The notes under the pieces are model-generated. The model was not told the origin of the DNA and made no database searches. It was given only the letters and a program-made list of their open reading frames with translations. Positions 1 to 64,000 of a stretch of DNA of 64,000 nucleotides are shown in pieces. How positions within the stretch are numbered: position 1 is the first letter of the stretch; each line of letters begins with the position of its first letter. Location: positions 1 to 64,000 of the forward strand of contig CANQQA010000012.1 of assembly GCA_947625885.1 (NCBI GenBank). Direction: 5' to 3'. Origin of the DNA: an uncultured Bacteroidales bacterium. Lineage in GTDB: Bacteria > Bacteroidota > Bacteroidia > Bacteroidales > UBA11471. The position numbers were made by a program, and so were the translations under genes.

Positions 1-696
1 GTACATTTTTTCGACGGGTTCGCCTACGGCAAGTCCGCCTATGGCGTAGCCTTCGGCACCGAGCGATGCGGCGTGCGTGGCTGCCTCACGGCGCAGGTCG
101 GGATACACACACCCCTGCACAATGGGGAAAAATGTCTGCCGGTAACCGTACCGACCTTCGGTTTCGTTCATGCGCCGCCAACCGCGTTCGAGCCAACGCT
201 GCGTAAGGGAGAGCGACTTGCGGGCATAGGCATAGTCGGCATCGCCCGGCGTGCATTCGTCGAGTGCCATGATGATGTCGGCTCCGATGATGCGCTGCGT
301 ATCGACCACGTTTTCGGGAGTGAAAAGGTGTTTCGAGCCGTCGATGTGCGAACGGAACTGCACTCCCTCTTCGGTGAGCTTGCGTATGGAGGAGAGCGAA
401 AATACCTGATAACCGCCGCTGTCGGTGAGAATGGGGCGCTCCCAGCCGCTGAAACGGTGCAACCCGCCGGCACGTTCGAGTATGTCGAGACCCGGACGCA
501 GGTAGAGGTGGTAGGTGTTGCCGAGAATGATTTGCGCACCGATATCGTCGCACAACTCGCGCCGATGCACGGCTTTCACCGTACCTGCCGTACCCACCGG
601 CATGAATATGGGTGTCTCTATCATCCCGTGATCGGTCGTGATAAGTCCGGCACGGGCGCGGCTTTGCGGGTCGGTATGTTGCAGTACAAATTCCAT
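1..696 (-). CDS. tgt: Queuine tRNA-ribosyltransferase, 3' end beyond window edge
   Basis: Minus-strand translation from ATG at 696 reads MEFVLQHTDPQSRARAGLITTDHGMIETPIFMPVGTAGTVKAVHRRELCDDIGAQIILGNTYHLYLRPG...LTDSGGYQVFSL...VQGCVYPDLRREAA, typical Tgt. It runs off the left edge and is missing from the ORF track. Confidence 0.93.
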   Translation of the reverse strand, partial: MEFVLQHTDPQSRARAGLITTDHGMIETPIFMPVGTAGTVKAVHRRELCDDIGAQIILGNTYHLYLRPGLDILERAGGLHRFSGWERPILTDSGGYQVFSLSSIRKLTEEGVQFRSHIDGSKHLFTPENVVDTQRIIGADIIMALDECTPGDADYAYARKSLSLTQRWLERGWRRMNETEGRYGYRQTFFPIVQGCVYPDLRREAATHAASLGAEGYAIGGLAVGEPVEKMY

Positions 697-852
697 TCGG
701 CGTAAATCGGCTGCCACGATGCGAATGCCTGTCGCGGCAATGAACGGACAAAGATAACTTTTCTCGCCGGTTGCCGCAACTTTGACGGACGAAAATCATC
801 AATCGTCCATTCGCAGCGCCGCAATGACGAACTACCGGCAAGCGTATAAAAA

Positions 853-883
853 GCCGCCCTGCCATGTGAATGGCAGGGACGGC
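853..883 (-). terminator. Rho-independent-like hairpin downstream of first LRR gene
   Basis: gccgccctgccatgtgaatggcagggacggc stem-loop with a T run on the minus strand (forward aaaaa before the stem). Confidence 0.75.
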
Positions 884-957
884 AAAAAAATTTTATTAAC
901 TCTTAAAATCCCTTATTCAGTCTTTCAAAATCTCGTATTTGATCTTTACGGCAAACC

Positions 958-2169
958 TTATCGGGCGATTATCATCGTCTTGCCGTTCACGATGTAGGCA
1001 CCGTTCCGTAACGTTTTGAGGGCGGCGGCATCGTCGGCTTCGAGCACCGGCACGCCTTGCAGATTATATACCGTTATGTGTCCGTCGGCTTGCTCTTGCT
1101 GCGTTTCCGTAATAGCGGACGCTCCTATCGGCAATATCGTTCCGAACTCCTTCCACCCTTCAGCGGCTTTATACTTTTCTACCGATTCGGCAGGTACGTA
1201 AAGCGTGCAGTTGGCACAATTCACATACTCGAAAGCAAAGTAGACTTCTTCCCATTCATCTGTTATTACAATATTCACCGGTGTCGGATTACAGGCAGTT
1301 ACCGACTTCAAGTTCTCGCAACTGAAAAAAGCACTTTTGCCGATAGAGGTAACGCCCTCGCCTATCGTTACCGACTCCAAAGCCGTGCAACGGACAAAAG
1401 CATCATTGCCGATAGCGGTAACGCCATTGGGTATAGAATAAGAAGGCATTCCACCCTGTGCAAAAAATCGGAGCGTATCGTTTACGATAAGGCAACGATT
1501 ATCTTCCGATGCCCATTTCCCCTCAAATTTTTCCAAGCTCTTGCAAGCACCAAAAGCACCGTTGCCGATAGAGGTAACACTTTCGCCTATCGTTACCGAC
1601 ATCAAACTTTCGCAAGACGCAAAAGCATACTTGCCGATAACGGTAACACTATTGGGTATCGTTACCGACTCCAAGCTCTCACAAAGGGAAAAAGCTCTCT
1701 CGCCGATAGAGGTAACGCCCTCGCCTATCGTTATCGACGTCAAGCCCTCGCAACAGTCAAAAGCTCCCTCGCCGATAAAGGTAACCCTATTGGGTATCGT
1801 TAGCGACTCCAAACTTTCGCAATACGCAAAAGCATACTTGCCGATAGAGGTAACGCTTTCGGGTATCGTTATCCATTCTAATTCATATAAACCGTAAAAA
1901 GCAAAGGCACCGATAGCGGTAATTTCATCACCTATCGTTACCGAATTAATGACAGACCTATAAACAGCCCAAGGAATCTTTTCGTCATTCTTAAAATCTT
2001 CTATTGCCCCCGTACCGGAGATTTCGAGCACGCCCGTTTCGGTATCGAACGTCCAAGTAACATTGGCGCCCTCGGCACCGCATTCGCCGGAAACGATTTC
2101 GGCTTGCACCGTTGCCGCTCCGCACCATAGAAGCACGAACAGCAAATAAAATAGTAGTTTTCCTTTCAT
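958..2169 (-). CDS. Secreted BspA-type leucine-rich repeat protein (LRR_5) with T9SS-like C-terminus
   Basis: Signal peptide; repeated 'LxSVTIgegVTsIGxxAFxxCxxL' units; C-term ITVYNLQGVPVLEADDAAALKTLRNGAYIVNGKTMIIAR. Confidence 0.9.
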   Translation of the reverse strand: MKGKLLFYLLFVLLWCGAATVQAEIVSGECGAEGANVTWTFDTETGVLEISGTGAIEDFKNDEKIPWAVYRSVINSVTIGDEITAIGAFAFYGLYELEWITIPESVTSIGKYAFAYCESLESLTIPNRVTFIGEGAFDCCEGLTSITIGEGVTSIGERAFSLCESLESVTIPNSVTVIGKYAFASCESLMSVTIGESVTSIGNGAFGACKSLEKFEGKWASEDNRCLIVNDTLRFFAQGGMPSYSIPNGVTAIGNDAFVRCTALESVTIGEGVTSIGKSAFFSCENLKSVTACNPTPVNIVITDEWEEVYFAFEYVNCANCTLYVPAESVEKYKAAEGWKEFGTILPIGASAITETQQEQADGHITVYNLQGVPVLEADDAAALKTLRNGAYIVNGKTMIIAR

Positions 2170-2194
2170 AATCTTAGTTGATGAATTTTCACGA

Positions 2195-2226
2195 AAAAAA
2201 TAGTTTCAGAGCAAATAAATTACAAA
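2195..2226 (-). promoter_or_regulatory. Putative Bacteroidetes sigma-A promoter for LRR gene 1
   Basis: Minus-strand TTTG (2223-2226), 20 bp spacer, TATTTTTT (2195-2202), upstream of the ATG at 2169. Confidence 0.5.
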
Positions 2227-2281
2227 ACTTTTCGCTCAAAATTTTTTACTTCCATTCGGTATTCGAAATAGAAAAGAAGTC

Positions 2282-2306
2282 GCCCTGCCATGTGAATGGC
2301 AGGGGC
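2282..2306 (-). terminator. Hairpin downstream of second LRR gene, near-identical to 853-883
   Basis: gccctgccatgtgaatggcaggggc stem-loop; flanking tttattaactcttaaaatcc also shared with the first copy. Confidence 0.65.
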
Positions 2307-2366
2307 AGCAAAAAAGATTTTTATTAACTCTTAAAATCCGATTCTTGTTTTGTTTTTCTGCAAGCC

Positions 2367-3374
2367 TTAACGGACGAGAATCATTTTCTTGCCGTTCACG
2401 ATGTAGGCGCCGTTCTGTAATGTTTTGAGGTCGGCGGCATCATCGGTTTCGAGTACCGGCACACCTTGCAGGTTGTACACCGTTATGAGTCCGGCTTCTG
2501 CCTGCGTTTCCGTTACTGCCGACGGGGCGTCCGGTGCATTGGGATCGAGGGTGTCCGGTACTTCAAGCTCTGCTATCGATCGTATTTTGAACCTCTTCCA
2601 CCCTTCGGCTTTTTTATACTTCTCTACCGATTCGCCCGGTACGTAAAGCAAGACTTCTCCACAATCCACGTAGTTGAATGCAAAGTCTGACTCCTCGCCC
2701 TCGCCTGTCCCTATTCCAATCGGTTCGGGGTTATAGACTACTACCGATCCCAAGTTCATGCATCCGCAAAAAGCTTCTCCTCCAATAGTGCCAACGCTTG
2801 CCGGTAGCGTTATCTCTCGCAAAGCGCAATAGTAAAAAGCCCGGTTGCCGATAACGGTAACGCCATCGGGTATCGTTATCGATGTCAAGTTCCTACACCA
2901 GTAAAAAGCATCGTCGCCGATAGATGTAACGCCCTTGCCTATCGTTACCGTTGTCAAGCTCGTACAACCGTAAAAAGTTCCTCCGCCAATAGCCCCAACT
3001 CCATCGGGTATCGTTATCGTTGTCAAGTTCGTGCATCCGGAAAATGCTATGCTACCGATAGTCGTAACACTCGCGGGTATCGTCACCGATGTCAAGTTCT
3101 TGAAATCGGAAAAAGCTCCGACAGCGATAGTGGTAACCCCTTCTGTTATCGTTACCGAAGTAATTATGTCCTCATACTCCTTATACTCCTTATACTCCCG
3201 ATCGTTCATTGCACCTGTACCGGAGATTTCGAGAGCACCGGTTTCGGTGTTGAGTTTCCAAGTAACATTAGCGCCTTTGGCACCGCATTCGCCGGAATAG
3301 ATTTCGGCTTGTACCGTTGCCGCTCCGCCCCACAAAAGCGCGGAAACGACTAAAAACAGTAAACTTTTTTTCAT
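2367..3374 (-). CDS. Secreted BspA-type leucine-rich repeat protein, tandem paralog
   Basis: Signal peptide MKKSLLFLVVSALLWGGAATVQAEIYSGECGAKGANVTW; LRR_5 repeats; same C-terminal module as 958-2169. Confidence 0.9.
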   Translation of the reverse strand: MKKSLLFLVVSALLWGGAATVQAEIYSGECGAKGANVTWKLNTETGALEISGTGAMNDREYKEYKEYEDIITSVTITEGVTTIAVGAFSDFKNLTSVTIPASVTTIGSIAFSGCTNLTTITIPDGVGAIGGGTFYGCTSLTTVTIGKGVTSIGDDAFYWCRNLTSITIPDGVTVIGNRAFYYCALREITLPASVGTIGGEAFCGCMNLGSVVVYNPEPIGIGTGEGEESDFAFNYVDCGEVLLYVPGESVEKYKKAEGWKRFKIRSIAELEVPDTLDPNAPDAPSAVTETQAEAGLITVYNLQGVPVLETDDAADLKTLQNGAYIVNGKKMILVR

Positions 3375-3406
3375 AATCTATTTTGTTGGTTATTCGTTTC
3401 TTTTTG

Positions 3407-3437
3407 CAAAAATAATTCGAGAATACAAATTTTCAAA
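3407..3437 (-). promoter_or_regulatory. Putative Bacteroidetes sigma-A promoter for LRR gene 2
   Basis: Minus-strand TTTG (3434-3437), 19 bp spacer, TATTTTTG (3407-3414). Confidence 0.65.
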
Positions 3438-3486
3438 ACTTTTTACTGAAAAATTTTACGTTCATTCGTTCGAAAGCGGATTGAGA

Positions 3487-3552
3487 CTGTATCGTTGCCG
3501 CTCCGCCCCGCAAGAGCGCGGACACGACTAAAAACAGTAAACTTTTTTTCAT
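3487..3552 (-). pseudogene. Truncated third LRR gene copy: start codon and signal peptide only
   Basis: Minus strand encodes MKKSLLFLVVSALLRGGAATIQ, nearly identical to the N-terminus of the gene at 2367-3374, then breaks into the upstream region of LRR2. The preceding leader (ATAATCTATTTTGTTGGTTATTCG) is also duplicated. Confidence 0.85.
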
Positions 3553-3584
3553 AATCTATTTTGTTGGTTATTCGATTCTTTTCG

Positions 3585-3614
3585 CAAAAATATTTTGAAA
3601 AACGAATTTTCAAA
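3585..3614 (-). promoter_or_regulatory. Putative promoter retained by the truncated LRR copy
   Basis: Minus-strand TTTG (3611-3614), 18 bp spacer, TATTTTTG (3585-3592); same flanking sequence as the LRR2 promoter. Confidence 0.5.
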
Positions 3615-3673
3615 ACTTTCCGCTAAAAATTTTTGCTTTTATTCGTGAAATACTTTCGGGACAATTGAAAAAA

Positions 3674-3702
3674 CATCGCCCCGTCCATACGACGGGGCGA
3701 TG
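3674..3702 (-). terminator. Terminator of the metal-efflux operon
   Basis: catcgccccgt-ccatacg-acggggcgatg perfect stem followed by T6 on the minus strand. Confidence 0.8.
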
Positions 3703-3771
3703 AGAGGATTTCGGAAATTCCCGAGCGCCATTTCGAGAATGGTCGTATGGACTCAAATACGGCGCCGGCGA

Positions 3772-4950
3772 TCAGAGATTGAGGGCGTCGATTTCGGCAA
3801 TGACGGTATGGAGCTCGTGCTCGGCGGCGATGAGCTGTTCCTCGACGGCGTAGAGGGCGCCAAGCTCGGTGAGGTATTCGTCTTCGTTGAGCGAACCCAT
3901 GCGGTAGGCGTCGGCGATGTAGCGGCGCATCTCCTCCTGCCGGCGGGCAACGACGCGCAGACGCTCCACTGCCGGCAGCAATATTTCGTAGCGGGCGTAA
4001 CGCTCGCGCAAGAGGGTTTCCATGTCGGCGCGGCAGCTCTCCATGCTGCTGCGGGCGTAGTCGATTTGCGCCTTGCTGCTCTTGATTTGCCGGCGCCCGC
4101 TCCACAGGGGTATGGATATGCCGGCGATAAGACCGTTGAGTTTTTCATCGGCGGATTTTTCGAAGTGGTAGCCGACCTTGAATCCGGGCAGCGCCTCCGA
4201 ACGGCTGACGCGCAAATCGGCTTCGGCAGCCTGCTGTTCGCAAAGCAGGGCGGCGAGTTCGGGCGCACGGGCGGCATACTCCCGCATCATCGCCTCCAAC
4301 GGGGGCAGCGGCTCCTGCGCGGGAAAGAGCGTGTCGGGAAACTGCACGGGTTCGCCGCCGTTGAGACCGGCAAGGCGCTCTTCGGCGGTGCGCAGCTCCA
4401 CCGTTTTCAGGTCGAGCGCGGTGCGCACGTCTATCCACTCGGTCTCGGCGCGGTTTTTGTCGAGCACGGTCGCCTCGCCTTTTTCGCAGGCGAGGGAGAG
4501 GGCGTCGAGCAGGCGGGCGGCATGGTCGGTGCGCAGAACGAGCAAACGGCGCTCCTGCCGCAGGGCGATGATGTCGAGGCAGAGTTTTTTGCCGTCGAGC
4601 AGAAGCGACTGGCGGGCGGCATTGTATTCGTGACCCCACTGCTGCTCCTTGATGCGGGCAGCCCGCCGGCGGGCGGTGTACGCCGACGGAAAGTCGAATC
4701 CCTGCGTAACGTTGATTTCCAATACCTTATCGGGGGAATGACGCACCCACGAGCGTATGAGTTCGGCTTCGGGATTTTCGAGCGTATTTTCGCTGCGGAC
4801 TTCGGCACGGCGGGCAGCGACAAGAGTCTGCTGCGCCCGAAGCACCGGATTGTTGCGTTCGATGTCCGCAAGGACTTTTTCGATATTCTGGGCTTCCGAC
4901 ACCGACAAACCGGTGCACAGCAGCGCCACCATAAAAATTTTTTTATACAT
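3772..4950 (-). CDS. TolC-family outer membrane efflux protein (CusC/CzcC-like)
   Basis: Signal peptide, coiled-coil OEP-like sequence; directly downstream of a CusA/CzcA-type pump. Confidence 0.85.
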   Translation of the reverse strand: MYKKIFMVALLCTGLSVSEAQNIEKVLADIERNNPVLRAQQTLVAARRAEVRSENTLENPEAELIRSWVRHSPDKVLEINVTQGFDFPSAYTARRRAARIKEQQWGHEYNAARQSLLLDGKKLCLDIIALRQERRLLVLRTDHAARLLDALSLACEKGEATVLDKNRAETEWIDVRTALDLKTVELRTAEERLAGLNGGEPVQFPDTLFPAQEPLPPLEAMMREYAARAPELAALLCEQQAAEADLRVSRSEALPGFKVGYHFEKSADEKLNGLIAGISIPLWSGRRQIKSSKAQIDYARSSMESCRADMETLLRERYARYEILLPAVERLRVVARRQEEMRRYIADAYRMGSLNEDEYLTELGALYAVEEQLIAAEHELHTVIAEIDALNL

Positions 4951-7900
4951 GATTCTCTTTTTTGGTGTTCATCAACAGATAAACGGCAGGTATGACAAAT
5001 CCGTTGAGCAGCGTGGAGCTGACCAAGCCGCCCAAAATGACTTGCGCCATGGGACTTTGTATTTCGTTGCCGCTCTCGCTCCCGCCCAGTGCCAAAGGTA
5101 TCAACGCCAACGCCGACGTGAGCGATGTCATGAGTATGGGGTTGAGCCGATCGAGCGACCCCACGACAATGCTTTCGTAGAGAGGACGCCCCTCGCGGCG
5201 CAGCTGTCCGTAGTGCGACACGAGCAAAATGCCGTTGCGCACGGCTATGCCCAACAGCGAAATAAATCCGATGACAGCCGGTATGCTCACCACGCCGGAA
5301 GTGAGGGCTACCGCCACCACGCCGCCGATAAGGGCGAGCGGCAGGTTGAGCAGCACCACGCCGGCAAGCCCCGTACTCCGAAACTCGCGGAACAGCAGGA
5401 GAAATATCACCAAGAGGGCGAAGAGGGTGGCGACCGTCAGCGTGCGGGCTGCCGAGCGGCGGCTCTCGAACTGTCCGCCGTACTCGATGTAATAGCCTTC
5501 GGGCAGCTCGACTTCGCGGGCAATGGCGTGCTGTATGCCGGCTACGGCGCCGCCGAGGTCGCCGCCGGTGATGTTTGCCGACACGACGATGCGGCGGCGC
5601 ACGTTTTCACGATTTATCGTGTTCGGACCGGTGGTCGATACGACACGGGCTACCTCTCCGAGCGCTACTTTTCCGCCCGTTCCCGTGTCGATGGGCAGGT
5701 CTTTTATTTCGTCGATAGTAAGGCGCCGGCTGTCGCCCGCTTTCAGCGTGAGCGCGACTGCCACGCCGTCTTCGTAAATCTGCGAGACGGTTTCGCCTTC
5801 CAATGCGGTTTTCACCCAGCGGGCAAAGTCGGGCAGCGTGATGCCGTAGCGCGCCAGCATTTCACGGCGGGGGACGATTTGCAGCTGCGCCCGCTCCACT
5901 TGCTGCTCCACGCGAATGTCGGTGATGCCCTCGACACCGCCCATCGCCCGCTTGATTTGCTGTCCGAGCGCATACATGCGGTTGAGGTCTTCGCCGAACA
6001 GTTTGACGGCGATATTCGCCTGCGTGCCCGAGAGCATGGCGTCGATGCGGTGCGAGACGGGCTGCCCTATCTCCACGTCGATGCCCTTTATGGCGGCGAG
6101 GCGGCTGCGCACGTCCGCCAAAAATTCTTCGCGGCTGCGGTCGGCGAGCACGAAAGGCGCTTCAAGCTCCGACGAATTGACGCCGAGCGCGTGTTCGTCG
6201 AGCTCGGCACGACCGGTCTTGCGGGCGACGGTTTCGATTTCGGGGACTTCGAGCAAAACGTTTTCGACCAACCGTCCGATTTTGTCGGACTCGTCGAGTG
6301 AAATGCCGGGCAGCGTGCTGATATTGACGGTAAGCGAACCTTCATTGAACGGGGGCAGGAAGCTGCTGCCCAGCGTCGTGTAGAGTGCCAGCGCAGCCGC
6401 CGCCAACACTACGGCGCCGCCGATGACGACGCGCGGACGGCGCAGCGCACCCTGCAACGCCCGCCGGTAAATGCGTTTGAAGAAACGGGCGGTAACCGAC
6501 TCGCTGCGGTGCCGCTGCAAAACGGCGTCGGAAGTGAGCAGGCAGCTGCACAGCACGGGCGTAAGCGTTACCGCCACGACCATGGAGGCGAAAAGCGACA
6601 CGATGAACGAAATGCCTAACGGTCGCAGCATACGACCTTCCATGCCGTCGAGGAAAAAGAGCGGAATGAATGCGGCTATGGTGATGAGCGTGGCATTGAC
6701 GATAGAGGCGCGTATTTCGCGCGAAGCGTCATACACGACCCGCAGGGCGGGCTGCCGTTCGGCCGGCGGAAGCGCATAATTTTCGCGCAAGCGTTTATAG
6801 ACGTTTTCGACGTCGATGATGGCATCATCGACCAACGACCCGATGGCGATTGCCATACCGCCCAAACTCATGGTGTTGAGCGTGAAGCCCAATCCGTTGA
6901 GTGCGAGCACGGCAACCAGCAACGAGAGCGGCAGGGCGATAAGCGAAATGAGCGTTACCCGCCCGTTCATCAGGAAGAAAAAGAGTATGACGACGACGAA
7001 CAACGCCCCCTCCCACAACGAACGTCCGATGTTGTGTATCGCGCTTTCGATGAATCGGGACTGACGAAAAATGTCGGTGGAGATATGCACGTCGGGCAGG
7101 GTGCGGCGCAGGGTCTCGACCGTGCGGTCGAGCTGCTCGGTGAGTTCGAGCGTGTTGGTATCGGGCTGCTTGGTAACGGTGATGAGTACGGCAGGCACGC
7201 CCCGCTCCGAAGCGACGCCGAGCTGCGGCGAACGGCTGCCGACCATCACGTCGGCAATGTCGCCTATCGTAACGGGTGTGCCGTCGGGGGCGAGCTTCAC
7301 CACGCCGGCAGCCAGCAGGGCGGTGTCGCGCACCGCCAGCATACCGCGCACGACGTATTCGTTTCCGTATTCATAGAGCACGCCGCCCGAAGCGTTGATG
7401 TTCATGTCGCGCACGGCGGCTTCCACTTCGGCGAGCGTTACGCCGTAATGCCCCATGCGTCGGGGCGCAAGACGTATCTGATACTCTTTGATGTCGCCGC
7501 CGATGACCGTAACCTGCGCCACGCCCGCCGTAGAGAGCAGACGGGGGCGGACGGTGCGGTCGGCAACGCTGCGCAGCTCCTGCAAAGAGCGGCTGTCGGA
7601 GGTCAGTCCGATAATCATCATTTCGCCGAGTATCGACGACTGCGGTCCCAGCACTGGCTGTCCGGCCGTGGCAGGCAGCGACTCGCCGATAGCCGCCAAT
7701 TTTTCGGAAACGATTTGACGCGCTTTATAGATGTCTGTTTTCCAATTGAATTCGACCCATACGACCGAAAAACCGTTTGTCGATGAAGAGCGCACCCGAC
7801 GCACGCCGGTGGCTCCGTTGAGAGCTGTTTCGATATGGAAGGTTACCGAGTTTTCGACCTCCTCCGTCGCCATACCGGGCGCCTCCGTCATGACCACCAC

Positions 7901-8038
7901 CGTCGGAGCGTTGAGGTCGGGAAAGACGTCGATTTCCATCTGCCACGCCGTGTAGGCTCCCGCGCCGGCAAAGAGTATCGCCAAAACGATAATCAACAGC
8001 CGGTTGTGCAGCGAATAGTTTATGATTTTGTCGAGCAT
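4943..8038 (-). CDS. CusA/CzcA-family heavy-metal RND efflux pump
   Basis: 1031 aa; MLDKIINYSLHNRLLIIVLAILFAGAGAYTAWQMEIDVFPDLNAPTVVVMTEAPGMATEEVE... and SLGGMAIAIGSLVDDAIIDVENVYKRL are typical HME-RND motifs. Confidence 0.93.
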   Translation of the reverse strand: MLDKIINYSLHNRLLIIVLAILFAGAGAYTAWQMEIDVFPDLNAPTVVVMTEAPGMATEEVENSVTFHIETALNGATGVRRVRSSSTNGFSVVWVEFNWKTDIYKARQIVSEKLAAIGESLPATAGQPVLGPQSSILGEMMIIGLTSDSRSLQELRSVADRTVRPRLLSTAGVAQVTVIGGDIKEYQIRLAPRRMGHYGVTLAEVEAAVRDMNINASGGVLYEYGNEYVVRGMLAVRDTALLAAGVVKLAPDGTPVTIGDIADVMVGSRSPQLGVASERGVPAVLITVTKQPDTNTLELTEQLDRTVETLRRTLPDVHISTDIFRQSRFIESAIHNIGRSLWEGALFVVVILFFFLMNGRVTLISLIALPLSLLVAVLALNGLGFTLNTMSLGGMAIAIGSLVDDAIIDVENVYKRLRENYALPPAERQPALRVVYDASREIRASIVNATLITIAAFIPLFFLDGMEGRMLRPLGISFIVSLFASMVVAVTLTPVLCSCLLTSDAVLQRHRSESVTARFFKRIYRRALQGALRRPRVVIGGAVVLAAAALALYTTLGSSFLPPFNEGSLTVNISTLPGISLDESDKIGRLVENVLLEVPEIETVARKTGRAELDEHALGVNSSELEAPFVLADRSREEFLADVRSRLAAIKGIDVEIGQPVSHRIDAMLSGTQANIAVKLFGEDLNRMYALGQQIKRAMGGVEGITDIRVEQQVERAQLQIVPRREMLARYGITLPDFARWVKTALEGETVSQIYEDGVAVALTLKAGDSRRLTIDEIKDLPIDTGTGGKVALGEVARVVSTTGPNTINRENVRRRIVVSANITGGDLGGAVAGIQHAIAREVELPEGYYIEYGGQFESRRSAARTLTVATLFALLVIFLLLFREFRSTGLAGVVLLNLPLALIGGVVAVALTSGVVSIPAVIGFISLLGIAVRNGILLVSHYGQLRREGRPLYESIVVGSLDRLNPILMTSLTSALALIPLALGGSESGNEIQSPMAQVILGGLVSSTLLNGFVIPAVYLLMNTKKENHV

Positions 8039-8048
8039 GGCGGTAGAA

Positions 8049-9182
8049 TTAATGGTTGTGCGAATGTCCGTGCGGTATCGCGCCCGATGCCGCAGCCATT
8101 TTCACCTGCACGGCGCCGCGCGTTACCACGCGCTCGCCCGCCTGCAAGCCGCTTTCGACAATGACATTGCGCCCGTCGCTGCCTCCGAGTTTCACTTCGC
8201 GGCGGAGGTAACCCTCCTCGTCGAGCTGTATATATACATAGTAAAGCCCCTGCGACTCGGTAACGGCTTCGAGGGGCAGAACGATTTTGTCGCGGAGCGG
8301 CGCACCGAGCAATACGACCTCGACGAATGCGCCCGAAACCAAATCGTCGGGATTGTCGAACTCGAAAACGACGGGAATCGTCGCCGCAGCCGCCGACTTG
8401 CCGACAGCCACAAGCGTGCCGTTCCATTCCGAAAGGCGGTAATTTTTTCCGCCGGCAACGGTGAAAGAGGCGTCGAGTTTTCCGTGCAGACGGTCGCCGT
8501 AACGCTGCGGCACATCTGCCGCCAGACGCATACGCCGGCGGTCGGAAACGACGGCAAGCTCCGCTCCCGCCTCAACGTATTCGCCGCTGCGCACCGCCAG
8601 AGCGGTGATGCAACCTGCCTGCGGCGACACGACGGTGATGCCGGCATCGCTGCCGGACATAAAGGGAGCATATTCGGCAGCGGCATTTTCGTATTCGGTG
8701 CGGGCAGCTTCACGCTCTTTCAGCGAAGCCACCTGCGCTTCGTTCAAAGCGGCGACACGCTCGTATTCGGCACGAGCCTGTTCGTAGCGGGCGCGAGCCT
8801 TGGCAGCGGCATCGCCGCCGGCAAACGATTTCGTGTCGATATGGAAAAGCGTCTCCCCCGCCCTCACGGCAGCGCCTTCGAGCCAGTCGCCGGCAAAAAG
8901 CACTTTTCCGCCGACGGGCGATGCCACGACGGAGCGCCCCGTCTGCGCCTCTTGCAGCGTGCCGCTGCAAGCAATCGTTTCGTTGAAAGATTGTCGTCCG
9001 ACCGTCACCACAGCGAAATCGGTGCGGGCAGCCTGTTCGGCAGGGAATATTATTTCGTCGGTATGAGCCGCCGACGCTTCGTGCGCGTGTTCATTTTCAT
9101 GTTCGTGTTCATCGTGCCGGTGCGCATCGCAGCCTCCCGCGCAGAGGGCAGCGACCACCGACAAATATATGATTCGTTTCAT
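8049..9182 (-). CDS. RND efflux periplasmic adaptor subunit (CusB/CzcB-like), lipoprotein with His-rich N-terminus
   Basis: Start taken at MKRIIYLSVVAALCAGGCDAHRHDEHEHENEHAHEASAAH (ATG at 9182) rather than the longer ORF; barrel-sandwich 'VVASPVGGKVLFAGDWLEGAAVRAGETLFHID'. Confidence 0.88.
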   Translation of the reverse strand: MKRIIYLSVVAALCAGGCDAHRHDEHEHENEHAHEASAAHTDEIIFPAEQAARTDFAVVTVGRQSFNETIACSGTLQEAQTGRSVVASPVGGKVLFAGDWLEGAAVRAGETLFHIDTKSFAGGDAAAKARARYEQARAEYERVAALNEAQVASLKEREAARTEYENAAAEYAPFMSGSDAGITVVSPQAGCITALAVRSGEYVEAGAELAVVSDRRRMRLAADVPQRYGDRLHGKLDASFTVAGGKNYRLSEWNGTLVAVGKSAAAATIPVVFEFDNPDDLVSGAFVEVVLLGAPLRDKIVLPLEAVTESQGLYYVYIQLDEEGYLRREVKLGGSDGRNVIVESGLQAGERVVTRGAVQVKMAAASGAIPHGHSHNH

Positions 9183-9264
9183 AGGGTATGTTTGAGTGGT
9201 AAATATAAATAAGGTGCGACCGTCGAAAACGGCGCGACAAAAAAGCGGAGAAACAAGACTCTCC

Positions 9265-9702
9265 TTATACCCTACGAATGTCGCCGGCACGCACAGGGAA
9301 TGCCGTTGCGATATATTCCACACAAATATTTCGGAAAAAATGATTTCTACTTTGTCGTCGGAAAAAGACCTCAGACACACACGGTTGCAAAATCCGCTCG
9401 ACCGAAGGCAGCGAGAACAGCGCGGCAGGGGCGCTGCCCATATCGGTGAAATCGGGCACGGGCAGAAGGTCGCGATGCGACTCGGCGATGACGACTATCC
9501 GGTAGTCGCAAAGTCCGCCGCCGTGGTCGCAGCAATCGTCGTCGCACGCATGGTCGTCATGTTCGTGCCCGACGCAATCCCATTTGAAACAGGGGAACAC
9601 GTCGCCCGCATGGTGATGATGCGGGAACAACACGATGCCTTGTGCCACAAAACACAAAAGACAAAGGATTTTCACCCACCGGTTCCGTCTCAAATTTTGC
9701 AT
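9265..9702 (-). CDS. Small His/Cys/Asp-rich membrane-anchored or secreted protein (DUF6769-like)
   Basis: MQNLRRNRWVKILCLLCFVAQGIVLFPHHHHAGDVFPCFKWDCVGHEHDDHACDDDCCDHGGGLCDYR; first gene before the efflux genes, same strand. Confidence 0.65.
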   Translation of the reverse strand: MQNLRRNRWVKILCLLCFVAQGIVLFPHHHHAGDVFPCFKWDCVGHEHDDHACDDDCCDHGGGLCDYRIVVIAESHRDLLPVPDFTDMGSAPAALFSLPSVERILQPCVSEVFFRRQSRNHFFRNICVEYIATAFPVRAGDIRRV

Positions 9703-9888
9703 ACGCAAATGTAGATTATCCCTTTCGATTACGCAAACGGAATAAGTTTTTTTGTGAAAATCTTTCTTGTCGCAACAGTAAAACATTCGGGCTTGTTTGC
9801 ACGTTTTAAGGAAAATCCACCGTATCGGCACGAAAGATATTAAGGAAATTTTCGATAATCAATCTTTATCCACTTGAAAGATTTATCG

Positions 9889-9896
9889 TATCTTTG
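9889..9896 (+). promoter_or_regulatory. Putative -7 element (TATCTTTG) of the nqr operon
   Basis: Matches the Bacteroidetes TAnnTTTG -7 consensus, 20-26 bp before the candidate ATG codons. No good -33 box seen. Confidence 0.45.
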
Positions 9897-9921
9897 TGCC
9901 CGAATTTGCAAATATATGGAA

Positions 9922-11271
9922 ATGTCGAATGTAATAAAGTTGAAAAAAGGGCTGGACATACCTTTGGAAGGGCAGCCCAACGCCCGCACCATCGACGCCG
10001 CAGCCTGCGAATATTACGCTCTCGTCCCCGACGATTTTCACGGAATAGTACCGAAAGTATTGGTGAAAGCCGGCGACGCAGTAAGCGTGGGCACTCCGCT
10101 GATGTGCGACAAGAACAATCCGGCATTGCGGTTTGTCTCGCCCGTAAGCGGAGAAGTGTCTGCCGTAACGCGCGGCGAACGTCGCAAAGTGCTCGATATC
10201 ACCGTGAAATCGGACGGACAGATGACGCAGGGTGCAACGCCGGCGACGAAACCCGTCGGCGATTTGTCGACCGACGAGATAAAAGAGCTGCTGCTTGCCA
10301 ACGGCTTGTTCATGTTCATCAAGCAGCGTCCCTACGACATCATAGCCGCTCCGACGGACACGCCGCGCGACATCTTCGTTACGGCATGGGATTCGGCTCC
10401 GCTGGCACCCGATTTCGATTACATACTCGCAGGTCGCGAAGCCGACTTGCAAACGGGTATCGACGTGCTCGGCAAACTGACGGCGGGGAGCGTGTATCTC
10501 GGCATACGCAACGGAAGTCCCATACATATAAAAGGCGCACAAACCGTTGCATTCGAGGGCAGACACCCGGCAGGAAACGTGGGCGTGCAGATACAGCACA
10601 TCGCGCCGGTGAACAAAGGCGAAACGGTGTGGACGCTCAACGCATTCGACCTACTGCTTATCGGTCGTTTCTTCCGCACGGGAAAACTCGATTTTTCACG
10701 CACGGTGGCACTGACCGGCTCGGAGGTGAAATCGCCCTGCTACGTGCGAACGATACTCGGCGCACGCCTCGACTCCATCGTCGGCGACAACCTGATACCC
10801 GCCGACTACCACCGCCGCTACATCAGCGGAAACGTGCTGACAGGCATACACGCATCGGAACACGACTACCTGCGGGCATACCATAGCCAAGTAACCGTGA
10901 TACCCGAAGGCGACGACTGCCACGAAATGTTAGGCTGGGCGCTGCCCGGATTCGGCAAATACAGCGCATCGCGCTCGTTCTTTTCGTGGCTGGCAGGGCG
11001 CCGGCAATACCGCTTCGACGCCCGTCTGCACGGCGGCGAGCGGGCTATCATCATGGCAAACGAATACGACAAAGTGCTGCCGATGGACATTCTGCCCGAA
11101 TTTCTGATAAAAGCCGTCATCGCATTCGACATCGACAAAATGGAAAATCTCGGCATCTATGAAGTGGCTCCCGAAGATTTCGCGCTCTGCGAATTTGTCG
11201 ATACCTCGAAACTGCCCGTACAGGCGATTATCCGCGAAGGTCTCGACCGCCTGCGGAAAGAGATGAATTGA
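9922..11271 (+). CDS. nqrA: Na+-translocating NADH:quinone reductase subunit A
   Basis: MSNVIKLKKGLDIPLEGQPNARTIDAAACEYYALVPDDFHGIVPKVLVKAGDAVSVGTPL; first gene of a complete nqr operon. Start could also be 9916. Confidence 0.95.
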   Translation: MSNVIKLKKGLDIPLEGQPNARTIDAAACEYYALVPDDFHGIVPKVLVKAGDAVSVGTPLMCDKNNPALRFVSPVSGEVSAVTRGERRKVLDITVKSDGQMTQGATPATKPVGDLSTDEIKELLLANGLFMFIKQRPYDIIAAPTDTPRDIFVTAWDSAPLAPDFDYILAGREADLQTGIDVLGKLTAGSVYLGIRNGSPIHIKGAQTVAFEGRHPAGNVGVQIQHIAPVNKGETVWTLNAFDLLLIGRFFRTGKLDFSRTVALTGSEVKSPCYVRTILGARLDSIVGDNLIPADYHRRYISGNVLTGIHASEHDYLRAYHSQVTVIPEGDDCHEMLGWALPGFGKYSASRSFFSWLAGRRQYRFDARLHGGERAIIMANEYDKVLPMDILPEFLIKAVIAFDIDKMENLGIYEVAPEDFALCEFVDTSKLPVQAIIREGLDRLRKEMN

Positions 11272-11290
11272 TTCTAAAAAGAAAACCGTA

Positions 11291-12496
11291 ATGAAAAAAC
11301 TAAGAGATTGCATCGATAAAATAAAACCCAACTTCATGCCGGGCGGGAAATTCGCCATGTTCCGTTCGGTGTTCGAGGGCTTCGAGACCTTTTTGTTCGT
11401 GCCTGCCACCACGTCGCAGTCGGGTGTGCACATACACGACAACGTCGATTCCAAACGCACCATGACGATTGTCATCTTGGCGTTGATGCCCGCCCTGCTG
11501 TTCGGTATGTACAACGTCGGGTACCAACACTACCTCGCCATAGGGCAGCTGGAATCGGTCGGATTCTTCACGCTGTTCTTTTTCGGGCTGCTTGCCGTCC
11601 TGCCCAAAATCATCGTTTCGTATGTAGTGGGTCTCGGCATCGAGTTCACCGTCGCCCAGTGGCGCGGACACGAAATACAGGAGGGATTCCTCGTATCGGG
11701 AATGCTCATTCCCATGATTGTGCCGGTGGATACGCCGCTGTGGATGATTGCCGTAGCTACGGCATTCGCCGTGATTTTCGCCAAAGAGGTGTTCGGCGGC
11801 ACGGGCATGAATATCTTCAATGTCGCCCTCGTAACGCGGGCGTTCCTCTTTTTCGCCTATCCCTCGAAGATGTCGGGCGATGCCGTTTTCGTGCGCACCT
11901 CCGACACATTCGGCATGGGCGCGGGACAACTTATCGACGGTTATTCCGGCGCCACGCCGCTCGGACAGGTGGCTACGCACGGAGGCGGCGACCTCGTGCT
12001 GCACAATATCGCCGGCAAGTCGCTTTCGACGCTCGATTACATCGTGGGGCTTATTCCGGGTTCGATAGGTGAGACTTCACTGATAGCCATACTGTTGGGC
12101 GCCGTCGTGCTGTTGTGGACGGGCGTCGCCAGTTGGCGTGTCATGCTCTCGGTGTTCGTGGGCGGACTGTTCATGAGCTGGGTGGCAGCGGCGTTTGCTT
12201 CGCCCGTATATGCCGGCTCCCTGCTCTCGCCCCTCGACCAGATATGTCTGGGCGGATTCGCTTTCGCCGCCGTATTCATGGCAACCGACCCCGTAACCGG
12301 TGCGCGCACCCGCACGGGACAATACATTTACGGTTTCCTTATCGGAGTCATCGCCATACTGATACGGGTTTACAACACGGGCTATCCCGAAGGCGCCATG
12401 CTCGCCGTATTGTTGATGAACGTATTTGCTCCGCTTATCGACTACTTCGTGGTCGAAGCCAACATACGACGCCGCCTCAAACGCGCCAAACGCTAA
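11291..12496 (+). CDS. nqrB: Na+-translocating NADH:quinone reductase subunit B
   Basis: Multi-TM protein with the FMN-site region 'DGYSGATPLGQ' and the NqrB/RnfD signature. Confidence 0.95.
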   Translation: MKKLRDCIDKIKPNFMPGGKFAMFRSVFEGFETFLFVPATTSQSGVHIHDNVDSKRTMTIVILALMPALLFGMYNVGYQHYLAIGQLESVGFFTLFFFGLLAVLPKIIVSYVVGLGIEFTVAQWRGHEIQEGFLVSGMLIPMIVPVDTPLWMIAVATAFAVIFAKEVFGGTGMNIFNVALVTRAFLFFAYPSKMSGDAVFVRTSDTFGMGAGQLIDGYSGATPLGQVATHGGGDLVLHNIAGKSLSTLDYIVGLIPGSIGETSLIAILLGAVVLLWTGVASWRVMLSVFVGGLFMSWVAAAFASPVYAGSLLSPLDQICLGGFAFAAVFMATDPVTGARTRTGQYIYGFLIGVIAILIRVYNTGYPEGAMLAVLLMNVFAPLIDYFVVEANIRRRLKRAKR

Positions 12497-12508
12497 AATT
12501 CTACCGCT

Positions 12509-13210
12509 ATGAACAAACAAAGCAATACCTATACGATTCTCTACGCAGCGGTCATGGTGATACTGGTGGCTGCGGTGCTCGCCGTTACCTCACTCGGATT
12601 GAAGGGGCGGCAGACGCGCAATGTCGAAATCGACAAGATGAAACAGATTTTGAGTTCGGTGCACGTAGCGGCTACCGCCGCCGATGCGCAGGAATTATAC
12701 CGGAAATACATCGTCGACAGTTTCGTGCTCGACAGCAAGGGCGAACGGACTGCCGGCGCCGACGCCTTTACGGTAGATGTCGCCGTGCAGACGAAACTGC
12801 CCGCCGATGAACGGGAGCTGCCCGTGTTCGTGTGCCGCCTCGACAACGGCGAACAGAAATACATACTGCCGCTCTACGGTGCGGGACTGTGGGGTCCGAT
12901 TTGGGGTTACCTCGCACTCGATGCCGACGGCAACACCGTCTACGGCGCATACTTCGCCCACCAAGGCGAGACGCCGGGTCTCGGCGCCGAGATAGAGAAA
13001 GCGCCGTTCTCCGACCAATTCCGCGACAAGCGGCTCTTCATCGCCGGCGACTTCACCTCGATAGCCGTCGAGAAAAAAGGTCAGAAACCGAGCAACGGCG
13101 CCGACTACGTCGATGCCATTTCGGGCGGCACCATCACCAGCAAAGGCGTGCAGGCGATGCTCGCAAACAGCCTTGCCCCCTATACCGTATTCTTAAAATC
13201 GTTACAATAA
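12509..13210 (+). CDS. nqrC: Na+-translocating NADH:quinone reductase subunit C
   Basis: FMN-attachment region 'VDAISGGTITSKGV'; operon position. Confidence 0.95.
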   Translation: MNKQSNTYTILYAAVMVILVAAVLAVTSLGLKGRQTRNVEIDKMKQILSSVHVAATAADAQELYRKYIVDSFVLDSKGERTAGADAFTVDVAVQTKLPADERELPVFVCRLDNGEQKYILPLYGAGLWGPIWGYLALDADGNTVYGAYFAHQGETPGLGAEIEKAPFSDQFRDKRLFIAGDFTSIAVEKKGQKPSNGADYVDAISGGTITSKGVQAMLANSLAPYTVFLKSLQ

Positions 13211-13222
13211 CACGCATCAGAT

Positions 13223-13846
13223 ATGTTATCCAAGAAAACTCGACAAACACTGCTCGGTCCGCTCTCGCGCAACAATCCCGTCATCGTGCAGATATTAGGC
13301 ATCTGCTCGGCGCTGGCGGTTACCGCCAAACTCGAACCGGCATTCGTCATGGCTGTTTCGGTAACAGCCGTGCTGGCTTTTGCCAACGTCATCATTTCGC
13401 TCCTGCGCAACACCATACCGGGCAGTATACGCATCATCGTGCAACTGGTCGTGGTGGCTGCTTTGGTCATCATCGTCGATCAGATACTCAAAGCCTACGC
13501 CTATGATGTGAGCAAACAGCTCTCGGTATTCGTGGGGCTTATCATCACCAACTGCATTCTCATGGGACGGCTCGAAGCCTTCGCGCTGGGACACGGACCG
13601 TGGGAGTCGTTTCTCGACGGCGTGGGCAACGGCATCGGCTACGGCATGATACTCGTCATCGTCGCTTTCTTCCGCGAGCTGCTCGGTTCGGGTACGCTGT
13701 TCGGCTACCAAGTGATACCGCAGATATTCTACGACTGGGGCTACGAAAACAACGGTCTGATGATTCTGCCGCCGATGGCTCTTATTACGGTCGCCTGCAT
13801 CATCTGGGTGCACCGGTCGCGCAACAAGGATTTACAGGAAAAATAA
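13223..13846 (+). CDS. nqrD: Na+-translocating NADH:quinone reductase subunit D
   Basis: Multi-TM NqrD/RnfE-type sequence '[17 protein letters not shown]'; operon position. Confidence 0.95.
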
Positions 13847-13870
13847 CACATAACCCCGAAAATCGAAACA

Positions 13871-14485
13871 ATGGAAAATCTCAATCTTTTTATCCGGTCG
13901 ATATTCATCGACAATATGATTTTTGCCTACTTTTTGGGAATGTGTTCCTATTTGGCTGTTTCCAAAAGCGTAAAGACGGCAATGGGCTTGGGTACGGCGG
14001 TAACGTTCGTATTGGTCATTACGGTGCCTATCAACTACCTGCTCGAAAACTACATACTGAAAGCCGGTGCACTGGCATGGCTCGGCGAATCGTACAAAGA
14101 TGTAGACCTCAGCTTTTTGAGTTTGATATTCTTCATCGCCGTAGTGGCATCGCTGGTGCAGCTCGTCGAAATGGTGGTCGAGAAATATGCTCCGGCGCTC
14201 TATAATTCATTGGGCATCTTCCTGCCCCTCATTGCGGTAAACTGCGCGATACTCGGCGGGTCGCTGTTCATGCAGCAGCGGGCATTCCCCAACGTATGGT
14301 CGGCTACGGTGTACGGACTGGGCTCGGGCATCGGCTGGCTGCTCGCCATCGTGGGCATCGCCGCCATACGGGAGAAACTGGCATATTCCAACGTTCCCGC
14401 CCCGCTTAAAGGCATCGGCATCACGTTCATCGTAACGGGTCTGATGGGTATCGCCTTCATGAGTTTTCTCGGCATAAAATTGTAA
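13871..14485 (+). CDS. nqrE: Na+-translocating NADH:quinone reductase subunit E
   Basis: Multi-TM NqrE/RnfA-type sequence '[29 protein letters not shown]...[17 protein letters not shown]'; operon position. Confidence 0.95.
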
Positions 14486-14487
14486 AT

Positions 14488-15765
14488 ATGTACGTTATGA
14501 ACACTATACTGTTATTTACCGGCAGCCTCACCATTGCGGCGGCGGTTGTCATATTTCTCCTGCTTACGCTCTTGCTGGTGGTGCTGCTTCTGGTAGCCAA
14601 AGCGCGCCTCGTGCCCGCCGGCAACCGACGCATCACCATCAACGGCGAACGCGAAGTGGAAACGGCGGCGGGTACCACCCTGCTGGCTTCGCTCGCCGGA
14701 AACAAAATATTCCTCCCGTCGGCTTGCGGCGGAGGCGGAAGCTGCGGTATGTGCCGCTGTCAGGTGCTCGAAGGGGGCGGTGAAATACTCCCCACCGAGA
14801 CGGGATTTTTCTCGCGCAAGCAGCAGCAAGACCACTACCGCCTCGCCTGTCAGGTGAAAGTGAAAAACGACATACAGATAAAAGTGCCCCAATCGGTGCT
14901 CGGCATCAAGAAATGGGAATGCGAAGTGGTGTCGAACCGCAACGTGGCTTCTTTCATCAAAGAGTTCGTGGTGCGGCTGCCCGAAGGCGAAAAGCTCGAC
15001 TTCCTGCCCGGCAGCTACATTCAGATAGACGTGCCCAAGTACGACATCAAATTTACGGACATCGACGTCGATGAAAAATTCCGCGACGAGTGGGACAAAT
15101 TCAAGATGTGGGGTCTCGTGTGCAAAAACGACGAGGAGACCTACCGCGCCTACTCTATGGCAAACCACCCCGCCGAAGGCAATATCGTGATGCTCAACAT
15201 ACGCATCGCCACGCCGCCGTTCGACCGCGCCGCCGGCACATGGGCAGCGGGCATCAAACCGGGCATCTGCTCGTCGTACATCTTCACCCGCAAGCCGGGC
15301 GACAAGGTAACCGTATCGGGTCCTTACGGCGAATTCCACATACTCGACACCAAACGCGAAATGATATATATCGGCGGCGGTGCGGGCATGGCTCCGCTGC
15401 GGTCGCACCTGATGCACCTCTTCCACACGCTCAAAACCACCGACCGCAAAATATCGTACTGGTACGGCGCACGCTCCCGCCGCGAAATATTCTACGAAGA
15501 AGATTTCCGCGCCATCGAACGCGACTTTCCGAATTTCAAATTCCACATCGCCCTCTCCGACCCGCAGCCCGAAGACAACTGGACGGGCTACACCGGATTC
15601 ATTCATCAGGTGCTTTACGACCACTATCTCAAAGACCACGAAGCGCCCGAAGACATCGAATACTATATGTGCGGCCCCGGTCCGATGGCGAATGCCGTCA
15701 AGACCATGCTGTGGAATCTCGGTGTACCGCGCGAAATGTTGATGTACGACGATTTCGGCGCGTAA
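14488..15765 (+). CDS. nqrF: Na+-translocating NADH:quinone reductase subunit F
   Basis: N-terminal TM, 2Fe-2S motif 'SACGGGGSCGMCRCQV', FAD/NADH-binding reductase domain ending 'EMLMYDDFGA'. Confidence 0.96.
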   Translation: MYVMNTILLFTGSLTIAAAVVIFLLLTLLLVVLLLVAKARLVPAGNRRITINGEREVETAAGTTLLASLAGNKIFLPSACGGGGSCGMCRCQVLEGGGEILPTETGFFSRKQQQDHYRLACQVKVKNDIQIKVPQSVLGIKKWECEVVSNRNVASFIKEFVVRLPEGEKLDFLPGSYIQIDVPKYDIKFTDIDVDEKFRDEWDKFKMWGLVCKNDEETYRAYSMANHPAEGNIVMLNIRIATPPFDRAAGTWAAGIKPGICSSYIFTRKPGDKVTVSGPYGEFHILDTKREMIYIGGGAGMAPLRSHLMHLFHTLKTTDRKISYWYGARSRREIFYEEDFRAIERDFPNFKFHIALSDPQPEDNWTGYTGFIHQVLYDHYLKDHEAPEDIEYYMCGPGPMANAVKTMLWNLGVPREMLMYDDFGA

Positions 15766-15825
15766 CTTTTGTTACGTCCGAAACCGCAGTAATAATTAAA
15801 AGGTAAGGGCAATAACGCGCATATA

Positions 15826-16089
15826 TCAGCGTCCGCACACCATGCAGGGCGTTCGGTATATGCGCGCTCTTTGTAAAGAAATGACACGGACTTCGTGGCG
15901 GCACTGCTTCAAAGCGGGGCAGTCGATTCGCGTGTGGTAGGTCGAGGCATACGGTCCGGTGCAGACAAATACCACCGCCCGCCTTTTCGGCGGACGCACG
16001 GGCTTTTTCGGTGCAGGTTCCCCGCCCAAAAAGAGTGCGGGAATAAGCAGCACTAACAACAGATGCAGCAAAGAAAACCGTTTTCTCAT
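15826..16089 (-). CDS. Small secreted Cys-containing hypothetical protein
   Basis: 87 aa with signal peptide; conserved-looking 'YHTRIDCPALKQCRHEVRVISLQRARIYRTPCMVCGR'. Confidence 0.6.
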   Translation of the reverse strand: MRKRFSLLHLLLVLLIPALFLGGEPAPKKPVRPPKRRAVVFVCTGPYASTYHTRIDCPALKQCRHEVRVISLQRARIYRTPCMVCGR

Positions 16090-16093
16090 CGCA

Positions 16094-17044
16094 TCAATTC
16101 ACTAAAATCACTTTCGATTTGTCGCGCGGCTTGGCGGCGGGCGCTTCGTCGGGATAGCCTACGGCAATGGCATAGAGCAGTTCATAATCGTCGGAAAAAG
16201 CCAACCGTTGGAGATAGGGAGCCGCATCGGGGTTGCTTTTCATAAATCCGATAGGACCGCCGAGACAGCAGGTGCCCAGCCCTAACGATTTTGCCGCCAA
16301 CATGATATTTTCGGCCAGCAGACCGCAATCGAACTGTGCTGCGCCGCTGCGGGGCGACCCGATGAATATCACCGCCGGAGCGTTGCGGAACATGTTTTTG
16401 AACGAGGGGTCGTCGGCAGCTTTCGGATTGGCTTTCTTATAGACTTCGGTAATGCCGTCGATGTATTCCGGATTATCGACGATGCGCACCTCCCATTGCT
16501 GACGATTCACCGCGCTGGGAGCGTTGATGCCGCACTCCGCCAGCCGCCACAACAGTTCGCGCGGCACGGGGCGGTCTTCATACTTGCGTATGCTGCGGCG
16601 CTCCATGATGGTCTTTATCACGTCGTTTTCGTAAGCGGTAACCGGCTCACCCTCGCGGCAAAGACGCAGCGCCTCGGCACCGGAAGAAGTATAGAATGCA
16701 AGGGTTTTATCTTTTATTTTATACGACACGGTGGCGTAAATCGCATCCATGACCTGATGCTCGGTCGCGGCTTCGGCGCAGAAGCGCATAGTCGAACCCA
16801 GCTCGCCGAATTTCAGTTGGTCGTCTTTCACCGTACACGGGCCGAAGAAATTGTTGCAGCCGTTGCAGCCGTGCACTTTTTCCAAACCTTCTTCAAAGGT
16901 AATGAACGCCGTATCGGCAATGGCAACGGGCTGCCCGTACACGGTTTCGATAATCCATTTGCCTTGCAGGGTTCCCGACTGTTGCGAGCAGGCGGCAACG
17001 GTCGCTGCCAGCAAAACAAGCGAAATAAAAAGATACTTTTTCAT
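16094..17044 (-). CDS. Lipoprotein with N-terminal META/HslJ-like domain fused to a nitroreductase domain
   Basis: Lipobox 'LLAATVAAC'; 'GTLQGKWIIETVYGQPV...GCNGCNNFFGPC' (META); 'IMERRSIRKYEDRPVPRELLWRLAECGINAPSAVNRQQWEVRIV' (nitroreductase). Confidence 0.88.
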   Translation of the reverse strand: MKKYLFISLVLLAATVAACSQQSGTLQGKWIIETVYGQPVAIADTAFITFEEGLEKVHGCNGCNNFFGPCTVKDDQLKFGELGSTMRFCAEAATEHQVMDAIYATVSYKIKDKTLAFYTSSGAEALRLCREGEPVTAYENDVIKTIMERRSIRKYEDRPVPRELLWRLAECGINAPSAVNRQQWEVRIVDNPEYIDGITEVYKKANPKAADDPSFKNMFRNAPAVIFIGSPRSGAAQFDCGLLAENIMLAAKSLGLGTCCLGGPIGFMKSNPDAAPYLQRLAFSDDYELLYAIAVGYPDEAPAAKPRDKSKVILVN

Positions 17045-17211
17045 ACTCTTTCGTTTTTAGGGTCGAACAAAAATAAGAAAAAAAACGACACGTGCTTCTT
17101 TTATACCGATTTATTCAAAAAAAACGCCGGCAAAAAAAATTCCGGACTTCGCGCGACACGCCCCGCAGCGGGGAGGTGCACAAAGTCCGGAACGGAAATC
17201 GAAAAACCGGA

Positions 17212-18333
17212 TTATTCGTAGAGCGATGCCACGAATGCGGCAAGTTCTTCGCCGCGCAGGTCTTGGGCGACGATTTTACCGTCGGGGTCGAGTATGTACA
17301 TACGGGGTATTCCGGTTACGTTGTAACGGGCAGCCACGGGGCATTCCCAACCTTTCAGCGAGGAGACGTGATGCCAGTTCAAGCCGTGTTTTTCGATAGC
17401 GGCTTTCCACGCTTCGGCGTCTTCGTCGAGAGAGATTCCGTATATCTCGAAACCTTTGTCATGGTATTTCTCGTAGATGGCTTTCACGTTAGGCGCTTCG
17501 CGCAGGCAGGGACCGCACCACGAAGCCCAAAAGTCGATCAGCACATAGTGTCCGCGCAGGCTCGACAGGGCAAGTTCGGCACCGTCGGGCGTCGGCAGCA
17601 CGACATCGGGAGCGATACCGCCCACCGATACCGACGAAAGGGCATCGACAGCAGCTTTCGCTTCGAGACCCGGAGCCGACTGTTTCACGCGGTCGCTCAG
17701 ATTTTCGTAGGCAGTGCTTATTTCCTCAAAGGTGTTTTTGCGAATCATGTGCTCTTTGATGAAATAGGCTGCACCGTAATTGTTGCGGGCAGAGTCGACA
17801 AAGAGCAGACACTGTTTGGCGATGTTCGCCTTTATCGTATCGAGCGCCAATACTGCCGAGTCGAGATTTACATCTAAATCGCCGGAAACGATTTTCGAGA
17901 GCATCAGCATACTGCCGAGATCCATCATCGCCGACGAGAGCATCAGGTCGTTAGCCTGTGCGTATACCTCCTGTTCATCGCCTTCGGCAACGATAGCCGT
18001 AGACACATATTCGTTACTGTCTCTGTCGAGGCGGGTTTCGGGAGCAATCGTTACGGTTACGGGAACTTCGGAAAGCAGCAGCCCCTTGTTCTGACCGTCG
18101 GCAGTGAGGATATAAGCGCCTACCACACCGCCTTTATCGAACGAAAAAGTACCGTCGGCAGCCACGACTACCGAATCGGTCGGCGCGGCGTCGTCTGCGT
18201 TATCGGTTTTCGGTTGCAGATAGACGGTTTTTCCCACACCCTCTTTCCATGTGCCTTCGACTTGGTGCGGCTGCGAGCACGAAGCAAGCGCCAGCACCGT
18301 CAAGGCAGCAAGAAGACAATTGTTCGTTTTCAT
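17212..18333 (-). CDS. TlpA-like thiol:disulfide oxidoreductase lipoprotein (DUF4369-like + thioredoxin-like domain)
   Basis: Lipobox 'LALASC'; 'HYVLIDFWASWCGPCLREAPNVKAIYEKY'. Confidence 0.9.
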   Translation of the reverse strand: MKTNNCLLAALTVLALASCSQPHQVEGTWKEGVGKTVYLQPKTDNADDAAPTDSVVVAADGTFSFDKGGVVGAYILTADGQNKGLLLSEVPVTVTIAPETRLDRDSNEYVSTAIVAEGDEQEVYAQANDLMLSSAMMDLGSMLMLSKIVSGDLDVNLDSAVLALDTIKANIAKQCLLFVDSARNNYGAAYFIKEHMIRKNTFEEISTAYENLSDRVKQSAPGLEAKAAVDALSSVSVGGIAPDVVLPTPDGAELALSSLRGHYVLIDFWASWCGPCLREAPNVKAIYEKYHDKGFEIYGISLDEDAEAWKAAIEKHGLNWHHVSSLKGWECPVAARYNVTGIPRMYILDPDGKIVAQDLRGEELAAFVASLYE

Positions 18334-18418
18334 ATATTTATCAGATTTAGATTATAACGATATATCGACCGGAAAGTTTATGCCGACCGTACAGCCGGCA
18401 TAAACTCTTCGGCATTTC

Positions 18419-19660
18419 TTATTCCGCTTTGTCGGCGAGGGTAATGCCCAGATCGGCAAATATTTCCTTTACCAGATTCATACGTTTTTGCATATCGGGC
18501 AGCAAATCCTCTTTCACTTTTTTGCCGAGAGTTCCGTACGATTCCCCATCTGACTGCAATCCGTAGAAAGCATTATCGGGATTGGCGGCAGCAGCCGCTA
18601 CTTCAGCCCAGAAAGCCTCTTTTTCGGCAGCCGTGGTGGTTACGATGAAAGCCACATAGTCGCCCAATGCCTGTGCATGAGAAGTACGATAATACTGATA
18701 CAATGTAAAAGATTCATCGTTTTTGTTCTTCTGGTGCACATATACTTGTTGTACACCTATACGAGCCCGACGCAACTCGCAACCGATCCATGCATCCCAT
18801 GTATGCCAAGTCTCTTCGCCGCCGAACGACAAGTGTTTCCACTCGTCTTCATCAACATAAGAGGAGTCGCCAAGATTCGTCCAACCCTGCACAAAATCAT
18901 CAGCATCGGATTCGTAATATCCCATGCAATTTTCATTCATGGAAAAGAAGCCCATGCCAAAGTCTGACAAATCGGCTCCGACCGTATAATCGTAACCTAT
19001 CTGTTTGAATGCCTCAAATTTAGGGCTGTTCAACGGGTGGTCTTCCTGATTGAGCGTGTAAGAGTATATGTATTCGCAAATCAGCGACACGTAGAGGCGT
19101 TTCAGATAGTTTTTATCCATCGTGTCGAAATCGGGGCAGCAGTGCGAAAACATGATAAATTCGGGGCAGCAGGTTCCGCCTTCGAATGTACCGTGCACGT
19201 CATAAGCGATATTATAATATGCAACTTCCTTATCAGCCACCCAATAATTAAATTGCATTTCGCTGGCAAAATAGATTTTACGCGGCATATACTTCTGTAT
19301 AAATTCGGTGCCGAATACGGGGAATACTTCGTCTTCGAGGAAATTCAACACCTTATATATGTAACCGGTATCGGCAGGAACATAATACTGTCCATAAAAA
19401 TCGGGAACATCTTCGCCCTTGGGATCTTCAGGCGACGGACGATTTCCATAGATGAACATGGAACCGTCCGGAGAGGCGTAGCGGAAAGTTGCCGTATCGA
19501 CATCGACTACGGCATCGAGGTTGTAGGTATCGTTAAAGATATCAATGGCTTTGGCAGCCGGCACATAGGGCTCGACTTCGGGTTCATCGTTCGTGTCGTC
19601 GCAAGCAGCGAACAACGCAGCCGCTGCAAAGAGCGGTGCAAAAAGCAGGATTTTTTTCAT
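18419..19660 (-). CDS. Putative zinc-metallopeptidase-family (Peptidase_Mx1-like) lipoprotein with apparent loss of HExxH
   Basis: Lipobox 'ALFAAC'; directly downstream of susD; the region where HExxH is expected reads 'LKRLYVSLICEYIYSYTLNQ'; C-term 'MQKRMNLVKEIFADLGITL' fits the family ending. Confidence 0.65.
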   Translation of the reverse strand: MKKILLFAPLFAAAALFAACDDTNDEPEVEPYVPAAKAIDIFNDTYNLDAVVDVDTATFRYASPDGSMFIYGNRPSPEDPKGEDVPDFYGQYYVPADTGYIYKVLNFLEDEVFPVFGTEFIQKYMPRKIYFASEMQFNYWVADKEVAYYNIAYDVHGTFEGGTCCPEFIMFSHCCPDFDTMDKNYLKRLYVSLICEYIYSYTLNQEDHPLNSPKFEAFKQIGYDYTVGADLSDFGMGFFSMNENCMGYYESDADDFVQGWTNLGDSSYVDEDEWKHLSFGGEETWHTWDAWIGCELRRARIGVQQVYVHQKNKNDESFTLYQYYRTSHAQALGDYVAFIVTTTAAEKEAFWAEVAAAAANPDNAFYGLQSDGESYGTLGKKVKEDLLPDMQKRMNLVKEIFADLGITLADKAE

Positions 19661-19689
19661 ACAATAAAAATTTTTTAAGGTTATTACTA

Positions 19690-21228
19690 TCAGTTGTTTT
19701 CATAAGGCAGCATTTGACGGAGTGGTCGGGCATTGGTATTCTGGGGATTGAGAAGGCGCTCATCGCTCGGGAAATTCAGGGTGTAGGCGCCGTCGTCTTT
19801 TTCCAGCTTATAATATCCTGAGGTTTTGCCGTAAGGGTGTATGATTTCGGGGCGTGTGGTGCGGCGCAGGTCTATCCAGCGGTGGAGCTCCTCGAAACAG
19901 AGCTCGCGGCGCCGCTCGTCCCAAATGAATTGCACAATGGCATCGGAAGAGACGAAATCAGCTGGGTTCAGCTCGACATACGCCTGACTGTCCAAGCGGT
20001 ATTTACGCAGGCGATTGGCATAGTCGAGCGCCTTACCGTAATCGGGCGAGGCTTTGCGGGCATAGGCTTCGGCAAGGGTTACGTAGGCTTCTGCCGTGCG
20101 AAAAGCCGAATGGCGGTAAAGATTGTCATACAAATTGTATTTCAGTGGGTGATAATTTCCCTCCAAATAATAAATGTGTGTCGACGGTTTATGGGGCATG
20201 ATGAACCAATAGGGCATGCGGTGGTCGCCCACATGGGTCAGCGTGTCGTAGTCGTAGCAGTCCACCAGATTGTTGTCGATGGTGTGCGACACGCAAAAGG
20301 TCTGATCCATGGAGTTGACCGTCATGATAAGGCTGTTGATATCCCTCAGGCTCCGGTTTCCCGTGTAAACGAATATGAATTCGGGATTGGCGGGCTGAAA
20401 GAAGTTGTCGTATTTGGACGAATAGGATTCCTCGCCCGGAGCCACCGCCGTGATGCGGTCGGTAATATCGAAAAGTTTGTCGTTGTCGTTCAGTATCTCG
20501 GAGGCATATTCGATAACGGCATCGAAATTTTCGGTGTAGAGGGCTTCGCGCATGGCAACGAAAAGCATGGCGTCGTATCCGATGTAGTAATAGTTTCCGG
20601 TCTTTTTCCCCTTCAAGGCAGCCAACCCCTCTTTTATGTCGTCTTCGATAAGGGCATACACCTCACCGAAAGTGGCGCGGTAATAGGGCTCCAACGAGGG
20701 AGTGGGGTCGGTTTTCAGGGGCACGCACTCGGTATCGGGCGTCGCTTTGTCGTAGGGCACGGCATAGAGGTTTGCCAGCAGCAGATAGGCATAGGCACGG
20801 TGAAAGAGCGCCTGTCCGCGCAAGATGTCTTTCTCTTCGTCGGAGCCTTCGAGATCGGGCAGAGCGTCGAGGCAGGTATTGGCAAGAAGCACCTGCGAAT
20901 AGAGGTAGCCGAACAGTTCGTCATTGAAACCCTCATCGGGTATTTCCAATTCGTCGCGCCACTGATAAGCGTAGCGGTAATAGTTCAGGTTGAAAGGCAA
21001 AGCATTGTCCCACAAAGGGGTGTACAATTCCATGTCGTCGGTCATGAGATTGAGCCAAACGCCGTATTGGAGCAAATTGTCGAAATAGCCTTCGCCTTGC
21101 AGAATTTCGGCGTAATCGCTGCACGTGGTGGGGATTACCAAGTTCTGCGCCGAACGCTCCAAAAAATCGTCGCAACTGCAAAGCAGCGCAGCCAGAGCTA
21201 TGAAGTATGTCGTTGTTTCACGTATCAT
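19690..21228 (-). CDS. RagB/SusD-family nutrient uptake outer membrane lipoprotein
   Basis: Lipoprotein signal 'LLCSCDDFLERSAQ', TPR-like SusD body, 'FIWDERRRELCFEELHRWIDLRR' signature. Confidence 0.95.
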   Translation of the reverse strand: MIRETTTYFIALAALLCSCDDFLERSAQNLVIPTTCSDYAEILQGEGYFDNLLQYGVWLNLMTDDMELYTPLWDNALPFNLNYYRYAYQWRDELEIPDEGFNDELFGYLYSQVLLANTCLDALPDLEGSDEEKDILRGQALFHRAYAYLLLANLYAVPYDKATPDTECVPLKTDPTPSLEPYYRATFGEVYALIEDDIKEGLAALKGKKTGNYYYIGYDAMLFVAMREALYTENFDAVIEYASEILNDNDKLFDITDRITAVAPGEESYSSKYDNFFQPANPEFIFVYTGNRSLRDINSLIMTVNSMDQTFCVSHTIDNNLVDCYDYDTLTHVGDHRMPYWFIMPHKPSTHIYYLEGNYHPLKYNLYDNLYRHSAFRTAEAYVTLAEAYARKASPDYGKALDYANRLRKYRLDSQAYVELNPADFVSSDAIVQFIWDERRRELCFEELHRWIDLRRTTRPEIIHPYGKTSGYYKLEKDDGAYTLNFPSDERLLNPQNTNARPLRQMLPYENN

Positions 21229-21246
21229 CTTTTTCCTGTTTTTCGA

Positions 21247-24200
21247 TTAAAAGCCGATGGTTACCGACAAGGAGTAGGTACGGGGTATCGAGGAGTTTGC
21301 CATAGGACCCTGTTCGGGGTCGAAACCGTGCCAGCGTTTGTCGGCGATGATGAAGAGGTTGTTTGCCTGAGCCGAAATCTGGAAATTGGAGAGGTGCATT
21401 TTCTGCAACATCTTCGTGTCGAAGATATAGGAAAGCGAGAGACTGCGCAGGCGGAAGTTGTCGGTGGAGCATACCCGTGCGGTGGAATAGTCGTACATGG
21501 TGGTACCGCTCTTTCTGTTGACATTGTCGCGCATGGGACGGACGCCCAGATTTTCATAGGTATGGTCGTCGTACAGGGCGGGAATATCGGTATGCGCCTC
21601 GTCGCCGGGCTTTTCCCAGCGGTCGTTCAATTCGCGGGAAAGATTTTTTTCGGGGTCGAACACGGAGTCGTAGTCGCCATAAAGGAAAGGCAGACGTCCG
21701 ACAGCGCCCAACGAATAGGTGAACGAACCTCTCAGCGTCCAGTTCCGAATGCGGTATTCGAGGTTGATACCGCCGGTATGGGGAGGCGTCAGGACACCCG
21801 ACTTTTCCAAAGCGATTTCGTCGTCGTAGAGGGTATAGTTTTTATAGGTCTTGCTGCCCCACGTCGCTTCGGTGTTTCCGACAGCATCGTAAAAGAGCGG
21901 CAATCCCGTATCGTGATCGAGACCGGCAAAAGGATAGGAATAAATGGTACCGAGACTCTCTCCGACAAGCAGGGCAGAGCCCGATATCATGTTGTCGAGG
22001 GTATTGGAGACTTCGTCGTTGGCTTTCATCAGTTTGTTTTTATTATAGGAATGTATGAAACCGATGACCAAGCGCATCTTTTTATTTTGTACGGGCGTGA
22101 ATTTCAACGCCAGTTCGAAGCCGCTGTTGTTCACGTTTCCGCCGTTGATTTTTCGAATCGTGTAGCCGTTTACCGCCGAAATGGTTTTGTTCATAATCAT
22201 ATCGGTGCCCACTTTTTTATAGACATCGACGGTGCCGGTAATGCGGTCGCCCAAGAAGGAGAAATCGAGACCGACGTTGTACTGGGTGGTCTTTTCCCAG
22301 TGCAGGTCGGGATTGGGCCAATATGCCACCGTAGACGAGGCTATGCCTGTCTGCGAACTGATGTTTCCGATTGCCATGACGAGGTCGGGCGAAGTGCCTT
22401 TATCGACATTGCCCTGTATACCGTAGGAAGCTCTGACAGCCAGATAGGAAAGCCAGTCTTTGCAAGCGCCCATGAAATGTTCGTTGGTCAAAGCGTACTT
22501 TCCTGCCACCGACCAAATGGGGAGGAAGCGGTATTCGGGATTTTCGCCGAACTGATTGGAGCCGTCCATACGCACATTGGCATTGATGGTGTAGGTGTCT
22601 TTATAGGAATAAATTCCCGAGAAAATCCACGAAACCGTGTTGGCGTGATTGTCTACGATACCGGGCGTGTGGCGACCGAGCTTTATATCATTCAGATAAT
22701 AATCGGTGTATGCCGGCGAAATGATTTGCCCGCGCTCGGGCATCCAGCCGTAATAGGTACCGGAAAAACCGTCGGTGATGACGCTGCGCAACTCCGAAGT
22801 GCCCAATGCGCTGACGAGGTGTCCGTTGAAGTCTTTGGAATAAGAGAGGGTGTTGCGCAGGTCGAGGGTGGTTTTGGTCGTTTCGCTCTTGCTGATAAGA
22901 CCGCCCTGTGCCAGAACGCTGTTGTCCCACGCCGGCGTGCCGAATTCCAAATCGTCTTTTATCCAGCCGCGTATTTCATTGACGCAATAAGAATCGTCTT
23001 TCGCCCATGCGTTGGTCTTCACCGCATTATATACATAGGAGCCGGTGAGCTCGTAGCGCAGCCCGTCGTAAATCTTCCAGACGAAATTGAAGAGTCCGGT
23101 AATAGCGCCTATATCGGATTCGTTTCCGGTGGCTTCGGCTTCGTGCAGGGCATTGAAACGGTAAGTACCGCCACTCATGTTACTGAAAGAGAATACTTCG
23201 TAAGGCTTGTAAAAAAAGAGGGAGCCGTCGTCGTTGTATGCCGGTATGGTGCGGGCGGTTTCGCGCGCATAGGAATCGGGATTGAACGTGGGGTAATAAC
23301 CCTCGTTGTGGGAGATGTTTCCGTTCAAAGAAAATCCGAAATAGACTCTGGGGTGCACCCATGAGGAGAGTTTCAGCATGGCGGTGTAGCGCCGAGCGAG
23401 ACTTTCGTTGCCGGTACCCGGCGTGTTGGAAACACCGAGCGAGGCGTAATAGGTGGTGGTGGAGGTTCCGCCCGAAAGCCCGAGCGTATGATTCTGTGAA
23501 ACGGAATTGCGGAAAAGGAGGTCGAACCAGTCGGTGTTGCGGGTAATCATTTCATCGACGGCATCGTTGAATTCCGCACGCGAAAGCATCTTGGAATCAT
23601 ACTGCATTTTCAACATCTCGTAGCCGAGATTGAACTGGTTGCGGGTATATGCCAGACGACCCGCCAACAAATCTTTCGAGAGCTGCACGCGCTCGCCGGC
23701 ATCCATGAGATAGAGGCGGCGGTAGTTTTCGCGCTGATTGACCGAAACGGAACCGTTGTAGGTAATCCGCGGCGCTCCGCGATGCCCTTTTTTCGTGGTA
23801 ACGACAATGACGCCGTTGGCAGCCTGAATACCGTAAATAGCTGTTGCCGAAGCGTCTTTGAGGACGGTGATACTCTCGATATCGCTCGGATTGACACCGG
23901 CAATGGCATTACCGACCAGATACTGGGCATCGTCGGCAAGGGGGTCGAGATTGCCGCTCGCGTCCCAATTCACGCTGTTGTCGTCGAGAATGATGCCGTC
24001 GAGCACCCAAAGCGGGGCGGTATTGCCATAGAGGGAGGAGGTACCGCGAATACGGATTTTCGGGGTTGCGCTCGGGTCGCCGCTGGTCGTCAAGACGGAC
24101 ATACCGGCAACCTGTCCCGCCAACATTTGGTCGATAGAAAACTTGTCGGCCAGCTGTATTTCGTCCATATCCAGTTGAGAAACCGCACTCGCCAATTCCC

Positions 24201-24549
24201 TGCGGTTGATGTTTTGATAACCCGTTACGACCACCTCGTCCATATAGGTGCTTTTCGGATAGAGGGTTATATCGACTTCGGTACGGGGTCCGACAAGCAC
24301 TTCCTGCGTCTCGAAACCGATGCAGGAAAACACGAGCATCGAAGTTTCACCTTGCGTAATTGAAATAGTATAATTGCCGTCGATGTTGGTAATAACAGCA
24401 CTGCCCGTACGATTTTTTTCCTGTACGGTTACTCCTATCAAACTTTCGCCTGACTCGCTGACAACTTTACCTTTGACAATTCTTCTGTCTTTGGCAAATG
24501 CCTGTACGGCAAGCAAAAGCAGCAAAATTATTCCCGCATATTTTTTCAT
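21247..24549 (-). CDS. SusC/RagA-family TonB-linked outer membrane protein
   Basis: Carboxypeptidase-D-like domain, 'DEVVVTGYQNINRRELASAVSQL', plug 'AIYGIQAANGVIVVTTKKG', C-terminal barrel. Start taken at MKKYAGIILLLLL (24549); 24561 is also possible. Confidence 0.95.
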   Translation of the reverse strand: MKKYAGIILLLLLAVQAFAKDRRIVKGKVVSESGESLIGVTVQEKNRTGSAVITNIDGNYTISITQGETSMLVFSCIGFETQEVLVGPRTEVDITLYPKSTYMDEVVVTGYQNINRRELASAVSQLDMDEIQLADKFSIDQMLAGQVAGMSVLTTSGDPSATPKIRIRGTSSLYGNTAPLWVLDGIILDDNSVNWDASGNLDPLADDAQYLVGNAIAGVNPSDIESITVLKDASATAIYGIQAANGVIVVTTKKGHRGAPRITYNGSVSVNQRENYRRLYLMDAGERVQLSKDLLAGRLAYTRNQFNLGYEMLKMQYDSKMLSRAEFNDAVDEMITRNTDWFDLLFRNSVSQNHTLGLSGGTSTTTYYASLGVSNTPGTGNESLARRYTAMLKLSSWVHPRVYFGFSLNGNISHNEGYYPTFNPDSYARETARTIPAYNDDGSLFFYKPYEVFSFSNMSGGTYRFNALHEAEATGNESDIGAITGLFNFVWKIYDGLRYELTGSYVYNAVKTNAWAKDDSYCVNEIRGWIKDDLEFGTPAWDNSVLAQGGLISKSETTKTTLDLRNTLSYSKDFNGHLVSALGTSELRSVITDGFSGTYYGWMPERGQIISPAYTDYYLNDIKLGRHTPGIVDNHANTVSWIFSGIYSYKDTYTINANVRMDGSNQFGENPEYRFLPIWSVAGKYALTNEHFMGACKDWLSYLAVRASYGIQGNVDKGTSPDLVMAIGNISSQTGIASSTVAYWPNPDLHWEKTTQYNVGLDFSFLGDRITGTVDVYKKVGTDMIMNKTISAVNGYTIRKINGGNVNNSGFELALKFTPVQNKKMRLVIGFIHSYNKNKLMKANDEVSNTLDNMISGSALLVGESLGTIYSYPFAGLDHDTGLPLFYDAVGNTEATWGSKTYKNYTLYDDEIALEKSGVLTPPHTGGINLEYRIRNWTLRGSFTYSLGAVGRLPFLYGDYDSVFDPEKNLSRELNDRWEKPGDEAHTDIPALYDDHTYENLGVRPMRDNVNRKSGTTMYDYSTARVCSTDNFRLRSLSLSYIFDTKMLQKMHLSNFQISAQANNLFIIADKRWHGFDPEQGPMANSSIPRTYSLSVTIGF

Positions 24550-24744
24550 AGCACTTTGCATAATGGCATTTCTGAACGAAAATTTGCGTCTTAAACAAAT
24601 CTTTTTTAGATATTTGTTTACAACATGCCGGCGCAAAGATATAAAATATCTGCAAAAAAGAAACTAATTATTGAAATATTTTTTTTATAACTGTTGCAAA
24701 TTCATGTGTTTCACTACAAATATAAACATAAAAAGCATATATTA

Positions 24745-24776
24745 TTTCTTTCTTTTCGAAATTTCGACTACATTTG
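24745..24776 (+). promoter_or_regulatory. Putative promoter of miaA
   Basis: TTTC, 20 bp spacer, TACATTTG (24769-24776), just upstream of ATG 24803; argues against the longer 24671 start. Confidence 0.5.
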
Positions 24777-24802
24777 TACAAAACAGTCAGAGCGCAAATA
24801 TA

Positions 24803-25732
24803 ATGGATATTTTGACACTACTGGGTCCGACGGCGTCGGGGAAAACGGCGCTGGCAGTGCTGCTCGCCGAAAAACTCGGTGCGGAAATCATCAGCGCGGA
24901 TTCGCGCCAGATATACCGGCGCATGGACATCGGCACGGGAAAAGACCTGAACGAATACCGGCTGCACGGGCGCACGATTCCGTATCACCTGATAGACATC
25001 TGCGAGCCGGGCTACCGCTACAACCTGTACGAATATCAACGCGACTTCAACACGGCGTTCGACGCGATACGTTCGCGGGGCAGGCTGCCGCTGCTCTGCG
25101 GCGGCACGGGGCTTTACATCGAAACCGTTCTGAAAGGGTACAGTATGCCGCAGGTGCCCGAGAACACGGAGCTGCGCCGACGGCTGGCGGACAAATCGCT
25201 GCCCGAACTCGAAGCGCTGCTGCGCTCCTACAAAACGCTGCACAACACGACCGACACCGATACGTGCAAACGCGCCATACGCGCCATAGAAATAGAGGAG
25301 TATTACCGGAGCCTGCCGCCCGAAGTCCGACAGGACAAACCGCTGAAAAGTTTTATCGCGGGCATCGCCATAGACCGCGAAGTGCGCCGGCAGCGCATCA
25401 CCGAGCGGCTGAAAAAACGGCTCGACGGCGGCATGGTCGATGAAGTGCGCGGTCTGCTTGCCGAGGGCATTCCGCCCGAAAATCTGATTTACTACGGTCT
25501 GGAATATAAATTTCTGACCGAATACGTATTGGGAAAATACAGTTATCAAGAGATGTTTACCCTGCTGGAAACAGCCATTCACCAGTTCGCCAAACGGCAG
25601 ATGACGTGGTTTCGCGGCATGGAGCGGCGGGGATTTTCGATATATTGGGTCGATGGCACGCAACCGTTCGAGAAACTCTGCGACGAAATCGCCGAAAAGA
25701 TAAAAGAACAGATGCAGGGAGCCATTCAGTAA
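24803..25732 (+). CDS. miaA: tRNA dimethylallyltransferase
   Basis: MDILTLLGPTASGKTALAVLLAEKLGAEIISADSRQIYRRMDIGTGKD...GGTGLYI...KRQMTWFRG. Confidence 0.95.
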   Translation: MDILTLLGPTASGKTALAVLLAEKLGAEIISADSRQIYRRMDIGTGKDLNEYRLHGRTIPYHLIDICEPGYRYNLYEYQRDFNTAFDAIRSRGRLPLLCGGTGLYIETVLKGYSMPQVPENTELRRRLADKSLPELEALLRSYKTLHNTTDTDTCKRAIRAIEIEEYYRSLPPEVRQDKPLKSFIAGIAIDREVRRQRITERLKKRLDGGMVDEVRGLLAEGIPPENLIYYGLEYKFLTEYVLGKYSYQEMFTLLETAIHQFAKRQMTWFRGMERRGFSIYWVDGTQPFEKLCDEIAEKIKEQMQGAIQ

Positions 25733-25857
25733 ATAAATAGAAAAAAATCGCTGCATCTGTTCCTGTCCGTACAAAGAACAATCTTTTTGCTTTTTTTGTT
25801 CCGGATTTATCCCATTTCCCTTAAAAAACTTTTTACTTTGCAAAAAATTTATCGACT

Positions 25858-27255
25858 ATGATGCGCTTTTCGATTTGGGGAATGGTGTTTTTTCTTTTCG
25901 CGTGCTGTCTGCCGCTGCATGCACAGCAGTCGTACGGCAGCGCGTATGCAACGCTTTCGCTTGCCTCGCCGTGTGACAGCCTGCCCTACCGGCGCCCGCT
26001 CTTCTACGGAAAAGCGCAAAAGAAACTCGACCGACTAACCTCGAAAGAATGGTTCAAAGAGACTTCCATAGCCGTACCGCTGGCAGCGGGCGGTGTCGTC
26101 ATGGAATTTGCCAAACAGCCGTTCAACGACCTGCGGAACGCCTATATACCCCACTTTCGCCAACACTACGACGATTACCTGCAATATGCGCCGGCAGTAC
26201 TGCTGCTGGGATTGAAAATCGGCGGCGTGAAAAGTTACAGTTCGTGGGGACGTATGCTCACGGCGGACGCCTTTTCGGTGGCTATCATGGCGATAGTGAA
26301 CAACGGATTGAAATATACGGTCAAATCGCAACGTCCCAATTCCGATGAGAAAAATTCTTTTCCGTCGGGACACGCCGCAACGGCATTCATGACCGCCACC
26401 ATGCTGCACGAGGAGTTCGGGCGGCGCAGTCCGTGGTACAGCGTGGCAGGCTACACGCTCGCCACCGTTACCGCCTACTCGCGCCTAATGAACAACCGGC
26501 ACTGGATTTCGGACGTGATGACGGGCGCCGGCATCGGCATTCTTTCCACCGAAATGGGATATTGGATTGCCGGATTGATATTCAAGGACAAAGGCATACA
26601 ATATCCGAAATACGACTACGATACGAGGCTGCCCGACCGCACGCCGTCGTTCTTCGGTCTGAACACGGGATTCACGTTCATGGCAAAGACGATACGCATC
26701 GACGACGCCTTGTGCTTCACCACCTCGACGGGCGCCTCGACGGGCATAGAGGGGGCTTGGCTTATCAACAACTACGCGGGCATCGGCGGACAAGCGACCG
26801 CCAGCCACGTACCCGCAGCCCTGCAAATGAACAAGGCTTTCGGAAAATATCTTTCCGACGAACAAACAGGTATCGCCGGCGGCAGCTTCGATTTTCTTTC
26901 GGTTTCGGCGGGCGGCTATTTCGTACTGCCTCTCACCTACCGCTGGTCGGTGGAGAGCAAACTGCTGGCGGGCTACTCTTTCGGCGAGCCGCAAACGCTG
27001 TATCTGACCGGCAATGACGAAACCGCCCAAACGCCTTTTCTGAAAATCAAGGAAATCCATGCACCCGACTTTCAGACGGGACTGACAATCTCTTATTGGG
27101 TAAAACGGCAAATGGGCTTACGCTTCTTTTTCGACTACACGCTCACGCCGACGAATTACCGCTACTACTTCATCGACGAGCCCGACAACGTGATACAGAC
27201 CCACAAAGCCTTCTCATCGTACACGCTCGGCGCATCGGTAAACATTTTTCTGTAA
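25858..27255 (+). CDS. PAP2-family phosphatase with C-terminal beta-barrel-like extension
   Basis: PAP2 motifs 'KSQRPNSDEKNSFPSGHAATAF' and 'YSRLMNNRHWISDVMTGAGIG'; C-terminal ~200 aa of amphipathic strands ending 'LGASVNIFL'. Confidence 0.88.
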   Translation: MMRFSIWGMVFFLFACCLPLHAQQSYGSAYATLSLASPCDSLPYRRPLFYGKAQKKLDRLTSKEWFKETSIAVPLAAGGVVMEFAKQPFNDLRNAYIPHFRQHYDDYLQYAPAVLLLGLKIGGVKSYSSWGRMLTADAFSVAIMAIVNNGLKYTVKSQRPNSDEKNSFPSGHAATAFMTATMLHEEFGRRSPWYSVAGYTLATVTAYSRLMNNRHWISDVMTGAGIGILSTEMGYWIAGLIFKDKGIQYPKYDYDTRLPDRTPSFFGLNTGFTFMAKTIRIDDALCFTTSTGASTGIEGAWLINNYAGIGGQATASHVPAALQMNKAFGKYLSDEQTGIAGGSFDFLSVSAGGYFVLPLTYRWSVESKLLAGYSFGEPQTLYLTGNDETAQTPFLKIKEIHAPDFQTGLTISYWVKRQMGLRFFFDYTLTPTNYRYYFIDEPDNVIQTHKAFSSYTLGASVNIFL

Positions 27256-27263
27256 AAGATTTT

Positions 27264-28610
27264 CTACTCTTTCGGAGCGGGCGGCAGCGAAAAACTAAGC
27301 AGGATATACCCGACCACGCCCGAGAGTATGGAGCCGACGAGAATCCCTAATTTGGCTTGGGCGAGAAATGCCGCATCGGCAGCGGAAAGCGACGGGAACG
27401 AAAGGTTGGCGATAAACAGCGATACGGTAAACCCGATGCCTCCCAACGCCGCAACACCGGCTATCATGCGCCACGTAACGAAGTCGGGACGCTTCACCCA
27501 CCGGCAGGCAACCGGCAGCCACGCAAAGAGAAATATCCCCGCAAACTTGCCGACCGCCAGCGCCACCCATATCGGGAACGCGATTCCCTGAAACAGCGTC
27601 CCCGCCTCCACGCCCGCCAGCGATATGCCGGCATTGGCAAAAGCGAAAAGCGGAATTATCAAATAATTAATCAACGGGTGCAGCATGTCTTCCAAGTCCT
27701 GCAACGGACTGATGACGCGGTCGGAAGCCGACTCCACCTCTTTCAGCACATTCATCTGCTCGTTCGTGAGCAGGGCGTTTTTTCCGGCAGCGGGTTGCGT
27801 ATGCGGAAATTCATGCAGGGCATCGTGTATCTCCTCGATGAAGCGGCGCGTATCGACCAGCGGACGCGCCGGTATGCAGAATGCCACCAATACGCCCGAA
27901 ATCGTGGGGTGTATGCCCGAACGCAGAAAAAAATACCAGACGGCAACGCCGAACAGCAGGTAAAAAGTTTTGCTCTGAATGCGGAGAAACCGCCCGCCGG
28001 CATAGAGCAGCGCCAAGGCTATAAACGAATAAACCAGCCACCACCACGAAATGTGCGCGGTGTAAAACACGGCAATGACCAAGATGCCGCCGATGTCGTC
28101 GGCAACCGCCAGCGCCGCCAGAAAGATTTTCAGCCCGATGGGCACCCGCTTGCCGAACATACTCAAAACGCCTAACGAAAAAGCGATGTCGGTAGCCATA
28201 GGTATGGCGCAGCCGCGCAGCATCGCCGCGTCGGACGCCAACAGCCAAAAGAGCAGTATGGGAAAGGCTATGCCGCCCAGTGCGGCAACGACGGGACCCA
28301 ACGCTTTCTGCATGGAGGAAAGCTCGCCCACCAAAACTTCGCGTTTGATTTCCAGACCGACAGAGAAAAAGAAAAGCGCCATGAGGGCATCGTTGATGAC
28401 CTGCATGAGCGACATCGGCTGTCCGTGGTGTTCGAAAAGGTTGAAGCCGCCTATCTGCGCCGACACGGGAGCGTTCCACCACGAAAAATAGGCGTCGCGC
28501 CACGGCGAGTTCGCCATCGTCATGGCAAGCACCGTAACGGCTATCAATATGTATCCGCCGTTGGCATACGTGTGGAGCGACTTGCGCAAAGCGTACAACC
28601 GGTCTGTCAT
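27264..28610 (-). CDS. nhaA: Na+/H+ antiporter NhaA
   Basis: 'GALGGIAFPI/PMATDIAFSLGVLSMFGKRVPIGLKIFLAALAVADDIGGILVIAVFYT' NhaA signature. Confidence 0.95.
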   Translation of the reverse strand: MTDRLYALRKSLHTYANGGYILIAVTVLAMTMANSPWRDAYFSWWNAPVSAQIGGFNLFEHHGQPMSLMQVINDALMALFFFSVGLEIKREVLVGELSSMQKALGPVVAALGGIAFPILLFWLLASDAAMLRGCAIPMATDIAFSLGVLSMFGKRVPIGLKIFLAALAVADDIGGILVIAVFYTAHISWWWLVYSFIALALLYAGGRFLRIQSKTFYLLFGVAVWYFFLRSGIHPTISGVLVAFCIPARPLVDTRRFIEEIHDALHEFPHTQPAAGKNALLTNEQMNVLKEVESASDRVISPLQDLEDMLHPLINYLIIPLFAFANAGISLAGVEAGTLFQGIAFPIWVALAVGKFAGIFLFAWLPVACRWVKRPDFVTWRMIAGVAALGGIGFTVSLFIANLSFPSLSAADAAFLAQAKLGILVGSILSGVVGYILLSFSLPPAPKE

Positions 28611-28662
28611 AAAGCGCGTCTATTTTACAGAAAACAACTTTTCGTACCGGAATGTTGCCGCG

Positions 28663-30450
28663 TCAATCGAGTTTCAGCACCGCCAAAAAGGCTTTCTGCG
28701 GTACTTCGACCGTACCGATTTGTTTCATGCGCTTCTTGCCTTTCTTCTGTTTTTCAAGAAGTTTGCGCTTACGGCTTATGTCGCCGCCGTAACATTTGGC
28801 AGTAACGTCCTTGCGCACGGCTTTTATTGTTTCGCGGGCGATGATTTTGGCGCCGATAGCCGCCTGTATGGCAATATCGAATTGCTGGCGGGGTATCAGC
28901 TCTTTCAATTTCTCGCACATGCGGCGACCGAAGGTTACGGCATTGTCGGCATGGGTGAGCGTCGAAAGGGCATCGACCGACTCGCCGTTGAGCAGAATAT
29001 CGAGCTTGACGAGTTTCGAAGGACGAAAATCGTGCAAGTGGTAATCGAACGAGGCATACCCTTTGGAAATGCTTTTCAGCTTGTCGTAAAAATCAATGAC
29101 TATTTCGCCCAGCGGCAGGTCGTAAATGAGTTCCACCCGATTGCCCGAAATGTATTCCTGCTTCACCAGCTCGCCGCGTTTGCCGAGGCAGAGCGTCATT
29201 ATGGGACCGATGTAGTCGGCAACGGTGATAACCGAAGCGCGGATATAGGGTTCTTCGATGTGGTCGATAAGCGTAATGTCGGGAAGTCCGGAGGGGTTGT
29301 GCACCTCGATGACGTTTCCTTTCTTGTCATAGACTTTGTAAGAAACGTTGGGGACGGTCGTGATGACGTCCATATCGAACTCGCGGTCAAGGCGCTCCTG
29401 CACGATTTCCATGTGGAGCAGTCCGAGAAATCCGCAACGGAAACCGAAACCGAGCGCTACCGACGATTCGGGCTGAAAAGTGAGCGAAGCATCGTTGAGC
29501 TGCAATTTTTCCAGAGATGCCCGCAGGTTTTCAAAGTCTTCGCTTTCAATCGGATATACGCCGGCAAACACCATCGGCTTCACCTCCTCGAAGCCGTCGA
29601 TGGCTTCGGCACAGGGGCGCGCGATGTGGGTAATGGTGTCGCCCACTTTCACCTCGCGGGAGGTCTTGATGCCCGAAATGATGTAGCCTACATCGCCGGT
29701 GCGCAACTCCTTGCGGGGCGACAAGTCCATTTTGAGAACGCCGACTTCATCGGCTTCGTATTCTTTGCCCGTAGCGACGAATTTCACCTGATCGCCCGAA
29801 CGGATAACGCCGTTCACTATTTTGAAATAGGCGATGATTCCGCGAAACGAATTGAATACCGAGTCGAAGATAAGGCACTGCAAGGGGGCATCGGGGTCGC
29901 CTTTCGGCGCGGGAATGCGCTCGACAATGGCGTTGAGAATATCCTCCACGCCGGCGCCGGTCTTGCCGCTGGCGCGCAATATTTCTTCGCGCTTGCAGCC
30001 AAGCAGTTCGACGATTTGGTCTTCCACCTCATCGGGCATGGCGCTGTCGAGGTCGATTTTGTTCATCACGGGAATAATCTCCAAATCGTTTTCCAGCGCC
30101 ATATAGAGGTTGGAGATGGTCTGCGCCTGAATGCCCTGCGAGGCATCGACGACGAGCAGCGCGCCTTCGCAGGCTGCAATCGAACGCGATACTTCGTAAG
30201 AGAAATCGACATGCCCCGGAGTGTCAATCAGATTGAGAATATAGGTTTCGCCCTTGCAGGCATATTCCATCTGTATGGCATGGCTCTTTATGGTAATGCC
30301 CCTCTCCCGCTCCAAATCCATGTCGTCGAGCACCTGCGCCTGCAAATCCTGCGGGGCGATGGTGTGGGTGTATTCGAGCAGGCGGTCGGCTAATGTGCTC
30401 TTGCCGTGGTCGATATGCGCGATGATGCAAAAATTGCGGATATTCTTCAT
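28663..30450 (-). CDS. lepA: Elongation factor 4 (LepA)
   Basis: [28 protein letters not shown]...[16 protein letters not shown]-term [26 protein letters not shown]. Confidence 0.97.
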
Positions 30451-30529
30451 AAACCTCTTTTTTCCGGATTACAAGGCGAACGGTGTCTATTTTCCAAAAC
30501 GGGAATGGAAGAAAACGGCTTCGCCCCGA

Positions 30530-30559
30530 CAAAGATATACATTTCAGCCGGTCTGTAAA
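30530..30559 (-). promoter_or_regulatory. Putative promoter of lepA
   Basis: Minus-strand TATCTTTG (30530-30537) with TTTA 18 bp upstream. Confidence 0.4.
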
Positions 30560-30760
30560 AATTATCCGCCGATTCTTTGCGGAAATAAAAAATTTGAAAT
30601 TTTTATCCGCACTGCCGTCATTTGGCAGTGCAGACAGGTAATTTTGTTCCGTGCGACAAAGGAGAAAAAGAATCAGGCATAGCACGACACCGAATATTCT
30701 CCTGTCGAACAAGATGCCAAATAGAATGAAAGAAAGATTTTCTTAATGAATTACATTTTT

Positions 30761-30792
30761 CGCCCTGCAAAGAAATTTGCAGGGCGATTTTT
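30761..30792 (+). terminator. Hairpin with plus-strand T tract in the lepA/tolC intergenic region
   Basis: cgccctgcaaa-gaaa-tttgcagggcg followed by atttttt on the plus strand. Confidence 0.6.
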
Positions 30793-32111
30793 TATTCCAG
30801 CCGTCCGGTGGCGCGGAGATAGTCGGTTTCGTATATTTTGTACTGGGTCTGCGCCTCGATGCGGTTGCTCAACGCCTGCTGCCATTGCGCCTGCGCATCG
30901 AGCAGGTCGGTAAGCGTACACATGGAGGCTTCGTAGCGGGTGTTCATGTTCTGCAAGTTGGCTTCCGCCTGCCGGCAGCCCAATTCGGTCGTTTCTATCA
31001 TCGTGTAGCTGTCGGTGAGGTTGCGGAGCGCCTGTCGCACCTCTATCGAGAGCAGGCGGCTGTTTTTCTGCAAAGCGAGGCGGTTGTTTTCGAGGTCGAG
31101 TTTGGCTTTCTTCACTTTTTTCAATCCGGCACCCCAATGGAAAAGCGGCACCGACACCGAAAGCATGGCTACGGCAAATCCGTCCTTAAATTCCTGCGTA
31201 TAGGGAACGTAAGCGCCCGACGTCGGGTCGGCGACGAGACTTTTCATCTTTATGTTTCCATAATAAAGGTAGCCGCCCATCAATGCCACAGAGGGAAGTA
31301 TCTCGGAACGCGCCATGCGTATCTGCTGCTCTCCGGCTTCTATCTGTTTTTGGAGAAGGTGCAGTTCGGGGCGCAGTTCGATACTCTCGTCGGTATATTC
31401 CGGTGGGGTTACGGTAATCACCGTATCGGTGGGAATGATGCGGGTGTCGAGGTCGGCACCGATGACATTGCAAAGCGCCATGCGACAGAGGTCGGCGCCG
31501 TTGCGGGCTTTTTGCAGCTGATAGGTTATTTCGCTGCGTTTGGCGCTGATGCGGAGCAGGTCGTTTTCGGTAGCCAGCTGCGAGGCAAGGCTCGTTTCGA
31601 CCTGTCGGTATATGGCGTCCATCTGCGCGGAATACGATTCGAGCATACGCACCTTGCGGGCGACAGCGATGAAAGTCCAATAGGCATTGTCGGCATCGTA
31701 AAGCACCTCCATGCGGGTTTTGCGCGTCATTTCTTCGGCACAGTCGAGTCCGATGCGCGAGAGCTTGTTGGCTGCGCGGATTTTACCGCCTACATAAATC
31801 GGCTGTGTCAGGGTAACTCCCGCCGCATACATACCGCGCATTTGCAGCTCCATACCCATCATGTCGATGTCGGGATAAATGTAGGTGCCCGACGCGCTGG
31901 CGTCGAATCCGGGCAAATAGGCGGCAAAGGCAATGGCTTTGTCCAACTTGGCTTTCCGCAATTCGTTATCGGCGTTCTGCATATCTTCGTTGTAGGCGAG
32001 CGCCATTTTCCGGCACTCCTCCTGTGAAAGCATAAGCGGCTCCTGCTCTTGTGCCCGCAGCGCCGTGCAGCAGAGTAATATCGCGGCTGATGATATGATA
32101 ATTTTTTTCAT
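30792..32111 (-). CDS. TolC-family outer membrane efflux protein
   Basis: Signal peptide, OEP-type coiled-coil; last gene of a tripartite RND operon. Confidence 0.9.
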   Translation of the reverse strand: MKKIIISSAAILLCCTALRAQEQEPLMLSQEECRKMALAYNEDMQNADNELRKAKLDKAIAFAAYLPGFDASASGTYIYPDIDMMGMELQMRGMYAAGVTLTQPIYVGGKIRAANKLSRIGLDCAEEMTRKTRMEVLYDADNAYWTFIAVARKVRMLESYSAQMDAIYRQVETSLASQLATENDLLRISAKRSEITYQLQKARNGADLCRMALCNVIGADLDTRIIPTDTVITVTPPEYTDESIELRPELHLLQKQIEAGEQQIRMARSEILPSVALMGGYLYYGNIKMKSLVADPTSGAYVPYTQEFKDGFAVAMLSVSVPLFHWGAGLKKVKKAKLDLENNRLALQKNSRLLSIEVRQALRNLTDSYTMIETTELGCRQAEANLQNMNTRYEASMCTLTDLLDAQAQWQQALSNRIEAQTQYKIYETDYLRATGRLE

Positions 32112-32144
32112 TTCGTTCCTTTTTATCGGTTGCCAATCTTTTCC

Positions 32145-35100
32145 TTATTCCGGTTTGCGCACATGGAAAAATGCGGTGTAGAACAAGGGCAGAAGTATCA
32201 ATGTAATTATCGTGCCGACGGTAAGACCGCCCATAATGGTGATTGCCATGGAGCCGAACATGGGGTCGGCTACCAGCGGTATCATGCCCACGATAGTGGT
32301 CAAAGACGCCATGAGGACGGGACGCACACGCGAGACGGTGGCATCGACGACGGCATAATAGGGCTGCCTGCCCTCCTCGACGATGAGACGGTTTATTTCA
32401 TCGACGAGCACAATCGCATTTTTCACCATCATGCCTATCAATCCTATCATGCCGATAATCGCCATGAAGGTGAAGGGCTGCCGGCACAAAAACAATGCCG
32501 GCGTGATGCCGCAAAGCACGAAAGGAATGCACAGCAAAATGAGGATTACTTTTTTCCAGCTGTTGAACAGCAGCAGGAGGATAATCAATATCAGAAATAC
32601 GGTAAGGGGTATGTATTTCAATACGTTGCTCAGGGCGTCGTTTTGCAGTTCGATTTCGCCGACCCAGCGACGGGTGTAGCCGTCGGGCAAGGGAATGGCA
32701 TCGACTTCGTCCTTTATATCCGCCATGACTTTGGCGGGGGTAGCGTCGAAGAGTTCATAATCGGGGTCGCATTCGGCTTCGATAGCCCGGCTGCCGTTCC
32801 GGCGGCAGACGACGTTTTCGTCCCAGTCGAGCCGGATATTCCGCGCGACGTTGCTCAACGGCATACTGCGGAACATACGGTCTTGCAACTCCTCCATGCC
32901 CAGCGCGCCGGTCATGAGGCGCTGCACGTCTTCGTCGGAGAAACGGACGTTCATCATGCTCCACACGGGAATGTCGTTGAGGTCGGTGATGCGGCTGCCG
33001 TCGGCATTGCGCACAAGCAGGTTGATGAGCACCATGCGGTCGTTGTCGGCAAGCACGCCTACGGGCATACCGTCGGTGGCAGCCAGCAGGGCGTTGCCCA
33101 CGTCGCTCCGCTCGATGCCCGCCCGCAAAGCGTCTTGCTGCACGTATTCGGCAATAAAGGTTTTGCCTTTGGGCTTCCAGTTATTCTGCACCGAATAGGG
33201 GTCGACATAGGGACAGCGGCGCATAATTTCCTCCGTCTGCGCACTGAGGGAGCGCAGCACGGCAGGGTCGGGTCCGGTATATTCGACCTCGACCGTATGG
33301 GAAGTGGCTATGGAAAAATTGTATTTGCGCAGCCGGATATAGGCATCGGGATATTTCTCGCGCAGCTGCTTGCGGATAACGGGTATCTGCTCCACTATCG
33401 TAGCGTAATCCTTGCAATCGACGAGCAACTCGCCGTAGCAATCGCCGCCGGAGGTCATGGGACGCACCAGACAATAGCGCGCCGGCGCGCTGCCCATACT
33501 TGCCGTTACCCGTTCGACGGCAGGATTCTGATGCAGCAGCTCGGTCATTTCCAAAAGGTCGTGCCGCACCTTGTCGGGGTCGGTCTGGGCGGGCAGGAAG
33601 TATTCGACGACAAATTGCTTGTAATCGAAATCGGGGAAAAAGAGATTTTTCACCTTCGTCATTCCGAAGGCACACAACAGCAGCACCATTACAGCAACAG
33701 TTATCGTTTTTTTCTTGTGTGCGATAAGCAGCGAAACGGTGCGCCGCACGAAACGGTGTACGGGCGAGTTCATGACTTCGCCTTCTTTTTCCGCCTTCTT
33801 TTCGCGTGCCGGCAGCCACGACTTGGCGCACATGGGCACCTGTATCAATGCCAGTACCCAACTCGACAGCAGGCTGACGCACAACACGAGAAACAAATCG
33901 TGGGCATACTCTCCCGCCGAATCGGGCGAGAGGTAAACGCTCAGGAACGTGGAGGCGGCGATAATCGTCGCGCCGAGCAGCGGTATGGCTGTATTGTTGC
34001 CTATGCGGTAGAGGTATGTTTTGGGCGGCAAGCCGCGTTTCTTGTCAATCAGTATGCCGTCCATTATCACAATGGCGTTATCGACCAGCATACCCATCGC
34101 CACGATGAACGCTCCCAACGATATGCGCTGCAGCGTCGTGCCGCAGCAGAGCAAAATGGGGAACGACACGGCAATGGTCAGTATCAAACCGAAACCGATG
34201 ATGACGCCGCTGCGGAATCCCATGGTGAAGACGAGTACCAGTATGACGATGAGTATCGACTCCAACAGGTTGAGCATAAACGATGTAATAGCCTCATCGA
34301 CCTTGTCGGGCTGGAAAAATATCTTTTCCATTTCCATACCTACCGGAAGCTGTTCCATCACTTCTGCCAGACGGGCATCGACCGCCTTGCCCACGTCGGG
34401 CACAATGGCATCTTCCTCCATGGCGATGCAGATAGCCAGCGCCGGTTTGCCGTCCACGAAAAAGCCGTTGCGCTGCGGTTCGGCATACGTCCGTTCGATT
34501 TTCGCCACATCGCCCAAACGTATCGTTTTGCCATCGACGGTAGCGATATAGAGGTCGCGAATGTCGTCTTCGTTTTCTATGGCTTCGCCCACGCTCAATC
34601 GTATTTTGTCGTTGCCGGCGAGATAGGCGCCGGCATTCACCGTTTTTCCGGCGCTTTGCAGCGCCATCATGATGCGTGCCGGAATGAGCCCGTTGCGGGC
34701 AATCATCTCTTTCGAGAGCGTGATGTCGATTACCTCGTCGCGGTTGCCTCCGATGTTGATGCGCTTCACGCCTTTCACGCCGAGCAGTTCGCGGCGCAAC
34801 AGGCGGGCGTACTTGTACATTTCGGGATAGGAATAGCCGTCGGCCGTAAGGGCATAGAAGATGCCGTAAACGTCCATCATGTCATCGACAACGATAGGGT
34901 CGTAACAATCCTGCGGCAGTTTTTGGCGGGTGTCGTTCACTTTGCGGCGCAAGAGGTCGAAATGCTGTTCGAGGTCTTTCATCAGCACGGTCATCTTAAA
35001 TTCGACGGTGAACATCGCCAGACCGTTCTGACACTCCGTACCTATTTTCTTAATATCGGGCAGGGCGCGCAATTCGTCTTCCATGACCTGCGCCACTTTC

Positions 35101-35282
35101 AATTCCACTTCGTGGGCATCGGCTCCCGGATACGGGACGATAACCATCGCCTGTTTGACGGCAATGGCGGGGTCTTCCAACTTGGGCATGGCGATGAAAG
35201 CAAGCACACCGGCTATCAGAATACCGACTATCGCCGACCAAAAGAGGGTCGGACGCCGCACGAAAAATTCAGTCATTTTCAT
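32145..35282 (-). CDS. AcrB/MMPL-superfamily RND efflux inner membrane transporter
   Basis: 1045 aa; 'MTEFFVRRPTLFWSAIVGILIAGVLAFIAMPKLEDPAIAVKQAMVIVPYPGADAHEVE', 'VAMGMLVDNAIVIMDGI'. Confidence 0.93.
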   Translation of the reverse strand: MKMTEFFVRRPTLFWSAIVGILIAGVLAFIAMPKLEDPAIAVKQAMVIVPYPGADAHEVELKVAQVMEDELRALPDIKKIGTECQNGLAMFTVEFKMTVLMKDLEQHFDLLRRKVNDTRQKLPQDCYDPIVVDDMMDVYGIFYALTADGYSYPEMYKYARLLRRELLGVKGVKRINIGGNRDEVIDITLSKEMIARNGLIPARIMMALQSAGKTVNAGAYLAGNDKIRLSVGEAIENEDDIRDLYIATVDGKTIRLGDVAKIERTYAEPQRNGFFVDGKPALAICIAMEEDAIVPDVGKAVDARLAEVMEQLPVGMEMEKIFFQPDKVDEAITSFMLNLLESILIVILVLVFTMGFRSGVIIGFGLILTIAVSFPILLCCGTTLQRISLGAFIVAMGMLVDNAIVIMDGILIDKKRGLPPKTYLYRIGNNTAIPLLGATIIAASTFLSVYLSPDSAGEYAHDLFLVLCVSLLSSWVLALIQVPMCAKSWLPAREKKAEKEGEVMNSPVHRFVRRTVSLLIAHKKKTITVAVMVLLLCAFGMTKVKNLFFPDFDYKQFVVEYFLPAQTDPDKVRHDLLEMTELLHQNPAVERVTASMGSAPARYCLVRPMTSGGDCYGELLVDCKDYATIVEQIPVIRKQLREKYPDAYIRLRKYNFSIATSHTVEVEYTGPDPAVLRSLSAQTEEIMRRCPYVDPYSVQNNWKPKGKTFIAEYVQQDALRAGIERSDVGNALLAATDGMPVGVLADNDRMVLINLLVRNADGSRITDLNDIPVWSMMNVRFSDEDVQRLMTGALGMEELQDRMFRSMPLSNVARNIRLDWDENVVCRRNGSRAIEAECDPDYELFDATPAKVMADIKDEVDAIPLPDGYTRRWVGEIELQNDALSNVLKYIPLTVFLILIILLLLFNSWKKVILILLCIPFVLCGITPALFLCRQPFTFMAIIGMIGLIGMMVKNAIVLVDEINRLIVEEGRQPYYAVVDATVSRVRPVLMASLTTIVGMIPLVADPMFGSMAITIMGGLTVGTIITLILLPLFYTAFFHVRKPE

Positions 35283-36334
35283 TACAGAATACCTCCTACA
35301 TTTTCTTCCGACGGGGTAAGCACACGCACTTTCTCACCTTCGTGCAAGGCATCGACGCCGGCTTTCACCACCGACTCGCCGCCGGCAAGTCCCGACGTTA
35401 TCACGGCATTGCCCGCCGCATCGACACCTTCGACGAGCACCGGCGTTTTATACACGACGGAATCGGCGCCGAGCACCCACACGTAACTGTCGGCATTTTC
35501 ATGGAAAATCGCGTGCAGTGGCAGGGTGTACACCGAACCGGCACCCTTGCCGGCGATGTGCACGAGCACTTCGACATTCATGCCCGACGACAGGCGGGTG
35601 TCTTTGCGCGAAAGCAGCAGGCGCATCTTATAGAGCTGCGTGCCGTCGGCTTTCGGCGTAATGCCGATTAAGGCAAGCGGTATGTTCTCGCTGCCCGTAA
35701 CGGTCGAGCGGCAGAAAAATCCGACGAAGTCGTCGCGGCGGTTGTAAAGGGCTGCCGGCAGGTCGATGCTCACCTCCATCTGCGACATATCCAACAGTGC
35801 TATCAGCGGCGTGCCGGCATCGACCATTTCCGACTCCTCGAAATTCACGCTCTGCACATAACCGTCGGCAGGCGCATAGAGGCGCGTATAGTCCAACTTG
35901 TTCCGATTGACCTGCAACTGCACTTGCAACTGCTGCAAACCGGCAACAGCTTTTTCGTAGTCGTTGCCCGATATGTTTTTGTTTTCATAAAGCGTTTTCA
36001 TACGGGCGACCTCGTTCCGCAACTGGTCGTACTGTATCTGCGCCGCCTCCACGCCCAACTTGTAATCGCTGTCGTCGAGCCGCGCCAAGAGCTGTCCGGC
36101 TTGCACGTAATCGCCCTCTTTCACACCGATGCTGTCTATCTGTCCGGGCGTCTTGAATCCCAAACTGATAGTCCGCGCCTCCTGCACGACACCGGAAAAA
36201 ACTTTCATCTCTTCGGTGCCGACACTTACCGGCTCGACCGTCAATACCGTGCGCAGCTGCTCTGTCCGCCGACCGTTGCTGCAACTGCAAAGCAAACACA
36301 AGGCGATAGGAATCGCCGTCATTACCTTTTTCAT
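35282..36334 (-). CDS. RND efflux periplasmic adaptor lipoprotein
   Basis: Lipobox 'CLLCSC'; 'IDSIGVKEGDYVQAGQLLARLDDSDY' HlyD motif; TAATG-type overlap with the pump gene. Confidence 0.9.
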   Translation of the reverse strand: MKKVMTAIPIALCLLCSCSNGRRTEQLRTVLTVEPVSVGTEEMKVFSGVVQEARTISLGFKTPGQIDSIGVKEGDYVQAGQLLARLDDSDYKLGVEAAQIQYDQLRNEVARMKTLYENKNISGNDYEKAVAGLQQLQVQLQVNRNKLDYTRLYAPADGYVQSVNFEESEMVDAGTPLIALLDMSQMEVSIDLPAALYNRRDDFVGFFCRSTVTGSENIPLALIGITPKADGTQLYKMRLLLSRKDTRLSSGMNVEVLVHIAGKGAGSVYTLPLHAIFHENADSYVWVLGADSVVYKTPVLVEGVDAAGNAVITSGLAGGESVVKAGVDALHEGEKVRVLTPSEENVGGIL

Positions 36335-36434
36335 TACTTGTCAAAGATTTATTCGGACGCAAAATTATTGCATCATCGTTCTACATGAAAAGATAAAAAC
36401 CCGAAAATTTGTACGTTTTTCCGTTTTTTATATC

Positions 36435-38639
36435 CTAATCGGCATAACTGTGAAGTCCTCCGAGAAAATAATTGACTCCGAAATAAGTCATCAGCACGGT
36501 GATGAACGCCGCCGCCAGAAAGGCATGAAAAAAACGCGGGCGTCGAAATGGAGGCAAGAGCCTGTCGTGCAGCGGAAAAGCATAGACCAACAAGGTGATA
36601 AGCGCCCACACCTCTTTGGGGTCCCAGCTCCAATACGTCCCCCAAGAAACATTCGCCCATACCGCCCCGATGAATATGCCCGCCGTCAGCAGGAACAATG
36701 CCGGATAGAGCAGGAAACGCCCCAGCAGGGTTTGCTGCCGCACCATCGCCGACGCCGGCGGAAGGCAGAGCGCGACCGCACTGTTGAGAGAGAGTACCGA
36801 AAGCAGCGCATACGCCGCCATGATGCAGCTTACATGAATGCTCAACAGCGGCGACGAAAGCACCGGCATCAACGGGGTGATTTGCGGGTCCATCTGCCGG
36901 ATATGGCAGACGAGCAGGGCGAAGCCCGACAAAAGAAAACCGAACGGCAACACCCACTGCATACGCCGTCGCAACAAGAGGGTAAACAACATGACGAACC
37001 ACGCCAGCGACAGCATCGTTTCGTAGGCATTGCCCAACGGCAGCCGCCCGCCGATGCAAGTGCGCAGGGCGACGACGCCCGTCAAGACGAGAAACGTCAC
37101 CACAAAACAACCGACAAATACGGCATCGACCGCACGGCACGCACGACTGCCCCGACGGAAAAAGAGAAAATAAAAAGCAAAAGCGAGAAATCCCAGCGTC
37201 AATTTCGACATGAAAAGAAGCGAGATAAACGGCACGGCATTGTAGAGACGTTCCGCCGCCATTTCGGCGTCGGACAAAACGGTGTCGCCGCCCGTCTGCC
37301 GTTGAAAGCGTTTCAAGCCCGCTATCGCCATACGCAGGCGTGCCGTGTCTCCCTCCTGCAAGGCAGTGTACATCAACGGGAAAAGTCCCTGCACAATCCG
37401 GCGGTATTCCACTGCCACCGAATCGGAAACGGCATCGACCGGCGTGTGCCACGTCATGCGTCCGCCGTCGGAAAAAGGAAACACCGCCAGCAAAGCGCCT
37501 TGCTGCTGCATGAGTACAAGCTGCACTTTTTCGTCGGCTTCGCGCACCGCCTTGTTCCACACATCATTGCCGGCATCGGCATACGCCTTGCGGAGATAGG
37601 GTTCCAAGCGATACTGTTTATCGGCATCGAAAAAGTCGACGAAAGAAGCATACTTTCCGACTCCTAAAAACTTCTGCATGGCACGGCTCTTGACACGTAT
37701 CATGGGTTCGTACTGCCACTCCTGCGGATAGAAAAGCCAACCGGCAAACACCTGTTCGGCGGTCATTCCCCGATACGAATCATCACCGACAAGTTTGCGC
37801 GTGAAGTCGATAGCAAGCGTCTGCAAGGGAGCCACGCGGTCGCCGAACAGCACCTGCACCTGCCCGAGCTCCGCCGCATCGGCACGAGAAAGCGAGGAGG
37901 GCGCGGCGGCGACATTCGCAGCCGGCAAGAGCAAAAGCAGCACCGCCGCAGGTCGGGAAATGCGCCGCGCCAGACGACGGCAGCGACCGTGCGGGTCGAG
38001 CAGCAAAGCGGCAAAGGCGAAAAACAACAAGGCATATCCCGCATAGGTTACGGGAATACCGAATACATCGCGATTGAGCGACAGCCAGCTGCCCTGTTCG
38101 TCGTCGTCGAACGACGACTGGTAAAAGCGCCACCCGCCGCACACGGCGATATTGTTCATCGACACCTGCGCCGGAAGCACCTCGCCCGAAGGCAGCGAAA
38201 TCGTTATCGCCGATACAAAGTCGGACGGCGCATTCGTCCCGCGATAATACCGTATGTCGAAACGTTGCAACGTTACGCTGAAAGGCAGATGCGCCGTCGT
38301 GCGCGCATCGGTAAGATAGGTATCGACGGGTACGCCGGTTTTCAGATGCAGCACGCCCCGCTCGGCAGTAAGCCGCGTGAGCAGCGCTCCCGCCAGAATA
38401 ACAACAAACGCCAGATGCAGCAGCACGACCGCCGGACGTATGCACCTCCGCCGATGGCAAAGCAGCCACACCCCCGACACGGCAAGCATCGTCCACAACA
38501 AGGCAAACCACATCGTGCCGTAAACGGTATTATTCACCCAATCGGTTCCCCTGTATTTTTCAAAAAAAGTGGCTGCCGACAACACGAGCAAAAGCACCGC
38601 CGTCGAAACCAAGAGTATTCGCCGCATGACCTTTTCCAT
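36435..38639 (-). CDS. Fused ResB/CcsA (CcsBA-type) cytochrome c biogenesis protein
   Basis: N-terminal ResB-like; C-terminal CcsA '[31 protein letters not shown]' with the WGxxWxWD heme-handling motif. Confidence 0.9.
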
Positions 38640-38801
38640 GATATCTCACTTATTCATAACACTTTACGATACAATATTTTGCATACGAAGAAATCGGACG
38701 GAAAATTTTTCGTGCAAAGGCAAAATTTTTTCGTTTCCGATACCTGTATTCTGATTTTGTTTCTTATCTTTACCCGATACAAACCTAACCAAACCTAACC
38801 T

Positions 38802-40655
38802 ATGAAAACGTTGAAAATTCGCGACCTGACTATGCGCGACGGGCAGCAATCGTCGTTTGCGACCCGCATGACCCAAGCACAAATAGACCGCTGCCTTCCT
38901 TTCTACAAGGAAGCGAACTTTTACGCACTGGAAGTGTGGGGCGGAGCTGTGCCCGACTCGACCATGCGCTACCTGAACGAGAATCCGTGGACGCGCCTCG
39001 AAACTATCTACCGAGCCGTCGGCAGCGTATCGAAACTCACCGCCCTCTCGCGCGGAAGAAATCTTTTCGGCTACGCGCCCTACACCGATGAAATCATCGA
39101 GGGATTCTGCCGCAACGCCATCGAAAGCGGCGTGGGCATCATGCGCATCTTCGACTGCCTGAACGATATGGAGAATGTGAAATCGACCATCAAGTATGTG
39201 AAGAAATACGGAGGCATCGCCGACTGCGCCGTCTGCTACACGGTCGATCCCAAATATCCAGAAATAGGATTCTGGGACAAACTGCGCGGAAAAAAGAATC
39301 CGGCACCCGTGTTCACCGACGAATATTTCGTGGAAAAAGCGCAACAGCTCGCCGCTCTCGGCGCCGATATGATTTCCATAAAAGATATGTCGGGACTCAT
39401 TCCGCCGCACCGCGTAAGTTCGCTTATACGGAAATTGAAACAGACCATATCCCTTCCTATCGACTTCCACACCCACTGTACGCCGGGCTACGGACTGGCA
39501 TCGGTGTATGCCGCGATAGCCGCCGGCGCCGACATCATAGATACCAACTGCTGGTGGTTCGGCGGCGGCACGGGCGCACCGGCTTTGGAACTCGTCTATA
39601 TCTTCTGTCGGAAACTCGGCATCGAGCTTGGGGTGAACATGAATGCCGTTTCCAAAATCAACGAACAACTCCGCACGATTCGCACGGAACTCAACCTGTC
39701 GGTCTTCGGCGAAGAAAAGGCGTCGCCAAAAGCATTCGACCCCATGACCGAAAAAGTGCCCGACGAAGTGGACAAACTGCTCGACCGCGCCATAACCGCC
39801 GTTCAAAACGACGACTTCGACACGCTGCTCTATGCCGCCCAAGCCATCGAGGCGTACTTCGGATTCCCCGCGCCCAACCGGCTCGTACAGGAAGCGGAAA
39901 TTCCGGGCGGTATGTACTCGAACATGGTTGCCCAACTCAAACAGCTGAAAGCCGAAGAAATTTTGCCGCGCGCCATGGAGCTGATACCGAGCGTGCGCCT
40001 CTCTGCCGGTCTGCCGCCGCTGGTAACGCCGACGTCGCAAATCGTCGGCGCGCAAGCCGTGAGCTGCGCGCTCGATGAAAAAGCGGGACGCCCGATGTAC
40101 ACCACCAAAAGCTCGCAATTCGTCAGTCTGGTAAAAGGGGAATACGGGCATACGCCGGTGGAAGTCTCGCCGGATTTCCGATTCAAAATCTGCGGCGTGC
40201 GGGAAGAAACGCCCTACGACACCTCCCACTACCAAATGCAGCCTAACCCCGAACTCGAACAGGCAGGCGGCGCCAGACTTGCCGCCGACGAGAAGGAAGT
40301 TTTGCTGCTCGAACTTTTCCCTGCGGTCGCCACGACTTTCCTCGCCAATCAGAAAACAGCCGCCTATCATGCCGAAAAGAAAGCGGAGGAAGCTGCGGCA
40401 GCCGAAGCCGCCCCGAAGAAAGAGCAGCTGCCGATTATCGGCACCACCGTCAATGCGCCACTGCCGGGCCGCGTGCTGGCTGTACGGGTAAAGGCGGGAG
40501 ACAAAGTGGAAGCGCGCCAAGAGGTCATCGTTCTCGAAGCGATGAAAATGGAAAATTCCATTTCCGCCGAATGTTCGGGCACGATACGACAAGTTTTCGT
40601 GGAAGCGGGCGAATCCGTTCTCGCCGACGTTCCCCTTGTGGAAATCGTACCGTAA
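38802..40655 (+). CDS. Oxaloacetate decarboxylase alpha / pyruvate carboxylase B-like protein with biotinyl domain
   Basis: 'LRDLTMRDGQQSSFATRM' and 'DFHTHCTPGYGLASVYAAIAAGADIIDT'; C-terminal biotin site 'VLEAMKMENS'. Confidence 0.9.
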   Translation: MKTLKIRDLTMRDGQQSSFATRMTQAQIDRCLPFYKEANFYALEVWGGAVPDSTMRYLNENPWTRLETIYRAVGSVSKLTALSRGRNLFGYAPYTDEIIEGFCRNAIESGVGIMRIFDCLNDMENVKSTIKYVKKYGGIADCAVCYTVDPKYPEIGFWDKLRGKKNPAPVFTDEYFVEKAQQLAALGADMISIKDMSGLIPPHRVSSLIRKLKQTISLPIDFHTHCTPGYGLASVYAAIAAGADIIDTNCWWFGGGTGAPALELVYIFCRKLGIELGVNMNAVSKINEQLRTIRTELNLSVFGEEKASPKAFDPMTEKVPDEVDKLLDRAITAVQNDDFDTLLYAAQAIEAYFGFPAPNRLVQEAEIPGGMYSNMVAQLKQLKAEEILPRAMELIPSVRLSAGLPPLVTPTSQIVGAQAVSCALDEKAGRPMYTTKSSQFVSLVKGEYGHTPVEVSPDFRFKICGVREETPYDTSHYQMQPNPELEQAGGARLAADEKEVLLLELFPAVATTFLANQKTAAYHAEKKAEEAAAAEAAPKKEQLPIIGTTVNAPLPGRVLAVRVKAGDKVEARQEVIVLEAMKMENSISAECSGTIRQVFVEAGESVLADVPLVEIVP

Positions 40656-40674
40656 AACCCTGTTCATATCCAAG

Positions 40675-40712
40675 AAAGGGGGCGTTTTTCCTATCAAGGG
40701 GAAACGCCCTTT
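40675..40712. terminator. Hairpin between convergent genes
   Basis: aaagggggcgttt...gaaacgcccttt stem-loop with T-rich flank. Confidence 0.65.
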
Positions 40713-40728
40713 GTTTTTATTTCATTTT

Positions 40729-41994
40729 TCAAAACTCCCGATATTCGGGATTGGACTCCCGTTTGAGTGCGATGCACTCCATCTCGATAAGCCACGCGGG
40801 ACGGCACACGGGCGCAAGCACAAAGAGTTTCGGCGTGTGCGGAAAACGACGTTCGTAAAGAGCCTGCACGGTCGCATAGTCGGCGCCGTCGCGCAGGTAT
40901 ATCAACATCTGCGCCACATCGTCGAAAGCAGCGCCGCCCTCTTCGAGAAGTTTTTCCACATTCTCCCACATACGGCGGGTCTGGGCTTCGACGTCGCCGG
41001 AATAGAGCACCTTGCCTTTGTTGTCGATGCTTGCCGTGCCGCTGATGTAGAGGTGGCTGCGGTCGCCATATGCGACCCGCGTGCCCCGCTCGAAAGTTAC
41101 ACCGTATTCATACGTAGGATTGAGATGCGTCGGCGCATAAAGGTATTGCTGCTGCGCCGCTCCCAATCCCTTCACGGCATAGGCGTCGAGATGCACCGAC
41201 GTGCGGGCGTCGGCGCTTTTTCCCTCGATGCCGGTACTGGCGATGTAGTGCGTTTTCTCGGTAAGCCCCTGCCCTGCAAAATTGGCTTTGCGGGCTTTGA
41301 CCACCCCGATGTAATTCACATCTACGTTCTGCACGAGAAACCACGTGCGGACGCAGTTGCCTGCCAGCGTGCAACCGAGGTTGCGCAGGCGCTCCTCGTA
41401 GCCGTTGAGCAGATACATGGTCTGGTAGGAGGAATCGCCTTCGCGGCACTCCAACCCGCCCGTCCAGTAGTGGGTGTAACCGTTGTGCCGCACGACGGTG
41501 TCGAGCTCGGAATATTCGGTCGTGCGAAGGGTTTCGCCCAAAGCGGGGTTGTCTTTCAGCTCCGATTGTTTTTCCTGCCAAAGCTGCCGGTCGGGACGCA
41601 GGGCATAGCGTTCGTTGCACACGTCGGCGCCCTTCACGGCATAAAGCCATAACGAGAGCTTGCTGCCGTCGAGCGGGGGCTGTCCGACATAGGCAGCCGT
41701 GCTGCGCAGCGGCTCCGGCAGCGATTCTTCGGCGGCTCTCACCGCCTCGCACTGATTGGTTACATCGCTGAGAAAATAGCGTTTGAATACCGGTCGTACA
41801 CCCCGCAGCCGCTCGCCGGCGAACATCTCGCGCAAGGCGGCGAACAGCATCGCTGCCTGTTCGGCAAAAGAGGCATCTTTGTCGATGATATGCAGCAGGG
41901 CATGGTATTCGCCCACTTTCCCCGACGGGGCAAAGCAGCTCAATTCCACCGTTACTTTTTCGTCGTTCAGATTCAATGTCGTATATTCGTTCAT
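40729..41994 (-). CDS. RidA/YjgF-superfamily protein (possible FkbO/chorismatase-like architecture)
   Basis: C-terminal half 'HLYISGTASIDNKGKVLYSGDVEAQTRRMWENVEKLLEEGGAAFDDVAQMLIYLRDGADYATVQALYERRFPHTPKLFVLAPVCRPAWLIEMECIA' is RidA-like; no signal peptide. Confidence 0.75.
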   Translation of the reverse strand: MNEYTTLNLNDEKVTVELSCFAPSGKVGEYHALLHIIDKDASFAEQAAMLFAALREMFAGERLRGVRPVFKRYFLSDVTNQCEAVRAAEESLPEPLRSTAAYVGQPPLDGSKLSLWLYAVKGADVCNERYALRPDRQLWQEKQSELKDNPALGETLRTTEYSELDTVVRHNGYTHYWTGGLECREGDSSYQTMYLLNGYEERLRNLGCTLAGNCVRTWFLVQNVDVNYIGVVKARKANFAGQGLTEKTHYIASTGIEGKSADARTSVHLDAYAVKGLGAAQQQYLYAPTHLNPTYEYGVTFERGTRVAYGDRSHLYISGTASIDNKGKVLYSGDVEAQTRRMWENVEKLLEEGGAAFDDVAQMLIYLRDGADYATVQALYERRFPHTPKLFVLAPVCRPAWLIEMECIALKRESNPEYREF

Positions 41995-42009
41995 ACTTTT
42001 TCTTTTTTA

Positions 42010-42723
42010 TCATTTACCGGCGCCAGCGGCAATCCAGTCGTCGAGCAGAGCAAGCAGGTCGGGAAACTGCACCATATCCACATGGTCCATGCGCCAGTTT
42101 TGCGTCAAGGAAATATCGGTATTGAGCGTCGTATGCAGAAAGCTGTTCGCCACATCGAAAGGCTGTACGAGCAGCACGCCGTCGGACGATTTCGTCGAAG
42201 GCATATTCACCAATGCCTCGTAGCTGCGGCCTTCGGTCAGATGCAATCCCGCCCCCGCCATGGCGCTGCCGCCGTGGCACTGTATGCAATAAGTATCGAA
42301 TATGTTTTGCTGTATGGCGCGGAACATGGAGACGTCGAGCGTACCGACCTCCATATCCACCCGCTCGGAGGCGGCTGAGCAATCGACCGAAGCAAATGAA
42401 ACGATACGCTTGCGCAAGCGGTTGATGACGCAAAGCTCCAAGCGTTTCACCTCGCTGCCGATTCCGGTCAAGACGAGCGACACTTCGCCGTCGGGGTCGG
42501 GTGTAATTTTTCGGGAAATGACAGCATAGTCGGATTCACCGAAGCCTGCCGCCACGACGCTGTACTCCCCCGACCAACTGTCGATACCTTGCAGATTTCC
42601 CGTCAAACGCAGCGTGATTCCGTCGGGAGAAGCGGCAGCCGCGTCTTCATACACGGGTCCGTCGTCGCACGCCGGCAGCGTCGCAACCCATGCAAAAGCG
42701 CAGAGAATCAAAAACTTCTTCAT
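42010..42723 (-). CDS. Monoheme c-type cytochrome-like lipoprotein
   Basis: Lipobox 'VATLPAC'; single CXXCH 'DTYCIQCHGGSAMAGAGLHL'. Confidence 0.8.
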   Translation of the reverse strand: MKKFLILCAFAWVATLPACDDGPVYEDAAAASPDGITLRLTGNLQGIDSWSGEYSVVAAGFGESDYAVISRKITPDPDGEVSLVLTGIGSEVKRLELCVINRLRKRIVSFASVDCSAASERVDMEVGTLDVSMFRAIQQNIFDTYCIQCHGGSAMAGAGLHLTEGRSYEALVNMPSTKSSDGVLLVQPFDVANSFLHTTLNTDISLTQNWRMDHVDMVQFPDLLALLDDWIAAGAGK

Positions 42724-42738
42724 ACTTCTACCTCCCCG

Positions 42739-43950
42739 TCAAAAGGTGTATTGCAGCAAGAGCGTGCCGGAGTGCATCGCCAGCCCCAAATCGTCGTTGT
42801 CGCGGTCGAGCTGGGTTTTATGCCCCGTGCGACCGATAAACTGGTACATCGCCTGCAACTTCAAATTGCACTTCGGAAAAAAATAATTCAACCCTACGGC
42901 AGGCATATTGAGGAAGCCGTCGGTGCCGGTGCTGTTGCGGTTGAAGAAATCGTATCGGGCAGCTATCTGCATGGTTTTCAATACGAAATATCCCGCTTGG
43001 GCGTATGCGCCCCAATAGTTGTACGCCTCGTCGATTTTCTGCCGGCGGGTGAACCCCACGTGCATATAGTAAAATTCGGCGCCGATGTAGAGACGGTTTT
43101 TCAGGTAGGCAAACTCTACACCGGCGCGGGCATCGTTGGTGCTTTCATTTTCGCTTTCGACATTGACCGACCCGGAAACGCCGAGCAAAATCTTATCCTC
43201 GTGCAGCATATAGGGGCTGCCCTGCGTCGAAGGCATCGTGCCTTTCGGCGTGTAGGTAAGGCGGGCGGCATAGAGCAGCGATGGAATGTGCCAGTCGTCG
43301 CTCAGCGTTTTGGAAGCGATGTTGAGCGACGAGCCGGTGCCGTTGAAAATGCCGACCTCGTAATTGAACTGCTCCTGCACCGAACCGTGAAATTCGAGGC
43401 CGATGTCGAATCCCGTAGCGATGTTGGGCGACACGGCGTTGAGCGAATACGGCATGATGACCGACGCGGTGAGCGATACGGGCAGCACGGGCAGCAGCGT
43501 TTCGCCGAGCGTCGTCATGTAAGCGTGGGCAAAAGGCGTTTTGAATTTTCCGACCCGCACGGCAAAGCTCTTTTTAATCTGCACATCGAACCAAGCCTGC
43601 TGCAATATGGCGGCACCCGAAGCGGCAGCATTGATAGAAAGATTGTACGTAAGTTTTCCGAAGGCTTTTCCGGTAAAACCCAAAACGGCGTAGGGAACGG
43701 AAAAGCCGGTATTCGCCACGTTGTCTTGATTGTAGGCCTTGTCGAGACCTTCTTCGTCGTAATAGTTTACATGGGCGCCTGCCTGTACGAGCAGATAGGG
43801 TTTGAAAACGAAATCGCCTTTTTTCGACTTCCATGTGAAACCCTCTCTCCCCGCCAGCGAAACGATACCGTTTTCGGTGTCGGCTTCGTACTGCGCCATG
43901 CCCGCCAGCGGCGACAACATCAGGAGTACGGCTAAGATTGCTTTTTTCAT
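42739..43950 (-). CDS. Outer membrane beta-barrel (porin-like) protein
   Basis: Signal peptide; alternating aromatic strands 'NYYDEEGLDKAYNQDNVANTGFSVPYAVLGFTGKAFGKLTYNLSINAA'; C-terminal 'SGTLLLQYTF'. Confidence 0.8.
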   Translation of the reverse strand: MKKAILAVLLMLSPLAGMAQYEADTENGIVSLAGREGFTWKSKKGDFVFKPYLLVQAGAHVNYYDEEGLDKAYNQDNVANTGFSVPYAVLGFTGKAFGKLTYNLSINAAASGAAILQQAWFDVQIKKSFAVRVGKFKTPFAHAYMTTLGETLLPVLPVSLTASVIMPYSLNAVSPNIATGFDIGLEFHGSVQEQFNYEVGIFNGTGSSLNIASKTLSDDWHIPSLLYAARLTYTPKGTMPSTQGSPYMLHEDKILLGVSGSVNVESENESTNDARAGVEFAYLKNRLYIGAEFYYMHVGFTRRQKIDEAYNYWGAYAQAGYFVLKTMQIAARYDFFNRNSTGTDGFLNMPAVGLNYFFPKCNLKLQAMYQFIGRTGHKTQLDRDNDDLGLAMHSGTLLLQYTF

Positions 43951-43975
43951 AATTTGAAGTTGTAGTGTGTGATGA

Positions 43976-45409
43976 TTATAAGGAATTTAAGAATGCGATA
44001 AGCGCGTCGCGGTCGTCGCGGCTCATGTTTTTGAAAATGTTTTTGGAGGCTTCGCCCTCGCCCCCGTGCCACATGATGGCTTCGACGAAATTGCGGGCGC
44101 GCCCGTCGTGTAGAAAATAGGTGTGCCCGTTTACTTTCTCCTGCAACCCGACACCCCAAAGCGGCGTGGTGCGCCACTCATTGCCGCGAGCCAATCCGCT
44201 GACATAATTGTCGTTAAGTCCGACGCCCATGATTTCGGAGCCCATATCGTGCAGCAGAAAATCGCTGTACGGGTGTATGGTCTGGCTGCCTAACCACGAG
44301 AGCTGCGTGTTGTTGAGCAGCACCGAACCGCGCGGACGGGTATGCAGCGTGGGCGTATGGCAAAGGTGACACTTGGCACGATAGAAATTCTCTTCGCCCT
44401 GCATCACCTTCGGGTCGTCGATATTACGGCGAGCCGGCACGCCGAGACTTTGCATATAGAGGTCGACATCTTCCATATCGCCGGTGGAAACATCGAGCCG
44501 GTCGTAGGCAAGCCCCATCATGCTCCCCTGACTCATCTGCAACTGACCTTCACAGATTTCTTCGGGATAGCGGCTGTTGGTAACGCCCATATCACTCGAA
44601 AAGCCGAGTTCGACGGTGAGGTCGGCGTGCTGCGCCTTGTTGCCCGACAGCCCCAGCGAGGTTACGCCCCGCTCGCTGATGTAGTTGCAGCGACCGCTGA
44701 TACCGTATTCGGGGTAGTTGCTGCGGGCGGCAAGCTGCTCTATTTCGTGCGGGTCGAGCGACATCATCTGTCCGAGACCGACATGGCGCAATGGTATGCG
44801 CACGGAGCAGAAAAGGTCTTCGGGCTTGATGCTGTCGGCATACCATTCCGTTATCGCATAAGAAGGGGCGCACAATTCATAGGTATCGCCGTCGGGGAAA
44901 GAGAACGTTTCGTATGTGTACGTTACCGAAAGTTTACCTTCGGGCTGCACGCCGTAGATAGCCTGATCGTGCAGCACGCGACCGTAGTCCTGAAAGAATG
45001 CGCCGTTTTTGCGGGTGATGTAAACCAGCATCGACGAAAAGCCCGTGCTGCCCGAACCGCCTTCGCTCCACAGCGTGGGCTTGGTGCGACCGGCATTCCG
45101 GTGGCAGCTTCCGCAGGAATATCCGGCATAGACAGGACCGAGCCCGCCGCCGTAACTGTTGCTGCCGGTACGCACATCGTCGTAGAGGCGGTCGCCGCGG
45201 TTGAAGCGCGTGGCGAAAGCGCCCGACACCCAGTCGGCAGGCGTATCGAAGGCTTTCGACGAATTGAGGAATATCGTCGAGGTTCCTGCCGAAAGGGCGT
45301 AACCGTCGGGGACGGAAACGTCGAGAATATCCATTTCGGTGTCGTCGCTGCAACCGCATAATGTCAAGGAGAAAAGCGCGGCATACAGGCAGAGCAGAGA
45401 ATGTTTCAT
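43976..45409 (-). CDS. Di-heme oxidoreductase (DHOR)-type lipoprotein
   Basis: Lipobox 'SLTLCGC'; two CXXCH motifs 'YSCGSCHRNAGR' and 'RAKCHLCHTPTL'; C-term 'YFLHDGRARNFVEAIMWHGGEGEASKNIFKNMSRDDRDALIAFLNSL'. Confidence 0.9.
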   Translation of the reverse strand: MKHSLLCLYAALFSLTLCGCSDDTEMDILDVSVPDGYALSAGTSTIFLNSSKAFDTPADWVSGAFATRFNRGDRLYDDVRTGSNSYGGGLGPVYAGYSCGSCHRNAGRTKPTLWSEGGSGSTGFSSMLVYITRKNGAFFQDYGRVLHDQAIYGVQPEGKLSVTYTYETFSFPDGDTYELCAPSYAITEWYADSIKPEDLFCSVRIPLRHVGLGQMMSLDPHEIEQLAARSNYPEYGISGRCNYISERGVTSLGLSGNKAQHADLTVELGFSSDMGVTNSRYPEEICEGQLQMSQGSMMGLAYDRLDVSTGDMEDVDLYMQSLGVPARRNIDDPKVMQGEENFYRAKCHLCHTPTLHTRPRGSVLLNNTQLSWLGSQTIHPYSDFLLHDMGSEIMGVGLNDNYVSGLARGNEWRTTPLWGVGLQEKVNGHTYFLHDGRARNFVEAIMWHGGEGEASKNIFKNMSRDDRDALIAFLNSL

Positions 45410-45480
45410 TTTTCAAGAATCGTTTTATGCGGACAGTCAGGAAGCGAATTTCCGTTTCGCCTCCCGACCATTCCCGTATA

Positions 45481-46638
45481 TTAGTTCACGCTGCGGGGCT
45501 TTCCGTTTTTGAAAATCAGAAATTCGAGCGTGTGAAACCCCCTTACATTCTGGGCGGCTTCTATCTTGTCGTCGGAATCGCCGTCCGCCCAATTCAAATC
45601 GTCGTAATTGCCGGAGGAGAGAATCTGCACGATAGCGTTTTGGTCGAGCGGCCAGCTGTCCATGTTGGGGTCGAGCCCTTCGGCATCGACCGGACCGAAC
45701 AGGAAGGCTTCGCTCGTCTCCCACGGCTCGCGGGCAGCAAGCCATGCCTTGCAGGCGTTCTCGAAAGCGACATCGCTCGGAGCATTCCGAAAAGCGTCGG
45801 CGGCATCGTAAAGCGCACTATTTTTCTCTTTCAGCGACGCATAGGTGGGCAGCACGACATTATCGACATAGCCGGCAACAACGGAATCGAGCTCGGCATC
45901 GTATTCATCGCCTTTGAAAGTATTTTGTATATAGGTATTGAGTCCGTTCAACACTTTGACAAGGTCGTCGCACGCCTCCATAGCTTCCGAAGCCTGCGGG
46001 CTATAGATGTTGTTGCGGAACGGCGCAGGAATGTTCTGAATGGCTTTGGCGGCACGGTCGATAGCTTGACGCACTTCGTTATCGCGGGCAGCATCTTTGC
46101 CGGCAACGAGTGCGGATATGGAGTGCGGAGCCACCGAATCATCGAGCGAGCCGTAGTAGGAGTTGCGAATCGAATAGATGTTGTTGGTATAGTCGTCGAT
46201 AGAGTGCCAGCTGTACCACGACTCCACCGCATAGAGGGCTTCGGTGGTCTTGCCGCTGCCATAGAGATTGTAGGGGTCGCCTATCTTGGCATCGCCCACT
46301 TCGCCGGCTATATCGCTGCACCCCTCGATGATTTCCTGCAAGCAGCTGAGGGCGCTCCCGTAGGTATCGTTGTCGTGTTTCTTGAAAATCTCCGCATAAG
46401 CGGCTCTGCCGTTGTACGATACCGCCCAGTCGTCGTACAGGGTGGCGGCATCGCTTTTCAGGAGCAAAGCGACCTGTGTCATGTAATTGCCCCAGCTTGC
46501 CGCGTTGGAGGCATCGTAGTCGATATCGGCGGCATTTTCGGCATCGGGAACCGCAGGCACATTTTCTTCATTGTCGCAAGACGGGAACAGGGCAAGGCAT
46601 GAAACCAAACCTGCCGCTAAAAAAAGATGTTTTTTCAT
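45481..46638 (-). CDS. Imelysin-family (M75-like) lipoprotein
   Basis: Lipobox 'ALFPSC'; helical body; GxHxxE-type motif 'RGFHTLEFLIFKNG' at the C-terminus. Confidence 0.88.
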   Translation of the reverse strand: MKKHLFLAAGLVSCLALFPSCDNEENVPAVPDAENAADIDYDASNAASWGNYMTQVALLLKSDAATLYDDWAVSYNGRAAYAEIFKKHDNDTYGSALSCLQEIIEGCSDIAGEVGDAKIGDPYNLYGSGKTTEALYAVESWYSWHSIDDYTNNIYSIRNSYYGSLDDSVAPHSISALVAGKDAARDNEVRQAIDRAAKAIQNIPAPFRNNIYSPQASEAMEACDDLVKVLNGLNTYIQNTFKGDEYDAELDSVVAGYVDNVVLPTYASLKEKNSALYDAADAFRNAPSDVAFENACKAWLAAREPWETSEAFLFGPVDAEGLDPNMDSWPLDQNAIVQILSSGNYDDLNWADGDSDDKIEAAQNVRGFHTLEFLIFKNGKPRSVN

Positions 46639-46674
46639 ATTCGTTGTTTTTTTGATGATTATATTGTTTCCGTT

Positions 46675-48027
46675 TTATTTCCGTAAAAACCAGCCGATGT
46701 AGGCGATGCCCAGCCCGAATTCGTTTTCACTATTGTAAGGTCCGTGCCCGAACATACGACCCGTACCGATTTGACGGGTGGCGTAGTCGAATTTCACCAC
46801 GAGGTTGGGTAGCGCAAAATAATTAAGACCGAATGTCCACATACTCGTCTGCAACCGTTTTTCCATGACCTGCCGCGCCTCGCCCCGCTCCTGCGGATTG
46901 TAGTATTCGTAACGGGCGAAGGGATAGAGTACGGGGAATTTTTTCACACGGGGAAAAAAGGCTGCCAGATTCACGCCCACTTCGCCGGCATAGCTTACGG
47001 CATTCCGCGCAACGGGCGTCAGGCGGCTGTACGGAGAGGCATTCGGCAATTTGGTATTGACGCTGCTCACGCTCGCGGAGTTTCCGAGATTGCCGTACAC
47101 CATATTGAGGCGTGCCGTTACATAGCGGTTACGATATTGCGCATCGGCGCTGTAAATGGTTACGGGTACTTTGACGTTATAGGTCTGCGACTTGTCGGCA
47201 TTGCGACCCGCATCGGGACAATAATAGACCGACCCGCCGACCCGCAGTCCGGGCACGCCCTCGTAATTAAGACGCAGAACATACGCCGGCGAAGTGAAGT
47301 TATCGACTTCGAAAAGCCCCTGCTTGCCGCCTGCTATCCACGTGTTGCGGTCGAAACCGTTGGCATTGAGACCGGCTACGACCATCGCCTCGTAGGAGAA
47401 ACGGGCATAGCGGCGACCCAACGTACCGAAAAGTTCAAGACCCGTTTCGTGCCACGTCGAGGGGAGTATGGTCGTTTCGCCTTCGGGACGCGAAGTTCCG
47501 AAGAAATTTATCGGTTCGTGTTTGAAATTGGTCAAGCCCACCGGCACGATGATATGCCCGACACGCACGTTGAGTTCGGGAAGAATCAGGCGGGTGATGT
47601 GGAATTGTTCGAGAGCGACCTCCCCGCCCTTTTCCATTTCGGTTTCGTATTCGCCGTTTTCGGAATTTTCAAGTTCTACTGCCGTACCGACACCGCCGGC
47701 TTCAAATTCGATTTCGGTGCCGAGAATCCATTTCGGGGTAAATTTGTAATCGAAAGCCACGACAAAACGGGGTATCGACACGGCAGCCCGATGCTCCCGC
47801 GTATTTCCGTAATTCGTTCCCGAAAAACGATTGCTGCCGTAATCCATGAAATTCGCCAATATTTCGCCGTAACCGCCGAAACGGAATTTGCGGAAACCGT
47901 CGTAATCGACGGAGGCATACGATGCCGATTTCAAATCGACGATAAGGGAATCTTTTTTTCCGGCGACAGCCGTCGCTACAACGGCAGTCCACAAGGCAAA
48001 CATCAAAACGCTCTTTCTTGCAATCAT
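46675..48027 (-). CDS. Outer membrane beta-barrel (phosphate-selective-porin-like) protein
   Basis: Signal peptide; 'RFGGYGEILANFMDYG...RHRAAVSIPRFVVAFDYKFTPKWILGTEIEFEAGG'; ends 'FGLGIAYIGWFLRK'. Confidence 0.8.
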   Translation of the reverse strand: MIARKSVLMFALWTAVVATAVAGKKDSLIVDLKSASYASVDYDGFRKFRFGGYGEILANFMDYGSNRFSGTNYGNTREHRAAVSIPRFVVAFDYKFTPKWILGTEIEFEAGGVGTAVELENSENGEYETEMEKGGEVALEQFHITRLILPELNVRVGHIIVPVGLTNFKHEPINFFGTSRPEGETTILPSTWHETGLELFGTLGRRYARFSYEAMVVAGLNANGFDRNTWIAGGKQGLFEVDNFTSPAYVLRLNYEGVPGLRVGGSVYYCPDAGRNADKSQTYNVKVPVTIYSADAQYRNRYVTARLNMVYGNLGNSASVSSVNTKLPNASPYSRLTPVARNAVSYAGEVGVNLAAFFPRVKKFPVLYPFARYEYYNPQERGEARQVMEKRLQTSMWTFGLNYFALPNLVVKFDYATRQIGTGRMFGHGPYNSENEFGLGIAYIGWFLRK

Positions 48028-48052
48028 AAAATACTTCGTTGAATTTTCATGG

Positions 48053-48060
48053 CAAAAGTA
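48053..48060 (-). promoter_or_regulatory. Putative -7 element (TACTTTTG) of the imelysin/DHOR operon, overlapping an inverted-repeat arm
   Basis: Minus-strand TAnnTTTG match; AAAATACTT (48028-48036) and AAGTATTTT (48056-48064) form 9-bp inverted arms around the leader. Confidence 0.45.
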
Positions 48061-48210
48061 TTTTCAAGCCGCAAGGCGGGCAATACCTATTTATTGTTAT
48101 TTTTCACTCCGCAACTACACCTTTTATGGTATTTTCACATAAAAAAGCGTGTTCCTCCACCAGCTGCCGTGTGAAAAAAATTTCTAAAATCGAACGTTTC
48201 CCTGAACAAA

Positions 48211-48228
48211 AAACGACAAAAGTCGTTT
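48211..48228. promoter_or_regulatory. Palindrome upstream of the TspO-SOD gene, candidate operator
   Basis: AAACGAC-AAAA-GTCGTTT perfect 7-bp inverted repeat, about 30 bp before ATG 48257. Confidence 0.4.
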
Positions 48229-48256
48229 CCACAAAAGTTGTAGAAAAACAGGTTTT

Positions 48257-49321
48257 ATGAAAAAGATATTTATATATTTGTTACCCACGATCGGGTGCTT
48301 CATCGTAGGGGCGTCCGCCTCTCTGTTCCAGCACAGTGCGCTGGCGGAATGGTATCCGTTATTGGAAAAAACGGTGCTGACGCCGCCGAACATGGTATTC
48401 CCGATTGTATGGTGCGTGTTATATATATGTATAGGATTGTCGCTTTCGCTGATTTTGGCAAAACCGGAACGCCACCGAGCCATCGCAGCTTTGTGGGGCG
48501 TGCAACTGCTGCTCAACTTTTTGTGGAGCGTGCTGTTCTTCTACGCCCGGAATCCGCCGGCGGGCTTGCTCGATATACTGCTGCTCGACGCGGCAGTCGT
48601 CGCCTACATCTGCGTTTCCTATTCGGTGCGGAAAGTCTCGGCATGGCTTTTCGCTCCGTATCTGCTGTGGCTCGTCCTCGCCACCTATATGAACGGTTAC
48701 GTGTATTTCAACAACCCCGATACTGTTTCACTTAAAAATCATACTGTCATGACACACGAAATGCCTAAGCTCCCTTATGCCGCCGACGCACTGGCTCCGG
48801 CAATGAGCAAAGAAACCATTGACTATCATTACGGTAAGCATCTGCAAACGTATGTCGACAATCTGAACAAGCTGATTGCCGGCACGCCCTATGCCGAAAT
48901 GACACTCGATGAAATCGTAAAAAGTTCCGACGGGGCGATATTCAACAACGCCGCCCAAACGTGGAATCACACCTTCTTCTTCGACACGCTGACACCCAAA
49001 CAAAAAGCCATGCCCGAAAAACTGGCAACGCTGCTGACGAAAGAGTTCGGCTCGGTGGAATCGTTCCAAGAGCAATTCGGAAAAACGGCGTTGGGGCTGT
49101 TCGGGTCGGGCTGGGTATGGCTCGCTGCCGACAAACAGGGCAAGCTGCATATCGAAGCGATGCCGAATGCCGGAAATCCGCTGACCAAATCAATGAAACC
49201 GCTGCTCACCCTCGACGTGTGGGAACATGCCTACTACATCGACCACCGCAACCGCAGAGCCGATTTCGTGAAAGCGTTTTGGTCGTTAGTCGATTGGGAT
49301 AAAGTAGCTGCCCGGATATAA
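48257..49321 (+). CDS. TspO/MBR-family membrane protein fused in frame to Fe/Mn superoxide dismutase
   Basis: N-terminal five-TM TspO 'PPNMVFPIVWCVLYICIGLSLSLI...LLWLVLATYMNGYVYFNNP'; then MTHEMPKLPYAADALAPAMSKETIDYHYGKHLQTYVDNLNKL...WNHTFFF...LFGSGWVWL...DVWEHAYYID (SodB). No stop codon between the domains. Confidence 0.9.
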   Translation: MKKIFIYLLPTIGCFIVGASASLFQHSALAEWYPLLEKTVLTPPNMVFPIVWCVLYICIGLSLSLILAKPERHRAIAALWGVQLLLNFLWSVLFFYARNPPAGLLDILLLDAAVVAYICVSYSVRKVSAWLFAPYLLWLVLATYMNGYVYFNNPDTVSLKNHTVMTHEMPKLPYAADALAPAMSKETIDYHYGKHLQTYVDNLNKLIAGTPYAEMTLDEIVKSSDGAIFNNAAQTWNHTFFFDTLTPKQKAMPEKLATLLTKEFGSVESFQEQFGKTALGLFGSGWVWLAADKQGKLHIEAMPNAGNPLTKSMKPLLTLDVWEHAYYIDHRNRRADFVKAFWSLVDWDKVAARI

Positions 49322-49350
49322 CCCGACACCTCTGCACGGAGAAACAAAAA

Positions 49351-49378
49351 AGCCGCCCGATAAACATATCGGGCGGCT
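49351..49378. terminator. Bidirectional terminator between sod fusion and secG
   Basis: agccgcccgat-aaacat-atcgggcggct with A run upstream and T run downstream. Confidence 0.85.
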
Positions 49379-49402
49379 TTTTATACAAATGATGATTCCT
49401 TT

Positions 49403-49735
49403 TTATTCGGCATCGGGCATTGCCAAATCGGCAGGGAGTTCCGATTCGAAATTCGGTGCCGGAATTTCGGTATTGACGATAGCGTCGAGTTCGGAAGAAG
49501 CGCTTACGGTGCGGCTCGGCAAGAATGCTGCCGTGATGATGCTCAACACGATAACGGTGCCTGCCAACGTCCACGTCGCTTTTTCGAGGAAATCGGCAGT
49601 CTTGGGCGCACCCATGATTTGGTTGGACGATGCAAAGCTCGATGCCAAGCCTCCCCCTTTGGAATTTTGCACCAAAACGATGAGTATAAGGCATATAGCT
49701 GCGATAAGAATCAAAATGGTAAGGAACACGTACAT
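49403..49735 (-). CDS. secG: Preprotein translocase subunit SecG
   Basis: MYVFLTILILIAAICLILIVLVQNSKGGGLASSFASSNQIMGAPKTADFLEKATW. Confidence 0.95.
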   Translation of the reverse strand: MYVFLTILILIAAICLILIVLVQNSKGGGLASSFASSNQIMGAPKTADFLEKATWTLAGTVIVLSIITAAFLPSRTVSASSELDAIVNTEIPAPNFESELPADLAMPDAE

Positions 49736-49737
49736 GG

Positions 49738-50439
49738 TTATTCTGGTTTTATGTTAATAATCAATTTCTCCAAAAATCGAATTTGGTCTGCAAAGTAAAT
49801 ATTTTTTTCCGGATATTTCAAACTTAATTTCCGAATAATTTCCAACGCTTTGGCATAACGCCGCTGTTTGATGTATATTTTTGCCAGACTCTCCGTCAAA
49901 AATTCTTCGTCCTGCAACTCCTCCGAGTCTTCATTTTCAGGCTTTTCCGCCACCGTGATGACCGGAGCCTGCGGTTCTTTCCCTTCGGACGATTCGTCGA
50001 GAAAGGCATCGACAAGGGCAAAGGAATTTTCGACAGGAGCGGCAGCGGCAGGCGTTTCGGTATCGTCGAAACGATAGACCGTTTCGGGGTAAAGCTCCGT
50101 TTCCTTGCCAAGTTCCGACGAACGGGAGGCAAGAAACGAGTCGATAAGACCGAAAGCATCGGTTTCCGACTTTTCCTTTTCGTCGGGATAAAGGTCGTGC
50201 CACGTCTGTTCCGTACCTTCCAAGAGCATAAAGAGCGCCTTGCGATCGCCGGCATAGAGGGCATTTTCCTGCAACGCCTGCGGGTAACGCTCGGGAAAGT
50301 CGCGGCGCAGTTTTTTCAAAAACAGAAAACGCACCGCCTGAAAATAGGGATAGTCGGATTGCAGCCGCTGCAACTCCTCGACCGAAAGGGTCGGGACGTC
50401 CTGCGTGAAATTCTGCCTGATGACTGCACCTTCTTCCAT
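49738..50439 (-). CDS. TPR-like hypothetical protein
   Basis: Conserved-looking position between secG and the lptE-like gene; 'ESLAKIYIKQRRYAKALEIIRKLSLKYPEKNIYFADQIRFLEKLIIN' TPR-like C-terminus. Confidence 0.75.
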   Translation of the reverse strand: MEEGAVIRQNFTQDVPTLSVEELQRLQSDYPYFQAVRFLFLKKLRRDFPERYPQALQENALYAGDRKALFMLLEGTEQTWHDLYPDEKEKSETDAFGLIDSFLASRSSELGKETELYPETVYRFDDTETPAAAAPVENSFALVDAFLDESSEGKEPQAPVITVAEKPENEDSEELQDEEFLTESLAKIYIKQRRYAKALEIIRKLSLKYPEKNIYFADQIRFLEKLIINIKPE

Positions 50440-50443
50440 TGAA

Positions 50444-50941
50444 TTACCAATTGCCTACGGTTGCATTGAAAATAAGGTCTGCCAACTCCTCCGTGATTTG
50501 TTCTATCAATTCGTCCTGTACGTCGGTGAGCATACTGCTGCTCGGAAAATCGCGGTAGGCGCTGAACGAATTTTCAACGTCGTTATTGGGGTGTTTCGTA
50601 TCGGTGTAGCGCACCCGCACCGTAACGGTAAGTCGGGTTTGCGAGGCATAGGCATTTTCGGTAACGGCTTGCGGAGTAAGGGTATAGCCGGTAATTTCGC
50701 CTTCGAGCACGAGGTCGCCGCCCGACGGCACGAGACTCAGACGGGTCTGCCGCGTATAGGCATCTTTCAGCGTTTCGTTAAAAGTGGTTGCCAACGGCGG
50801 ATAAACCAATGCTGCCCGTATAGGAAAATCGTTGATAGTTATCGTCTTAGTGGTATTATAGTCTATCGACGCGCCATTAAACCGGTACGAAATCGTGCAG
50901 GCGGTGCATACGAGAAACAGTATCGCAAAAAGACGTTTCAT
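50444..50941 (-). CDS. lptE: LptE-family LPS assembly lipoprotein
   Basis: 'CTISYRFNGASIDYNTTKTITINDFPIRAALVYPPLATTFNETLKDAYTRQTRLSLV'. Confidence 0.85.
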   Translation of the reverse strand: MKRLFAILFLVCTACTISYRFNGASIDYNTTKTITINDFPIRAALVYPPLATTFNETLKDAYTRQTRLSLVPSGGDLVLEGEITGYTLTPQAVTENAYASQTRLTVTVRVRYTDTKHPNNDVENSFSAYRDFPSSSMLTDVQDELIEQITEELADLIFNATVGNW

Positions 50942-50953
50942 GGTCGTACCCGT

Positions 50954-52228
50954 TTATTTGGAGGTGAGATTGTATTCGTTGATTTTCCGGTAAAGCGTCC
51001 GTTCCGAAATGCCCAACTCTTCGGCGGTTTTCTTGCGCTTTCCACCGTTCCGCTCCAACGATTTCCGTATCATCTCCTTCTCGGCATCTTCGAGCGACGG
51101 TACCGAAGGTATGACTTCGTTTTCGACATACTCGCTTTCGTCGGGAAGCGTCTCGTGTGTCGGCTTATCTATGGAATAAGATTTCGGGAATGCCGGCATA
51201 CCGGTGGGCAGGGGTGCCAAGGCGTCCGATTTCGAGGCGGGATAAATGACGGTCGATGCCGGCTGCGTCGCAAGGGGAGCACCCTCGCGTAGGGCGTCGA
51301 TAGTGGCACGCAGGTCGTTGATTTCCTTTTTCATCTCGAAAACGAGATAGAGCAACTCCCGTTCGTTACCGAAAGGTATTCCCCCACTCTCCTTTTCGCT
51401 GCGGTTGAGTATGGGCAGACGCTCCATATCATACGCCGGCAGATAGGACTGCAAGGTCTCGGCACTGATTTCGCGCGCCGTCTCGAAAATGGATATTTGC
51501 TCGGTTACGTTGCGCAGCTGCCGGATATTGCCGGGCCAGCGGTAAGCCAGCAAAACTTTTTTGGCATTCTCGCTCAACTGTATGGCGGGCATGCGGTATT
51601 TCTCGGCGAAGTCGGCGGCGAATTTGCGGAAAAGCAGCCAGATGTCGTCCATGCGGTCGCGCAGGGGCGGCAGCTCGATAGGCACGGTGCTGAGGCGGTA
51701 AAAGAGGTCTTCGCGGAAATGCCCTTCGGCTATCGCCTCCATCATGTTGACATTGGTGGCGGCGACGATGCGCACGTTGGTTTTCTGCACTTTGGAAGAA
51801 CCGACTTTTATAAATTCGCCGCTTTCGAGCACGCGCAGCAAACGGGCTTGCGTGGTCATGGGCAGCTCGCCCACTTCGTCGAGGAATATGGTGCCGCCGT
51901 CGGCTTCCTCGAAATATCCTTTGCGGTCGGAAAGCGCGCCGGTAAAAGAGCCTTTTTCGTGCCCGAAAAGCTCGGAATCGACCGTTCCTTCGGGTATGGC
52001 ACCGCAGTTTACGGCAATGTAGCGTCCATGCTTGCGGGCGCTGTTGGCATGAATGATTTGCGGGAAAAATTCCTTACCCGTACCGCTCTCGCCGGTAATC
52101 AGCACGGAGAGGTCGGTCGGCGCGATTTGCAAGGCACGGCTTATGGCGCGGGTAAGCCCCGTGCTGTTGCCTATGATGCCGAAACGCTGTTTCACCTGCT
52201 GTATGTCTGCCGTTGCAACCATTGTCAT
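50954..52228 (-). CDS. Sigma-54-dependent transcriptional activator without receiver domain
   Basis: AAA+ 'GESGTGKEFFPQIIHANS', GAFTGA-type loop 'GSFTGA', C-terminal Fis-like HTH 'RNGGKRKKTAEELGISERTLYRKINEY'. Confidence 0.93.
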   Translation of the reverse strand: MTMVATADIQQVKQRFGIIGNSTGLTRAISRALQIAPTDLSVLITGESGTGKEFFPQIIHANSARKHGRYIAVNCGAIPEGTVDSELFGHEKGSFTGALSDRKGYFEEADGGTIFLDEVGELPMTTQARLLRVLESGEFIKVGSSKVQKTNVRIVAATNVNMMEAIAEGHFREDLFYRLSTVPIELPPLRDRMDDIWLLFRKFAADFAEKYRMPAIQLSENAKKVLLAYRWPGNIRQLRNVTEQISIFETAREISAETLQSYLPAYDMERLPILNRSEKESGGIPFGNERELLYLVFEMKKEINDLRATIDALREGAPLATQPASTVIYPASKSDALAPLPTGMPAFPKSYSIDKPTHETLPDESEYVENEVIPSVPSLEDAEKEMIRKSLERNGGKRKKTAEELGISERTLYRKINEYNLTSK

Positions 52229-52387
52229 AATTAATTCCGATTACAAAGATACGAAATCTTGTATTCAATGATACCGTTATAACGTTTTTTTTGCCATATC
52301 GTTCCCGTACGGACGGCATGAACTTTTTGTGCGGCGCTGTTGTTTTCTCCACAAAATCGAATATATGAACTCTAAAAAAGAAATGTC

Positions 52388-52918
52388 ATGGGAAAAAAAG
52401 GTGTCGAAATCGTGGATTTAGATGTTGAGAAACTGATTGAAACGCTCAATCAGGCGTTGTCGGAAGAGTGGCTGGCATACTACCAATACTGGATAGGGGC
52501 ACGCATCATGAGCGGTCCCATGCGCGCCAACGTGGAAAAAGAGTTGTACGAACACGCCGACGAGGAGCTGCATCATGCCGAACTGTTGGCGACCCGCATC
52601 ACCGAACTCGACGGCACGCCGGTGCTCTCGCCCGAAGACTGGCCGATACTTTCGAAATGCAAATACGAGGCGCCGGTGGATTCGTACGTGGAGTCGATAC
52701 TCAAACAAAATCTTTCGTCGGAGCGCTGCGCCATACAACGATACGAATCGCTGGCAAAACTCACCGACGGCAAGGACTTCACGACATTTTCCATCGCCAC
52801 GCAAATTTTGGCGGAGGAACTCGAACACGAAAACGACATCGAGACGTGGCTCGACGATATTCGGGAGTTTCGGGAGAGTCTTATCTCGGAAAAGCGTGTC
52901 GCCGAAAAGTATTTGTAA
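52388..52918 (+). CDS. Ferritin-like / Dps-like (DPSL-type) protein
   Basis: 'LNQALSEEWLAYYQYWIGARIM...EHADEELHHAELLATRI...AEELEHENDIETWLDDI' di-iron ferritin helices; two internal Cys. Confidence 0.8.
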   Translation: MGKKGVEIVDLDVEKLIETLNQALSEEWLAYYQYWIGARIMSGPMRANVEKELYEHADEELHHAELLATRITELDGTPVLSPEDWPILSKCKYEAPVDSYVESILKQNLSSERCAIQRYESLAKLTDGKDFTTFSIATQILAEELEHENDIETWLDDIREFRESLISEKRVAEKYL

Positions 52919-52936
52919 TTTCTTCTGTTCAAATGC

Positions 52937-52969
52937 AAAAGCGGCGCAGGGTGTTCCTGCGTCGCTTTT
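52937..52969 (+). terminator. Terminator after the ferritin-like gene
   Basis: aaaagcggcgcagg-gtgtt-cctgcgtcgctttt. Confidence 0.75.
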
Positions 52970-53037
52970 GCATATACCGATCGTCGTCCGCACCTACTGC
53001 GGGTCGCGCAACATAAGACAGATATTGACGATTTTCG

Positions 53038-53784
53038 TTATTCGACAATGATTTTTCCACAAGCAGACACGCCGCCTTGCAGCTTGTAAATGTAGAGACC
53101 GACAGGCAGGTTTGCCAACGAAACCGTGCCTTTGCTGCCGGAAAGAGAGTGTGTCAACACCTCTACGCCGGCAATGGAATAAAGCGACAGGCTTGCACTT
53201 TCACACGGGAGTGAATAGACAAGCACTCCGTCGCCGACACAGACAACGGGTAATGCCGTCGTCGCCTCTTCGACGCCGGCAAAGGTGGGGTCGCTGGTCA
53301 TGACCAGCGTAAAACTTATCTTGGAATCTTCATTTCCTTCATACCATGCCGATACTTCCGAACGTACGGTAACAATCTTTCCGAAAGGAATGGCATTACC
53401 TTCTTCTCCCCAATAATCTATTCCCATATCCACCGGCTTTCCGGCAAAAAGTTTTTCGGTATTCTTTTTCAGAATCGTCCAATTGTTCTCCGAGCCGGCA
53501 CTTATACACGCTCCTCCTGCACAGATTTCCACGGAATACCGGTCCAGCGACTTCAAGGAAATACAGACCTTTCCGGCATCGGCATCAACGCTGCTCATCA
53601 AAGTTATCTCCGGAGTCAACTTCAATTCATTGAATATCTCTTTTGATTCTTCATAATAGCGGGAAGATACAACACTATCACCGTTTTTTATTGCCTGACC
53701 TTCGTTATAGAAAGTCAAGGTTTGCGTCCGTCCGAGCACCGTTCCCAAAAACAAAAAGAGAAAAAGTAAAGATTTTTTCATCAC
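53038..53784 (-). CDS. Secreted hypothetical protein with T9SS-like C-terminal module
   Basis: Signal peptide; C-term 'LSLYSIAGVEVLTHSLSGSKGTVSLANLPVGLYIYKLQGGVSACGKIIVE'. Confidence 0.75.
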   Translation of the reverse strand: MMKKSLLFLFLFLGTVLGRTQTLTFYNEGQAIKNGDSVVSSRYYEESKEIFNELKLTPEITLMSSVDADAGKVCISLKSLDRYSVEICAGGACISAGSENNWTILKKNTEKLFAGKPVDMGIDYWGEEGNAIPFGKIVTVRSEVSAWYEGNEDSKISFTLVMTSDPTFAGVEEATTALPVVCVGDGVLVYSLPCESASLSLYSIAGVEVLTHSLSGSKGTVSLANLPVGLYIYKLQGGVSACGKIIVE

Positions 53785-53910
53785 TTAATAAGCGAATTTC
53801 AATTATTTGCAAATATACGAATATAATACGGTTTGCAAAATTTTTCGGCAGCACTTTCTTTTTATCGACCGGAAAGTCCAAAATCGAAATGCAATAAAAA
53901 AGATTATATC

Positions 53911-53942
53911 TTTTCCCGTCTTCCCAAGATTAATTATTTTTG
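53911..53942 (+). promoter_or_regulatory. Putative promoter of yraN with very short leader
   Basis: TTTT, 20 bp spacer, TATTTTTG (53935-53942), 9 nt before ATG 53952. Confidence 0.45.
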
Positions 53943-53951
53943 TAGCAAAAT

Positions 53952-54320
53952 ATGGCACGACACAACGATACCGGAAAGAGCGGCGAACAACGCGCCGCCG
54001 AATACCTGCTGACACAGGGCTATACCGTGCGCGACGTAAACTGGCGCAGCGGAAAATACGAGCTCGACATCGTCGCCTACAAGGAGAATACGCTCGTGGT
54101 GGTCGAAGTGAAAACCCGAACGAATGACGACTATATGCGTCCCGAAGAGGCAGTTACGCGAGCGAAAGCCCGCCGCATCATCGATGCGGCAGCTGCGTAT
54201 GTGGCAGAATACGACCTGCCTTTCGACGTGCGCTTCGACGTCATCGCCCTGCTGAGCGACGGGGCGGGCGGCTATACGGTGGAGCATATTCCCGAAGCTT
54301 TCTTCCCCACCCTGCGCTAA
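53952..54320 (+). CDS. yraN: YraN/UPF0102-family endonuclease-like protein
   Basis: 'GKSGEQRAAEYLLTQGYTVRDVNWRSGKYELDIVAYKENTLVVVEVKTRT'. Confidence 0.93.
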   Translation: MARHNDTGKSGEQRAAEYLLTQGYTVRDVNWRSGKYELDIVAYKENTLVVVEVKTRTNDDYMRPEEAVTRAKARRIIDAAAAYVAEYDLPFDVRFDVIALLSDGAGGYTVEHIPEAFFPTLR

Positions 54321-54371
54321 GCGCAGACATCGAAACAATTTTCACCACGATACTACACCATAGATGAACGT

Positions 54372-55106
54372 ATGATTATCCGCCTTTCCGAAACCGACTC
54401 GACCAACGCGCAACTGCGCCGCATGCTCGCCGACACGCCCGACCTGCCGCACGGGACGGCTGTCGCCGCCGATTTCCAGACCGCCGGACGCGGACAGCGG
54501 GGGGCATCGTGGGAGTCGCGGCGGGGTGAAAATCTGATGTTTTCGATTCTGCTGCGACCGACGCAGATAGCGGCTGCCCGCTCGTTCACGCTCTCGCAGC
54601 TCGTGGCGCTGGCAACCGTCGAGGCGCTCGACGGGTACGTGCCCGACCTGCGCATCAAGTGGCCGAACGATATTTATTACCGAGACCGGAAACTCGCGGG
54701 CACGCTTATCGAAAACGATATACGCGGCGCCGAACTGTCGGCTTCGATTGCGGGCATCGGCATCAATGTCAACCAGACCGATTTTTCCGCCGCACTGCCC
54801 AATCCCGTGTCGCTGGCGCAAATCGTGAATGCGCCGCTCGACCGCGACAGCCTGCTGGAAAATCTCGTCAGCCGCATTGCCGATGCGACCGCCCGCCATA
54901 CGCCGGGCGACGACGATGCCGTCGCCGCCCGCTACCGCTCCCGCCTCTATCGGAACGAGGGTTTCCACCCCTATTACGATGTGCGGGCGCAGGAAACGAT
55001 ACTTGCCGCCATGGTGCGGGTGGAGCCGACCGGCACGCTGGTGCTGCGCACAACGGCGGGCGACGAACGCGCCTACACCCTCAAAGAATTGAAATACCTG
55101 CCATGA
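54372..55106 (+). CDS. birA: Biotin--[acetyl-CoA-carboxylase] ligase
   Basis: 'ETDSTNAQL...GTAVAADFQTAGRGQRGASWESRRGENLMFSILLRP...IKWPNDIYY'. Confidence 0.93.
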   Translation: MIIRLSETDSTNAQLRRMLADTPDLPHGTAVAADFQTAGRGQRGASWESRRGENLMFSILLRPTQIAAARSFTLSQLVALATVEALDGYVPDLRIKWPNDIYYRDRKLAGTLIENDIRGAELSASIAGIGINVNQTDFSAALPNPVSLAQIVNAPLDRDSLLENLVSRIADATARHTPGDDDAVAARYRSRLYRNEGFHPYYDVRAQETILAAMVRVEPTGTLVLRTTAGDERAYTLKELKYLP

Positions 55107-56410
55107 ACGAAGGGCACAAAAGAATACTGCGCATAGCCGTCCCCGCCATCGTGTCGAACATCACGGTGCCGCTGCTGGGGCTGATAGACGTGGCTATCGT
55201 GGGGCATCTCGGCGCCCCTGCCTACATCGGCGCGATAGCCGTAGGCGGCATGCTTTTCAATATCCTGTACTGGATTTTCGGCTTCCTGCGCATGGGTACC
55301 GGCGGCATGACGTCGCAGGCTTACGGGCGACGCGACCTCGACGAAGCCGTCCGTCTGCTGATACGTTCGGTTGCCGCAGGCATCGGCATAGCAGCCCTGC
55401 TCATACTCCTGCACTACCCGATAGCGCGGGCGGCTTTCCGCCTCATCGACGCCACGCCGGAGGTGGAGCGGTGGGCGATGCTCTACTTCCGCATCTGCAT
55501 CTGGGGCGCACCGGCTGTGCTGGGGCTGTACGGGTTTGCCGGCTGGTTCATCGGCATGCAGAACACCCGTTTCCCCATGTGGATAGCCATTTGCCAAAAT
55601 ATCGTCAATATCTTGATGAGCCTCACGCTGGTATTCCTTTTCGGAATGAAAATCGAAGGGGTGGCGCTCGGCACGCTGACGGCGCAATACGCGGGGTTCG
55701 GCATGGCGGTGTGGCTGTGGCGGCGCTATTACAAACCGCTGCGACACCGCATCGACTGGCGGACGGCGCTGCTGCACCGACGGGAGATGTACCGTTTTTT
55801 CAGCGTCAATCGCGACATCTTCTTCCGCACGCTTTGTCTGGCGGCTGTAACGATGTTTTTTACGTCGGCAGGTGCGGCGCAGGGCGAAATCGTACTGGCG
55901 GTGAACACGCTGCTGATGCAGCTCTTCACGCTCTACACCTACATCATGGACGGCATGGCATACGCGGGCGAGGCGCTGACCGGCAAATACATCGGAGCGC
56001 GCAACGAGCGGGAGCTGCGCCGCACGGTGCGGCAAACGTTTATGTGGAGCATCGGGCTGTCGCTCTTTTTCACGCTGCTCTACGCCGCAGCGGGCACGCC
56101 GTTTCTCGCGCTGCTCACCGACGATGCCGCCGTGCTGGCGGCTGCCGATGCCTATTTCTACTGGGTGCTTGCCATTCCATTGGCTGGTTTCGCCGCTTTC
56201 ATGTGGGACGGCATCTACATCGGCGCCACCGCGACCAAAGGAATGCTCGCCGCTATGATAACGGCATCGGCGCTTTTCTTCGCCCTCTACTTTTGCGGAC
56301 GGGCGGCGTATGGCAACCACGCCCTGTGGGCGGCTTTCATCGCCTATCTGACGTGTCGGGGCGTAGTGCTCACCCTGCTTTCGCCCAAATTCATAAAATC
56401 AAACCGGTAA
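55103..56410 (+). CDS. MATE-family efflux transporter (DinF-like)
   Basis: MNEGHKRILRIAVPAIVSNITVPLLGLIDVAIVGHLGAPAYIGAIAVGGMLFN; ATGA overlap with the birA stop. The longer ORF start at 54659 is not credible. Confidence 0.93.
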   Translation: MNEGHKRILRIAVPAIVSNITVPLLGLIDVAIVGHLGAPAYIGAIAVGGMLFNILYWIFGFLRMGTGGMTSQAYGRRDLDEAVRLLIRSVAAGIGIAALLILLHYPIARAAFRLIDATPEVERWAMLYFRICIWGAPAVLGLYGFAGWFIGMQNTRFPMWIAICQNIVNILMSLTLVFLFGMKIEGVALGTLTAQYAGFGMAVWLWRRYYKPLRHRIDWRTALLHRREMYRFFSVNRDIFFRTLCLAAVTMFFTSAGAAQGEIVLAVNTLLMQLFTLYTYIMDGMAYAGEALTGKYIGARNERELRRTVRQTFMWSIGLSLFFTLLYAAAGTPFLALLTDDAAVLAAADAYFYWVLAIPLAGFAAFMWDGIYIGATATKGMLAAMITASALFFALYFCGRAAYGNHALWAAFIAYLTCRGVVLTLLSPKFIKSNR

Positions 56411-56423
56411 CTTTACGACAACA

Positions 56424-56455
56424 AAAGCGGCTCGCGCGTAGGCGCGAGCCGCTTT
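56424..56455. terminator. Bidirectional terminator between MATE and pectate lyase genes
   Basis: aaagcggctcgcg-cgtagg-cgcgagccgcttt. Confidence 0.85.
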
Positions 56456-56476
56456 GACACATATAGAAATCAGAGG

Positions 56477-58243
56477 TTACCGTTTCAAAAATTTCTTGCC
56501 GTTCCGGATATAGACATTCCCCGACTGCGGACGGACGACGCGCCGACCTTGCAGGTCGTACAGCGGGGTATCGCCCTCATCATCGGCTGTCAAAATTTTC
56601 ACCGCCGAACTGTCGCCGCTCGCTTCGCCATCGTCGGTAAAGAGTCCGACCAGCGAGGTGCGGTAGCCGGCAACCACCGCTTTCAACTCTTTATTGACCG
56701 AGTAATCGACATCATCGACTGCGTTGTTGAAAGTCCATTTCAAGTCGCCGTGCTGCATACGCCCCGCCCCATACGCACCGGCGAGAATGGTCGGAACATC
56801 TTCGGCAGCGTCGGGCGTGTAGTCAAACATGATTGCCGCATCGGTATCGAAATTGTTGTAACCCGTGCCGCCTTTTTTCGTCTTCACTTCGGCAGGCACT
56901 TTTTCATCGCGCGAGGCGGCAACATAGGCGTCGAAATCGACAGGATTCTTCTGCCACGAAACAAATCGGAACGAGGAGGAGCACTCGTCAAAAACATTGC
57001 CATACGCCTTTATCATACCGCCGTCTTCCGACGAAAAGGTGCCTTCGCCCGATGCAATATCCGTTCCCTGCATCGAAATCATCATCGGACGGGAGGTGTT
57101 GCGGAAATAGTTGTTTTCGACGAACACGCTCGACGCCATGCACGCCCCGACGCCGTACTTGGCGCAGCCGTCGAAATAGTTGTTATATACGTGGCAGGAA
57201 AACGATCGTATGCGCGGGTGGCGGCTGTCGCTGTGGTCGAACCAATTGTGATGATAGCAAACGTACATTTGATCGTTTTCGCCTTTCAGCCCGAGCAGGT
57301 TGCACTTGCCGCAATCCCAGAAATGGTTGTACGAAAGAGTAACCAGCGTCGATCTTTTGCAGTCGAGAGCGCCGTCGCCTTTTGCCTGATCGGCGTCGCT
57401 GCCGGCATTGCCGTAGAAAAGGTCGTTGTTGTGCACCCATATATATTTGTTTTCCTGCTGCAGCCCGATGTTGTCGCCCTCGCTGCTGCTGCAGTTTATC
57501 ACGCCGATGTTGCGTATCTCGACCGACGTGGCATTTTTGATGCGGATACCCCACCCGTCGGCAGTTGCGTCGCAGCCGATGCCTTCGAGCGTAATGCCCG
57601 GACAAACGGTCTTGCCGCCCATATCTATTTCGAGGTCGCCTTTGCTACTGACGGAGGGGACGCCCACCTGCCCGATGAGCCGTATCGCAAGGCAGCGTGA
57701 ATCGTACCCTTTTTTGAAACCCGTCAAAATATTCTGTATGCCCGTGCAAACGGTCGTCGCACCTTTGGAACTCGTAACCACGTCGAGCGTTACGGCATCT
57801 TTGTTTTTATCGGTAACATACAATATGACGGTATTGGGTTTCAGCGTACCGTCGGAGTTGTAAGCACCGGGCGACATTCCGCCGGTGAAAGCAAAGCCGC
57901 TACGGTCGTATGCACGCACCTCAACGGTAGACGACTCGGCAGCGAGCGTCTCCATTTCGCTGCCCTCCGCATCGACAGGCACGACCTTGAAAACATATTC
58001 GCCAGCAACGATGCCGACCGCATCGGCGCGACCGTATGTGCCGTAATTGCGCACGAGCGCATCGTCGAGCTTCCGATATTCGCCGCCGACCGGTTTGCAA
58101 TAGACATGATACGAAGCGGCATCGTCAGAAAGCGAAAAGGTTACATACCCCGACTCGAACCAGCCGCCGGATTCACGAATGGTCTGCGCCCCGCCAAAAA
58201 GCGGAGCAGCAAGCAGCGTCAATAAAATGAATGCCTTTTTCAT
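56477..58243 (-). CDS. Secreted PL1-like pectate lyase with T9SS-like C-terminus
   Basis: 'IWVHNNDLFYGNAGSDADQAKGDGALDCKRSTLVTLSYNHFWDCGKCNLLG...VCYHHNWFDHSDSRHPRIRSFSCHVYNNYFDG' is PL1 right-handed beta-helix; C-term 'PLYDLQGRRVVRPQSGNVYIRNGKKFLKR'. Confidence 0.92.
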   Translation of the reverse strand: MKKAFILLTLLAAPLFGGAQTIRESGGWFESGYVTFSLSDDAASYHVYCKPVGGEYRKLDDALVRNYGTYGRADAVGIVAGEYVFKVVPVDAEGSEMETLAAESSTVEVRAYDRSGFAFTGGMSPGAYNSDGTLKPNTVILYVTDKNKDAVTLDVVTSSKGATTVCTGIQNILTGFKKGYDSRCLAIRLIGQVGVPSVSSKGDLEIDMGGKTVCPGITLEGIGCDATADGWGIRIKNATSVEIRNIGVINCSSSEGDNIGLQQENKYIWVHNNDLFYGNAGSDADQAKGDGALDCKRSTLVTLSYNHFWDCGKCNLLGLKGENDQMYVCYHHNWFDHSDSRHPRIRSFSCHVYNNYFDGCAKYGVGACMASSVFVENNYFRNTSRPMMISMQGTDIASGEGTFSSEDGGMIKAYGNVFDECSSSFRFVSWQKNPVDFDAYVAASRDEKVPAEVKTKKGGTGYNNFDTDAAIMFDYTPDAAEDVPTILAGAYGAGRMQHGDLKWTFNNAVDDVDYSVNKELKAVVAGYRTSLVGLFTDDGEASGDSSAVKILTADDEGDTPLYDLQGRRVVRPQSGNVYIRNGKKFLKR

Positions 58244-58369
58244 GGGCAAGAATTTCAATGATTTGCCCGCAAGATAGGTGAAATATTTTCCGTACAGGTG
58301 GATATTCGTACCTTTTTCGTGTACGACACTTCTAAAAACGGAAAAAGCGGGAGAATTTTCCGCTCTGCC

Positions 58370-58738
58370 CTATTTCATGAAAACGAAATAGACTGCGAGT
58401 ATCAGACAGACGGCGGCAGCAAGGTGATTCCATTGCAGCGTCTCGTTATGAAAGGCTATCGTAGAAAAGAGCGCAAATACGGTAAGCGTGATAACCTCTT
58501 GTATGACTTTGAGTTGGACGAGCGAGAAGGGTCCGCCGTTTCCGCGAAAACCGATGCGGTTGGCGGGCACTTGAAAACAGTACTCGAAAAGGGCGATACT
58601 CCAACTGAACAAGATGACAGCCCACAGCGCCCAATTTTCAAAAAACTTGAATTCTCTCAATTTCAGGTGTCCGTACCACGCGAATGTCATAAACACATTC
58701 GATACGACCAACAACAGTATGGTATAAATTCCTTGCAT
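58370..58738 (-). CDS. DMT-superfamily DUF486 membrane protein
   Basis: 'SNVFMTFAWYGHLKL...ALFEYCFQVPANRIG...FSLVQLKVIQEVITLTVFALFS'. Confidence 0.88.
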   Translation of the reverse strand: MQGIYTILLLVVSNVFMTFAWYGHLKLREFKFFENWALWAVILFSWSIALFEYCFQVPANRIGFRGNGGPFSLVQLKVIQEVITLTVFALFSTIAFHNETLQWNHLAAAVCLILAVYFVFMK

Positions 58739-58886
58739 AACGCTCGATTTTCAGGTTTTCTTTTTTCGGGCGCAAAAGTAATAAATTATAGACTTCCATG
58801 CGAAAAAAGCGGAAAGAAATTCGGAGAGAAAAAAGAGAAGAACGTGCAAGCTCCGTTCTTCTCCTGCTTTTTACCGGCAGGCGATG

Positions 58887-60878
58887 TCAGTAGGTAACGA
58901 CGATGCCGCCCGTAAACCAGCCTTGCGGCATGGCGAGTCCGCCGAAGTCGCAATAGCGGGTGTAGGTAATGTTGCTGCCATCGACGTAGATGCGCAAGTG
59001 CTTGCGCTCCCACGCCACGCGGGCATCGAGCAGGGCATACGGTTCATAAGAGTGTGCCGTGCCGGCGGCATCGTTGTAGAAGCCGTTGCGGTCGTACACG
59101 CCGGCAATCAGGGTTACGGTAACGTAACGCAAAAAGCGCACGGCAATGCAGCCGGTCGCCTTGTGGCGCATATAGTCGAGCGCGTACTTCGAGATGTAAT
59201 CGCCGCTCTGCTTGTCGGTGGTCATGTAAGCATACGCCAGCGAGAGCTGTTGCAGGAAGCCGTCGCCGTAGTAGCCGCCGCTCCATTCGGCGCCGAAGGT
59301 GTGGAGCGAAGTCATCTGCTGCGACTGCCATTCGCTCTCGGGTGCGGGACGCACCCAGTCGATAATGTCGCGCCCGATGCGGTAATAAAGCTCGGCATCG
59401 GTGCGCCAGTGCCCCCGCTTGAAGTCGAGCCGCAAGCGGCAGGTCGTGGCTTTTTCGGGGCGCAGGTCGGGATTGCCGATGTAGCCCGTCGCCGTGTAAT
59501 AGAGGTCGGTGAAGGTGGGCAGGCGCATCGAACGCACGGCGGCTGCGCCAATGTGCAAGCCCTCCGCCGGACGATAGCCGAGCGAGAGGCTCCATACCGG
59601 TATGCCGCCGTATGGAGAGAATACCCCGCCGACCGAGCCTTCGAGATCGAACGCGCCTATCCGTGCAACGTGGCGCAGGCGTATGTCGCCGCTGTTCCGG
59701 CTCTTCCCTTTGGTATAAAAGGCATCGGCGCGACCTTTGACCGGACGGGGCGTATCGAGCGGTTCACCCAACACCGACGACCAAATATGGTCGTAACGGT
59801 AGTCGCCGTAAAGCGATGTCGTGCCCCACGCCCATGCCAAGTCGCCCCGCACCGAAGCGCCGACGCGGTCGGTATTGTGGTAATTGAACGGCACCCGTGC
59901 GGGGTCGTCGCGCACCAGCTCGAAGCGGTCGAAATTTTTTCGGTAACTGATGTTCGATTCGAGGGTGAAGCGCCGCGCAAACCGTTTCAGCCAACGCAGC
60001 GACGTGAGAAACGTGCGGGTAGCCTCGAACTGGTCGGGATATTGCAGCGAATAAAATCCGTTCGCCCCGAACGCCCGCGTCTGGTAGCCCGCTTGTCCGT
60101 CGAAATATCCGGCTCGTTCGGCATCGTATCCCACGCGCACGAAAGCGTTGTAGTTTTTGAAATCGGTATTGGTCGTGTAGCCGTCGCTCGCCCGATAAGA
60201 GCCGGCGCCAAAAAGCGTGAAACGCCGGTGCGTTACCGCTCCCGAAAAATTGCCGTAAGCGTAGCCGTACTGTCCGCCGGAGGCTTCGGCGCGCAGGTAG
60301 GTGGGGCGCAAAGGTTCCGTGCGTATGTTCACGGCGCCGGCGAAAGCGCCCATACCCGCCGTGCCGTCGTCGATGGATATGGCGGAAACGATGTCGATAT
60401 CGACCGGCAGCGAATGACTTTGATGCCCGGTGCGGGCATCGGTAAAATCGACGCCGTTGAGCAGAACGGCCGTCTGGTCGAAAGAGCCTCCCCGTATCGA
60501 AATGTCGGCTTGTACGCCTTTGCTCCCCCTTTCCCGCAAATCGACAGAGGGAGCGAGCCTTAACACGGACTCGATGGTGGGCAGCGGAGCGACCGCCGCC
60601 TCAGGTCTGTCGAATACGGGAACGGGCAACACCGCCGTGCGGACGGGAGAAAGAATATTTCCGGTAACCGTTACCTCGTCCATCTCGAATTCCTGAATGG
60701 AATCGGTCTCGACGACGTAGGCGAAAATTTCTTCCGGTGTTGCAAGCAAGACGAGCGACATGGCAAAGGAGAGCACTCCGATCTGCACCCTGCGGTGCAG
60801 CGATGCGACGACGGCATAGCCTTTGCGGCACCACCGCCGGAATCGAAATACGGATTCTTTTGTCAAGTTCTTTTTCAT
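58887..60878 (-). CDS. TonB-dependent receptor (BtuB-like) with extended N-terminal leader
   Basis: Plug domain 'SVDLRERGSKGVQADISIRGGSFDQTAVLLNGVDFTDARTGHQSHSLPVDIDIVSAISIDDG'; barrel; leader MKKNLTKESVFRFRRWCRKGYAVVASLHRRVQIGVLSFAMSLVLLATPEEIFA. Confidence 0.9.
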   Translation of the reverse strand: MKKNLTKESVFRFRRWCRKGYAVVASLHRRVQIGVLSFAMSLVLLATPEEIFAYVVETDSIQEFEMDEVTVTGNILSPVRTAVLPVPVFDRPEAAVAPLPTIESVLRLAPSVDLRERGSKGVQADISIRGGSFDQTAVLLNGVDFTDARTGHQSHSLPVDIDIVSAISIDDGTAGMGAFAGAVNIRTEPLRPTYLRAEASGGQYGYAYGNFSGAVTHRRFTLFGAGSYRASDGYTTNTDFKNYNAFVRVGYDAERAGYFDGQAGYQTRAFGANGFYSLQYPDQFEATRTFLTSLRWLKRFARRFTLESNISYRKNFDRFELVRDDPARVPFNYHNTDRVGASVRGDLAWAWGTTSLYGDYRYDHIWSSVLGEPLDTPRPVKGRADAFYTKGKSRNSGDIRLRHVARIGAFDLEGSVGGVFSPYGGIPVWSLSLGYRPAEGLHIGAAAVRSMRLPTFTDLYYTATGYIGNPDLRPEKATTCRLRLDFKRGHWRTDAELYYRIGRDIIDWVRPAPESEWQSQQMTSLHTFGAEWSGGYYGDGFLQQLSLAYAYMTTDKQSGDYISKYALDYMRHKATGCIAVRFLRYVTVTLIAGVYDRNGFYNDAAGTAHSYEPYALLDARVAWERKHLRIYVDGSNITYTRYCDFGGLAMPQGWFTGGIVVTY

Positions 60879-61001
60879 CTTGTTTTTGATTGGTAAATAA
60901 GGTTTGAATCATCGCGCGCCGCTACGCGGGCTTGCTCCGGTGCGACGGCAAAAATCGCACAAATATACGGAGAAAAATCCGTCATTTACGAAAATCAAAA
61001 G

Positions 61002-61039
61002 AAAAGAGTCTCCGACGCAAATGCGTCGGAGACTCTTTT
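61002..61039 (-). terminator. Terminator downstream of the CotH gene
   Basis: aaaagagtctccgacgca-aa-tgcgtcggagactctttt. Confidence 0.85.
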
Positions 61040-61053
61040 TCATACGACAGAAA

Positions 61054-63705
61054 TCATAATCCGGTGATGTACGCATCAATACATGCTATACGTTGAAGGT
61101 AGGCTTGTTTCATTTGTGCCACCGCCTCGGAGAAAGGTATATTCGTATCCCAATTAGGGTCACCGTTGGGGATATTCCATTTCACGCGATTCCCTGCGGC
61201 AGACTCCGAAATGTCGGCGGCAGTCTCATCTATAAACGCGCTAACAGATTCCAAGTCCTCTTTATACAGATTCCATCGTTCCTTTACCCGCGCCACAAAT
61301 TCCGTTTTTTTGAACAACTCTCCATACCAAATATCATCTGCCACTACTATTCCATTATTAAGACGAAATGTTCCATAATCGAAATCCCAAACCGGACCCG
61401 CCATAAGTTTTCCGTTACGGTCTTTGTTCATATAGCTGCTTTTCGGCCAATACGGCTCCCCGTTGAAAGAAAGTTCATGAACGAGCCACCAATCGATAAA
61501 AGAGTCCATGTCGATATAATCGAAAACATTTTCGTCTCCGAGATTCCCGCCATAAAGAATATCTTCTATCGTATTAAAATAATTTTGGACGTAGGAGAGT
61601 TGTTCGTCCGCAATATCTTCGTCGGGATCTTTGAACATTACCGGAAGGTTTCTGTGCGATGTTTCGAATTTGTATAATTCATCGTAATTTATATCTAACT
61701 CGAAAATATAGCCGCCTGTAACAGCATCTCCCGCTATATCGTCCGGCGCAATTTCTGCTATATTCACTCTGTTTTCATCAATCTTGATATGTTCGCACAG
61801 ATAATAATTGCCCTGCATTTCACCATTGACGACGACGTCGACGAAACGACCGCGCGGAGTCCATGCCAATCCGGGAAGCCGGCGGGCAATTTCAAAAGCA
61901 ACGGCATTCCGCATATAGGTACCGTCTAAATAGTTGGCTAACAATACCCACCTTTTATGCTTGGGCATGCCCAAAACTTTTTCCTTTTTATCGAGTTTGA
62001 TAGCGTAAGGTTTTTTAGAGAAACCCCAAGTCGTATTGCCGCGTCCTTTCATCTGAACATCGGCATAAATTCCATTTTCTTCGCCGGCATTCCAAATCTC
62101 TATGGAACATTGGTTTGTCCATTCGTCTTTGCTTTCGATAGGAGAAGGTGTCGTAATATAAAGAATCGGCAAATTAGAATAATGAACGACCACCCGATAG
62201 TCTTGCATCGCACCGTCGGCTGCCGTTACGGATAACCATACGGGATTCGAAAAATCCGCCGTCTCAACCTCTCCTCCGTCTTTCAAAGTTATGCTTGCGC
62301 CGTTAATGGAAAATTTCGGGTGCAAATTTTTAAGATCTGTCTCGTAAGGAAGTTTGATTTGAAATGTTTCTTCATCTATCCGTACAGCTTCGGCATCGCC
62401 TATTGCCACCGACAAAAGTTCGGTTCCGGTAGCAAAAGAAATTTCAAAGGGCAGAGAGGAAAGCTGGCAGGTATTACCGTTTTCGTCAAAGGTGGTCAGC
62501 ACGAGAGCCGCTTGTTCCGAATAACTCGTCGCCAGCCCCGCATCTTCGATAACAGCAACGTATTGCCCCTGTTTGATTTCGCCCATATCATTTTTAGAGG
62601 GCTCGACAGATACCAATCGGTAATTGACGGGGTCGGTAACATAACTTGCTCTCGTTACGATACGCGAAGAAATACGATCGAGCTGCAAATTTCTATTCTC
62701 GCCATCGAGTTGGAAATCCACCGTCGCATTCGAGGGATTGACTCTGAACTCGCATCGCGCCTGCGTTCCGGCACCCAATGAAACCCGCTCAGACAATACG
62801 ATGATGCCGGTCGGGCGGACAACACCCCGAGGAATGCGAATTTCCGTACCATCGGCAAGCACAAACAACACGGCGTGCGGGTCGGAGACATCTACACGCT
62901 CGAACATCGAATCGCCATCTTCACCCGTGGCTTTATCCAATTGTACCCAAGAATCGCCATTATCGTAAGAGAGATACCAATAATCGTTCTCGATTTTCAA
63001 TCGTGGGGTAATGCCTTGTGCTCCTGTCTCTCCTTGCTCTCCGTCTTGTCCGTTTTCTCCGACAGCCTTGTCCAACTGCGTCCAAGTACCGCCATTGTCA
63101 TACGAGACTTGCCAATAGCCGTTTTCTATTTTCAATTGCGGCGTAATGCCTTGTGCACCGTCCTGCCCGTTTTCACCGACAGCCTTGTCCAACTGCGTCC
63201 AAGTACCACCGTTGTCATAAGAGACTTGCCAATAGCCGTTTTCTATTTTCAACTGCGGCGTAATGCCTTGCGCACCTGTCTCTCCCTGCTCTCCGTCCTG
63301 TCCGATAATACGAAGTTTTTTCCCGTCGGCATCGAGCAGCCATTCGCCGTTCAATGTCCAATAATATGTAGCATCGGCATCTTGCTGCACTCCGATAACA
63401 GGCGAATTGCCGTTTTTCCCATGATATACGGTAATGGGCGTACCATGAGAGAAATTAACGGTATAGCCCAAAATTTCTCCGCCCTCGTCAACGGGCGATA
63501 CCGACGTGATAAAATCAGCGCTTTCCAATGCGGCAACGAGCGTTTGAAGAGAAGTAATATCACGATTCATTTGATCGTAAAGAGTTTCCAATCGGGAAAC
63601 ACGATTTTCCAACTCATCGACACTCTTGGTCAATGAGTCTTCGCTACACCCTCCGATAAACAACGATGTAACAATACAGCATAATGTAAATAAATTTTGT
63701 TTCAT
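61054..63705 (-). CDS. CotH-kinase-family lipoprotein with coiled-coil/DUF4988-like and collagen-like repeat N-terminus
   Basis: Lipobox 'SLFIGGC'; 'DELENRVSRLETLYDQMNRDITSLQTLV'; G-x-y blocks 'GQDGEQGETGAQGITPQL'; CotH motif 'QMKGRGNTTWGFSKKPYAIKLDKK'. Confidence 0.9.
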   Translation of the reverse strand: MKQNLFTLCCIVTSLFIGGCSEDSLTKSVDELENRVSRLETLYDQMNRDITSLQTLVAALESADFITSVSPVDEGGEILGYTVNFSHGTPITVYHGKNGNSPVIGVQQDADATYYWTLNGEWLLDADGKKLRIIGQDGEQGETGAQGITPQLKIENGYWQVSYDNGGTWTQLDKAVGENGQDGAQGITPQLKIENGYWQVSYDNGGTWTQLDKAVGENGQDGEQGETGAQGITPRLKIENDYWYLSYDNGDSWVQLDKATGEDGDSMFERVDVSDPHAVLFVLADGTEIRIPRGVVRPTGIIVLSERVSLGAGTQARCEFRVNPSNATVDFQLDGENRNLQLDRISSRIVTRASYVTDPVNYRLVSVEPSKNDMGEIKQGQYVAVIEDAGLATSYSEQAALVLTTFDENGNTCQLSSLPFEISFATGTELLSVAIGDAEAVRIDEETFQIKLPYETDLKNLHPKFSINGASITLKDGGEVETADFSNPVWLSVTAADGAMQDYRVVVHYSNLPILYITTPSPIESKDEWTNQCSIEIWNAGEENGIYADVQMKGRGNTTWGFSKKPYAIKLDKKEKVLGMPKHKRWVLLANYLDGTYMRNAVAFEIARRLPGLAWTPRGRFVDVVVNGEMQGNYYLCEHIKIDENRVNIAEIAPDDIAGDAVTGGYIFELDINYDELYKFETSHRNLPVMFKDPDEDIADEQLSYVQNYFNTIEDILYGGNLGDENVFDYIDMDSFIDWWLVHELSFNGEPYWPKSSYMNKDRNGKLMAGPVWDFDYGTFRLNNGIVVADDIWYGELFKKTEFVARVKERWNLYKEDLESVSAFIDETAADISESAAGNRVKWNIPNGDPNWDTNIPFSEAVAQMKQAYLQRIACIDAYITGL
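62926..63303 (-). repeat. Three tandem intragenic repeats in the CotH gene
   Basis: Encodes repeated '(GQDGEQGETGAQ)GITPxLKIENxYWxxSYDNGxxWxQLDKAxGE(N/D)G'; two units nearly identical at DNA level, third more diverged. Confidence 0.9.
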
Positions 63706-63740
63706 ATTGTAATACTTTATTAGTCAATCTAATTCTTTTG

Positions 63741-63771
63741 TAAAAATATTTTATCAAATTGATATTTCAAA
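63741..63771 (-). promoter_or_regulatory. Putative promoter of the CotH gene, same cassette family as LRR promoters
   Basis: Minus-strand TTTG (63768-63771), 19 bp spacer, TATTTTTA (63741-63748). Confidence 0.5.
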
Positions 63772-63907
63772 GATTACAGCTAAAAATTTTTACTTTCTTT
63801 GATACTACTTCTCTCTTCGGCAACAAAAAAAGCGGACTTCGATAATAACACAACAGGCAGCTTCCTTTTCATATTGTCGGATTTTATTAGTTAATTCGTT
63901 TCGCCTG

Positions 63908-63938
63908 CAAAAATAATCTGAAAATACAAATTTTCAAA
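63908..63938 (-). promoter_or_regulatory. Orphan promoter matching the LRR promoter cassette
   Basis: Minus-strand TTTG (63935-63938), 19 bp spacer, TATTTTTG (63908-63915); flank gcaaaaataat.tgaaaatacaaattttcaaaact matches 3406-3440. Confidence 0.6.
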
Positions 63939-64000
63939 ACTTATCGCTAAAAAATTTCACTTCATTTCTATAAAGACGAGATGAATAATTTTTTGAAAGA

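Follow-up and report, generated by a model that had tools for sequence, protein, structure and literature searches.

Genomic context and lipoprotein features

The window, a 64,000-nucleotide stretch of a contig from an uncultured Bacteroidales bacterium, carries on its minus strand an open reading frame with an ATG start (18419-19660) that encodes a 413-residue lipoprotein, referred to below as the window protein (Table 1). An original prediction, made from the letters alone, placed this gene after susD and described its product as a metallopeptidase-family lipoprotein that had lost its HExxH motif. The position is as described: the gene lies directly after susD (19690-21228), with susC and susD both just upstream on the same strand. 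No peptidase gene adjoins it at this locus, only a thioredoxin-like one. Elsewhere on the minus strand, at 16094-17044, one lipoprotein-like ORF joins a META domain (72 bits with Pfam META) to a nitroreductase (97 bits with Pfam Nitroreductase).

Table 1. Features of the locus and of the window protein, in window coordinates
Feature	Position	Strand	Basis and remarks
HExxH-less, M93/Peptidase_Mx1-like, probably surface-exposed lipoprotein, 413 aa, third gene of the SusCD operon	18419..19660	-	
SusD-like lipoprotein	19690..21228	-	Pfam SusD-like_3, SusD_RagB
SusC/RagA TonB-linked outer-membrane transporter	21247..24636	-	TIGR04056, 647 bits; start possibly 24561
Thioredoxin-like (Redoxin/AhpC-TSA) lipoprotein	17212..18333	-	Downstream; conserved neighbour in related loci
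Lipobox Cys20 codon	19601..19603	-	Sequence ...LFAAC20; Cys invariant in 71-member alignment
Acidic stretch DDTNDEPEVEP after the lipid Cys	19568..19600	-	Resembles the Bacteroidetes lipoprotein export signal
CC-x7-HCC motif (C164, C165, H173, C174, C175)	19136..19171	-	Edge strand beside the former active site; absent from relatives outside the genus in the alignment
Cys245, fifth invariant non-lipobox Cys	18926..18928	-	
Helix replacing the HHEFxHxLHQ active-site helix, residues 190-204 YVSLICEYIYSYTLN, without zinc-binding His	19049..19093	-	hhalign; joint alignment; DSSP helix 183-204 in predicted model
Ala337 at the third zinc-ligand position (family EDFvE, window GDYVA)	18650..18652	-	Joint alignment

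The window protein combines a signal peptide, a lipobox, and acidic residues after the cysteine, as would be expected of a surface lipoprotein of a SusCD utilisome. The predicted lipobox could be confirmed as ...LFAAC20, with the acidic residues DDTNDEPEVE after the cysteine. The lipoprotein export signal of B. fragilis has the consensus SDDDD (PMC5080379), and the acidic run after the lipidated cysteine therefore suggests surface export; the window protein is thus probably exposed at the cell surface.

Relationship to Peptidase_Mx1

Peptidase_Mx1 (PF15890; MEROPS M93; TIGR04549, substrate import-associated zinc metallohydrolase lipoprotein) is represented in the PDB by 4l7a (BACCAC_01431) and 9urd, and its members resemble the window protein in being lipoproteins encoded directly downstream of susD. 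The original prediction assigned the window protein to this family, partly on the basis of a C-terminal sequence, QKRMNLVKEIFADLGITL, which is indeed found at the C-terminus as quoted. Direct searches of Pfam and NCBIfam with the window protein gave no match to PF15890 or TIGR04549 at E<=1, a direct search of the PDB gave none at E<=1, and neither a PF15890 search of the protein's own genome nor a search of a plasmid collection returned a match. The window protein does not reach the cut-off of the curated Peptidase_Mx1/M93 HMM, and it has neither the HExxH motif nor the downstream Glu of ED-F-x-E. Among its relatives, the orthologue P0003 matches PF15890 at E=0.035 (residues 91-138), and some relatives from outside the genus exceed the curated cut-off, L149 among them (31.8 bits versus 25.6).

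A connection to the family was found via intermediate sequences. A profile that included signal peptides (A3) produced dozens of false matches at positions 1-60, and trimmed profiles were therefore used afterwards. Profile A4, built from nine HExxH-less sequences without signal peptide (the window protein, three orthologues, and five relatives), recovered many more HExxH-less relatives and, despite being made of HExxH-less proteins only, also true HExxH Mx1 proteins (L098, L099, L101, L102, L120, L123, L124, and L134). More distant SusD-linked lipoproteins are present in other Bacteroidales families. Profile A6, which comprises 67 HExxH-less relatives (including L074, a paralogue from the genus member G005) and contains neither signal peptides nor same-genus orthologues, detected the window gene (E=3e-15) when run against the genome of the window, and in a sister species it picked up a genuine HExxH Mx1 protein (E=1e-10). 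The window protein scored 78 bits in a local set of 667 ORFs and proteins, where the best unrelated decoy reached 6 bits. When the HExxH-less group was compared with the HExxH members by hhalign, the probability was 99.0% (E 3e-18) without signal peptides and 99.6% with them. An hmmsearch of the PDB with the 71-member profile A5 matched 9urd (9.6e-11) and 4l7a (2.9e-5), the latter over profile positions 100-284 and hence not dependent on the signal peptide, and PF15890 is matched at E<=0.01 by 20 of the 71 members. The direct match of the HExxH profile A7 to the window protein was insignificant (E=0.2). Based on the bridge through intermediates, we accept that the window protein shares ancestry with M93 at the superfamily level, whereas we do not accept membership of the curated family, because the defining motif is absent. 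The original assignment consequently stands as a distant homology and falls as curated-HMM membership.

The predicted structures are less clear-cut, and the shared ancestry is not argued from them. An AlphaFold2 model from the four orthologous sequences (pTM 0.59) had 4l7a as its top Foldseek match, a weak one (E 0.08, probability 0.84), with weak matches to other zincins following, and a model from the 71-member alignment (pTM 0.74) gave no significant PDB match. Residues of about 227-324, roughly 100 in number, form a mostly low-confidence insertion particular to the window's genus.

Absence of the zinc ligands

The active-site region quoted in the original prediction, LICEYIYSYTLNQ, is present at residues 193-205. 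In profile and multiple alignments alike, HHEFxH of the HExxH members aligns to I194-C195-E196-Y197-I198-(Y199/S200/Y201), where reaching the column of the second His needs an insertion of one or two residues in the window protein and the register may be off by one or two positions. Irrespective of register, HExxH is absent from the whole of the window protein and from its three orthologues, and judging from the sequences no HExxH-type zinc site remains. The proposed replacement of both zinc-binding His is thereby borne out, and the His loss, which the original prediction had suggested checking in orthologues, is common to them (83, 73, and 48% identical). The third ligand, which we take to be the Glu of ED-F-x-E from its invariance in HExxH members and from zincin precedent, is also gone. 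This change (Glu to Ala337) had escaped the original prediction, whose pseudoprotease idea is otherwise upheld as a reading; in the alignment, all three ligands are missing in the window protein and in each of the three orthologues. The only His residues invariant across these four sequences are H173 and H286, and a zinc site rebuilt elsewhere in the protein was rejected on this ground and for the complete absence of HExxH.

The view that the Glu and the flanking LNQ had been kept as remnants of the active site did not hold. E196 does fall in the catalytic-Glu column and is invariant in the genus, but it is lineage-specific, as the nearest relatives outside the genus (L086, L092, and L149 in the tree) have no Glu there. 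The LNQ position reads LNQ, LNL, LNQ, and ANS in the four orthologous sequences, thus varying even within the genus, and it is not a kept family feature because the HExxH consensus at this position is mostly LHQ.

Beside the former active site, the four orthologous sequences (orthologues 48-83% identical to the window protein) share five invariant non-lipobox Cys as well as H173. Residues C164-C175 are located at the edge strand aligning with GTAEGGxKIxLY of the HExxH members. These Cys and H173, close to the former cleft, may make up a metal site of a new kind or be engaged in disulfides, which is at once the least certain and the most specific oddity of the window protein.

Orthologues and evolutionary rate

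Full-length orthologues were found at 83% identity (L004, on a separate public contig) and at 73% and 48% identity in two same-genus genomes, in both of which the order susC-susD-lipoprotein-thioredoxin is kept. Between the window and G005, the lipoprotein is 73% identical with a dN/dS of 0.51, compared to 94% and 0.16 for SusC; such faster evolution of the lipoprotein fits an exposed protein. Chance or decay does not account for the loss, given that the HExxH-less orthologues are full length and dN/dS is about 0.5. The contig with the L004 locus is 4 kb long and belongs to a MAG labelled as an uncultured Clostridia bacterium; the SusCD-type operon on it suggests a misbinned Bacteroidales contig. 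The window's own genome has a second HExxH-less member (L180:6556-7455, contig C4 near 56.6 kb), which follows susC-susD and has a thioredoxin-like gene two genes downstream; a near-identical locus (L181) exists in the sister species G006.

A large HExxH-less clade in the third operon slot

A large unannotated group of proteins fills the third slot of many Bacteroidales SusC/SusD operons, and by sequence comparison the window protein is one leaf of this large HExxH-less clade, so that the loss is not local. The original prediction, which concerned a single protein, was therefore right about the loss and underestimated its scale. In all 40 loci retrieved from five genomes, an HExxH-less gene lies directly after susD on the same strand, usually preceded by susC and a FecR-type anti-sigma gene; since the loci were chosen by score against the HExxH-less profile, with HExxH matches appearing lower in the ranking, the zero count of HExxH among them is partly due to selection. 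HExxH members also occur directly after susD, in 24 of 24 loci. At least 20 distinct SusCD-linked HExxH-less loci were retrieved from G405 (a 5.57-Mb genome) and at least 14 from G403, counted by distinct loci because some genes are split into two matches in the raw match counts.

The tree places all 26 HExxH sequences in a single group (support 0.80), accompanied by one independently degenerate neighbour, L043. The tree was rooted by midpoint and does not fix the zinc state of the common ancestor, but M93 is listed among the zincins (PMC3890501), which makes loss of the zinc site the likelier direction. The neighbour itself (L043:8543-9544, SusCD-linked) has HHQFAKRL in place of HHEFxHxL and still scores 214 bits on PF15890; it apparently represents a separate loss of the catalytic Glu and the second His.

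Neighbouring genes

A thioredoxin-like gene is located downstream on the same strand in 25 of the 40 HExxH-less loci, and genes downstream in the same or other loci encode DUF4953 Met-zincins, S8, S9, S41, and aspartyl proteases, or an ABC-2 transporter pair. No glycan enzymes were found among the neighbours scanned. By association of neighbouring genes only, the peptidases and thioredoxin-like proteins, together with the lack of glycan enzymes, point to peptides or proteins as the substrate. Several SusC-SusD-M93-like operons (L138, L142, L146, L147, and similar) continue with a pair of genes for ~306-313 and 765-804 residues, which in L138, when scanned, proved to be an ABC-2 type ATPase and a protein with permease and ABC_transp_aux parts fused, a combination that is unusual alongside SusCD.

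Discussion

From the ancestry, the absent zinc site, the operon slot, and the expanded clade, we infer with moderate confidence that the window protein is a surface lipoprotein of M93 ancestry that serves a SusCD importer as its non-catalytic third subunit and most likely captures a peptide or protein segment. A putative binding-protein role for the window protein is reasonable. Glycan utilisomes have additional lipoproteins positioned on the SusC lip (PMC7618045). The window protein would similarly be placed on this lip beside SusD, where its old substrate cleft would take up a stretch of peptide or protein and retain it for import. Reduction and cleavage of the substrate would follow, carried out by the thioredoxin-like proteins and peptidases that these operons encode.

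Compared to Peptidase_Mx1/M93, with which it shares a profile along most of the sequence, the C-terminal KxxIVxxYxxxxWxIDxxxL helix included, the window protein lacks HExxH and the third Glu ligand and goes undetected by the curated models, the HExxH-less loci often have thioredoxin-like and other peptidase genes downstream, and the window's genus adds a Cys-rich motif and the insertion at about 227-324. SusE/SusF and SGBPlev, surface glycan-binding proteins of glycan utilisomes, are likewise non-catalytic lipoproteins encoded with susCD, and by analogy the window protein is probably also a capture subunit; however, it is M93-like rather than composed of SGBP domains, and no glycan-active enzymes were found encoded beside it. 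RagAB from Porphyromonas gingivalis is a SusCD-type transporter with, as here, a likely peptide or protein substrate, but it is described as a barrel plus lid (PMC11817032), whereas the window operon has a third lipoprotein after susD.

Other roles at the transporter can be envisaged. The protein could be a structural docking or lid-modulating subunit that binds no substrate and uses the zincin fold only as a scaffold, a reading that we regard as unlikely: the invariant slot after susD would fit a complex-specific partner, and fast evolution relative to SusC in the G005 pair fits a partner or a ligand-facing role alike, but the repeated pairing with peptidase and thioredoxin genes suggests a tie to substrate chemistry, and maintenance of the family in 20 diverged copies suggests ligand diversity. 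Enzymatic activity might instead persist through a metal or thiol site formed by C164, C165, H173, C174, C175, and C245 in place of HExxH, perhaps with redox exchange with the thioredoxin-like lipoprotein. The invariance of these residues, the alignment of C164-C175 with the GTAEGGxKIxLY strand, and the adjacent thioredoxin-like gene would all agree with this, yet we find it rather improbable, as the Cys set is limited to the genus, relatives without it are likewise followed by thioredoxin-like genes, the number of related sequences is small (four), and no known metalloenzyme motif was identified.

More radical alternatives concern the protein's origin and fate. If the protein were an unrelated SusCD-linked lipoprotein that resembles M93 through convergence or an artefact of alignment, this would explain the failure of the direct Pfam/NCBIfam searches, the E=0.2 obtained with A7, and the lack of a Foldseek match for the better AlphaFold2 model. 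Such an origin is very improbable in view of the two-way profile evidence via intermediates without signal peptides, the hmmsearch matches to 9urd and 4l7a, the operon slot shared with the HExxH members, and the PF15890 matches in 20/71 members. That the gene is a decaying peptidase heading for loss is scarcely credible: HExxH is lost, dN/dS is moderately high at 0.5, and four of the seven genus genomes yielded no orthologue, but three of those four are only 70-83% complete, the frames are full length and open in four lineages with many invariant residues, and the HExxH-less clade has multiplied. Recent decay was rejected on the strength of the full-length orthologues and this multiplication.

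Returning to the capture subunit, a broader version, which we put forward only tentatively, is that a zinc peptidase fold was recruited wholesale as a non-catalytic, peptide-capturing SusCD subunit. In some Bacteroidales it would have diversified until a genome held 20 or more paralogues, each paired with a separate importer and often with dedicated peptidases and thioredoxins, and in the window's genus a Cys/His cluster would have been added beside the dead active site. If this is true, the subunit would be the protein-world counterpart of the surface glycan-binding proteins. For many SusCD importers no substrate is known and no carbohydrate enzymes are encoded close by; the HExxH-less family would offer a handle on which of them import peptides, and a concrete family for ligand-binding work. 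Annotation by HExxH models misses most of the SusCD-linked group in some genomes. In searches of a collection of open-access papers, we found none describing HExxH-less SusCD lipoproteins; one RNA-seq table, from a study of iron limitation, lists a gene bearing the TIGR04549 name beside ragB/susC genes (PMC5429918).
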